Source: Pirellulales bacterium (GTDB lineage Bacteria > Planctomycetota > Planctomycetia > Pirellulales > Thermoguttaceae). Taken from it: a stretch of DNA of 36,089 nucleotides. The position numbers and the translations under genes are program-made. The notes beneath the pieces were generated by a model. The model was not told where the DNA came from. It saw only the letters and a program-made list of their open reading frames with translations, and did no database searches. Location: positions 1 to 36,089 of the forward strand of contig JAFGRD010000082.1 in assembly GCA_016935315.1 (NCBI GenBank). Direction: 5' to 3'. Below are positions 1-36,089 of the stretch, in pieces; position 1 is the first letter of the stretch, and each line of letters begins with the position of its first letter.

Positions 1-55
1 CGCGCCCAAGCCCCCACCCCGCCGCTCGCCCCCGCGTAGCCTTCCCCCGACTCCC

Positions 56-589
56 TCACCCCCGCGACACCCTTCCCTGGGCAATGCACTTCACCGGACG
101 GTTACGATCATACTGCGGGTCTTCGGTATTGTCGACATGTGCGTCGAAGTACGCCTCGGCGTTTGTGTATACCATTTGCGTAAACGACACACGAGGCGTC
201 AACACCAATTCACCAGGACGAAGTACGAGCATATTTTTCATGTTACATACGCTCCGCGGGCGTGAGATACGCCGTCCTTTTTGTTCCAGGCCGAGGTCAT
301 AAACGTAAGCGTGATCCTTCCTGGAGGAGCACAACGCCAGCCTGGCGCTCCTGGTGCGTACTGCGACCTTCTCCACATACACCGTGACTCCAGCAGGAAG
401 CGGGTCCGTGCCTTGCAGCACAACGAACGTGTCAGACCTTTCTTCCGACGCCACATTCTGTTGGCCTGGAGCCTTTACCGTTCTTTCCGCAAGCCCTGTT
501 TCCTCACTGCCGCAAGTGCGCGCACGCATGAGCAGGCCGATGGCCAGGCCAGCGCCGAATACCAGAGCGACGATCGTTCGAAGGACCAC
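56..589 (-). CDS. Hypothetical membrane-anchored or secreted protein
   Basis: This is a 177-residue protein that I do not recognise. I chose the GTG start at 587-589 because a clear AAGGAG lies 7 nt upstream of it. An upstream in-frame TTG at 640 would add 17 strongly basic residues and has no ribosome site. From the GTG the protein begins directly with a hydrophobic stretch (about residues 2-22) that ends near RARTCGSEE, so it is either a signal peptide or a single membrane anchor. The rest is polar and rich in V, T and R, with no motif I can name; it could be a small beta-rich periplasmic domain. It lies 157 bp downstream of the oxidoreductase gene on the same strand and may be the last gene of that run. 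No function is proposed. Confidence 0.6.
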   Translation of the reverse strand: MVLRTIVALVFGAGLAIGLLMRARTCGSEETGLAERTVKAPGQQNVASEERSDTFVVLQGTDPLPAGVTVYVEKVAVRTRSARLALCSSRKDHAYVYDLGLEQKGRRISRPRSVCNMKNMLVLRPGELVLTPRVSFTQMVYTNAEAYFDAHVDNTEDPQYDRNRPVKCIAQGRVSRG

Positions 590-746
590 AACGATTCTCC
601 TTATCCGGATCGACCGCTTTCTCTTTGAGTTGATCGACAAACGCTACATTGCGACTCACGCTGCCATAAGTTGGTGGCGCCAATGTTCCAGACAGAATCA
701 ACAGACCTACCATTCGCAGTCTGATGACGATGCGAGCTCCATCAGA

Positions 747-2186
747 TCAGAGGTGTCTATTGATGTTAGCGTTTTGAACGATCAAGTCCGCCAGCGGATG
801 CTCCCACGGTGTGCGATAGGGACGCCGCAAGAGCTTTGTGGCTTCCTGGTCATCGATTATGATGCGCTGCTGCGGATCGTAGCATAGAGGCCGGCCGCCA
901 AGTTGCATCGAGAGATTGGCGAGAACGCAACTGGCGGTCGAGATGTGGCCTTGTTCGATGTCGGCGATCGGTCGCTTTCGCGTTTCGACGGCGGCGAGGA
1001 AGTCGAGCATGTGTCGTCGAGTGGCGGGCGCTGCGTTCAGTTCGATGCCCTGTTCCGTGACATCTTCAGGATACTGTTCGCGCTCGTAGAGACACTCGAA
1101 ATGCATCGGCTTGGCGTTGTTGCCGCGGGGCATGAAATCGGCCCGCATCGTACTGGCTTTCAACGTGCCTTGGTCCCCGTAGATGAACAGCGCCCATGGA
1201 TAGTCGGGGTCGGGAGGGCTACCCCAGGACCGATGCTGCCAGACGGCGTTGAAGTTATCGTACTCGAAGGTGGCCGTTTGCGTATCCGCGATATTCGACT
1301 TGCCTTCCTTCTGCACGTAGATGCCGCCGGTCGAAGTGATACGGTTTGGCCAACCCAGGTCGAGCATCCACCTTGCAGTGTCCAGCATGTGGACACACAT
1401 GTCTCCCATGATTCCGTTGCCGTATTCCATGAAGGTGCGCCACCACCGCTTGTGAGGCAATCCGTCATAGGGACGAAGCGGGGCCGGCCCCGTCCACATT
1501 TCATAGTCGAGATGATCCGGCACGGGTTGGACCGGCGGGTTGCCGTTGGCACGCATGTGGAAATAACAACACATCTCGACGTGTCCAATCGTGCCAAGCA
1601 GACCTGCGTCGACAACTTGCTTCTTGACGTCGATCAGATGGGGTGTGCTTTTTCGCTGCGTGCCAACCTGGACGACGCGTCCATGTTTGCGCGCTGCGTC
1701 GACCATCGCCTCGCCTTCGCACACGTCCACACTGACAGGCTTCTGAACATACACGTCCGCACCGGCCTCGACGGCGGCAATCATCTGCAACGCGTGCCAG
1801 TGGTCGGGCGCACCGACGAGGACGATGTCCAGGTCTTTCTCTTTCAGCATCTCACGATAGTCGCCATAGGTTCGAGGCTTCCTGGCAGACTTCCGTCGCT
1901 GCCCGTGTATCTCGACGGCCTCGGCCAGCATTCGCTGATCCGGATCGCAGATCGATACGACTTCCACCGGAGCTACCTGCATGAGCCGCCAAAGGTCGCT
2001 CTTGCCGTACCACCCGGCGCCGATGAGTCCAACACGCTTGGGTCGGTCCGCCGCCATCTCCATGGCATCCGCATGGAACGCGGAGAGCGCCAGTGACGCG
2101 GCCCCGGCTTGCAGAAATCGGCGACGACTAATGTGAGAGGGCGTGGTTCGTGCTATATCGGGGCCTGTGATCTCGGGATCGTGCAT
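747..2186 (-). CDS. Tat-exported Gfo/Idh/MocA family oxidoreductase
   Basis: This is a 479-residue NAD(P)-dependent sugar or cyclitol dehydrogenase-like protein. The ATG at 2186 follows an AAGGAT ribosome site and places a twin-arginine signal at residues 20-40 (SRRRFLQAG). The Rossmann nucleotide-binding loop is at 53-61 (GLIGAGWYG). The family's conserved 'EKP' motif appears as QKP at 148-150, keeping the lysine. The C-terminal part matches the alpha/beta substrate-binding domain of planctomycete paralogues (SWGSPP, GDMCVHMLD and RRHMLDFL segments). In this family the Tat signal indicates export of the folded, cofactor-loaded enzyme. It lies 71 bp downstream of the ThuA-DUF1080 gene, and together these suggest oxidation of sugars at the envelope, for example through 3-keto-glycosides. 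Substrate is unknown. The last residues (IVQNANINRHL) are encoded by a repeat arm and are probably not ancestral. Confidence 0.93.
   Translation of the reverse strand: MHDPEITGPDIARTTPSHISRRRFLQAGAASLALSAFHADAMEMAADRPKRVGLIGAGWYGKSDLWRLMQVAPVEVVSICDPDQRMLAEAVEIHGQRRKSARKPRTYGDYREMLKEKDLDIVLVGAPDHWHALQMIAAVEAGADVYVQKPVSVDVCEGEAMVDAARKHGRVVQVGTQRKSTPHLIDVKKQVVDAGLLGTIGHVEMCCYFHMRANGNPPVQPVPDHLDYEMWTGPAPLRPYDGLPHKRWWRTFMEYGNGIMGDMCVHMLDTARWMLDLGWPNRITSTGGIYVQKEGKSNIADTQTATFEYDNFNAVWQHRSWGSPPDPDYPWALFIYGDQGTLKASTMRADFMPRGNNAKPMHFECLYEREQYPEDVTEQGIELNAAPATRRHMLDFLAAVETRKRPIADIEQGHISTASCVLANLSMQLGGRPLCYDPQQRIIIDDQEATKLLRRPYRTPWEHPLADLIVQNANINRHL
758..787 (+). repeat. Decayed single arm of the 103-bp inverted-repeat element
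   Basis: The sequence beginning TATTGATGTT matches the left arm of the complete copy at 13718-13820 at 24 of its first 30 positions, then the similarity fades. No matching right arm is found nearby, so only half an element remains. It lies inside the 3' end of the oxidoreductase gene and encodes part of that protein's last residues. Confidence 0.55.
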
Positions 2187-2257
2187 TGTCTTATCCTTGT
2201 TGATGTTGGTTCGCTGGAATCCGTAGGATTGTGCAAGTGTCTTCGGGACCTGCATTC

Positions 2258-3769
2258 TCAGAAGTCTGTATCGGCTTCCTGTATATCGAGCTCCTTGATC
2301 CACGCATTACGGTAAAGCACTTCATGTCCCTCACACTGGAGCTTGAGGCCACCCGGAACGTCCGTGATCCCCTCTCCATTCTGATTGCCCCCATCAATCC
2401 CCGAGTTCGCACCGCCCCAGACCTTTTGGATTCTATGGTTCGTATGCGCCTTGACTGAGTTGAAGTACATAGAGACCAAAGCCTTTTCAACGAGTGTTCC
2501 GTCCTTGAAACGGGCTGCCCGGAAATTGATGTCATAGGCATTCCATTTCCCCGTACCGTTGTAGGCATGATAAGGCCCCACTGCTTCGTTGATCACTGCC
2601 GCCATGCCGTGCTTACCCGGATCACCGTCGAGCACTTGTATCTCATACCGATTCTGCAGATACACGCCACTGTTGCCCCCCTTCTTGGGAACCAGGAATT
2701 CGATATGCAGCCGGAAATCCCGGTACTTCTTCTTCGTGACGATATCCGCCGCCCCGTACTTGCCTCCGTCAGCGGCCGGGTCATGCGAGACCAAGACCTT
2801 GCCAGGGTCGACGGGATCATCGACGATCTTCCACTTAATCGGCAGGGAGGAGCTGAAGCGAGGCCCTTCCCAGTAGGTCCATTGTTCGTCCAGCAACCGG
2901 CGGGTGCCGTCAATCAGAACGTCGGCCCCTTTCGGCGGCAGTGATCCAATGCCGATCGCCCCGACGGCACCGTCGTCAGTGTGTTGTCCTTTTCCCTTGC
3001 GAGAAGGCGCGGCCCATTTCACCGCGTTGGCCATGATCTTGCGAATGTTCTTGTCGTAGAAGACAGGATTGGTTTCATGTCCCACCATGAAATAGAACAC
3101 GCGGCCTTTGCCGACGGTCCAGCAATAGCCTTGATGCGAGGGGTCCACTCCTCCACCCTTGAGCTTGGCAACCCCGTCAAAGACAATGGACTCCGGCTCA
3201 GGCACCTGATACGGATCGCTGTATCGCTCGTCATGGTTGATGGTGAATTCCGGTGCGACTCCCATGGCGATGGGATGCTCCTTGTCGGTCACTGTGATCT
3301 TCAGGGTTGTGCTATCGAGCACATAGGCCTTGAACGAACAGCGGCTGGCCATCAGTCTCTTGTTTGGCCGGGACGCATGGGCAGAGTGCAAGGCAATGAA
3401 CCCCATGCCCTCTTCCTTGACGCGTTTCTCGATCTTGTCCACCAGCGCGTCCTGAACGTCCCGGTGCCGTTTGTGGCCCCACCAGATTAGCACATCGGCC
3501 CGATTCAAGAGTTCGTCCGGCAGTCCCTGGTCCGGATCCTCGATGCCCGCACGAACGACCTCCCAGCCTATCAGGCCGGCTAGGCCCTCGGCTACGGCTC
3601 CGTTGATATCGTGAGGATACACCTCCTTGGGGGCTGACCCTTCTGACCAGACCACGACGCAACGCTCCTGCTCGTCACCCAGCACCGTCTTGCATGAGGC
3701 CAGGCACATCACACAGACACCAGTGAGCAACAACGAAATCGACCAACGCAATTGACGCTGTCTGTTCAT
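2258..3769 (-). CDS. ThuA-like domain fused to DUF1080 (3-keto-disaccharide hydrolase-like) lipoprotein
   Basis: The protein has 503 residues. The ATG at 3769 follows AAAGGAA. A hydrophobic signal ends in a lipobox, LASC at 23-26, so Cys26 is probably lipidated. About residues 35-245 form a ThuA-like, glutamine-amidotransferase-fold domain (VLIWWGHKRH, IALHSAHASRP, and YFMVGHETNPVF toward its end). About residues 290-500 form the DUF1080/LamG-like sandwich, with the signature FRLHIEF, GGNSGVYLQNRYEIQVLDG. DUF1080 proteins include 3-keto-disaccharide hydrolases, and ThuA homologues are implicated in disaccharide utilisation, so the fusion suggests processing of oxidised glycosides at the cell surface. 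The downstream Gfo/Idh/MocA gene would be a plausible partner to generate or reduce keto-sugars. Its start codon overlaps the stop of a short upstream coding remnant (ATGA), which suggests coupled translation. Confidence 0.93.
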   Translation of the reverse strand: MNRQRQLRWSISLLLTGVCVMCLASCKTVLGDEQERCVVVWSEGSAPKEVYPHDINGAVAEGLAGLIGWEVVRAGIEDPDQGLPDELLNRADVLIWWGHKRHRDVQDALVDKIEKRVKEEGMGFIALHSAHASRPNKRLMASRCSFKAYVLDSTTLKITVTDKEHPIAMGVAPEFTINHDERYSDPYQVPEPESIVFDGVAKLKGGGVDPSHQGYCWTVGKGRVFYFMVGHETNPVFYDKNIRKIMANAVKWAAPSRKGKGQHTDDGAVGAIGIGSLPPKGADVLIDGTRRLLDEQWTYWEGPRFSSSLPIKWKIVDDPVDPGKVLVSHDPAADGGKYGAADIVTKKKYRDFRLHIEFLVPKKGGNSGVYLQNRYEIQVLDGDPGKHGMAAVINEAVGPYHAYNGTGKWNAYDINFRAARFKDGTLVEKALVSMYFNSVKAHTNHRIQKVWGGANSGIDGGNQNGEGITDVPGGLKLQCEGHEVLYRNAWIKELDIQEADTDF

Positions 3770-3922
3770 AGCAACGTTCCTTTCTTCTCCGCAAAGAACG
3801 AGTCCAGTAATTCCCACGTTCGTTCGATCAACTCGCGACCGCCTTCGGGGCCCACCTCCGTGCTCTCGGGGATCGCCCCGTAGGCGCGTATAGTGCAACC
3901 GAGCTTTGATACATCGTTCTCA
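3766..3922 (-). pseudogene. Short coding remnant with no obvious start, translationally coupled to the ThuA-DUF1080 gene
   Basis: Between the sialidase-like gene's stop (3923-3925) and the next ATG (3767-3769), one frame reads about 50 plausible residues, including CTIRAYGAIPESTEVGPEGG and then RELIERTWELLDSFF. The composition is protein-like, with an amphipathic helix at the end, and the frame stops exactly in an ATGA overlap with the following gene. The frame stays open upstream only by running antiphase through the end of the sialidase gene, and I see no credible start with a ribosome site. It resembles the C-terminal tail of a larger protein, perhaps a flavodoxin-like reductase, although that is only an impression. 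It may be a deletion remnant or a small leader-like ORF. Confidence 0.35.
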
Positions 3923-5032
3923 TCATTTTCTGGTTTCGAGATCAGCCATGTAGATCGCTGTAATCGTTTTGCCGTCGGCGTCTTTCTCGTGCGAAGAGTA
4001 CCATGATACCAGCGCACGGGTCGGACCTAGTTCCACGAACCCCGGATAGGAAGTGTCGCCGCCGCTGGGCAACTCGGCGAACTCGGTAAGTAGGGCTTGC
4101 TCGGTTTTGGCGTGCGGGTCGAGCCAGTAGAGGGCCGTTTGGGGGCCGCGGTTGCCGACCAAGGCTGCGCCGGACTTGCGCCCTCCGACGACGATGCGAT
4201 CGCCCCATCTCGTTATCAGCGGGCCGCCAACATAACGGTCGAAGTCGCGACGCTCCCATCTCGTGTAGGGAAGACTTGATCGAAGGAATTGGGCCTTGTC
4301 GCCGCCGCGACGGCCGACGCCCAGAATGGTGCCGTCGGGCTCGAACAGAAAGGCGGTTTCGTCTCCTCGCTGCTGCTGAAACAGCGTGCGTTTCCGCCAG
4401 ATCAGCCCGTCGTCGCTTTCCAGCATCGCCGACTCGACGATTGCCCCTTCGCCCAGCGCCGTCATGTCGAATTCACGGTTGCGCCGCCCACACAGATAAG
4501 CTTTGCCATTGAAGGTACTCGCTCGCCAGATGTAGTGTCCGAAGGTCCCCTCCAGCATGACCGGGCCGTGCCATTGTCTTCCATCGGCCGACCAGGCGGC
4601 GTAGCCAAGGTGTTTGTTCAAGGTGTAGTCGGATCGAGGCGGTGCCGCGTCGCCGCAATACCAGGTGCCCGTGTAGACGAACAGCTTGTCCTTGAAGACG
4701 AGGAAATGTGGGTCACGCGTATCCCGCTTGGTCACACGGAAACTATGCCCCTGAGCCCATTCTTTTCCATCGGAACTGGAGAGAATGATGACCGATGCGG
4801 TGGGGTAGACCGAGTGCCCGTCCGGGCAACTACGGAAGGTCAGCCACAACTGTCCCTGCCAGCGGACCAGATCGGTGAAGGCGTTGTGTTCACCGTTGTG
4901 GAAGACGCGGCGGACATTGGTTACTTCCACGCCGGGCCATTGGGCGGCAAGGATGGTCGGGGCGACCGGAATGGTGCAACACACAAGTGTGACCGCGCGA
5001 ATACGAAGATCTGTCGTGATGGTCGTCTTCAT
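3923..5032 (-). CDS. Secreted sialidase-like (BNR/Asp-box propeller) protein
   Basis: The protein has 369 residues. The ATG at 5032 has AGGAG 7 nt upstream, followed by a signal peptide of about 29 residues ending near TILAAQ. The body has several short degenerate Asp-box motifs: SSDGKEW, SADGRQW and SDDGLIW. These are typical of six-bladed propellers of the exo-sialidase/BNR class. RDPHFLVFKDKLFVY and RRDFDRYVGGPL are further propeller-like stretches. A true sialidase would need an arginine triad, which I cannot assign with confidence, so neuraminidase activity is not claimed; many planctomycete relatives are glycan-binding or act on other sugars. It lies 42 bp downstream of the glycosidase gene 5075-6907, on the same strand, and is probably cotranscribed with it. 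Confidence 0.85.
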   Translation of the reverse strand: MKTTITTDLRIRAVTLVCCTIPVAPTILAAQWPGVEVTNVRRVFHNGEHNAFTDLVRWQGQLWLTFRSCPDGHSVYPTASVIILSSSDGKEWAQGHSFRVTKRDTRDPHFLVFKDKLFVYTGTWYCGDAAPPRSDYTLNKHLGYAAWSADGRQWHGPVMLEGTFGHYIWRASTFNGKAYLCGRRNREFDMTALGEGAIVESAMLESDDGLIWRKRTLFQQQRGDETAFLFEPDGTILGVGRRGGDKAQFLRSSLPYTRWERRDFDRYVGGPLITRWGDRIVVGGRKSGAALVGNRGPQTALYWLDPHAKTEQALLTEFAELPSGGDTSYPGFVELGPTRALVSWYSSHEKDADGKTITAIYMADLETRK

Positions 5033-5074
5033 TGAAGTTCTCCTGAGTTCTTTGCGTTGTCTCAGAATGCCGGC

Positions 5075-6907
5075 TCACGGGTCCACGGTCAGAATCGAAT
5101 ACAGATCCAGTTGTGGCACGGCAACGGTTGCTCGGCCGTCTGCCCAGGTGATATCCAGTAGCATGCCGTCCGGCTGCATCGTCATGGATTTGGGGGTCCT
5201 TTTCAGGCGGATCGAGACCGTCAGCGGCCCGACCGGTTCGATCTTGGTGATTCCTCCGTCCGGTACGTCGGCGTGTGGTCCGGACGTATTCACCAGGTGA
5301 ATCGAGAGCCTTCCGTTTAACATTCGCGGACTGATATCGACACGCTTGCCGCCACGGACTTCGACAATCGGTGTAGGGAAGACTTCCTTCAGCACGCTTG
5401 GGAACGTGTCATCGACACTCTCAACAGCGACGATGGAGAAGTCGTCCTTCATCCCCAGTTCCCTTTTGAAAAGTGTGGCGGGCCCCGGGCCGATCAGCAG
5501 CAGGCCGCCGCCGGTTTTGGCATACGCCGCCAGCTCGTCGCGAAAGTCCGGTTCCAGGTGCTTCCAGCCCGGTACGATAATGAGGGGCCATTGGGGCATC
5601 TTGCCTTTCAGGTGATGCTCGCTAAGGATCTGCACGCCGTACTGGTTCTGCAGAATCTCAGTGAGGGCCCTGCGCAAAACGGCGACGCCGTTGCTACCTG
5701 ACCAATGAAAAAGTCGGGGGGATTCCCGATAGTGACCGGCGGTCGAGTACAGCAATGCGATCTGCGGCACGGCGACCGACCGATGGCAGTAGGCCTGCCG
5801 GTCCCGGCAAAACTGGGCAACCTCGGCCATCACGTCCATCTCGGCCAGATCGCGGACGGCGCCGTCCCGATCCTGCTTGAAGTAAGCTTGATACCCCCCA
5901 CCCAGGGCGAGCACGACCGCCGCTTCCTGCATAAGTTGCACGGACGGCTTCTGTTTGCGTGTCTTGCGGCTGAACGACCACGACATCAGATCCCAGGGTA
6001 CTGCCTGGTCTTCAAGGCACCGTCCGGCAAATCGGGCGGAGTTCACGCTGTCGTCAGGCGAGAAGTCGCCCGAGAGGCCCACCACGTTGGCCGACACCGG
6101 TTCGGGCATGTGATCGCTGAACGCCCAATTGCTGATCACCTGGAAGTCGGGATGCGACGACTCCAATTCGTCCACGTAGTGACGCAGGTAGCGGCGAAAA
6201 CCGTCTCGATGGAAGTCCATCCACTGATTCCAATAGGGTTCGCCGGCTTTGCGCGGAGCCGACTCGGCGTTCGTCTGCTTGCGGAATTCACGGATTGCCG
6301 TCTGGCCGTAGTCGGGTGTCGCCCCCCAGCAGTCGCCGTCGACCCAGACGCCGTCCACGCCGTACTCGCCTGCCAGCTCGCGGAGTTGAGGGATCATCAG
6401 CTCGTCGACATAGGGTCCGAACACGGACGTCGCTCTGCTGTCGGGTTTGCCGTCCGCGTTGACGGCCGCCCAATGTGGATGGGCGTGGGCGGCATGATCA
6501 TCCCACACGCCCGAGTAATGCATGAACAGGGCAACCCCTCGCTCGCGCGTCACGTCGCGCCAGACTCGCAGTGGATCGCCGACGAATCCGGGGGCCGGGT
6601 TGCCCACTCTGGTCGGATAGCTCGAATAGCCGCGATGACCTTTGCAGTCGATCTGGATGTAGTCGGGCCTGACCTTGTCGATGACCAGTGCGACCATTTC
6701 TCGCGTTGTCCGGGCTCCGACACGGCTGCAATCCTCGCCCGCGTGGAAGTCAAAATGGATGCCAAGGAAGGCGTCGCCCCGTTTCATTCGAGGTGGATCC
6801 GCGCCTTGAGACACGATCACATGCAGGCACACGAGGGCTGTACTGAGCACGACGGGCAGGAAGAACCGCATTCGGTAGGGAAAGCCAACAGATCGATCGG
6901 TTCTCAT
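5075..6907 (-). CDS. Secreted glycosidase-like TIM barrel with a beta-galactosidase-trimerisation-like domain
   Basis: The protein has 610 residues. I chose the ATG at 6907, which has CAGGAG upstream; a longer open frame runs on into the repeat element but lacks a ribosome site. The signal peptide is about residues 12-36. About residues 45-400 look like a TIM barrel of the GH29/GH42-like 'putative alpha-L-fucosidase' type, with HFDFHAGEDC, a barrel strand GVDGVWVDGDCWG at 183-195 (D190 and D192 are nucleophile candidates) and an ISNWAFSDHMPEP strand. About residues 400-520 carry a flavodoxin-like segment, LIIVPGWKHL followed by GGGLLLIGPGPA, as in beta-galactosidase trimerisation domains. A beta-sandwich closes the protein. 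It is probably the first gene of the minus-strand run down to the oxidoreductase. The exact GH family and substrate are not determined. Confidence 0.85.
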   Translation of the reverse strand: MRTDRSVGFPYRMRFFLPVVLSTALVCLHVIVSQGADPPRMKRGDAFLGIHFDFHAGEDCSRVGARTTREMVALVIDKVRPDYIQIDCKGHRGYSSYPTRVGNPAPGFVGDPLRVWRDVTRERGVALFMHYSGVWDDHAAHAHPHWAAVNADGKPDSRATSVFGPYVDELMIPQLRELAGEYGVDGVWVDGDCWGATPDYGQTAIREFRKQTNAESAPRKAGEPYWNQWMDFHRDGFRRYLRHYVDELESSHPDFQVISNWAFSDHMPEPVSANVVGLSGDFSPDDSVNSARFAGRCLEDQAVPWDLMSWSFSRKTRKQKPSVQLMQEAAVVLALGGGYQAYFKQDRDGAVRDLAEMDVMAEVAQFCRDRQAYCHRSVAVPQIALLYSTAGHYRESPRLFHWSGSNGVAVLRRALTEILQNQYGVQILSEHHLKGKMPQWPLIIVPGWKHLEPDFRDELAAYAKTGGGLLLIGPGPATLFKRELGMKDDFSIVAVESVDDTFPSVLKEVFPTPIVEVRGGKRVDISPRMLNGRLSIHLVNTSGPHADVPDGGITKIEPVGPLTVSIRLKRTPKSMTMQPDGMLLDITWADGRATVAVPQLDLYSILTVDP

Positions 6908-6995
6908 GTCGGGGGCTCCTGTTTGCAGAGGCAGTGCGGTCCTCGCAGTATTATTACATGCCCAGTGCCCACACGCCAGACCCTCGCCCTCGCGC

Positions 6996-7120
6996 ATTAT
7001 TGACGCTTGCACGCTCAATGCGCGAGGGCGACCCACGGGAGCCCGACTTGTCCGGCCTCCCGTGGGTCGGCCTGGGTCATTCACAATGCAAACATCAATA
7101 AGTCTGCAAGCGTCAATAAT
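6996..7120. repeat. Outer 16-bp perfect inverted arms enclosing copy A
   Basis: ATTATTGACGCTTGCA at 6996-7011 recurs as its exact reverse complement at 7105-7120. The left arm is also the end of the 103-bp element. The right arm is an additional copy lying just outside the element's other end, so copy A appears to be a nested or partly duplicated insertion. An additional inverted pair, CCTCGCGCAT at 6987-6996 with ATGCGCGAGG at 7018-7027, brackets the left arm. Confidence 0.6.
6998..7100 (-). repeat. 103-bp palindromic repeat element, copy A
   Basis: Read on the minus strand, this element matches copy B (13718-13820) at about 92 of 103 positions with no gaps. The ends are imperfect inverted repeats (TATTGACGCTTGCA versus TATTGATGTTTGCA). 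The centre is a 13-bp perfect hairpin, 7029-7041 pairing with 7057-7069 around a 15-nt loop. The pair C7034:G7064 is A:T in copy B, so the stem is conserved by a compensatory change. No encoded protein is visible. It is a candidate non-autonomous (MITE- or REP-like) element. Confidence 0.8.
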
Positions 7121-7324
7121 AATCAGTGGACCGGAGCACCTGTCTCTTCTCACGCCCTCTCCCACGATCGGAATTGGCCATGGCGGCCCGGCGGGGCGGA
7201 CGGCGAACGGCGCAAGCCCTTAACGGAGAAAAAGAACGGATTCACTGGTGGCGATTGGTGCGCGATGTTACAATGGTTGCCGTTATAGGTCAGGATCGTC
7301 CTTATTGATGTGGAAGAGCTAGCG

Positions 7325-9469
7325 ATGAAACGCCGTTTGATCGCGACGGTTGGGTTGGTAATACTGCTGATCGGATGCAGGCTGTTTTCCTCGTCGAACC
7401 ACAGTACAGCGGCGCCGCCGGCCAGTGCAGACGCGGATGGACCGGACGCGGCCGATGAGGGCGGCGACTTTCGACTTCCCTTGAGCGATGACGGCTGGTT
7501 CGACTTGCACTCCCTGCTGGTCGCCAGCGACGGGAGCCGCAGCTTGGGGAACCATCGGGCGCGCTTCAACGACTCGCGGGACCACGGCAGCAAGATCGTC
7601 TTCTTCGATCCGGTCGCGGGCGACAACGACACGGCGGACGTCTATTGGTGGGACGGCCGCCGGATCGTCGATTCGGCCGGCCGGCCGGCCAATCCTGAGA
7701 ACGGCGAAGCCTATGGCATCGATCCCCTGCTGCCCAACGAAAAGGCCGTGCGGCCGTTTCGCCACGGCGTGGGCATGGTGCGCAATGCCGATGCCGACCC
7801 GCGGCTGCGGACAAATGATCGTGATTGCAGCGCCGTCGCCGGCGGATACCCGGACTGGTTTCTCTATCGCCGGGGCCGGACACACGATACGTTTGACAGT
7901 CCCTTGGTCGGTGGACGCAGTGCGCGGGAGCCGATGGTCATCGTCGCCTACGGCCCGCGCGAAGACGGCCGTGCGGTCATGGACCCGGCCGAGGGGAAGC
8001 GGGTGAGCTTCCAGGGCAAGCAGCGGAGCGTCTGCAACCCGATGTCGGCCGGCACGCGGGGGGCCGAGACGGTTTGGATCCATCTGGTCCTCTCGGGACT
8101 GGATGTCCGAGCGCCCTGGTCGGCGTTGGGGGCCCATGAAGCCAACTCCTATTCGGGCGGTCCTGTGACTGCCTATGCGGAGGACTGCCGCTGGGCGTAC
8201 GGTGAAGGAGGGCGGCTGGCCTATTTGCCGCGCGGGACGACGATCCGCCGCAGCGTGGTGGCGTTCAGCTCGCGCGCAAATGCCCATAACCAGGGCTACT
8301 TTGCCAGCGGTTTCCGCTGCTCGACGACGTTCGATGAAGTGATCTTCTATCGCAACGGCTACAAGAGCAACCCGCGCACCGACCCCGACCCAAGACGCGA
8401 CATCTTCAGCCGCAATGTCTATCAGGGCGGCGGCGCGATGCTGGGCCACCGGTACTTGGGCATCATCTCGGCCGACGGCGGCTCGGGTGGGCCGCAGATG
8501 CGACTCGGTGGGCAGATCGAGCGGAGCCTGATCGTGGAAGGTTACTGGTACAACTCGACCAACAGCAACAAGCTGGTCAACCCGTGGCTGATCAGTCGTG
8601 AGCAATCGGGGCAGTCGGCGCTGGTGCGAAACAACGTGCAACTGGTCTTCGCCTTCCCCACGCCCCGCGACCCCGACACGGCCGCGCGCAAATCGTCCCC
8701 CGCGGCCCAGCCCGCCTGGGGATACTCGTTGGCGTCGGCGTCGTTCGGGGCCTTGGTCGAAGGGAACATCATCAGCCAGGCGATGCTGATCGACGAGTTG
8801 GGCGTCGACGAGGGTTCCCGCGGCCACGGGATCGGCCTCTCGACCACGCCCGAGACGTACGAAGACGGCCGCGGCTACTCGCAGCAGAACAACACCATTC
8901 GGGGCAACATCGTCTATCGGACGGGCACGGGGCTGCAGATCCAGGGCGACTGGTCGGACGCCCGCGGCATCGTGGTCGAAAACAACGTGCTGGTGGCCAA
9001 CAGTGCGGTTCAGAACCGGGCTGAGGGGATTGCCGGGCCGGAGGTGCTGAGTCTGCGCAACAATCGTTTCTACGCCCACGGCGGTTTGCCGGGCAAAGAG
9101 TCGTTTGCGTCGGGCAACAAAACGGCCGAGTATGCCAGCGCCGCGGCGGCCGAGGGCTGGCCCGACCCGAACCGCACGCTCAAGCGCTACGTGACCGAAG
9201 TGCTGGGCCTGACGCTGCTGGACTGGGCCGACGCCCCCTGGTTGGACCCGGCGGTGCGCGAGGCGAGAATCCAGGCCGGTGAGAGCTATGACCCGATGGG
9301 CATGAAGACCTTCATGGCCGTGGCCACGAACATGCGCCGCGGCGGCGAGGCGGTGCCCGGCAAGGGCAAGCCGTCTTGGACCGGCGACTACCGCTGGGAC
9401 ACACGTCTGACCGGGCCGGCCGTGGTGAATTGGATCCGCGCCGGGTTCGGGCTGCCGGCAGTCGAGTGA
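7325..9469 (+). CDS. Large right-handed beta-helix-like lipoprotein
   Basis: The protein has 714 residues. The ATG at 7325 is preferred over the in-frame GTG at 7310 because GGAAGAG lies 8 nt before it and the signal then starts normally (MKRRLIATVG). The lipobox LIGC (15-18) makes Cys18 a lipidation site. After a low-complexity Ala/Ser/Asp linker, the protein has a long beta-rich region. About residues 490-590 show repeated short strands of parallel beta-helix type (EGNIISQAML, NTIRGNIVYR, GIVVENNVLVANS). Such folds commonly bind or cleave acidic polysaccharides, but no catalytic Asp/Arg set of a named lyase family could be assigned. It is the first gene of a plus-strand run with the serine hydrolase 113 bp downstream. 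Confidence 0.8.
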   Translation: MKRRLIATVGLVILLIGCRLFSSSNHSTAAPPASADADGPDAADEGGDFRLPLSDDGWFDLHSLLVASDGSRSLGNHRARFNDSRDHGSKIVFFDPVAGDNDTADVYWWDGRRIVDSAGRPANPENGEAYGIDPLLPNEKAVRPFRHGVGMVRNADADPRLRTNDRDCSAVAGGYPDWFLYRRGRTHDTFDSPLVGGRSAREPMVIVAYGPREDGRAVMDPAEGKRVSFQGKQRSVCNPMSAGTRGAETVWIHLVLSGLDVRAPWSALGAHEANSYSGGPVTAYAEDCRWAYGEGGRLAYLPRGTTIRRSVVAFSSRANAHNQGYFASGFRCSTTFDEVIFYRNGYKSNPRTDPDPRRDIFSRNVYQGGGAMLGHRYLGIISADGGSGGPQMRLGGQIERSLIVEGYWYNSTNSNKLVNPWLISREQSGQSALVRNNVQLVFAFPTPRDPDTAARKSSPAAQPAWGYSLASASFGALVEGNIISQAMLIDELGVDEGSRGHGIGLSTTPETYEDGRGYSQQNNTIRGNIVYRTGTGLQIQGDWSDARGIVVENNVLVANSAVQNRAEGIAGPEVLSLRNNRFYAHGGLPGKESFASGNKTAEYASAAAAEGWPDPNRTLKRYVTEVLGLTLLDWADAPWLDPAVREARIQAGESYDPMGMKTFMAVATNMRRGGEAVPGKGKPSWTGDYRWDTRLTGPAVVNWIRAGFGLPAVE

Positions 9470-9582
9470 GGTCCCGGCTCTCCTGCCCGATCGTGTGTTG
9501 CCCTTGGAGTTGGACACCCTCGAACAACAAACCGACAGAACTCTTCCCGCTTTTTCGCCGCGAAAACCAGCAGAGGTGAACC

Positions 9583-11298
9583 GTGAACGCCGTGACTCCT
9601 ACTCTGTGCCGATTCGCCCTGGCAGCGATGGTCTTCCTTCTCTTTCTTGCTGCCGTGGGGCATGGCGCGCCGGCGGATGTTGACTATGCTCCGGTCGTTG
9701 CCGAGGTCGAGCAACTCGTCAAAGCGGAATTGGACCGGGGCATCCTGACCGGCGTGTCGGTAGCCTTGGTCTCCGACCAGCGGATCGTGTTCGCCGAGGG
9801 GTTCGGATGGGCCGATGAGGCGACGCGGCGACCGGCGACACGACAGACCATTTACCGGGCGGGTTCGATCTCGAAACTGTTCACGGCGTTGTCGGCCATG
9901 CAACTGGTCGAGCGAGGTGTGCTCGAACTGGATCGGCCCGTGAACACTTACTGCCCCGACTTTCGGATTGTCGTGCCGTTCGAAGACGCCGATCCGATCA
10001 CGCTGCGACAACTGATGTGCCATCGGTCCGGGCTGGTCCGTGAGTCGCCCGTGGGCGGTTACTTCGACCCGGGGGAGCCCTCGGTTTCCGAGACCGTCGC
10101 GAGTCTCGCCGACTGCGTCCTGGTACATCGGCCGAACACGAAGACGAAGTACTCCAACATCGGCGTGACCGTTGTCGGGCACGTGGTGTCCAAGGTGTCG
10201 GGTCAGCCATTTTCGGCCTATGCACGCGATCACCTCCTGAAGCCGATCGGGATGACCGGTTCCGCATTCCTGGCCGACCAGGCGGTCCGGGAGCACCTGG
10301 CGACCAGCTACATGCAGGTGGCCGATGGCCGAGGCGGATTCCGCCGGATCGAGAGTCCGGTATTCGAGCTAGGCACCCTACCGGCCGGCAATCTCTATAC
10401 GTCGGCGGAGGATCTGGGCCGGTTCCTTGTGTTCTTGTTTGCCGCGGGGACCGTTGAAGGAAAGCCTCTGATCAAGCCCGAGTCGCTGGAGACCATGTTT
10501 ACGCCCCAGTTGGTCGAAGCGGAATCGGGCTTCGGCCTGGGATTCCATGTCGGCCGGTTTCGCGATTACAAGCAGGTCAGCCACACGGGCGCGGTCTATG
10601 GATTCAGCTCTTCGTTGACAGCCGTTCCGGAACTGAAAGTGGGCGTGGTCGTGTTGGCCAACGAAGACATTGCCACCGGGCCGGTTCGCAAGCTTTCCGC
10701 CGCCGCGCTGGAGCGGATGGCCGACGCCCGGCTGAACATCGCAGCGGCGCCCGAGGTGGCCCTGGCCAGCGCGGAGCCGCCTGAGGTGAAACCCTATCTG
10801 GGGGGTTACGAATCGGAGAGCTACTGGGCGCGCATCGAATCGCACGGCGGGCAGTTGACGGCGGTCGTTTCCGGACAACGTCTCGTGCTTACGGCGATAG
10901 ACGCCGACGAGTATTCGGCCGACGGACGGTGGGCTACGGATTCGCCGGTCGAGTTTGCGCGGGACGACGACGGCCGAGTCTCCGGCTTCGAGGCGCTGGG
11001 GCAGACGTTCCGGCGAGTCGACCCGCAAGCGGTGCCGCCCGTGCCGGACGCATGGCGCGAATTCCTCGGCAGCTACGGCCCCGATTTCATCCCGCTGGTC
11101 GTTTCCATCAAGCACGGTCATCTCTATGCGATGACCGAGAACATGGTCGACTACCGGCTTACGCCGCTGAACCGCACGGTCTTCAAGATGCCGCCGGGTA
11201 TGTACGAGGACGAGCAACTGGTTTTCCAGGTGGGCCCCGACGGAAGCGTGCACGGCACGGTGCTGGCGGGCATGATCCTGCGTCGCACGGACCCATAG
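9583..11298 (+). CDS. Secreted beta-lactamase/penicillin-binding-like serine hydrolase
   Basis: The protein has 571 residues. The GTG at 9583 follows AGAGGTG, and a signal peptide runs to about residue 28 (AAVGHGAPA). The serine beta-lactamase-like (class C/EstB) domain has all three expected motifs: S95-I-S-K98, Y190-S-N192 and H334-T-G336. Residues beyond about 400 form a C-terminal beta-barrel-like extension of the sort often seen in D-aminopeptidase- or esterase-like members (LGSYGPDFIPLVVSIKHG). These enzymes act on D-amino-acid peptides, esters or amides outside the cytoplasm; resistance to antibiotics is not implied. The DUF819 transporter-like gene starts 10 bp after its stop, so the pair is almost certainly an operon in which the hydrolase product may be taken up. 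Confidence 0.92.
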   Translation: MNAVTPTLCRFALAAMVFLLFLAAVGHGAPADVDYAPVVAEVEQLVKAELDRGILTGVSVALVSDQRIVFAEGFGWADEATRRPATRQTIYRAGSISKLFTALSAMQLVERGVLELDRPVNTYCPDFRIVVPFEDADPITLRQLMCHRSGLVRESPVGGYFDPGEPSVSETVASLADCVLVHRPNTKTKYSNIGVTVVGHVVSKVSGQPFSAYARDHLLKPIGMTGSAFLADQAVREHLATSYMQVADGRGGFRRIESPVFELGTLPAGNLYTSAEDLGRFLVFLFAAGTVEGKPLIKPESLETMFTPQLVEAESGFGLGFHVGRFRDYKQVSHTGAVYGFSSSLTAVPELKVGVVVLANEDIATGPVRKLSAAALERMADARLNIAAAPEVALASAEPPEVKPYLGGYESESYWARIESHGGQLTAVVSGQRLVLTAIDADEYSADGRWATDSPVEFARDDDGRVSGFEALGQTFRRVDPQAVPPVPDAWREFLGSYGPDFIPLVVSIKHGHLYAMTENMVDYRLTPLNRTVFKMPPGMYEDEQLVFQVGPDGSVHGTVLAGMILRRTDP

Positions 11299-11308
11299 GA
11301 GCGCCTCC

Positions 11309-12571
11309 TTGAATTCAAGTTGCATCGGCACGACGGCCCCTTGGGTCTGGTTCAAGAGTCTTCAAGACATGCCGGCGCTGGTAGCGCCTGGCGACGCCTG
11401 GACACTGTGGGCGATTATACTGGCGGGAGTCGCGGCCAGCATCTACTTGGAGCAGACCTACCGGTGGGCGGCCAAGATGAGTGGGCCCGTGCTGGCCCTG
11501 GTGGCGGCGATGGTGCTGTCGAATCTGAAGATCACCCCGACAGCATCGCCCACGTACGACGTGGTCCACGATTACCTGGTGCCGATCGCCATTCCACTGC
11601 TGCTGATGCGAGCCGACGTCCGGCGGATCGTCCGCACAAGCGGCACGATGTTCGCCGCGTTCCATCTCAGCGCGCTGGGAACACTCCTGGGCGCGTTGCT
11701 GGCCGCCTGGTTGTTTCGCGGCGTCTTCGAGCATCTGGCGGAGGTAACCGGGATCATGACTGCCAGCTACACGGGCGGCGGCGTCAACTTCTTTGCCGTC
11801 AAGGGGTCGTTCCAGGTCAGCGAAGATCTCACCAATCCGCTGCTTGTCGCCGATAATTTCATCATGGCGGGGATCTTCGGCTTGCTGCTGGTGCTCGCCG
11901 GAACGCGGCTCTTGCTGCGGCTGTACCCCCATCCGCACTCGCTGGAAACCAACACCGAGAACGGACGCTCACTGGCGGCCGAACACTGGCGGCCCAAGCA
12001 GATTTCGCTGTTGGACATTGCCAAATGCCTTGCCTTCGCCGTGGTGGTTTCGGCAGTCTCCCACAAGCTCGCTGCGGCCATCGCAGCGACTTCGTTGCCG
12101 CCCTTGGCGCGAGCAGTCGTCGGCAACCAGTACGTGCTGATCACCCTGCTTTCGGTGACCGCCGCCACGCTGCTTCACCGGCGGATCGAGAAGATCGGCG
12201 GTTCCGAGGAGTTGGGCGCCTATCTGCTCTATACGTTCTTCTTCGTGATCGGCTTGCCGGCGGATTTGGTGGCCGTGATGACCAAAGTGCCCATGATGTT
12301 TGTCTTCTGTCTGGTAATCGCCCTGGTGAACTTGACGGTCACCTTGCTGCTGGGAAAACTGCTGCGGCTGAACCTCGAGGAGCTGTTGGTCTGCGTCAAC
12401 GCCACGCTGGGAGGTCCCCCGTCGGCCGCGGCGATGGCGATCACCAAGGGCTGGTCGAAACTGGTGCTGCCGGCGCTGCTGGTGGGAATCTGGGGGTACG
12501 TGATCGGCACGTTTCTCGGCGTGCTGGTCGGCGAGACGTTGCGGCTCTGGATGACGGGCGGAGGCACCTGA
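11309..12571 (+). CDS. DUF819 family multi-pass membrane protein
   Basis: The protein has 420 residues with about ten or more hydrophobic helices. The TTG start at 11309 is chosen because GGAG overlapping the preceding stop is 7 nt away; an internal ATG at 11369 would lose only the non-hydrophobic leader. The DUF819 signatures are clear: TASYTGGGVNF at 151-161 with a following LVADNFIMAGIFG, and LGGPPSAAAMA around 367-377 followed by KGW. The family (YjcL-like) is a putative transporter with unknown substrate, and its two Gly-rich half-repeats suggest inverted-topology carrier architecture. Its immediate coupling to an exported serine hydrolase suggests import of a small peptide, amino acid or acid released outside, which is inference. 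Confidence 0.92.
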   Translation: MNSSCIGTTAPWVWFKSLQDMPALVAPGDAWTLWAIILAGVAASIYLEQTYRWAAKMSGPVLALVAAMVLSNLKITPTASPTYDVVHDYLVPIAIPLLLMRADVRRIVRTSGTMFAAFHLSALGTLLGALLAAWLFRGVFEHLAEVTGIMTASYTGGGVNFFAVKGSFQVSEDLTNPLLVADNFIMAGIFGLLLVLAGTRLLLRLYPHPHSLETNTENGRSLAAEHWRPKQISLLDIAKCLAFAVVVSAVSHKLAAAIAATSLPPLARAVVGNQYVLITLLSVTAATLLHRRIEKIGGSEELGAYLLYTFFFVIGLPADLVAVMTKVPMMFVFCLVIALVNLTVTLLLGKLLRLNLEELLVCVNATLGGPPSAAAMAITKGWSKLVLPALLVGIWGYVIGTFLGVLVGETLRLWMTGGGT

Positions 12572-12786
12572 CGGCGATGGTACGAAGTCCCGCCGACCCG
12601 GCAGTGGGTCGAGCGCCGATCATACGCTGACCGGGCGGATGCTTCGCCTTGCCCTATCGGTGGAAAGACACTGTCGGCCGCCTCTGTGACTGAGGGCGGA
12701 TCGTGTCGGGGACTGTCTCGATTCGCTCGCAGCGAGAAGGGGACCGTCGCCCCGGGGCCCTGGGTGCAGACAGTTGCCCGTTTCGC
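12572..12786. other. Convergent intergenic spacer with short GGGGAC repeats
   Basis: This 215-bp spacer lies between the DUF819 gene and the isomerase, which converge on it. It contains GGGGACTGTC at 12709-12718, GGGGACCGTC at 12739-12748, an inverted GACAGT at 12769-12774, and a small hairpin TCGCTCGCAGCGA between the first two. No T-run follows, so a classical intrinsic terminator is not supported, although the position suits a bidirectional end of transcription. Confidence 0.35.
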
Positions 12787-13692
12787 TCAGACCAACTCGC
12801 CGGCCGTCTTCTCGACGAAGGCGAGGCACTGGGCGACCTCTTCGAGCAGCTTCGGGGAATCGTGCTCGTACTCCAACGACATCACGCCTTGAAAGCCCTG
12901 CCGCTTCAGCTCCTTCAACACGGCAGAGTAGTCGGCCCGGCCGGTGCCCAGCGGAACGTCCCGGGCTTCGGGCTTGCCCCATTCGGCGACGTCCTTCAAA
13001 TGGAACGTGATGATTCGGCCTTCCATCTTTTTGAGACACTCGATCGGATTCAAGCCGGAGCGGACCCAGTGTCCCGTGTCGCAACAGGCGCCGATCCGCT
13101 TGCCGCGGCCTTGGCACGCGGCCATGACGCTGTCGGGGTTCCAGTAGTGGGAGCTGGGCGATTGGGGGTGGTTGTGGACCGCCAGGTTGATCTGGTACTG
13201 GTCGCACAGCTTCTCGACCATGTCGAAGGCCTCGGCGGGCGGTTCGGCGACGATCGTCCGGGCGCCCATCTCCTTGGCGAACTCGAACGCCTTGGCGGCG
13301 GCACTCTGGTCCGCGTCGATGCCCGCATAGTAATTGGGCATGCTGATGCCGTAGTCGGCCATCCGCTGCTTCATCTCCTTGCGGAGCAGGGCCGAGAGCG
13401 ATTCGCCCGTCTTCAGCTCGGGCCGCGCCTTGTCCAGACCGAGGAAGAAACACGGCTCGACGTGCGCCACGCCCAGCTTCGCGATCATTTCCAGCGCTTC
13501 GTAGAAGCAGAAGCGGCGGAAGGTATAGAGCTGGCAAGCAACCGGCCAGCCGATCTTCTCGGCGGTCGGCGTGCTGCGTTTGGGGGCCTCGGCGGCAGCG
13601 ACGCGGAGATTGCCCAAACTGGCGTAAGAAGCTCCGGCCGCCGCCGCGGCGGTCGCTCGCAGGAACGTACGACGGTCAACAGATCGTGTCAT
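12787..13692 (-). CDS. Tat-exported sugar phosphate isomerase/epimerase-like TIM barrel
   Basis: The protein has 301 residues. The ATG at 13692 has AAGGAG 9 nt upstream. A twin-arginine signal (DRRTFLRATAAAAAG, residues 6-20) leads the exported protein. The remainder is a xylose-isomerase-like (AP_endonuc_2) barrel with strand-end metal-ligand candidates E150, D205 (CCDTGHW), H231 (ITFHLKD) and E274 (SLEYEHD), as expected for hydroxypyruvate isomerase and 3-keto-sugar epimerase/hydratase relatives. It has the usual family length. It stands alone on the minus strand, and repeat copy B begins 25 bp upstream of its start codon, so its 5' leader or promoter may include that element. Its likely role is isomerisation or epimerisation of a sugar in the periplasm, with the substrate unknown. 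Confidence 0.92.
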   Translation of the reverse strand: MTRSVDRRTFLRATAAAAAGASYASLGNLRVAAAEAPKRSTPTAEKIGWPVACQLYTFRRFCFYEALEMIAKLGVAHVEPCFFLGLDKARPELKTGESLSALLRKEMKQRMADYGISMPNYYAGIDADQSAAAKAFEFAKEMGARTIVAEPPAEAFDMVEKLCDQYQINLAVHNHPQSPSSHYWNPDSVMAACQGRGKRIGACCDTGHWVRSGLNPIECLKKMEGRIITFHLKDVAEWGKPEARDVPLGTGRADYSAVLKELKRQGFQGVMSLEYEHDSPKLLEEVAQCLAFVEKTAGELV

Positions 13693-14058
13693 GATACGGG
13701 CTCCTTCGGGAGTGCTCTATTGATGTTTGCATTGCGAATGATCAAGGCCGACCAACGGGAGGCCGGAAAAATCGGGCTCCCGTTGGTCGCCCTCGCGCAT
13801 TGACTATGCAAACGTCAATAGTTGGCGAGTGACTTCTCCACGGATGCTCGACGTCCGGCAGGACCCCATTCTATCACACGACGGGGGGCGTGCGGTAGTA
13901 GCCGCCTGTGGATTCTGGACGCGGCCTCTTGAAAGGGCCGCTCGCCCTGCTATGCTGGATCCGTTGGCGGTCATCTCTCACCTTGCCGACTGCCACGAGC
14001 CGATGCACGTTTCCCGGTATTTCCCTTCAGTATTTCACACCTCACGAAAGGCATCATT
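13693..14058. other. Divergent intergenic region carrying repeat copy B
   Basis: This 366-bp gap separates the isomerase (minus) and the beta-helix/PKD gene (plus). Repeat copy B occupies 13718-13820. The remaining 230 bp holds no gene that I can support and no obvious promoter pair. Confidence 0.6.
13718..13820 (+). repeat. 103-bp palindromic repeat element, copy B
   Basis: The ends are inverted repeats: CTATTGATGTTTGCAT (13717-13732) against ATGCAAACGTCAATAG (13806-13821), matching at 15 of 16 positions. A 13-bp perfect hairpin lies inside, 13749-13761 pairing with 13777-13789 around a 15-nt loop. It equals copy A in length and matches it at about 92 of 103 positions in the opposite orientation. 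Both ends carry TA, which could be the duplicated target of a Tc1/IS630-type insertion (inference). There is no coding capacity. Confidence 0.8.
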
Positions 14059-16089
14059 ATGCACACCGTTTGTCTCCTGCTGGCTTCGCTGCTTACCACG
14101 GCAACGGCGGAAGAGATCGTGGTCACCGGCGATCTGACCCTCGAGAAGAACGCCCAACTCCGCGCGAACCTCGTGATCCGGGCGGATTACGTCACGATCG
14201 ACGGCAACGGCGCCACGCTCCTCGGCCCCGGTCAGCCAGGAAAGCCGGACACCTTCCAGGGCTACGGAATCGTCGCCGACGGTTGCCGGGGAGTCACGCT
14301 TCGCAACATCAAGGTCAAGGGTTTTGCCGCGGCTCTGGTCGTCAGCGACGGCGACCACTGGCTGGTGGAGGGCTGCGACTTCTCCGACAACTATCACGTG
14401 CCGGAGGCCGGCTGGGGAAACGGCCCTCGCCAGGGCGGCCTGATTCTTACCCGCGTCCGCCAATCCGTCTTCCGCGACAACCGGGCCAACCGCGTCTGGA
14501 ACGGTCTCGATCTGGACCAGTGCTCGGACAACCTCGTCCTGGACAATGATTTCTCCCACTGCTCGAACGTCTGCCTGAAAATGGCCACTTCCACCCGCAA
14601 CCAGATTCTGGACAACAACCTCTCCTACGGGCTTCGCATCAGCCCGGGCGAAGTGCACGCCCGCGACTCGACCTGCGTGCTGATCGAGAGCGGCTCGGAC
14701 GACAACCTGTTTCGCGGCAACGACATCACCCACGGCGGCGACGGAGTCTTCATCCGCGTGCTCAACGGTTGGGTCTCGACCGGCAACACGTTCATCGAGA
14801 ACGATTGCTCGTACGCCAACAACAATTGCTTCGAGGCCTGGAGCCCCGGCAACACGTTCATCCGCAACAAGGCGAATCACGGCTCGTACGGCTTCTGGCT
14901 CGGCGGCAGCGATCAGACCGTGTTGGTCGGTAACGAGGCGGCGTACAACGGAATGCCTGACGGATTCCACAACGCCCCCGAGGCGGGGTTCTCCCACGGC
15001 GGGATCGTCTTCGTGAGCGGCTCCTCCAGCCACAGCAAGATCGTGGGCAACCACTGCCACCACAACCATGGGGCAGGCATCGTCTTTCGCGGCGACGTAC
15101 CCACCAAGGGCAAACGATGGCGGACGTTTCACTGGATCGTCCAGCAGAACTGCATCGAGAACAACCAGTGGGGCATCTACGGCCTCTACGGCGACTGGAT
15201 CTACCTGGCAAACAACACGCTGCGAGACAATCCAAAGGGCAACTATTTTGAAGGAGTCACCAACCTGATCCAGGCTGAAGACGACCTCGACATGGCACTC
15301 CCGCCGCGGGCCGTGCTGGCCGCTCCGGCGGTCGCCACGGTGGGACACCGTGTCACCCTCGACGCGTCCGGGTCGCGCGCCGCCGGCGACAGAAGCCTCC
15401 GCTACCGCTGGGACCTGGGCGAGCGGATCTGCGAGACGCCCGTCGTGGAGCACGTTTTCACCAAGCCGGGCTTCTACCGCGTCGGCCTGACGGTCGACGA
15501 CGGCGTTTTGGCCGACCTGGCCTTCCGTGATTTCCTGGTCGTCGGCGAAGTGAAGAGCGAACTGGGCACGGAAGGCGATGCCGGTCAGTGGGGATCGGTG
15601 ATCGAAGGCGATGCGACGGGCAAGGCGAAGCTGGTGTTCGCCGACGTGCGGGACGCAGCGGTGGGACGCAGCGCCCTGCGATTCTCTCCCGACGTGTACC
15701 CCGGCCTGGACGTCACGGCCGTTTTTCCCGCCACCCGCGACGCGGGCTGGGATTTCTCCGGCTGTCGGCAGCTCGCCTTCTGGATCAAGTTCCAGAACCC
15801 GAACACCGCGGGTTTTCAGGACGCCGGGCCGGTGGTGACCTTGGAAGGCCCGAACGGGCGGATCGTCTACACGCCGGCCGACGGCCGCAACTTCCTGCGG
15901 GATACGGCGGAGAGCGAAAGCCGCTGGATGTGGCAGCAGGTGGTAATCCCGCTAGACGGCAACGGGCCGTGGAAGCGGGAGCCGGCGGGCAACGTCGACC
16001 TGGAACGCATCGACGCGATCGGCTTGTCGTTCGACTCCTGGGAAGCGGAACCGTTTACGATTTGGCTGGACGGAATGACGTGCCAGTAG
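14059..16089 (+). CDS. Secreted NosD-like beta-helix protein with PKD and C-terminal carbohydrate-binding-like domains
   Basis: The protein has 676 residues. The ATG at 14059 follows GAAAGG and gives a short signal peptide (MHTVCLLLASLLTTATA). About residues 20-410 are a right-handed beta-helix with clear rungs (VLDNDFSHCSNVCLKM, NLFRGNDITHGGDGVFI, NTFIENDCSYANNNC, SKIVGNHCHHNHGAGIVF), a pattern of NosD/DUF1565-like proteins. About 415-495 form a PKD domain (VTLDASGSRAAGD, RYRWDLGER, VEHVFTKPGFYRVGLTVDDG). The last 170 residues form a jelly-roll-like region (WDFSGCRQLAFWIKF, ending in FTIWLDGMTC) of carbohydrate-binding type. It is probably a polysaccharide-binding or lyase/epimerase-like surface protein. 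It stands alone on the plus strand and ends 69 bp from the convergent DUF4091 gene. Confidence 0.88.
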   Translation: MHTVCLLLASLLTTATAEEIVVTGDLTLEKNAQLRANLVIRADYVTIDGNGATLLGPGQPGKPDTFQGYGIVADGCRGVTLRNIKVKGFAAALVVSDGDHWLVEGCDFSDNYHVPEAGWGNGPRQGGLILTRVRQSVFRDNRANRVWNGLDLDQCSDNLVLDNDFSHCSNVCLKMATSTRNQILDNNLSYGLRISPGEVHARDSTCVLIESGSDDNLFRGNDITHGGDGVFIRVLNGWVSTGNTFIENDCSYANNNCFEAWSPGNTFIRNKANHGSYGFWLGGSDQTVLVGNEAAYNGMPDGFHNAPEAGFSHGGIVFVSGSSSHSKIVGNHCHHNHGAGIVFRGDVPTKGKRWRTFHWIVQQNCIENNQWGIYGLYGDWIYLANNTLRDNPKGNYFEGVTNLIQAEDDLDMALPPRAVLAAPAVATVGHRVTLDASGSRAAGDRSLRYRWDLGERICETPVVEHVFTKPGFYRVGLTVDDGVLADLAFRDFLVVGEVKSELGTEGDAGQWGSVIEGDATGKAKLVFADVRDAAVGRSALRFSPDVYPGLDVTAVFPATRDAGWDFSGCRQLAFWIKFQNPNTAGFQDAGPVVTLEGPNGRIVYTPADGRNFLRDTAESESRWMWQQVVIPLDGNGPWKREPAGNVDLERIDAIGLSFDSWEAEPFTIWLDGMTCQ

Positions 16090-16158
16090 TTGTCCGGCGC
16101 CGCGAACCGTAAGCCGAATCGCGTCGGGGTCCTCCGGCCTGCGGCTCGGGAGGCGTCG

Positions 16159-19100
16159 TCACCGCAGACTGTCGATCGCCGCGTCGAGCTTGCGGCGCAG
16201 CTCCCGATAGCTCTGCTGGCCGGTCAGCTCCCGCTGGCCAAGGCGGAACCCGCCGAGGATTTCGGCCAGCAAGTCCTTGGCCGCCCCGGCGGCAGCCGTG
16301 CCGGGCCGCTGGTTTGCCAGACGCGCGAGCGTGAGCATGCGTCGGTAGTCGTCGAGCCCTTCGCGGAGCCGCTCGAAATGCACGGCCGGGACCAGGTCGC
16401 CGTCGGGAGTGGAGTTGCACCAGGCATAGTCGTCCTCGCGGCAGTCCAACGCGTAGTACGGATCGCCGGCCACCACGTTCCAGTGCCACGAGAGACGGAA
16501 CTTCATATCGAACTGCTTGGCGGCCTTGTACAGGTAGACGCCGTAGGTCCAACGGTTGCCGCCGTTGTAGAAGGCCCAATCACCTCCGGCCCGGTGAAGC
16601 AGGTTGACGGAGTCTTCGTCGTGGCTGTTCCAGTTGGCCACGTGCAGGGCCTTGGATAGCACAAAATGCGGGTCCCCGGCGTCCGAGCCGCGGAAGGAGC
16701 TGGCCGCGGTAAACCACGGCGGACCTTGGGGGAACGCGCGGCGATACGCCGCGGCGTTCTGGGTGCTTCGCACCAGGTCATCGCCGATCGGCTCGTCGCC
16801 GAGGTTCCAGTAGACCGGCAGCCAGTCTGCCTCCTCGGCGTGCTGCTGCACGGCGTCGAAGATGGCCTTGACGAACCGGCTGTAATCATCGAATCCGGCC
16901 GCGCGCATCGCGCTGTCGTCTTGATAATACGTGTTCAGACCGACCAGGGCACAATAGGTCACCACGGGCATGGTGAAACCGTTGTCGCGAAACATCTTCA
17001 TCTGGGCGTCGCCGACCGAGAAATCGATGTCGGGCGCCCCGTCGCGGAAGCCCCGCAGCGTGATCACCGGCAGGCCGCTGGCCGTCGTGAAGCCGTACTC
17101 GCGCAGCTTTCCGAGAGACTTCTCGGCCATGGCGCGGTTCCAGGCGGCCGCTTCGCCGCCTTCCCATGGCAAATCGATCGTATGGCCCCAAGGGCCGACC
17201 GGAGTATCCACCGGGTCGAGCGTGCCCTTGTGCACCGTAAACACCAGCGGCACGGCCTGCTCGCCGCCGAGCGTGGTGACAATCCGGACGACGCCGCGGT
17301 AAACGCCCGGCGCAGCGTCGGCGGGGACCTTCACGGTCAGCCAGAACCGTCGCGTCACGCCTTCGGGAATCCGGGCAGAATGGCCCGGCACGATCAACCT
17401 GGGCGAAATCGTGTAGACACTGCCTTCCATGGTCACGCGTGAGACGCGGTACGGAAGGGAGCCGACTTCCATCGCCTCGGCAGGGATCGAGGCCTGGCCG
17501 GGGCCCTGAAGGCGGCTGGCCGTCAGCGACGTCTGCCCCAAGTCCTTCAGCGGCAGCAGCGAAACCGTGACCGGTTCCAACTCGCCTGCGAAGGCCGCTC
17601 CCGAAAGCTCCTGCACGCGTTCGCCGGGCAAAGGCCGGTCGTTGTAGTAGACGTCGTTCATCCAATCGCGCGAGAACAGCAGGAACCCTCGGTCACGCTC
17701 GGCGCGACTTGCCAGGGGCGCGTCGCCGGTCGCGCGGTGTAGCACCCGTTTGAAGTAGTTGTCGAAGTGGAAGCGCCGCCGAGCTTGGACGAACTTGAGA
17801 AAGCGCTCGCCTTCGGTTGTCTTGGACAGCGGATACACGACAACAGCCGATACGCAGCACCCCCAATTCTCACCGGCAAATTCGATGTTCAGTTGCCCGT
17901 CGTTGACCTCGACGTCGTACCGCTTCTCGCCGAAGTAGGGCACCTGGTACTTGTCGAACGTGTCTTCCGAAGGCAAGTCCTCGCGGTCCCAGAATCGGTA
18001 GTAGCGTCGCTTGAAGGCGTCGAGGTCCATGGTTTCCTGGTGCTCGACACCTTCGAGGACCAGCATGCGGCGCCGGTAGCGCTGATACTCGCCCCAAAAA
18101 CCCGACGGTGAATCCATGTTGACGAAAACGTGGTACCTGCCATTGGGCACGTCGATGGCCAGCCCGCCCGCTTCCACGCAGAGGAAATCCTGATAGAGCG
18201 GATCCGGCTGCAGGGCGTCGAAGCCGCGCCAGACGCGGATGTCCTTCCAGCCGAAGCCTCGGCCCTGGCTGTACACCTTGCTAATGTCCAGCGGAACGAA
18301 ACCCTCCATGACCGGCCCAGAGCCCGGACCGACGTCGAAGGCCCACAGTCCCTCGAACAGCATGCCGACCGTTTCGGTGTCTCGCTCCAGACGCACGTTG
18401 TCAACGTACAGCGCCGCTTCGGGCCGTTCGCCGATGGAGAACACCATCCGCGTGATGCTGCCAAGCATCAGTGGCCGACCGGGGCGGGACTTCTCGCCCA
18501 CGTACAGCGACGTCGGGATGATCAGCGTGCTTGAGCCGGGCGGGACGACGGTCGTGTAGTTCACGCGCGTCCAATAGTCCCGCGTGGCCGTGTCGCGAAC
18601 CTCGAAGTAGAGCTGGAGCGGCTGCTGGGCGTCGGTATGAACGTCGGCCTTGATGTAATCGTAACCGGTCCAGTCCTGGGGGGCTTCCATCGAGGCGTAG
18701 CTGCGGTCGATCCGCAGGGCCTGCCGGCCGTCGGTGGCGTGCTCGGCGGCCACGGTTCCGCCGCTGAAGGGGTTCGTATCCTCGAAAGACGTAATCTGCC
18801 TGATCAGCTCGCCGGCCACGGCTCTCCTCGCTTCCGCCAGCGGCGCGCCACAGGCGTAACATCGGCCCCATGCCGGCATGTTGCGGTAGCCGCACTGCCG
18901 GCAACGTACGTCCCCCTCGCCCAGTTCGCCCGGCGGAGCGATCGGCTGCTCCTCTTCACCGAGGACGGGTTCGGCCGTCAGCGGCACGTCCTGGCCGACG
19001 CGCTCGACCGTGACGTCGTCTACCCAAAGGTAGCCGGGCGCCATCAGCCCGAAACTCGGATGAGAGAAATCTCGCTGTTGGTCCACCTCGCCCACGTAGC

Positions 19101-19515
19101 TGAGCCGGGTCCAGCCGAACGTGCCGTTCTTGTGCAGCGGCAGGTACTTGCCCGCGAACATGAACTCGGTCGTCTGATTCCAGACCCCGGTGCCGATGTC
19201 CAATCCGCGGAGGTAGGCCGTGACGCGATATCGTCCGGGCTCGAGCATCAGCTTGTCGGCGCAGGCACGGATCTTGGGATTCGCGCCGGCAGCCAGCAAG
19301 AGCGAGTGCTTGCCGGTTCGCGCCATGTCGGAGACGCGGAACTCGCACTGGCCCTCGTAGATCCAGCCGGACCATTTCGCGAAGACATGGCCCCAGCGGT
19401 CCTTTTCCTTCGGTTCCTCGAAGGACGGATCGGAAACGAGGTTCTCGCCGGCTGCCGCCGCGCCGGCCGCAACCAGGACCATCGCCACCACAATACCCCG
19501 CAACGAAGCTCTCAT
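16159..19515 (-). CDS. Very large exported DUF4091 glycosidase-like protein with an embedded zinc ribbon
   Basis: The protein has 1118 residues. The ATG at 19515 has GAGGAG 8 nt upstream and gives a Sec signal of about 22 residues. Next is a jelly-roll domain starting ENLVSDPSFEEP (about 25-185), then a four-cysteine zinc ribbon with C205/C208 and C219/C222 (CRQCGY, CYACGAPL). A second CBM-like domain follows (ITSFEDTNPF at about 235 to YVDNVRLERD at about 380), then a malectin-like segment. The C-terminal half is a TIM-barrel-like hydrolase region (NLGDEPIGDD, with E and D as catalytic candidates, and SWHWNVVAGDPYYALDCRED) ending in the DUF4091 motif GLDDYRRMLTLARL. DUF4091 proteins are glycoside-hydrolase-like. 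It lies 60 bp downstream of the methyltransferase gene and is probably cotranscribed with it. Confidence 0.9.
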   Translation of the reverse strand: MRASLRGIVVAMVLVAAGAAAAGENLVSDPSFEEPKEKDRWGHVFAKWSGWIYEGQCEFRVSDMARTGKHSLLLAAGANPKIRACADKLMLEPGRYRVTAYLRGLDIGTGVWNQTTEFMFAGKYLPLHKNGTFGWTRLSYVGEVDQQRDFSHPSFGLMAPGYLWVDDVTVERVGQDVPLTAEPVLGEEEQPIAPPGELGEGDVRCRQCGYRNMPAWGRCYACGAPLAEARRAVAGELIRQITSFEDTNPFSGGTVAAEHATDGRQALRIDRSYASMEAPQDWTGYDYIKADVHTDAQQPLQLYFEVRDTATRDYWTRVNYTTVVPPGSSTLIIPTSLYVGEKSRPGRPLMLGSITRMVFSIGERPEAALYVDNVRLERDTETVGMLFEGLWAFDVGPGSGPVMEGFVPLDISKVYSQGRGFGWKDIRVWRGFDALQPDPLYQDFLCVEAGGLAIDVPNGRYHVFVNMDSPSGFWGEYQRYRRRMLVLEGVEHQETMDLDAFKRRYYRFWDREDLPSEDTFDKYQVPYFGEKRYDVEVNDGQLNIEFAGENWGCCVSAVVVYPLSKTTEGERFLKFVQARRRFHFDNYFKRVLHRATGDAPLASRAERDRGFLLFSRDWMNDVYYNDRPLPGERVQELSGAAFAGELEPVTVSLLPLKDLGQTSLTASRLQGPGQASIPAEAMEVGSLPYRVSRVTMEGSVYTISPRLIVPGHSARIPEGVTRRFWLTVKVPADAAPGVYRGVVRIVTTLGGEQAVPLVFTVHKGTLDPVDTPVGPWGHTIDLPWEGGEAAAWNRAMAEKSLGKLREYGFTTASGLPVITLRGFRDGAPDIDFSVGDAQMKMFRDNGFTMPVVTYCALVGLNTYYQDDSAMRAAGFDDYSRFVKAIFDAVQQHAEEADWLPVYWNLGDEPIGDDLVRSTQNAAAYRRAFPQGPPWFTAASSFRGSDAGDPHFVLSKALHVANWNSHDEDSVNLLHRAGGDWAFYNGGNRWTYGVYLYKAAKQFDMKFRLSWHWNVVAGDPYYALDCREDDYAWCNSTPDGDLVPAVHFERLREGLDDYRRMLTLARLANQRPGTAAAGAAKDLLAEILGGFRLGQRELTGQQSYRELRRKLDAAIDSLR

Positions 19516-19575
19516 GACAAGACTCTCCTCTTGTCTCTTGTTACTCGCGGTGACGCCCACGGCCCTCGTTGGCGA

Positions 19576-20280
19576 CTACCGTTTCTTCAACGTCATGCTG
19601 ATTCCGAAGCTTTCCATCATGATAAACGATGTGTCCAGATCGGGGTTCTTGGTGATCGCCTCGATGTAACGGGGGTCGGGCATCGGGCGGTGCATGTCAT
19701 GGCCGAGGACCAGGCCGCCGGGGCGAACCAGCGGCAAGAGCTTTTCCAGGTAGTCGACGTAGCCCTTCTTCTCGGCGTCGAGAAACACCACGTCGATGGG
19801 CTCCTTGTGCCGCTTGATCGTCTCGTGGGCGTCTCCTTCGACAATCGTGATCACGTCGTCCAGACCTGCCCTTTCGAAGTTGGCCCTGGCGATCTTGACC
19901 TTTTCGGGATCGATCTCGTGCGTGAAGACCTTTCCGCCGGTCGCTCTGGCCGCCATCGCGAGCCAAAGGGTCGAATAGCCGCTCGAAGTGCCGATCTCCA
20001 CGATGCGTTTGGCTCCGACCGCCTCGGCCAACTGTCGCAACACGCGTCCCTCGCGCGTGGTCACGTTCAGATACCACTGGTCCTTGGTCATCGCATCGAG
20101 GGCCGCCAGGGCTCGCTTCTCCGCGTCGCTCTTGGCCAGCGGCGGACTGTCGAACTCCGGGGCCCCTCCGTAGTCAAAGCCGCGGCGCTCCGAGCCGCCC
20201 CGGGAAGACTGGGCCGACGCCGTGTCGGCCATCCACGACGCAACGCAAAACGCGGCCACGATGAAAACGAGTTGTCTCAT
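19576..20280 (-). CDS. O-methyltransferase (class I SAM-dependent) with an N-terminal signal peptide
   Basis: The protein has 234 residues. The ATG at 20280 has AGAGGAG 8 nt upstream; a longer open frame exists but has no ribosome site and would bury the signal. Residues 1-23 (MRQLVFIVAAFCVASWMADT, then ASAQ) form a convincing Sec signal. The catalytic domain is of the catechol/caffeoyl-CoA O-methyltransferase type (Methyltransf_24/3): SAM motif I VEIGTSSGYST (94-104), acidic motif THEID (120-124), DVVFLDAEKKGY (163-174) and VRPGGLVLGHDM (185-196), where D168 and D195 are metal-ligand candidates. Family members act in the cytosol because SAM is there, so the signal is odd. The DUF4091 gene follows after 60 bp. 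Confidence 0.9.
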   Translation of the reverse strand: MRQLVFIVAAFCVASWMADTASAQSSRGGSERRGFDYGGAPEFDSPPLAKSDAEKRALAALDAMTKDQWYLNVTTREGRVLRQLAEAVGAKRIVEIGTSSGYSTLWLAMAARATGGKVFTHEIDPEKVKIARANFERAGLDDVITIVEGDAHETIKRHKEPIDVVFLDAEKKGYVDYLEKLLPLVRPGGLVLGHDMHRPMPDPRYIEAITKNPDLDTSFIMMESFGISMTLKKR

Positions 20281-20550
20281 GGTACGGCTCCTCTTGCCTG
20301 GCAGGGACGGGTTCACTGTTCGTGCGACAACGGGCACCATGATAACCCGAGCGGTACGGGATTTCAACGTTTGCCGGTTGATGGTGAGCGGGAAGTGGGG
20401 CTTCCGCCAGGGCGTGTTGCACCGCGTATTGTGTTGCGTGGCCAGCCGGGCTAGAATCGCGGCATCGGTCTGCAGCAGGCGGCCGGCCATCCGTTGGTTG
20501 TCTTGGACCTCGCAGAATTCCATGGCCCTCTAGAGAAGGAGGTGGTAGCG

Positions 20551-22182
20551 GTGCGAATAAAATGGACCTCAGTAATAACCGTTTCACGGACAACGCAGCG
20601 GCGTTTGTTTGCCCTGGTGGCGACCGCGGCGTGCTGTGCGGCGGCCGTTCCCGTCAGGGCCCAGTCGCTGGCCGAGCTGGCCCGGCCGCAGGAAGGCCGC
20701 AGCATGCGTTCGACATCGACCGCAGTCGATGCCGCCGGCGACTATGCCCACAGCAACAGCGATAACTCCCGCGTGGCGGCCGGCGCGACCAAGGTGGTGC
20801 TGGATGCCCAGGGGCCCGGCGTGATCACGCACATGTGGTTCACGTTCCTGGGGCCGGAGCCCCACGCTTGGGCGCCCGACGGATCGGCCAACCACCAGGA
20901 GATGCTTCTGAGGATCTACTACGACGGCTCGGAGCGGCCGGGCGTCGAAGCGCCCTTGGGCGACTTCTTCGCCAATTCGTTCGGCCGTCGGCGCGAGGTC
21001 ATCAGCGTGCCAGTGGTTGTCGAAGATGCCGATTCGTACAATTGCTTCTGGCAGATGCCGTTTCGGAAATCCGCGCGGGTAGAAATCGTCAATCAGAGCG
21101 AGCAGAAGATCAACCTCTTGTATTACAACATCGACTGGATCAAGAGGGACTCGCTGCCGGAGGGCACCCCGTATTTCTACGCCCAATATCGTCAGGAATA
21201 CCCGGTGGAGCAGGGAAAGGACTACGTGATCCTGGACACCAAGGGGAAGGGGCACTACGTGGGCACCGTGCTTTCGGTGCGCAGCCGCAGCCCGTCCTGG
21301 TTCGGCGAGGGTGACGAGAAGATCTACATCGACGGGGAAGAGAAGGCTTCGATCTGGGGTACGGGAACCGAGGACTACTTCCTCTCAGCTTGGGGGCTGA
21401 AGACTACGAGCACGCCCTATTTCGGCACGCCCTACTTCGACCAATGGGGGATCGTCGGCGGGCACACCAGCGCCTATCGGTGGCACGTCCAAGACCCGCT
21501 GGTCTTCGGCAAGTCGATCAAGGTGACCATCGAACACTGGGGGTGGATCTCTTCCGACGAAAACCCCGAGGGTAAGACGCACAGTTGGAACGAGCGCCAG
21601 GACGACTACTCGAGCGTGGCGTTCTGGTACCAGACGGGCGAGCCGACGTTCAGGGCCCGGGCCCCGCACGCGAAGGAGCGCACACTGCCCAATCTCGACT
21701 TGATCTTCCCCGCCAAGGACTATGCCGGCGCGGAACACCACGGCGCCGGCGAAGCCCGCGTGCAAACCAACCTCGAATTCTATCCCCAGGGTCAGCTGTT
21801 CTATCGCCCCGAGAAGCCGCAGGACGCTTGGATCGAGATCCCGTTCGAGGTCCAGCAGAAGGAACCCCGGCGGCTGTTGATCAAAGGCACCAGGGCAGGC
21901 GACTACGGCCGCTACCAGGCCTATCTCAACGGCGTGAAGCTCGGCGGGCCGATCGATCTCTATCACGAGAACACGTCGGACTGGGAATGGCACCTGTTGG
22001 ACTTCTGGCCCGACCCCGGTCAGTATACGCTGCGTCTGGAATGCGTCGGCAAGACCCCAAAGTCAACCGGCCACTTTCTGGGCATCGAGTCGGTCCGGCT
22101 CCGCGAACGCCGGCCGCGCGTGAAAGAGTGGGCCCAAGACAAGGACAAGGACTGGCGCAAGGAGCCGATTCTGTACAATTAG
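20551..22182 (+). CDS. Secreted GH172 (DUF2961) glycoside hydrolase, paralogue 1
   Basis: The protein has 543 residues. The GTG at 20551 has a near-perfect AAGGAGGT 8 nt upstream; the open frame extends further but without a ribosome site. A signal peptide runs to about residue 38 (AAVPVRAQ). The mature protein opens with the family signature RPQEGRSMRSTS, and has WQMPFRKSARVEI and FGEGDEKIYIDGE...GTGTEDYF. E253 and E274 lie 21 residues apart, the spacing I recall for the nucleophile and acid/base glutamates of characterised GH172 enzymes. A C-terminal beta-sandwich (about 450-525, GDYGRYQAYLNGVKLGGPID) resembles the N-terminal domain of paralogue 2. GH172 members act on D-arabinofuranosides and difructose anhydrides; the substrate here is unknown. 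Its 3' end lies 13 bp from the convergent paralogue. Confidence 0.93.
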   Translation: MRIKWTSVITVSRTTQRRLFALVATAACCAAAVPVRAQSLAELARPQEGRSMRSTSTAVDAAGDYAHSNSDNSRVAAGATKVVLDAQGPGVITHMWFTFLGPEPHAWAPDGSANHQEMLLRIYYDGSERPGVEAPLGDFFANSFGRRREVISVPVVVEDADSYNCFWQMPFRKSARVEIVNQSEQKINLLYYNIDWIKRDSLPEGTPYFYAQYRQEYPVEQGKDYVILDTKGKGHYVGTVLSVRSRSPSWFGEGDEKIYIDGEEKASIWGTGTEDYFLSAWGLKTTSTPYFGTPYFDQWGIVGGHTSAYRWHVQDPLVFGKSIKVTIEHWGWISSDENPEGKTHSWNERQDDYSSVAFWYQTGEPTFRARAPHAKERTLPNLDLIFPAKDYAGAEHHGAGEARVQTNLEFYPQGQLFYRPEKPQDAWIEIPFEVQQKEPRRLLIKGTRAGDYGRYQAYLNGVKLGGPIDLYHENTSDWEWHLLDFWPDPGQYTLRLECVGKTPKSTGHFLGIESVRLRERRPRVKEWAQDKDKDWRKEPILYN

Positions 22183-22195
22183 GACTTGGCTGGCT

Positions 22196-24178
22196 CTACG
22201 GACTCGGCTCGTAGAAGAACGCGGCGCTGCGATAGTCGGCGGGCAGCTTGTTGTCGGCGCCGTGTTCGATCTCGGCCAGCAGGCTCTCGGCGTAGTGGAC
22301 CGGGTCGGTGACGTGCCAGCGGAAGGCCACGGCCTGGTTCTGTTCGCCCTGGAGCCGGTAGACGGGGAACCCGTGTTGGGGCTGGCTGCCAGGCCCGTTC
22401 AGCCGCCCCTCCACCGCATACCAGCCGCAGTTGAAATAGTCTTCCGAGCCCGTCCCGTGAACGACCAGATCGCCGTCGACGGTGAAGCGGTCGTCGCCTT
22501 CCAGCCACAGCGGCAGCTTCCGGTCGGTCGTTCCGCTGGTTACCAGGTACGTGCCCGCGTAGTGGCCGCTTCCGGTCCGCCGGAGGAACTGGTAGTAGCG
22601 ATCGGGCTCGGTGGGGAGTTCCTCGTGGTAGACGGCATGGAAATAACCCAGATCGCCAGCCTTTTGGTCGCAGGGAACCGTCACGATCCGAAGTCTCGCG
22701 CGCAGCGGCCGGTCGCTGGTCAAATCGACGGTCGCACCACGTCCATACGGCATGGGCATCACGTTGTACCAGCCCTGGTCGGTGGCTCCCACCAATAGCG
22801 AGCGATAGGGCGGCGGATCCAGCGCCTGGCCGAAGAAGAATTCGGCGGGCAGATCGACCGCGGCCGCACCGGCTTGATCCCAGCAGATGCGCAACTTGGC
22901 GCCCACCGCCGCCCTCAACCCCTCCGGTTTCGCCTCCAGAAACACGCCTCGGACCATCCGCGGCCCGGCGGGAAGCGCGACCACCTTGGTCTGGCCGGGC
23001 GGCAAGTCCAACTCACGGATGGTCTCCTCCGCATCGCGAAGCCCGAAGGCCGCCGGATCGCCCAGCTTCGTCCAGACGCCAACCGCGGTCTGGAGGGCTT
23101 CCTTCTCCGCGGCCGACAGGGGCATCCGAAAACTCGCCTCGCCTTCGGCGGAAGGGAACTCGCGATAAGTGATTTGGTAGAACCGCACGCCCGTACCCTC
23201 GACCAGCACCGTGCAGCCATTGCGGTAGGGGATCGGCACATAGCAGTAGTAGCCTCCCTGGCCCTCGCCGACCAGCGGCTTGGGGAAGTGGGCCAGCGTG
23301 CCGCTGAACACGTCTTCCAAGGGGACATCCAGTGCCGGCTCCGCCTGGCCATCGACGTAGACACGCAGGTGCTCCTGCTTGAGGTTCAGCAAGCCCGGCG
23401 TGCCGTATTCGGAATGGGTGAACCAGATTCGCTGGATGCAACCGGCCCCTTCCATGCGGGCCAGCACGCTGTTGCCGTCCTCGATCCAGAGCTTGGAGTA
23501 CGTACCGCCGAATCCGTCATTGTTACCGCCCGTGCGGTCGTAGCTGCTGAACATCCGGGTGCGGACGCCGGGCCGCAACCGGGGCAAACGCTCCAGGCGA
23601 TAGAGATCCTCGATGCAGGAGACCGAGTCGGCGGGCGGTTCGCCGGCGGCGTCCGCAGCCGTGGTCAGCAGGATGCGGTCGATCCCGAACAGGTGCTTTT
23701 GCCCCGCAGCCTTCTCATTGGATCCCACCATGGTGACGGTTAGCTTGTGCTCTCCGGGCGCAAGGTCGTGAATGCCCAGCGGTATGGCCACGGTGGGAGC
23801 AACCAAACCCGAGTACAGGTCGATTTGCCCGCCCACCTTTCGGTCGTCGAGCTCGAACTGAACGACGCCGTAGTCCGCCGCGCGGGTAAGGACGACCCTT
23901 AGCTGCTGCCGTCCCGGGCGTTGAACCGGCAAGGCCAGCTCGAGCGCTGCGCCCGGCGAGGCGCCGGTCCACCAGAGATGGTCGTTGTGATGCCATTTGC
24001 CCAGCGGAAACGCCGTCATGTCCTGGGTGCTGACGGCGCCGCCGGAGATTCTCAACACGCGGATGCCGCTCACCACGGTCGGCGCCTCGGCCGGCCCGAT
24101 TTGTGGTTCCCCGGCACGACCGGCAACGCAAAGAGCGATCCACGCGAGACACATCAATGAAGAGACGACGCAACGCAT
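22196..24178 (-). CDS. Secreted GH172 (DUF2961) glycoside hydrolase, paralogue 2 with N-terminal accessory domain
   Basis: The protein has 660 residues. The ATG at 24178 has TAGGAG 8 nt upstream, followed by a signal peptide ending near GRAGEPQ. About residues 40-185 form a beta-sandwich accessory domain (DYGVVQFELDDRKVGGQIDL, HLFGIDRILL) that is recognisably the same module found at the C-terminus of paralogue 1. The GH172 core follows (about 220-655): MFSSYDRTGGNNDGFGG, IQRIWFTHSEYG, then LEGDDRF and GTGSEDYFNCGW. The candidate glutamates are E560 and E579, 19 residues apart, because the connecting loop is two residues shorter than in the other two copies. The core belongs to a more divergent GH172 subgroup, so its specificity may differ. 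It is transcribed toward paralogue 1. Confidence 0.92.
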   Translation of the reverse strand: MRCVVSSLMCLAWIALCVAGRAGEPQIGPAEAPTVVSGIRVLRISGGAVSTQDMTAFPLGKWHHNDHLWWTGASPGAALELALPVQRPGRQQLRVVLTRAADYGVVQFELDDRKVGGQIDLYSGLVAPTVAIPLGIHDLAPGEHKLTVTMVGSNEKAAGQKHLFGIDRILLTTAADAAGEPPADSVSCIEDLYRLERLPRLRPGVRTRMFSSYDRTGGNNDGFGGTYSKLWIEDGNSVLARMEGAGCIQRIWFTHSEYGTPGLLNLKQEHLRVYVDGQAEPALDVPLEDVFSGTLAHFPKPLVGEGQGGYYCYVPIPYRNGCTVLVEGTGVRFYQITYREFPSAEGEASFRMPLSAAEKEALQTAVGVWTKLGDPAAFGLRDAEETIRELDLPPGQTKVVALPAGPRMVRGVFLEAKPEGLRAAVGAKLRICWDQAGAAAVDLPAEFFFGQALDPPPYRSLLVGATDQGWYNVMPMPYGRGATVDLTSDRPLRARLRIVTVPCDQKAGDLGYFHAVYHEELPTEPDRYYQFLRRTGSGHYAGTYLVTSGTTDRKLPLWLEGDDRFTVDGDLVVHGTGSEDYFNCGWYAVEGRLNGPGSQPQHGFPVYRLQGEQNQAVAFRWHVTDPVHYAESLLAEIEHGADNKLPADYRSAAFFYEPSP

Positions 24179-24540
24179 GCTTGTTCTCCTATGGAGGACC
24201 GAAACCAGAGGCCATAATACTCCCGAGGGCCGCGCGCGTCTATCCGGCGCCGCCGGACGTGGTTGGGACATGCGACACGAAACACGGATACGACGACACG
24301 CCGGACGGGCCGAAACACCGACAGGAAACCACGCTCGAAGAGACCACGACCTTCAAGAGTAGGAATGGAGTACAGATATCGAGATGCCCCCCCGTCGGCG
24401 TGGCCGGCGCCCCATCCAGATAGCTGCCGACACAGTCTTCTGGTCCCGCCACGGCCGCCATTCCTGACATATGCTTTAATTGGCGATACATGCGGTTTCG
24501 TGATAGGTGGTTACGCTTCTCGTTTTTTGAAAGGCAGGAT
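24179..24540. other. Divergent intergenic region, no gene seen
   Basis: This 362-bp spacer lies between GH172 paralogue 2 (minus) and the small zinc-ribbon gene (plus). The open frames through it have no ribosome sites, no recognisable motifs and atypical composition. I see no hairpin or repeat that stands out. It should contain promoters for both flanking genes. Confidence 0.5.
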
Positions 24541-24732
24541 ATGTCTAGTCGCGTAGGGCGCACCCGGTGCCCCCGCTGTATGGAGTGGGTCGTCCAGATC
24601 GTCAACAGTTCCGGCCCAAACGTCTGCCCCAGTTGTGGCAAGCTTTTCTTCATGTCGGCCGAACCGAGCACGCCCCTCTGGATCTGGGGCGTCTTGCTGG
24701 TGCTTGCAGCCAACCTCTATTTCATGATCTAG
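24541..24732 (+). CDS. Small zinc-ribbon protein with a C-terminal membrane helix
   Basis: The protein has 63 residues. The ATG at 24541 lies just after GGCAGGAT. An upstream in-frame ATG at 24490 would add 17 residues but has no ribosome site. The protein has two CPxC knuckles, C10-P-R-C13 and C29-P-S-C32, forming a compact zinc ribbon. A single hydrophobic helix at about residues 46-61 (LWIWGVLLVLAANLYFMI) ends the protein, so it is tail-anchored with the ribbon probably in the cytoplasm. Similar MJ0042-like ribbons head many planctomycete membrane proteins, but here nothing else follows. Function is unknown. Its last 4 bp overlap the 3' end of the recombinase fragment on the opposite strand. 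Confidence 0.7.
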   Translation: MSSRVGRTRCPRCMEWVVQIVNSSGPNVCPSCGKLFFMSAEPSTPLWIWGVLLVLAANLYFMI

Positions 24733-25103
24733 GGCCGGCCGTAATTGCCGCGGGCGGGTGGTTTTCTTAAGCGGTTTTCGGGCAATGGTTTGCGGCTGCT
24801 CCGCCGAATCCGCTGGGGGGCTGCCGGAGGAAAGGGCCCCAAAGTGCGCCCTTGGTCGTGGAGCGCCCGCAACTCATCGGCCAGGTCGTCCGCGTCGATG
24901 TCCACGTAGAACCTCATAGTGGTGTCGATCGACTCGTGACGCATGAGCTGCCGGCGAGCGGCCGGCTTGACCTTGGTGGCCCAGCGGGTTCCGAACGCCC
25001 GCCGGAGGTCGTGGGCTGTGGCACACTTGTCATCAGTCTTGTTGACGATGACCCCGGCCTTGCGGCCGTCGAACGCTACGACGTAGACCTCGATGGTATC
25101 CAC
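24729..25103 (-). pseudogene. Truncated tyrosine recombinase (phage integrase) C-terminal fragment
   Basis: There are 124 codons, from a GTG at 25103 preceded by GGGAGG. The segment TAHDLRRAFGTRWA carries the H-x-x-R box. RQLMRHESIDTTMRFYVDID carries the second conserved histidine and the tyrosine nucleophile region of tyrosine recombinases. The first catalytic arginine, the lysine hairpin and the whole N-terminal DNA-binding half are missing, and the sequence upstream is unrelated. After the tyrosine come about 35 residues of basic, low-complexity tail. A functional recombinase is very unlikely, although the fragment could still be translated. It marks an old integration in this region. No attachment-site repeats were found. 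Confidence 0.75.
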
Positions 25104-25188
25104 TCCTCGGTCCTCCCTTTCTGATGGTCCGCCTCAATCAGTTCGCCAGTCCGGCTCCGGCTTCGACTGGCTTCGGCGGCTCCCGTAG

Positions 25189-25386
25189 GCGCCGGGCCAC
25201 CGACAGCGCCGGCGACCCCCATCCGACGCCGAACTGGCGTGCGAAGCACTCCGCCGATTTGCCCGACTCCAGCGCAAGTACGGCCGCTGGGGCCTGGCAT
25301 ACCTTGAATCCCTACTCCGCGCCGCCGACTGGGCCGCCAGCGCCGAACCGTCGGAATACGTGACCAAGCCCAACGAGGTGTCGTGA
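25189..25386 (+). pseudogene. Possible relic ORF beside the integrase fragment
   Basis: One frame between a TAG at 25186-25188 and a TGA at 25384-25386 reads an amphipathic, protein-like stretch ([18 protein letters not shown], then [18 protein letters not shown]). There is no ATG, GTG or TTG start and no ribosome site, so if genuine it is the 3' end of a broken gene. It lies back to back with the truncated recombinase and may belong to the same decayed element. The rest of the 421-bp interval 25104-25524 shows nothing else that I can support. Confidence 0.25.
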
Positions 25387-25524
25387 TTTGAGAACCGACA
25401 CTTCTGCATGGTGACGTGGGATCCAGCTAGAGCACTATGCGGCTGAAACATCGCTGCCAGATCGGTGCACACCGGCGCAAGAGACAGCCTGGCTTCTGGA
25501 TCGTCGGGGCCTGCGCAAGACGCG

Positions 25525-26949
25525 TCACCGTTTCGTGGTAATCGGCGTCCAGTTCCGCGAACGAGAGCCTCGGGAGATCCGGCGCATGGTCTGCTTGCCG
25601 GTGATGTCCTGCGGCAAGGATGTGATGTAACCGGCCCGCCCGTTGGTGATGTCCTTTACTTCGACCAACCAGGCGTCGGGGCGTCGCCCTTTGACGTATC
25701 CGGCCCACGTGCCGTCCGGTTGTTCGACCATGAACTCGGGATACCAGATCAGGTCGCGCCAGTATGGTTCATCGTCGCAGTAAACGTACCAGACCTTGGC
25801 CTGAATGATCTTGTTGGGCGTGTCGATCTTGCATCGAAGAAGCGTTCCTCCACCCGCGCCGTAGCTGTGGCCACCCCACTCGAAGTCTTCATCCTTCGGT
25901 TCGTATGCAAGGTCGGCAATCTTGGTGACGGGTCTGCCTTCAAAGCAGTGGGCGGTCCACATCTTCCAGTTGATGAAGTGCTTCTCCGACATCGACGCGT
26001 GACGGTAATTGGGCACCATGGCGACGGTCCAATCCAGTCCGGTCAGTCCCACGATGCGGTTGATATTGTACATGGTATAGCCGTCTTCGTTGGTACCGCC
26101 AATGTAGAGGGTCTTGGCCTTCGTGTAGCGGTCAGCAAACGGCGGGAACAGAGCCCGTTCGGGGTAGGTCAGGTGCCGCTCGGTCCAGGCCGACTCGTTA
26201 CCCATATAGACAACCCCCACGATCCGCGGATCGGCGGTCGCCGCCGTGTGAGCACAGACGGCGCGTTTGCTGTGGCCGCCGACGATCGCGCGGAGCCGGA
26301 CCCGCTCCACGTCCATGACCGCAGCCATGACGTCCAAGGCACGCAGGTAGATGATCGCTAGCCGAAGATGCGGGTGATCGACGACATTGCGGGTCTCGGC
26401 CCAACGATCCTGCAGAAACCCGATCGAGAGCTCCCTGCCGGGAGCCTCATCGTACTCACCGGGGTGCGGGCAGATCATGGTGGGATAGCCCGTCTCGGCA
26501 ACGATCGGCTCGCCGTAGTTGCCCAAGAAGGCTCCCCGCCATGGACCGGTGGCCAGACCGTCCCAGCCGCGCTGGCCGATGATCACGCACTCGCCGAGCC
26601 GCTCGGGCGCGAGCATGATCGACTTCTCGGCTGGCATGAAGACAACGCACGGATGGCCCCATTTCTTGCCGTTGAGCTCTTGGCTGTAGAACTTCACCTC
26701 GACGCGTCGCAGCTTCATCTGCGGACAGGTGTCGGAAGGCACGATTTCGTCCTTCTGGATCTCGAAGTCCAAAGGCAAGAGCGTCTTCCGGCATCGCTGC
26801 CAGATTTCGGCGGGAGTCTCCAACTGGTCATCGGGAGTCGCAGGCGCCTCCGCCGCAACACAGGCCGCCGCCCACAGCGTCAGAAACAGCAAGGCCTCGC
26901 AGAACCCGGCTGCGAGCCGACATATCGTGCGTGGAGATCCCAGATACAT
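25525..26949 (-). CDS. Secreted PhoPQ-activated pathogenicity-related (PhoPQ_related) alpha/beta hydrolase
   Basis: The protein has 474 residues. The ATG at 26949 is preceded only by a weak AGAGAG. The N-terminus has a signal peptide-like hydrophobic run (LLFLTLWAAACVAAE, about 20-34). The fold is the PhoPQ_related alpha/beta hydrolase, recognised by a nucleophile elbow GGHSKRA with S227 and the preceding helix DVMAAVMDVERV, as well as VVYMGNESAW and YIGGTNEDGYTMYNINRI. A final beta-rich domain (KVWYVYCDDEPYWRD, GTWAGYVKGRRPDAWLVEV) is typical of the family. The family name comes from a Salmonella regulon and says little about function; an esterase or peptidase role is possible. It lies 36 bp downstream of a propeller-transglutaminase gene and is probably cotranscribed with it. 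Confidence 0.9.
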   Translation of the reverse strand: MYLGSPRTICRLAAGFCEALLFLTLWAAACVAAEAPATPDDQLETPAEIWQRCRKTLLPLDFEIQKDEIVPSDTCPQMKLRRVEVKFYSQELNGKKWGHPCVVFMPAEKSIMLAPERLGECVIIGQRGWDGLATGPWRGAFLGNYGEPIVAETGYPTMICPHPGEYDEAPGRELSIGFLQDRWAETRNVVDHPHLRLAIIYLRALDVMAAVMDVERVRLRAIVGGHSKRAVCAHTAATADPRIVGVVYMGNESAWTERHLTYPERALFPPFADRYTKAKTLYIGGTNEDGYTMYNINRIVGLTGLDWTVAMVPNYRHASMSEKHFINWKMWTAHCFEGRPVTKIADLAYEPKDEDFEWGGHSYGAGGGTLLRCKIDTPNKIIQAKVWYVYCDDEPYWRDLIWYPEFMVEQPDGTWAGYVKGRRPDAWLVEVKDITNGRAGYITSLPQDITGKQTMRRISRGSRSRNWTPITTKR

Positions 26950-26985
26950 GGATCAGACTCTCTGTAGCATGTGGCGGTTGAGGGC

Positions 26986-28608
26986 TCACGGTCGCGGGGA
27001 ATAAGGCGACCACTCGCCGTACTTCTCCACCAGGATGTTGGCCTGGCCCTTTGCCTTGAGCTGATGCTGGCTGTTGTACTCCCAGACGAGCTTGTTGCTG
27101 GGGCCGCCGCCGTAAGTGGTCACCAGTCGGTGGTTGCCGCGGAGACAGAGCTGCTCGGCGAAGGCCCCTTGCAGCTCGGCGTCGGCGGCCTGGACGTCCC
27201 AGTCGACCCAGCCAAACGGAGGCAGATAGACCTGTGCCCAGCGGTGGAACGCCTCGTCGCAGGAGCCGTCTTCACTGCGGACGCAGATCGCGCCAGCGTA
27301 TCGGGCGGGAATGCCCGCGATGCGGCAAAGCGAAAGGAATGCAAACGTGTATTCCGAGCAACTACCCGAGCCGCGCTCGAGCACGACCGGGGCCGGCTCC
27401 CATCCGCCGACCATCTCGTAGCTCATCCGCTCGCCCACGGCGTGGGCCAGCCGCCGGGCGATCCACCAGGGGTTCTTCTCGTCGCCAACGATTGCCTTGG
27501 CGAGCGTCTGCATGAAGGGATGCTGCAATTGGTACTTGTTTGCGTCGTTGAGATACCGGGCCTTGATCTCAGCCGGAATGGCGTCGAGGCCTTGAACCTG
27601 ATCGGGATAGATGGCTCGACGGAGATGGTGCATCTCGACGTCGACGTGCATTCTCGCCTCGACCGTCTCGCCCGGCACCACGTCGGCGAACTCGAAGCGG
27701 GCAAACTCGACGTCCCACTGGTCCTTCTCGAACCCGGTGGGCTTTGGCTCCCAGCGGATCTTCGATAGGAGCTTCTGGCGGATTGTCTCTTTCGGCACGG
27801 CGATATGGGTTGTCAGAAGCGGTGCGGCTGCCGAGCCCTGATTATGCATCACCACTCGGTAACAGAGCGTCACCCTGCGTGGCTTGTAGGTCCAGACGGA
27901 GGCTCTTCCTTTGGATCGCATCTCGAACACGGCCCGCTTCTCATAGTCGAGCACATAAACACTGCCCTCGGCACACGCGATTCCCGAGACACTCAGCCCC
28001 GGGGCCGGCAACACGAAGACGACCTCGCCCGTGCCGGGGTCGACCGTGTAGATCTGGTCGGTACCCCGATCACCACTCCAAAGGAACTTCCCGTCGAAGC
28101 CGAGGCCCGACATCTCCGAAGAAGGCACTGGGGAGCTGGAGAGGATCGAGCCGTCGTCCGGATCGACCCGGACGAGCTGCTGCTTTCTCGTGCCGACCCA
28201 GAGGGCCTTGTCCTGCCACGCCAAGGATCGGACGAAGTCGACCGGCGAGGGCACGACGGCGACCACCTCCTGGCCATCGGGATCGAGCCGATAGAGCTTA
28301 TCGTGGCCGAAATCGGGCATGTCGTCTCCCACCCAGAGCATGCCCTGGTCGTCAACGGTCAGTCCGGTCGGCTGATAGCACGGGGAAGGCATTTCGCGGC
28401 AGACCTTGCCGGAGCGGCGATCCAGCTCGTAGATCTTGTCGGTGAATCGGTCGATTACCCAGAGTCTATCGCCCTTGGCGGCGATGCCCGTCGGGCACGG
28501 CGAGGGGCAGGCGATCGTGCGCACGACCTGACCTGGTCGCGTTTGTGCCGGCAGCGCAGTCGCCCCGAGAAGCACGGCCAGAACGAGAACCGCTCCTAGT
28601 AAACGCAT
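26986..28608 (-). CDS. Secreted beta-propeller plus transglutaminase-like protein
   Basis: The protein has 540 residues. The ATG at 28608 has AAGGAG 8 nt upstream and a signal peptide to about residue 22 (ATALPAQ). About residues 25-245 carry five blades of about 45 residues with the pattern LWV-D...YxLDP-x-G (LWVIDRFTDKIYELD, LWVGDDMPDF, LWVGTRKQQLVRVDPDDG, LWSGDRGTDQIYTVDPGTG, VYVLDYEKRAVFEM), an NHL/SMP-30-like propeller. A beta-sandwich linker follows, and then the transglutaminase core at about 370-490 with the triad C417 (GSCSEY), H455 (FHRWAQVY) and D469 (GWVDWD). Prokaryotic members are usually proteases or amidases of the papain-like superfamily. A PhoPQ-type hydrolase follows after 36 bp, and a GH172 gene diverges upstream. 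Confidence 0.9.
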   Translation of the reverse strand: MRLLGAVLVLAVLLGATALPAQTRPGQVVRTIACPSPCPTGIAAKGDRLWVIDRFTDKIYELDRRSGKVCREMPSPCYQPTGLTVDDQGMLWVGDDMPDFGHDKLYRLDPDGQEVVAVVPSPVDFVRSLAWQDKALWVGTRKQQLVRVDPDDGSILSSSPVPSSEMSGLGFDGKFLWSGDRGTDQIYTVDPGTGEVVFVLPAPGLSVSGIACAEGSVYVLDYEKRAVFEMRSKGRASVWTYKPRRVTLCYRVVMHNQGSAAAPLLTTHIAVPKETIRQKLLSKIRWEPKPTGFEKDQWDVEFARFEFADVVPGETVEARMHVDVEMHHLRRAIYPDQVQGLDAIPAEIKARYLNDANKYQLQHPFMQTLAKAIVGDEKNPWWIARRLAHAVGERMSYEMVGGWEPAPVVLERGSGSCSEYTFAFLSLCRIAGIPARYAGAICVRSEDGSCDEAFHRWAQVYLPPFGWVDWDVQAADAELQGAFAEQLCLRGNHRLVTTYGGGPSNKLVWEYNSQHQLKAKGQANILVEKYGEWSPYSPRP

Positions 28609-28643
28609 CAGTTGTCTCCTTAGGTTGCCAACGACTCCTGAGT

Positions 28644-28673
28644 ATTGTACTCTAGAGAGATGCAAAAACGCAA
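28644..28673 (-). promoter_or_regulatory. Possible sigma70-type promoter for the propeller-transglutaminase gene
   Basis: On the minus strand TACAAT (28649-28644, five of six to the -10 consensus) has TTGCGT (28673-28668, three of six to the -35 consensus) 18 nt upstream. It lies about 35 bp before the start codon at 28608, in the divergent spacer shared with GH172 paralogue 3. The -35 match is weak and Planctomycetota promoters are poorly defined. Confidence 0.25.
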
Positions 28674-28860
28674 TGAGCCGGCAGCCGCCCTCCTAACGTC
28701 TCCCTCGGGCTGCCGAAGTTGGTCCTTCCGGTGGCGGGCCGGTCGCGGTTCGGAGAAGTCGGCCGTATTGCCGCACGCGCCGCCTCTCTGGCAAGGCAGC
28801 GGATCGATGCCCGCCCACAGGATTCGGCCATGGTACTCCCAAGTCAGGAGACAGACTGCT

Positions 28861-30522
28861 GTGAGAAAGTCGACCATCGCCCCCGCCGTGATGATCCTCA
28901 CGGCGGCGCTGTGCAACGTAGGCCTTTGCCAGACGCTGGAATCGCTCACCCAACCTCAGGAAGGGAGATCGATGAGGGCCTCCAGCGGCAATGCAGCCGA
29001 CAACTCGGATTCCGAGAAGTTCGACGTCGGCCAGCGCAAGAAGATCGCCCATCTGACCGGGCCGGGAAAGATCGCCCACATGTGGCTGGTGCCCTCGTCG
29101 ATGGATATCCGGTATCCACGCGCCCTGGTGCTGCGCGCCTACTGGGATGGAGCCGACGTGCCGTCGGTCGAGGTTCCCTTGGGCGATTTTTTCGCCGTGG
29201 GCAACGGGATGAGGGCCACGGTCAACTCGCTTCCCGTAAAGGTCAGCTCTTACGGACGCGGCTACAACTGCTACTGGCAGATGCCGTTTCGCAAGGAGGC
29301 GAAGATCACGTTGACCAATGAATCGGACAAGCATCCCGCTTCGTGCTACTACCAAATCGATTGGGTCAAGCTGGAGCAGGCACCCGAGGACACGATGTAC
29401 TTCCATGCCCGGTACCATCAGGAGTATCCTCCCGAGTTCGGGCAGCCCTATACCGTGTTCGCCGGAGAAGGCCGGGGGCATTACGTCGGAACGGTGCTCT
29501 CCTCGCAGAACGGCATCGGCCACTGGTTTGGCGAGGGAGACGACTGCTTCTATATCGATGGAGAGAAAAAACCGTCGTTGCTTGGCACGGGGACAGAGGA
29601 CTACTTCAACGAGGCCTGGAACATGCGAGTCCACTCGAGTCTGTTCACGGGATGTACGGTCTTCGAACCCCGTGCGCCCGACGCTCGAATTACGGCCTAC
29701 CGCTGGCACATTGCCGACCCGATCCTCTTCCGCAAGTCACTACGCTTCGAGCTCGAACGTCGCGGCTACGTAATGAACTCGAAAGGGGAGACGGTGTCAC
29801 CCTCCGGATCACGGCCGGACTACTGGTCCTCCGTCTCGTTCTGGTACCAGACGACAATCGCCAAGCCATGGTGCGAGTTCCCACCATACAAGGATCGAGT
29901 TAATCCCGAAATCGTACTCCACCTGCCGCAGGTCGTCGACACGATCAGGCATTCTGCGAACGTCGAGCTGCAGGTGAATCCGTACAATCGGGCCACCTAC
30001 ACGAAGCCATGGTTTCGCGTGAAGAACCGAGCCGTCGGATCGTGGATCGAGATTCCTTTTGAGGTGAAGCAGTCCGGGCGATACTCCATGTCGCTCTTCC
30101 AGCATCTTCGCGAAGACAACGGTATCTGGAAGGTCTACATCGATGGCAAGGAAATTCACAAGGCTGGTGAGTCGCACATTGCGGGCGGTTATCGTGTGAG
30201 TCTGGTCAACCAGCTACCGCCGGAGAGAATCAACAAGACGTTGGATTTCTTCAATGTCTATCGGAAGGACGAACACGAAGACTACATTTACGGCCAGAGA
30301 CGCGAAAGGAAGATCGGGCTGTTTCGCCTCACCTCCGGGATGCACACGTTGCGCCTGGTCTGCGTAGGAGCGAATCCACTCTCTCGCGACCCGGAGACCG
30401 GAAACCGGGGGTACAATCTCTCGGCCGACGTGCTGTCCGTCCGCAAGATGCCCTTTGAGGACCCTCAAGCGTGGATTCAGAAGGTGCTGGAGCAGGAGAA
30501 ACCGGCTGGGGACAAGAAGTAG
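28861..30522 (+). CDS. Secreted GH172 (DUF2961) glycoside hydrolase, paralogue 3
   Basis: The protein has 553 residues. I chose the GTG at 28861, with AGGAG 10 nt upstream, because it places a clean signal peptide first (RKSTIAPAVMILTAALC, ending near LCQ). The frame is open for another 72 codons without a signal or ribosome site. The mature start repeats the GH172 signature (QPQEGRSMRASS), with GKIAHMWLVPSS, WQMPFRKEAKITL, GEGDDCFYIDGE and GTGTEDYF. E225 and E246 are 21 residues apart, as in paralogue 1. The C-terminal sandwich contains KVYIDGKEIHKAG and GMHTLRLVCVGANPLSRD. It is closer in layout to paralogue 1 than to paralogue 2. The large transglutaminase gene begins 54 bp downstream on the same strand, which suggests cotranscription. 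Confidence 0.93.
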   Translation: MRKSTIAPAVMILTAALCNVGLCQTLESLTQPQEGRSMRASSGNAADNSDSEKFDVGQRKKIAHLTGPGKIAHMWLVPSSMDIRYPRALVLRAYWDGADVPSVEVPLGDFFAVGNGMRATVNSLPVKVSSYGRGYNCYWQMPFRKEAKITLTNESDKHPASCYYQIDWVKLEQAPEDTMYFHARYHQEYPPEFGQPYTVFAGEGRGHYVGTVLSSQNGIGHWFGEGDDCFYIDGEKKPSLLGTGTEDYFNEAWNMRVHSSLFTGCTVFEPRAPDARITAYRWHIADPILFRKSLRFELERRGYVMNSKGETVSPSGSRPDYWSSVSFWYQTTIAKPWCEFPPYKDRVNPEIVLHLPQVVDTIRHSANVELQVNPYNRATYTKPWFRVKNRAVGSWIEIPFEVKQSGRYSMSLFQHLREDNGIWKVYIDGKEIHKAGESHIAGGYRVSLVNQLPPERINKTLDFFNVYRKDEHEDYIYGQRRERKIGLFRLTSGMHTLRLVCVGANPLSRDPETGNRGYNLSADVLSVRKMPFEDPQAWIQKVLEQEKPAGDKK

Positions 30523-30575
30523 CAACTGTGCGCGCGGGTAGATGTCCAACAAGTATTCCCAGGGTACTGCAACTC

Positions 30576-32957
30576 ATGAAGCTGCTGTATCGGCTGCTGT
30601 GCCTTGTGCTGGTCGTCACAATAGCGTCTGCAACGGCGTGTGCCGACGGCAAGTCTCTTCGGATCGGCGAGTGCGAGAAGGCGTATACCTTAGCGGCGGA
30701 GAACACGGCAGCCGTGGGGCTGGTCGTCGACGACGTATCGCCGCGGGCCCCTCGGCTGCTGGTCCTGGATCAGTCAGGCAAGGTATTCGCCTATCGGATC
30801 GATGAGAATCCTGACGACGACGCTGGCGAGTTGCCGCTTCTCTCCGTCTGCCAGCTTCCTGCCGAGGCTGCGCAGCGTCCGCCCAGCGCTCCGCGTGGCC
30901 TGGCCCTTGTGATGGAGAACGATCACGTCGTTCTGTACTTCCTGAACTGTGCCCAATCCGGAGAGCAGACCACATCGCAACTCTGGCGGGTCCGTCCGGA
31001 GGGCGGCAACTCCCAATGCGTAGATCTCTCGCTCTATCCGTTTCGCATCGGTGATCGGGAAGTGCTCGATCTGGCGATCGACAACGGAGACCTGTTGGTC
31101 TGCTTCGACGCGTCGGGCTACATCGACCGCAATCTGCGCGTGCGCCGTGGCGTCATCCGACTGCGTTGGAACCAGGCGTACGATCATAAACTCGAGTTCG
31201 TGGGGCATCTCCCGGACGCCGGCACAGCCCCGTCGCACGGCCTGGCCTGCATGAAACTGGATGCGGCGAGGTATCTTTGGGGAACGGTCGGCGACGATCA
31301 CGTCTACTGCGCTGAGGCACGGACCGGGCGGGGGCTCTTCCACTTCGATCGGCCTCGATCGAGCAACAGCGAGAACAGCTCCTGCCGCGGCATGTCCTTC
31401 GGAGGCAACGCCCTGTGGATTGCGGAGCACGTGACGGGGCGGGATCGCGTCTACCGTGTGAACGTGACCAAGAATCTCGACGCTGCCAACGAAGGCCCGC
31501 GAATGCTCCGCCATCTGACCATGACCGTTCGCACGGAACCGGAGGGAAAACACGAGGACGCGGGGAAGGTGTATCATTACTACTCTCGGCCCTACAACAC
31601 CGATCAGATGCAGAACCAGGGTATTTGGCCGGAAACCGAACACGTTGAGGACACCTCCAGGGCCGGCAGCGCGACCATCAAGCACTTCACCTACGACCCC
31701 GGGGGCGACGCCTCCGGCCGCCAGTACATGAGCTGTGTGGAGTACGCCAGTGCCGCTGCCAGAGCCCATGCATCCCGCTACGAGATCGATCTCTGGACCC
31801 GCCCGTATCGCCGCTACGTTTATCCCCACCGCGTGGACACGAATCGGGAGTCACTTCGAGCAGCAGATTATCTGGCGGATGATCCCGAACTGTTCGACCT
31901 GGCTGACCGCGAAACGTATGCCTCATTCGTCAAACGGATTCGGGCACACATCAAAGCCAAGTACGGTGTGGCAGCGGACATGCGGCACCCGTACTGGGCC
32001 GCCCGGAATGCGTTGGAGTACATTCAAGATCACTATTACTATCCGAATCGTTCGAAGCGGAAGCCGGCGGCCGTCGACTACCTCCGAGGCCACTACGACG
32101 CCAACCCCGGCAATCTCAAGATCGAGCTCTCCGCCGTGCCCTACGACAAGTCGCAGATCATCGCCTGCTCGGGCACAAGCGTGATGTTGACCGGGACGAT
32201 GCGCTACTTGGGGATTCCAGCCCGGTGGCTGGGTACCGGTACAGAGGACCCCGTGGAGAAATGGGACACCAATGGTAGCGGTCTGTTGGCCCCAGGCGAG
32301 ACCGCCACGTGCAGCAACGGCCACCGATACATTCAAGTCTGGTTGGGGAGCCGGTATGGTTGGGTCTGTTTCGATGCCACGCCGAGCAAGCCGGAGTTCA
32401 ACGACTACGACCCGCCGCCGCCACTGTGGCCGCAATGGCTCTACATGAACCGGGCAGCTGCCGGTCACTTGAAGGACAAACGCGTCGTCTTCAACGTGGG
32501 ATCTGCCCTGTTTCGACCACTCTATAGAGATTTCGAGTACGACGAAGAGCTCGCGGTAGACAACAACTGTGGCGGCGACCAGCGCTACAACGTGCAGGGC
32601 CGATTTGACAAGCCCCAGTTGTGGAAACTGGCGAGCCACCGCATCAAGGTCACGAACCTCTGCTTCCTGACGGACGTGACCGTCGCAGAGCCGTGCGACA
32701 AGACGAAGGTAACCTGGAAGCCGGAAGGAGCATGGGACAGGACACCTGAGGCAAGTCTCTCGATCACCCTGCAACAGATCGATGCCGACTCCGGCACGGC
32801 CAGCGACGTTGCCTGCCTTGCCGAGGATGTCCCCTACGACACACGGACCGCCGTGGTCGATCTCTCTGGCCACCGAGGCGAGCGCTACCGCGTCATTCTT
32901 CGCAAGAACGGCGACTGCGAGACGGGCGGCCATTCGAAGACGTTTGACATTGAGTGA
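30576..32957 (+). CDS. Large secreted protein with transglutaminase-like domain
   Basis: The protein has 793 residues. The ATG at 30576 begins a clear signal peptide (KLLYRLLCLVLVVTIASATA). The upstream ribosome site is weak (AGGG, 12 nt away), and it may be translated by coupling after the GH172 gene. About residues 25-300 look like a beta-propeller (VFAYRIDENPDDD, LWRVRPEGGNSQC, GNALWIAEHVTGRDRVYRV). The transglutaminase core is around 480-605, with C531 (IACSGTSVM), H583 (NGHRYIQVW) and D600 (VCFDATPSK). The spacing from C531 to the GIPAR motif is identical to that from C417 in the 540-residue neighbour. The final 170 residues are beta-rich (VTNLCFLTDVTVAEPCD). It is probably an exported protease or amidase. 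It forms a run with GH172 paralogue 3 upstream. Confidence 0.88.
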   Translation: MKLLYRLLCLVLVVTIASATACADGKSLRIGECEKAYTLAAENTAAVGLVVDDVSPRAPRLLVLDQSGKVFAYRIDENPDDDAGELPLLSVCQLPAEAAQRPPSAPRGLALVMENDHVVLYFLNCAQSGEQTTSQLWRVRPEGGNSQCVDLSLYPFRIGDREVLDLAIDNGDLLVCFDASGYIDRNLRVRRGVIRLRWNQAYDHKLEFVGHLPDAGTAPSHGLACMKLDAARYLWGTVGDDHVYCAEARTGRGLFHFDRPRSSNSENSSCRGMSFGGNALWIAEHVTGRDRVYRVNVTKNLDAANEGPRMLRHLTMTVRTEPEGKHEDAGKVYHYYSRPYNTDQMQNQGIWPETEHVEDTSRAGSATIKHFTYDPGGDASGRQYMSCVEYASAAARAHASRYEIDLWTRPYRRYVYPHRVDTNRESLRAADYLADDPELFDLADRETYASFVKRIRAHIKAKYGVAADMRHPYWAARNALEYIQDHYYYPNRSKRKPAAVDYLRGHYDANPGNLKIELSAVPYDKSQIIACSGTSVMLTGTMRYLGIPARWLGTGTEDPVEKWDTNGSGLLAPGETATCSNGHRYIQVWLGSRYGWVCFDATPSKPEFNDYDPPPPLWPQWLYMNRAAAGHLKDKRVVFNVGSALFRPLYRDFEYDEELAVDNNCGGDQRYNVQGRFDKPQLWKLASHRIKVTNLCFLTDVTVAEPCDKTKVTWKPEGAWDRTPEASLSITLQQIDADSGTASDVACLAEDVPYDTRTAVVDLSGHRGERYRVILRKNGDCETGGHSKTFDIE

Positions 32958-33006
32958 GTGTCTCCGGGTTACCGCTCAGGCACCGGAGACTCCTGGAGCC
33001 CTCGAC

Positions 33007-33577
33007 GTGCGTTGTCTTTTCACACTGGTGATCATGCTGCCGAGTGTAGCATGTGCCGGCCCGAAGCCGGCGATCGTCCGTGTTACCCGCGAAGTGTACC
33101 GAGAGCATCCTTGTCCCAAGACAGCAGCTTGGGTCTCGGTCCGCTACGTCGGCCCCGGGCTGGTGCGAGAAGAGCGGTTCTCTACGATGGCCCGTAGTGA
33201 TACTCCCGAGAAGCCACAACGCCGCTGGTCCAAGGACAACGGCTGCACCTGGTCCGACTACGAGGCGCTGCCGGAGGTTGTGACGCACCCGGAAGGCGTC
33301 CGCGTCGTCTTGACACTGGGGCCGCAGCTTTACGATGCCCAACGGGAAGCGATTGTTTCGGTCTGGCTGCGACAGACGCGCCTACAAGGTGTCTACCACA
33401 ATCAGCTCTTCTCGCGCCGTTCGCGCGACATGGCTCGGACCTGGTCCCAGCCCAGGCAGATCCCTTCTCGAAAACCGTGAAGATCACGGCATAGAGGTCT
33501 ATCTAACGCGATTGGGCGAAGACCCAGACGACTTCTGGGGGGCACATGCCTACAAGTACACACTTCGCCTCAGATAG
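33007..33577 (+). pseudogene. Frame-broken, internally deleted sialidase-like gene
   Basis: A GTG at 33007, 9 nt after GGAG, opens a signal-like segment (RCLFTLVIMLPSVACAGPKP) followed by sialidase-type sequence (RWSKDNGCTWSDYEALP with an Asp-box-like SKDNGCTW, VSVWLRQTRLQGVYHNQLF, RDMARTWSQPRQI). This frame stops at 33480 after 157 residues. A second frame then continues convincingly to 33577 (HGIEVYLTRLGEDPDDFWGA, then HAYKYTLRL), so the coding sequence shifts frame near 33465-33490. Even when joined, the product is about 190 residues, roughly half of a typical propeller of this type, so an internal deletion is likely in addition to the shift. It lies 49 bp after the transglutaminase gene. 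The next 225 bp hold no gene. Confidence 0.6.
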
Positions 33578-33802
33578 GCTCTGACGTCGCGCAGAACGTG
33601 GGCTACCTGCCAAGGAGGCCCTACCGTCGGCCCCTCTGATCTGCGAGGATCAACCCGTTGCTGCGAGTCTGGACGATGGTGCAGTGCGGCGGTATATTGG
33701 TGCTGGCACGCCGAACGCCGGCCTCGCGTGAAGGCCTTTGGCTACGATAAGCACAGGGACTGACGCCGGGAATAGATCCTCCATGATTGAGCCCTTCCGG
33801 CC

Positions 33803-36007
33803 ATGGCAAATCGACTTCTATCGCTCGTCTCCTTGCTTATCTTGAGCTCGTCGGCAACGGTGCCCTCGCTGAACGCACAGTCGACGAGTCTCCAAGCCGA
33901 TCAGTACGCCCTTCGCCCTGAAGCGCTCAGCCAGGAGCGGCGACAGCAACTCTATTTGCGGCTGATCGAGAACTTCGTCGGATGGGCCGAGCATTCCGGC
34001 CGGTTTGTTGAGACCGGCGAATTGGAGGAGGAAGCCGGCTATTTCGATGCAGCGGGGCACGGCGTGACCTGGGCCCGCGGAAACAGTAACCTCTGCCTGG
34101 CGTACGCCGTTCTGCTCGGTGCATATCCGCAACGGCGCGAGTTCTCCATCTACCGGGTGCCTCGTAGCCGTCTGGAGAGCCATCTCCGCCATACGATCCG
34201 CGCCCTCTGCCTGTCGAACAAGAACTGTAGCCGTCATAAGCCAAGTCGGCGCACGTGGGGAGGGCCGTCCTGGCAGGCGGCGTTGGAACTCATCGGTTGC
34301 GCTTGGGCCGCTCATCTCTATAGAGAGCATCTCGACGTCGACACCTTGGCGATGGTGCGAGAGGTCGTCTGCCGCGAAGCGGATCATCTGGAGAGGAAGA
34401 TACCCAGCCGCCGTTTCAACAACACCGGCGCGGAGGATTGTTGCTGGAACACGCCCCTGCTTGCGTTCGCGGCGAATCGCTACGCGGATGATCCGCGGGC
34501 ATCGCGCTGGGATTCGCTCGGCAAGAAATGGGCGTTCAACGCGGCCAGCATCGCCGCGGACGCCCGTTCGGAAAAAGTCGTTGATGGCCGGCCACTGAAG
34601 GATTGGATCGTTTCGGAGAATCTGCATCCAGACCTGACGCTGGAAAACCACGCCATGTGGAGTGTCGGGTACCAATGCTGCCAGCAGCATTTTGGCGAGG
34701 CGGAGCTAGCCTACCGCCTTTTCGGCCAGCGGCCCCCCTCGGCACTTGCACATCACGCCGATGAGATGTGGCGAAAGGTCACTGGCGTGCTGTATCTCTG
34801 GGATGGCGACATCCTGTTTCCGCACGGCCAGGATTGGTCTTGGAAGGTCTATTCGTCGATCGAGTACCTCTGCTGGCAGAACTGCTGCCGTGGGAACAAG
34901 GCCGCCGCCGCGTTTGAGAGCCGGGCTCTGCAAATGGTGTATCGCCGACAGTTGGCGCTGGGCACAGGCGACCTGGGCGCGGCCGTGTCAAAAACGCTCG
35001 ATTTCGGGAACCAGACGGTGAAACCCAAACGCTGGGCGTTCTGCTATCTGATGCACAAGCAGTTCGACGGCGCCGAGCCTATCTCGTTCTCTGAGGCCGA
35101 GGAAGCGGCCTTGGGCTTTCATCTCTACGCGTTCACCAAGGTGGCAATTCACCGCACAAGGGAGAAGTGCGTCAGCGTGTCTTGGCATCCTCGGCACCAG
35201 CCGATCTACGTTCTGCCAGAAGGCAATTCGACCTTTGCCGAACCGCCCTTCTTCTTTCCCTATGATCGAGACAGCGGCTGCGCACGTGTCGAGGTCGCCC
35301 GGCAAGACGTGCCCGTGACGTCCAAGCACGACAACCCGCGCCATCCTGCCGACTTCCTGGCGGACAGCGGGCAAGAATACGGGGCGATCGCAAGGTTTAC
35401 CGCCCCCAACGGGCCACGCCTTCTCGAAGTAGGGCACAAGGACGAAGCCAAGGCGGAACTGGCCGTACCCGATCTCCACGAGGCGCAGACCATGCCCGAC
35501 GGAAAGGGTATGCGCGTCAGTTATCGGAGGCCGTGCCCTGGCGCTGTTGTTCAATACATGAGCATCGTCTCGCTTCCCGATGAAGCCACCGTGTATTGTA
35601 CGGCGTTTCGCGCCAACCAGAGAACCACCGTGAAGATCGGCCCCTTGTTTCCGCTTCGGGCGGCAGCACCGCCGGGTTTTGAACGACCGATCCGGCAGCA
35701 CCGAGGTGTCCGCTGGCTGAACATGAGTGACCACGTCGGATTCGTATCCGTCGATCCCCTTCCCGAGGAGATTCCCAGCGATCGGTTCCTTCTCACCGAG
35801 GGCCAGACTTACTCGGTCCAGCCAGGCGAGTGGTTCGGCCGGGCAGCGCTGGTTGTCTACGCACGGCAGTCGCGGGCGCAAACCGCTCGGACCTCACTGA
35901 CCGTCCGGTTGCTGAATGACTCCTGTCCTGGTAAGGTCACGCTGGCCCTCGACAGTTCCGGCGGGACCAGCATCCTGGAATTTGACTTCGCCGGCATGAC
36001 ACCCTAA
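33803..36007 (+). CDS. Secreted protein resembling alpha-toroid plus beta-sandwich polysaccharide lyases
   Basis: The protein has 734 residues. The ATG at 33803 starts a signal peptide to about residue 26 (ATVPSLNAQ), but the ribosome site is weak. Residues of about 35-400 are alpha-helical, with repeated aromatic and His/Asn helices (NNTGAEDCCWNTPLLAFAAN, ENHAMWSVGYQCC, LFPHGQDWSWKVYSSIEYLC). They fit an (alpha/alpha) toroid such as in PL8/PL12/heparinase-like lyases, where Asn, His, Tyr and Arg side chains line the cleft. About residues 410-734 are beta-rich (FHLYAFTKVAIHRTREKC, and TSLTVRLLNDSCPGKVTLAL at the end), matching the sandwich domains of those lyases. It is unusually rich in cysteine, including CC pairs. 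No family assignment can be made by eye. It follows the broken sialidase gene. Confidence 0.75.
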   Translation: MANRLLSLVSLLILSSSATVPSLNAQSTSLQADQYALRPEALSQERRQQLYLRLIENFVGWAEHSGRFVETGELEEEAGYFDAAGHGVTWARGNSNLCLAYAVLLGAYPQRREFSIYRVPRSRLESHLRHTIRALCLSNKNCSRHKPSRRTWGGPSWQAALELIGCAWAAHLYREHLDVDTLAMVREVVCREADHLERKIPSRRFNNTGAEDCCWNTPLLAFAANRYADDPRASRWDSLGKKWAFNAASIAADARSEKVVDGRPLKDWIVSENLHPDLTLENHAMWSVGYQCCQQHFGEAELAYRLFGQRPPSALAHHADEMWRKVTGVLYLWDGDILFPHGQDWSWKVYSSIEYLCWQNCCRGNKAAAAFESRALQMVYRRQLALGTGDLGAAVSKTLDFGNQTVKPKRWAFCYLMHKQFDGAEPISFSEAEEAALGFHLYAFTKVAIHRTREKCVSVSWHPRHQPIYVLPEGNSTFAEPPFFFPYDRDSGCARVEVARQDVPVTSKHDNPRHPADFLADSGQEYGAIARFTAPNGPRLLEVGHKDEAKAELAVPDLHEAQTMPDGKGMRVSYRRPCPGAVVQYMSIVSLPDEATVYCTAFRANQRTTVKIGPLFPLRAAAPPGFERPIRQHRGVRWLNMSDHVGFVSVDPLPEEIPSDRFLLTEGQTYSVQPGEWFGRAALVVYARQSRAQTARTSLTVRLLNDSCPGKVTLALDSSGGTSILEFDFAGMTP

Positions 36008-36089
36008 ATAGCCTTGCGCGATTCTGGGAAAAGTAGATAAATAGAGGAACCCCAGTCACTTACAGCGATGTTGGGTCGCAGTGAAAGGA

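Follow-up and report, generated by a model that had tools for sequence, protein, structure and literature searches.

The two 103-bp repeats of the window, by which we mean the whole stretch of 36,089 nucleotides analysed here (contig C124 of a 7.10-Mb draft genome, G000, in 172 contigs and 95% complete), are copies of a small gene-less transposon, and belong to a large family of MITEs in this genome. We consider it highly probable that the element is an IS630/Tc1-type MITE of about 103 bp, which inserts at TA within YTAR, is mobilised in trans as judged from the ends of related elements, and carries an accessory module that is not required for movement.

The two copies lie in opposite orientation and are identical at 92 of 103 positions after inverting one of them. 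Each starts with TATTGA and stops with TCAATA, and on folding each gives a central 13-bp perfect hairpin, so that the equal-length inverted copies, the ends and the hairpin described in the first-pass annotation all stand on re-measurement. The same holds for the difference within the stem that it had pointed out, a C:G pair in copy A (7034/7064) against an A:T pair in copy B (13754/13784). The features of the two copies are as follows.

6998 to 7100, plus strand: MITE copy A, 103 bp, young subfamily, C:G at pair 37:67 (sequence, genome search and alignment of copies).
13718 to 13820, minus strand: MITE copy B, 103 bp, A:T at pair 37:67, ATTTTT loop type (sequence and genome search).
6984 to 6997, no strand assigned: remnant of an older copy to the left of the copy A insertion, reading TCGCCCTCGCGCAT (alignment).
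7101 to 7118, no strand assigned: remnant of the same older copy to the right of copy A, reading AGTCTGCAAGCGTCAATA (alignment).
6998 to 6999, no strand assigned: TA, left copy of the copy A target duplication (the older-copy alignment is gapless only with one TA).
7099 to 7100, no strand assigned: TA, right copy of the copy A target duplication (alignment to the older copy).
7026 to 7044, plus strand: left arm hairpin module of copy A, GGGC-loop-GCCC, its loop off the consensus by C at 7034 (position in element).
7054 to 7072, minus strand: right arm hairpin module of copy A, GGCC-loop-GGCC (position in element).
13774 to 13792, minus strand: left arm hairpin module of copy B, GGGC-GACCAACGGGA-GCCC (position in element).
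13746 to 13764, plus strand: right arm hairpin module of copy B, GGCC-GACCAACGGGA-GGCC (position in element).

The first-pass annotation had raised the prospect that the genome might hold these two copies only. An exact core pattern finds 74 matches in the parent genome and none in the reversed control, and a sequence-only model gives at least 151 genome matches (150 of 7353 candidates scored), which together exclude chance as the source of the repeat. A search with the 103-base sequence gives at least 45 matches (40 of 429 candidates scored), a few of which count a palindromic copy again on its other strand. Twelve contigs totalling 1,614,164 bases contain 114 non-overlapping copies, 98 of them near full-length and 83 exactly 103 bp long. 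The element makes up about 0.7% of this sampled sequence, and extrapolation from the 1.61-Mb sample gives about 500 copies genome-wide, an estimate that may be high because the twelve contigs were picked from hit lists. When the 83 copies are split two ways, 50 fall into a younger subfamily with a mean of 7.5 differences from its own consensus, and the other 33 into an older subfamily with a mean of 13.0. Terminal inverted repeats (TIRs) are present, the left and right halves of the consensus being identical at 37 of 51 positions. Two near-tandem pairs of copies with a period of 98 (G000:C78:191091-191291 and C16:17626-17825) look like local duplications, not separate insertions.

The flanks of the copies give a consistent picture of the target. 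Among the 98 near full-length copies, C or T precedes the left end in 92 and A or G follows the right end in 95, and a YTAR context is found in 39 of the 43 copies with TA at both ends as against 5.6% of 23,483 TA sites of the same contigs taken as background (binomial p about 1e-44). Duplication of a TA, which is a mark of IS630/Tc1-type insertion, is seen at three reconstructed empty sites, such as the annotation had suggested looking for, and each of these aligns best when one TA is kept. Copy A is nested in an older copy, and the sequence on either side of copy A aligns gapless to the consensus only with exactly one TA. The copies at C97:106006 and C164:91412 each interrupt another repeat, and here too one TA scores best, at the first site with 86 against 79 and 79 and with 80 against 70 and 74, and at the second narrowly (104 against 101 and 97). 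The repeat near G000:C97 106006 is a second repeat family, with seven similar places in the twelve sampled contigs (on C97, C164, C135, C78 and C123), one of which a MITE copy interrupts.

These features bear on the possibility that we are dealing with a palindrome of the REP/REPIN type that a RAYT (IS200/IS605-like) transposase mobilises, and not with a transposon defined by TIRs and TA. High copy number, an intergenic location and a strong hairpin are shared with such repeats, and the available part of PMC3733652 reports palindromic repeats of that kind in Planctomycetes. The same part of that source describes REP sequences as small hairpins of 20–40 bp accompanied by a GTAG or CGTC tag, whereas our element is 103 bp long, runs from TATTGA to TCAATA and lacks either tag beside a hairpin of that size. 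It differs from these high-copy, mostly intergenic hairpins above all in its inverted terminal repeats, its YTAR targeting and the TA duplication at the three empty sites, and we regard a REP/REPIN origin as very improbable.

With a home-made gene call, 91 of 113 placed copies lie between genes, whereas a 103-bp stretch placed at random falls within a gene in 82% of cases. The neighbouring genes are tandem for 49 of the intergenic copies, divergent for 28 and convergent for 14, against 61%, 23% and 16% for random intergenic positions by the same call. Both window copies have divergent neighbours by this call, as the annotation had claimed, though the minus-strand gene at 5075–7165, if called as the longest ORF, extends over copy A. 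However, as 28 of 91 copies in the 1.6-Mb sample compare with 23% of random positions, divergent gaps are not strongly preferred.

A mostly intergenic location together with a stable fold would fit a domesticated regulatory element, in which each 103-bp hairpin is kept at its site as a functional RNA or terminator and spread is secondary. However, the intergenic copies track random intergenic positions closely, and a scan of the whole window against Rfam gives no family at the gathering score. Sub-threshold matches around copy A (mir-4788, b55, ROSE_3 and MIR3440; E 0.47 or more) are taken as chance. Seven loci of relatives give two weak Rfam matches (E 0.59 and 0.86), neither of them over the element.

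The alignment of the 83 copies of exactly 103 bp speaks to the same question. At pair 37:67, the one that differs between copies A and B, 66 copies have A:T, four have C:G, two have G:T and 11 have no standard pair; the loop type is the same in three of the four C:G copies, and therefore part of this signal can be descent. The 15 pairs of the long hairpin give 1245 cells in this alignment, of which 1141 are paired and 104 broken, and nine are changed on both sides. The number of paired cells slightly exceeds that in shuffles (mean 1127.7, sd 2.6), and none of 1000 shuffles reaches it. Covariation in the long hairpin is thus a weak signal over a background of decay. The first-pass annotation had taken the hairpin to be under selection or copied as a fold, and what survives of the selection is the small excess of paired cells, the stem being for the most part in decay. 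It had also named variation of the stem without pairing as the contrary outcome, and this occurs in part, most changes in the own genome being uncompensated. Across genera, the part that covaries is not the long hairpin but a shorter hairpin within each arm (described below), and this covariation would favour domestication. So would the lower divergence of the stems of these arm modules relative to the TIRs (0.05–0.08 against 0.12–0.16 per site in the older subfamily, and 0.035–0.065 against 0.063–0.077 in the younger), a comparison in which the copies were found with a model that itself favours conserved sites. Given decay along the whole length of the copies, we nevertheless think it quite unlikely that the element is a domesticated one.

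Similar elements occur in other genomes of the order, which is presumably Pirellulales. With copy B as query there are matches in 14 of 59 related genomes, own genome excluded, and the arm hairpin GGSCGACCAACGGRAGSCC is found in 28 of 296 genomes of the order, own genome included, which span ten families by their labels, with none in the reversed control. One of these arm-hairpin matches, in G234, is a false positive that lacks such ends and lies within a glycine-rich coding-like repeat. Reading the relatives' loci gave 56 accepted elements, four of which are strands of own-genome copies, and six were set aside for poor ends. The accepted elements are 102–110 bp long (52 of 56 at 102–106 bp), a range partly imposed by an end finder that looked within fixed limits only, and the hairpin sits at offset 28–29 in 53 of 56. 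A search on the TIRs alone, which allowed 88–118 bp, gives elements of 101–115 bp. The inverted repeats of relatives match at up to 24 of 24 positions in the terminal 24 nt (L184), and a query that joins the module to the right half and 29 nt of flanking sequence gives, with fragments counted, 69 matches in G130 and 23 in G104. Module-bearing elements of about 103 bp are present in at least eight families (f1, f2, f3, f7, f13, f14, f16 and f19). Phylum-wide, a TIR-plus-loop pattern matches 7 of 392 genomes, three of them inside the order; the four outside it, among about 380 genomes, compare with three in the reversed control, and none of them has a TIR by eye. Literature searches in an open-access library listed no paper naming the element.

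The same families also harbour possible partners. These IS630-family elements are 1101–1142 bp long, start and finish with TA, and have termini that are mostly of the TATTGA or TACTC type. Transposase pieces of three of them score 96–103 bits against the NCBIfam model transpos_IS630, whose cut-off of 100 applies to the whole protein, and one of the three, also scanned against Pfam, matches DDE_3. Their transposases are encoded in two successive frames, a DNA-binding part followed by a DDE part (L153 1010–2028, L155 1014–2028 and L061 1013–2031), an arrangement that suggests frameshifting. At the end of the IS630 element of G057, the minus strand of L155 (2053–2490) also encodes a protein of 145 aa, which looks by eye like a transposase of the IS200 type.

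The IS630 end pairs for this comparison were selected by eye: out of 30 loci 13 were used, and one further candidate pair, in L248, was omitted. The terminal 27 nt of these elements are identical to the nearest MITE ends at 19–24 of 27 positions, whereas in a control with positions 7–27 shuffled the best match has a mean of 16.2, a 95th percentile of 18 and a maximum of 21. For 9 of the 13 testable IS630 elements the nearest MITE belongs to the same family (that of G236 tied with a MITE of another family), for the other four to a different family, and the mean within-family excess of end similarity is reached in 1 of 5000 label permutations (p = 0.0002). The IS630 elements of G026 and of G000 C149, both in f1, are 82% identical in the part compared and so are not independent. 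The G125 IS630 element and the G091 MITE, of the same genus label, for example match at 24 of 27, and the G110 element matches the MITEs of its own family at 22 of 27. The f2 IS630 elements start with TACTC and the f2 MITEs with TATTC, and one f13 IS630 element starts with TACTC too.

The own genome gives a different result. Its two IS630 places with a visible end, C149 (1104 bp between ends) and C77 (one end seen), match the MITE ends at 15–17 of 27, which is the level of the shuffled control, and a weak DDE_3 place on C74 has no such ends. As neither IS630 place matches closely, we infer the partner of the own-genome MITE rather than see it, and with the draft 95% complete this transposase may be missing or lost. 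A full-length element sharing the ends, which the annotation had proposed to seek, was thus not found in the own genome draft, although IS630 elements with similar ends are present in related genomes. The annotation's tentative assignment to the Tc1/IS630-type MITEs is borne out by the many copies, the TA duplication, the YTAR preference and these IS630 ends.

The most probable explanation for the observations is that the element is a non-autonomous DNA transposon, which inserts at TA within YTAR, duplicates the TA and has been amplified in at least two subfamilies. An IS630-family (Tc1-like) DDE transposase would move it in trans by acting at the TIR of about 27 bp, a proposal that draws on relatives in other genera whose inverted repeats are like those of IS630 elements in the same lineages. 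Each half consists of a TIR and, behind it, a 19-nt module, both halves carrying the module in the own genome, and the MITE group that has the module is spread over the order Pirellulales.

The module is a 19-nt hairpin, GGSC-GACCAACGGRA-GSCC, which adjoins the TIR in many relatives. When relatives were folded, 12 of 23 gave a stem of four pairs, then an internal loop of GA/RA, two further pairs (CC/GG) and a triloop AAC, and the other 11 prefer other folds. In the own genome the left arm has the stem GGGC/GCCC and the right arm GGCC/GGCC. Because the two arm stems differ, positions 31, 45, 59 and 73 pair within the arms and mismatch across the long hairpin, and it is because both halves carry the module that the central hairpin is long and the element near-palindromic.

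A search with the loop fixed and the stem free matched 35 of 396 genomes, and 63 TIR-like rows from other genomes were used to examine covariation; searches that require the loop cannot measure loop conservation. Across genomes the module stem covaries: 221 of its 252 cells are paired, whereas 2000 shuffles average 194.6 and never exceed 206, a comparison that ignores relatedness. In these 63 rows pair 3 is G:C in 30, C:G in 19 and T:A in one, and pair 1 is C:G in one genome. Within the own genome, by contrast, the arm stems show little or no covariation: 302 of 332 cells are paired in the left arm, a value that 47 of 1000 shuffles reach, and 317 of 332 in the right, which all 1000 reach.

The search on the TIRs alone listed matches from 24 of 396 genomes, and by eye a module-type hairpin is present in 17 of them. 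The listed MITEs of the other seven (G221, G167, G162, G181, G045, G011 and G026) have none, which indicates that mobility does not depend on the module; two of the seven, G181 and G026, do carry it in other copies. The module is thus common and structured, yet not obligatory. The module-less elements of these seven genomes are about 101–115 bp long with TATTGA-type ends, and several have a different internal palindrome; one IS630 group may lie behind several MITE interiors of similar length. In 14 IS630 elements the module was not found (best 12–14 of 19 positions).

It is possible, though we doubt it, that within the MITE the module is a functionless fossil of descent, two ancestral versions having been inherited as blocks. 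Most copies do have one of two stem versions, GGGC/GCCC and GGCC/GGCC, and this reading would accommodate both the genomes whose listed MITEs lack the module and the near absence of arm-stem covariation inside the own genome. However, there are further matched stems, GGTC/GACC in G081, CGGC/GCCG in G354 and AGGC/GCCT in G047, and one copy in G104 keeps its stem despite an altered loop (GGGC-TCTGAGCAGAA-GCCC). Moreover, the module is still recognisable beside TIRs that now belong to different IS630-like types, as found with searches that require the loop. Loops reading GCCCAACGGAA occur in G202, G192 and G229, and the combination GGCC/GTGCC of one lineage (G131 and G213), which pairs only with a bulge and speaks against the covariation, was scored as broken. 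In our main reading the module would instead aid the spread or persistence of the MITE, for example as structured single-stranded DNA or RNA, or as a site for a host protein.

Hairpins resembling the module also occur far outside the order. In a scan of contigs across phyla at least 60 stretches match the hairpin pattern, which is repeated in Oscillospiraceae, Flavobacterium, Lentisphaerae and Acidobacteriia and has single matches in two haloarchaea; the contexts are unlike that of the Pirellulales MITE, and a separate scan of the same contigs with the long core gives no match. Mismatched stems are found in only 2 of the 63 listed matches (L272 and L278), though the pattern permits matched and mismatched stems equally, which argues against chance. 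Loci in other phyla with the exact hairpin are L269, L275, L280–L282, L287, L288, L296, L298, L299, L302–L305, L307–L309, L315–L317, L322, L323 and L328, several of them with a longer stem by eye. The matched hairpin of L319 looks like ordinary coding sequence, and an Rfam match to Flavo-1 over the module of L317 was set aside, the module sitting in a 74-nt insert outside the model's description. In viral contigs the hairpin pattern is not enriched (three stretches, against seven, five and five for three altered loops). One might speculate, at rather long odds in our judgement, that the module is a functional nucleic-acid unit kept while the TIRs switch IS630 transposases, and that its recurrence, archaea included, points to a conserved single-strand-binding partner.

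Several known systems offer parallels, compared here by description. RUP of S. pneumoniae is, according to the available part of PMC2229807, a 107-bp element with TIRs, a TA target and ends like those of IS630-Spn1, intergenic and present in 108 copies; the likeness thus covers size, TIRs, target, IS630-like ends and location. RUP is described there from one species and with no functional motif reported in that part of the source, whereas the Pirellulales group extends over at least eight families, many of its members with an internal hairpin. The Correia/NEMIS elements of Neisseria, as portrayed in the same part of PMC2229807, have a short form of about 105–107 bp with a 24-bp TIR, terminal TA, a target duplication and stem-loop transcripts, and a long form with an IHF site, where the Pirellulales element has its 19-nt hairpin module. 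The IS630 elements of Pirellulales themselves (for example those of G125, G236, G110 and G056) are like the MITE in their terminal 27 nt, their mostly TATTGA or TACTC starts and their TA ends, and unlike it in that they encode a transposase and that the hairpin module was not found in them.

Taken together, these elements form a natural series of small transposons in which the ends follow the IS630 elements of each lineage and the internal hairpin stays recognisable across families. Such a series opens two old questions to testing: by what route a non-autonomous element changes from one transposase to another, and whether MITE interiors have any effect.
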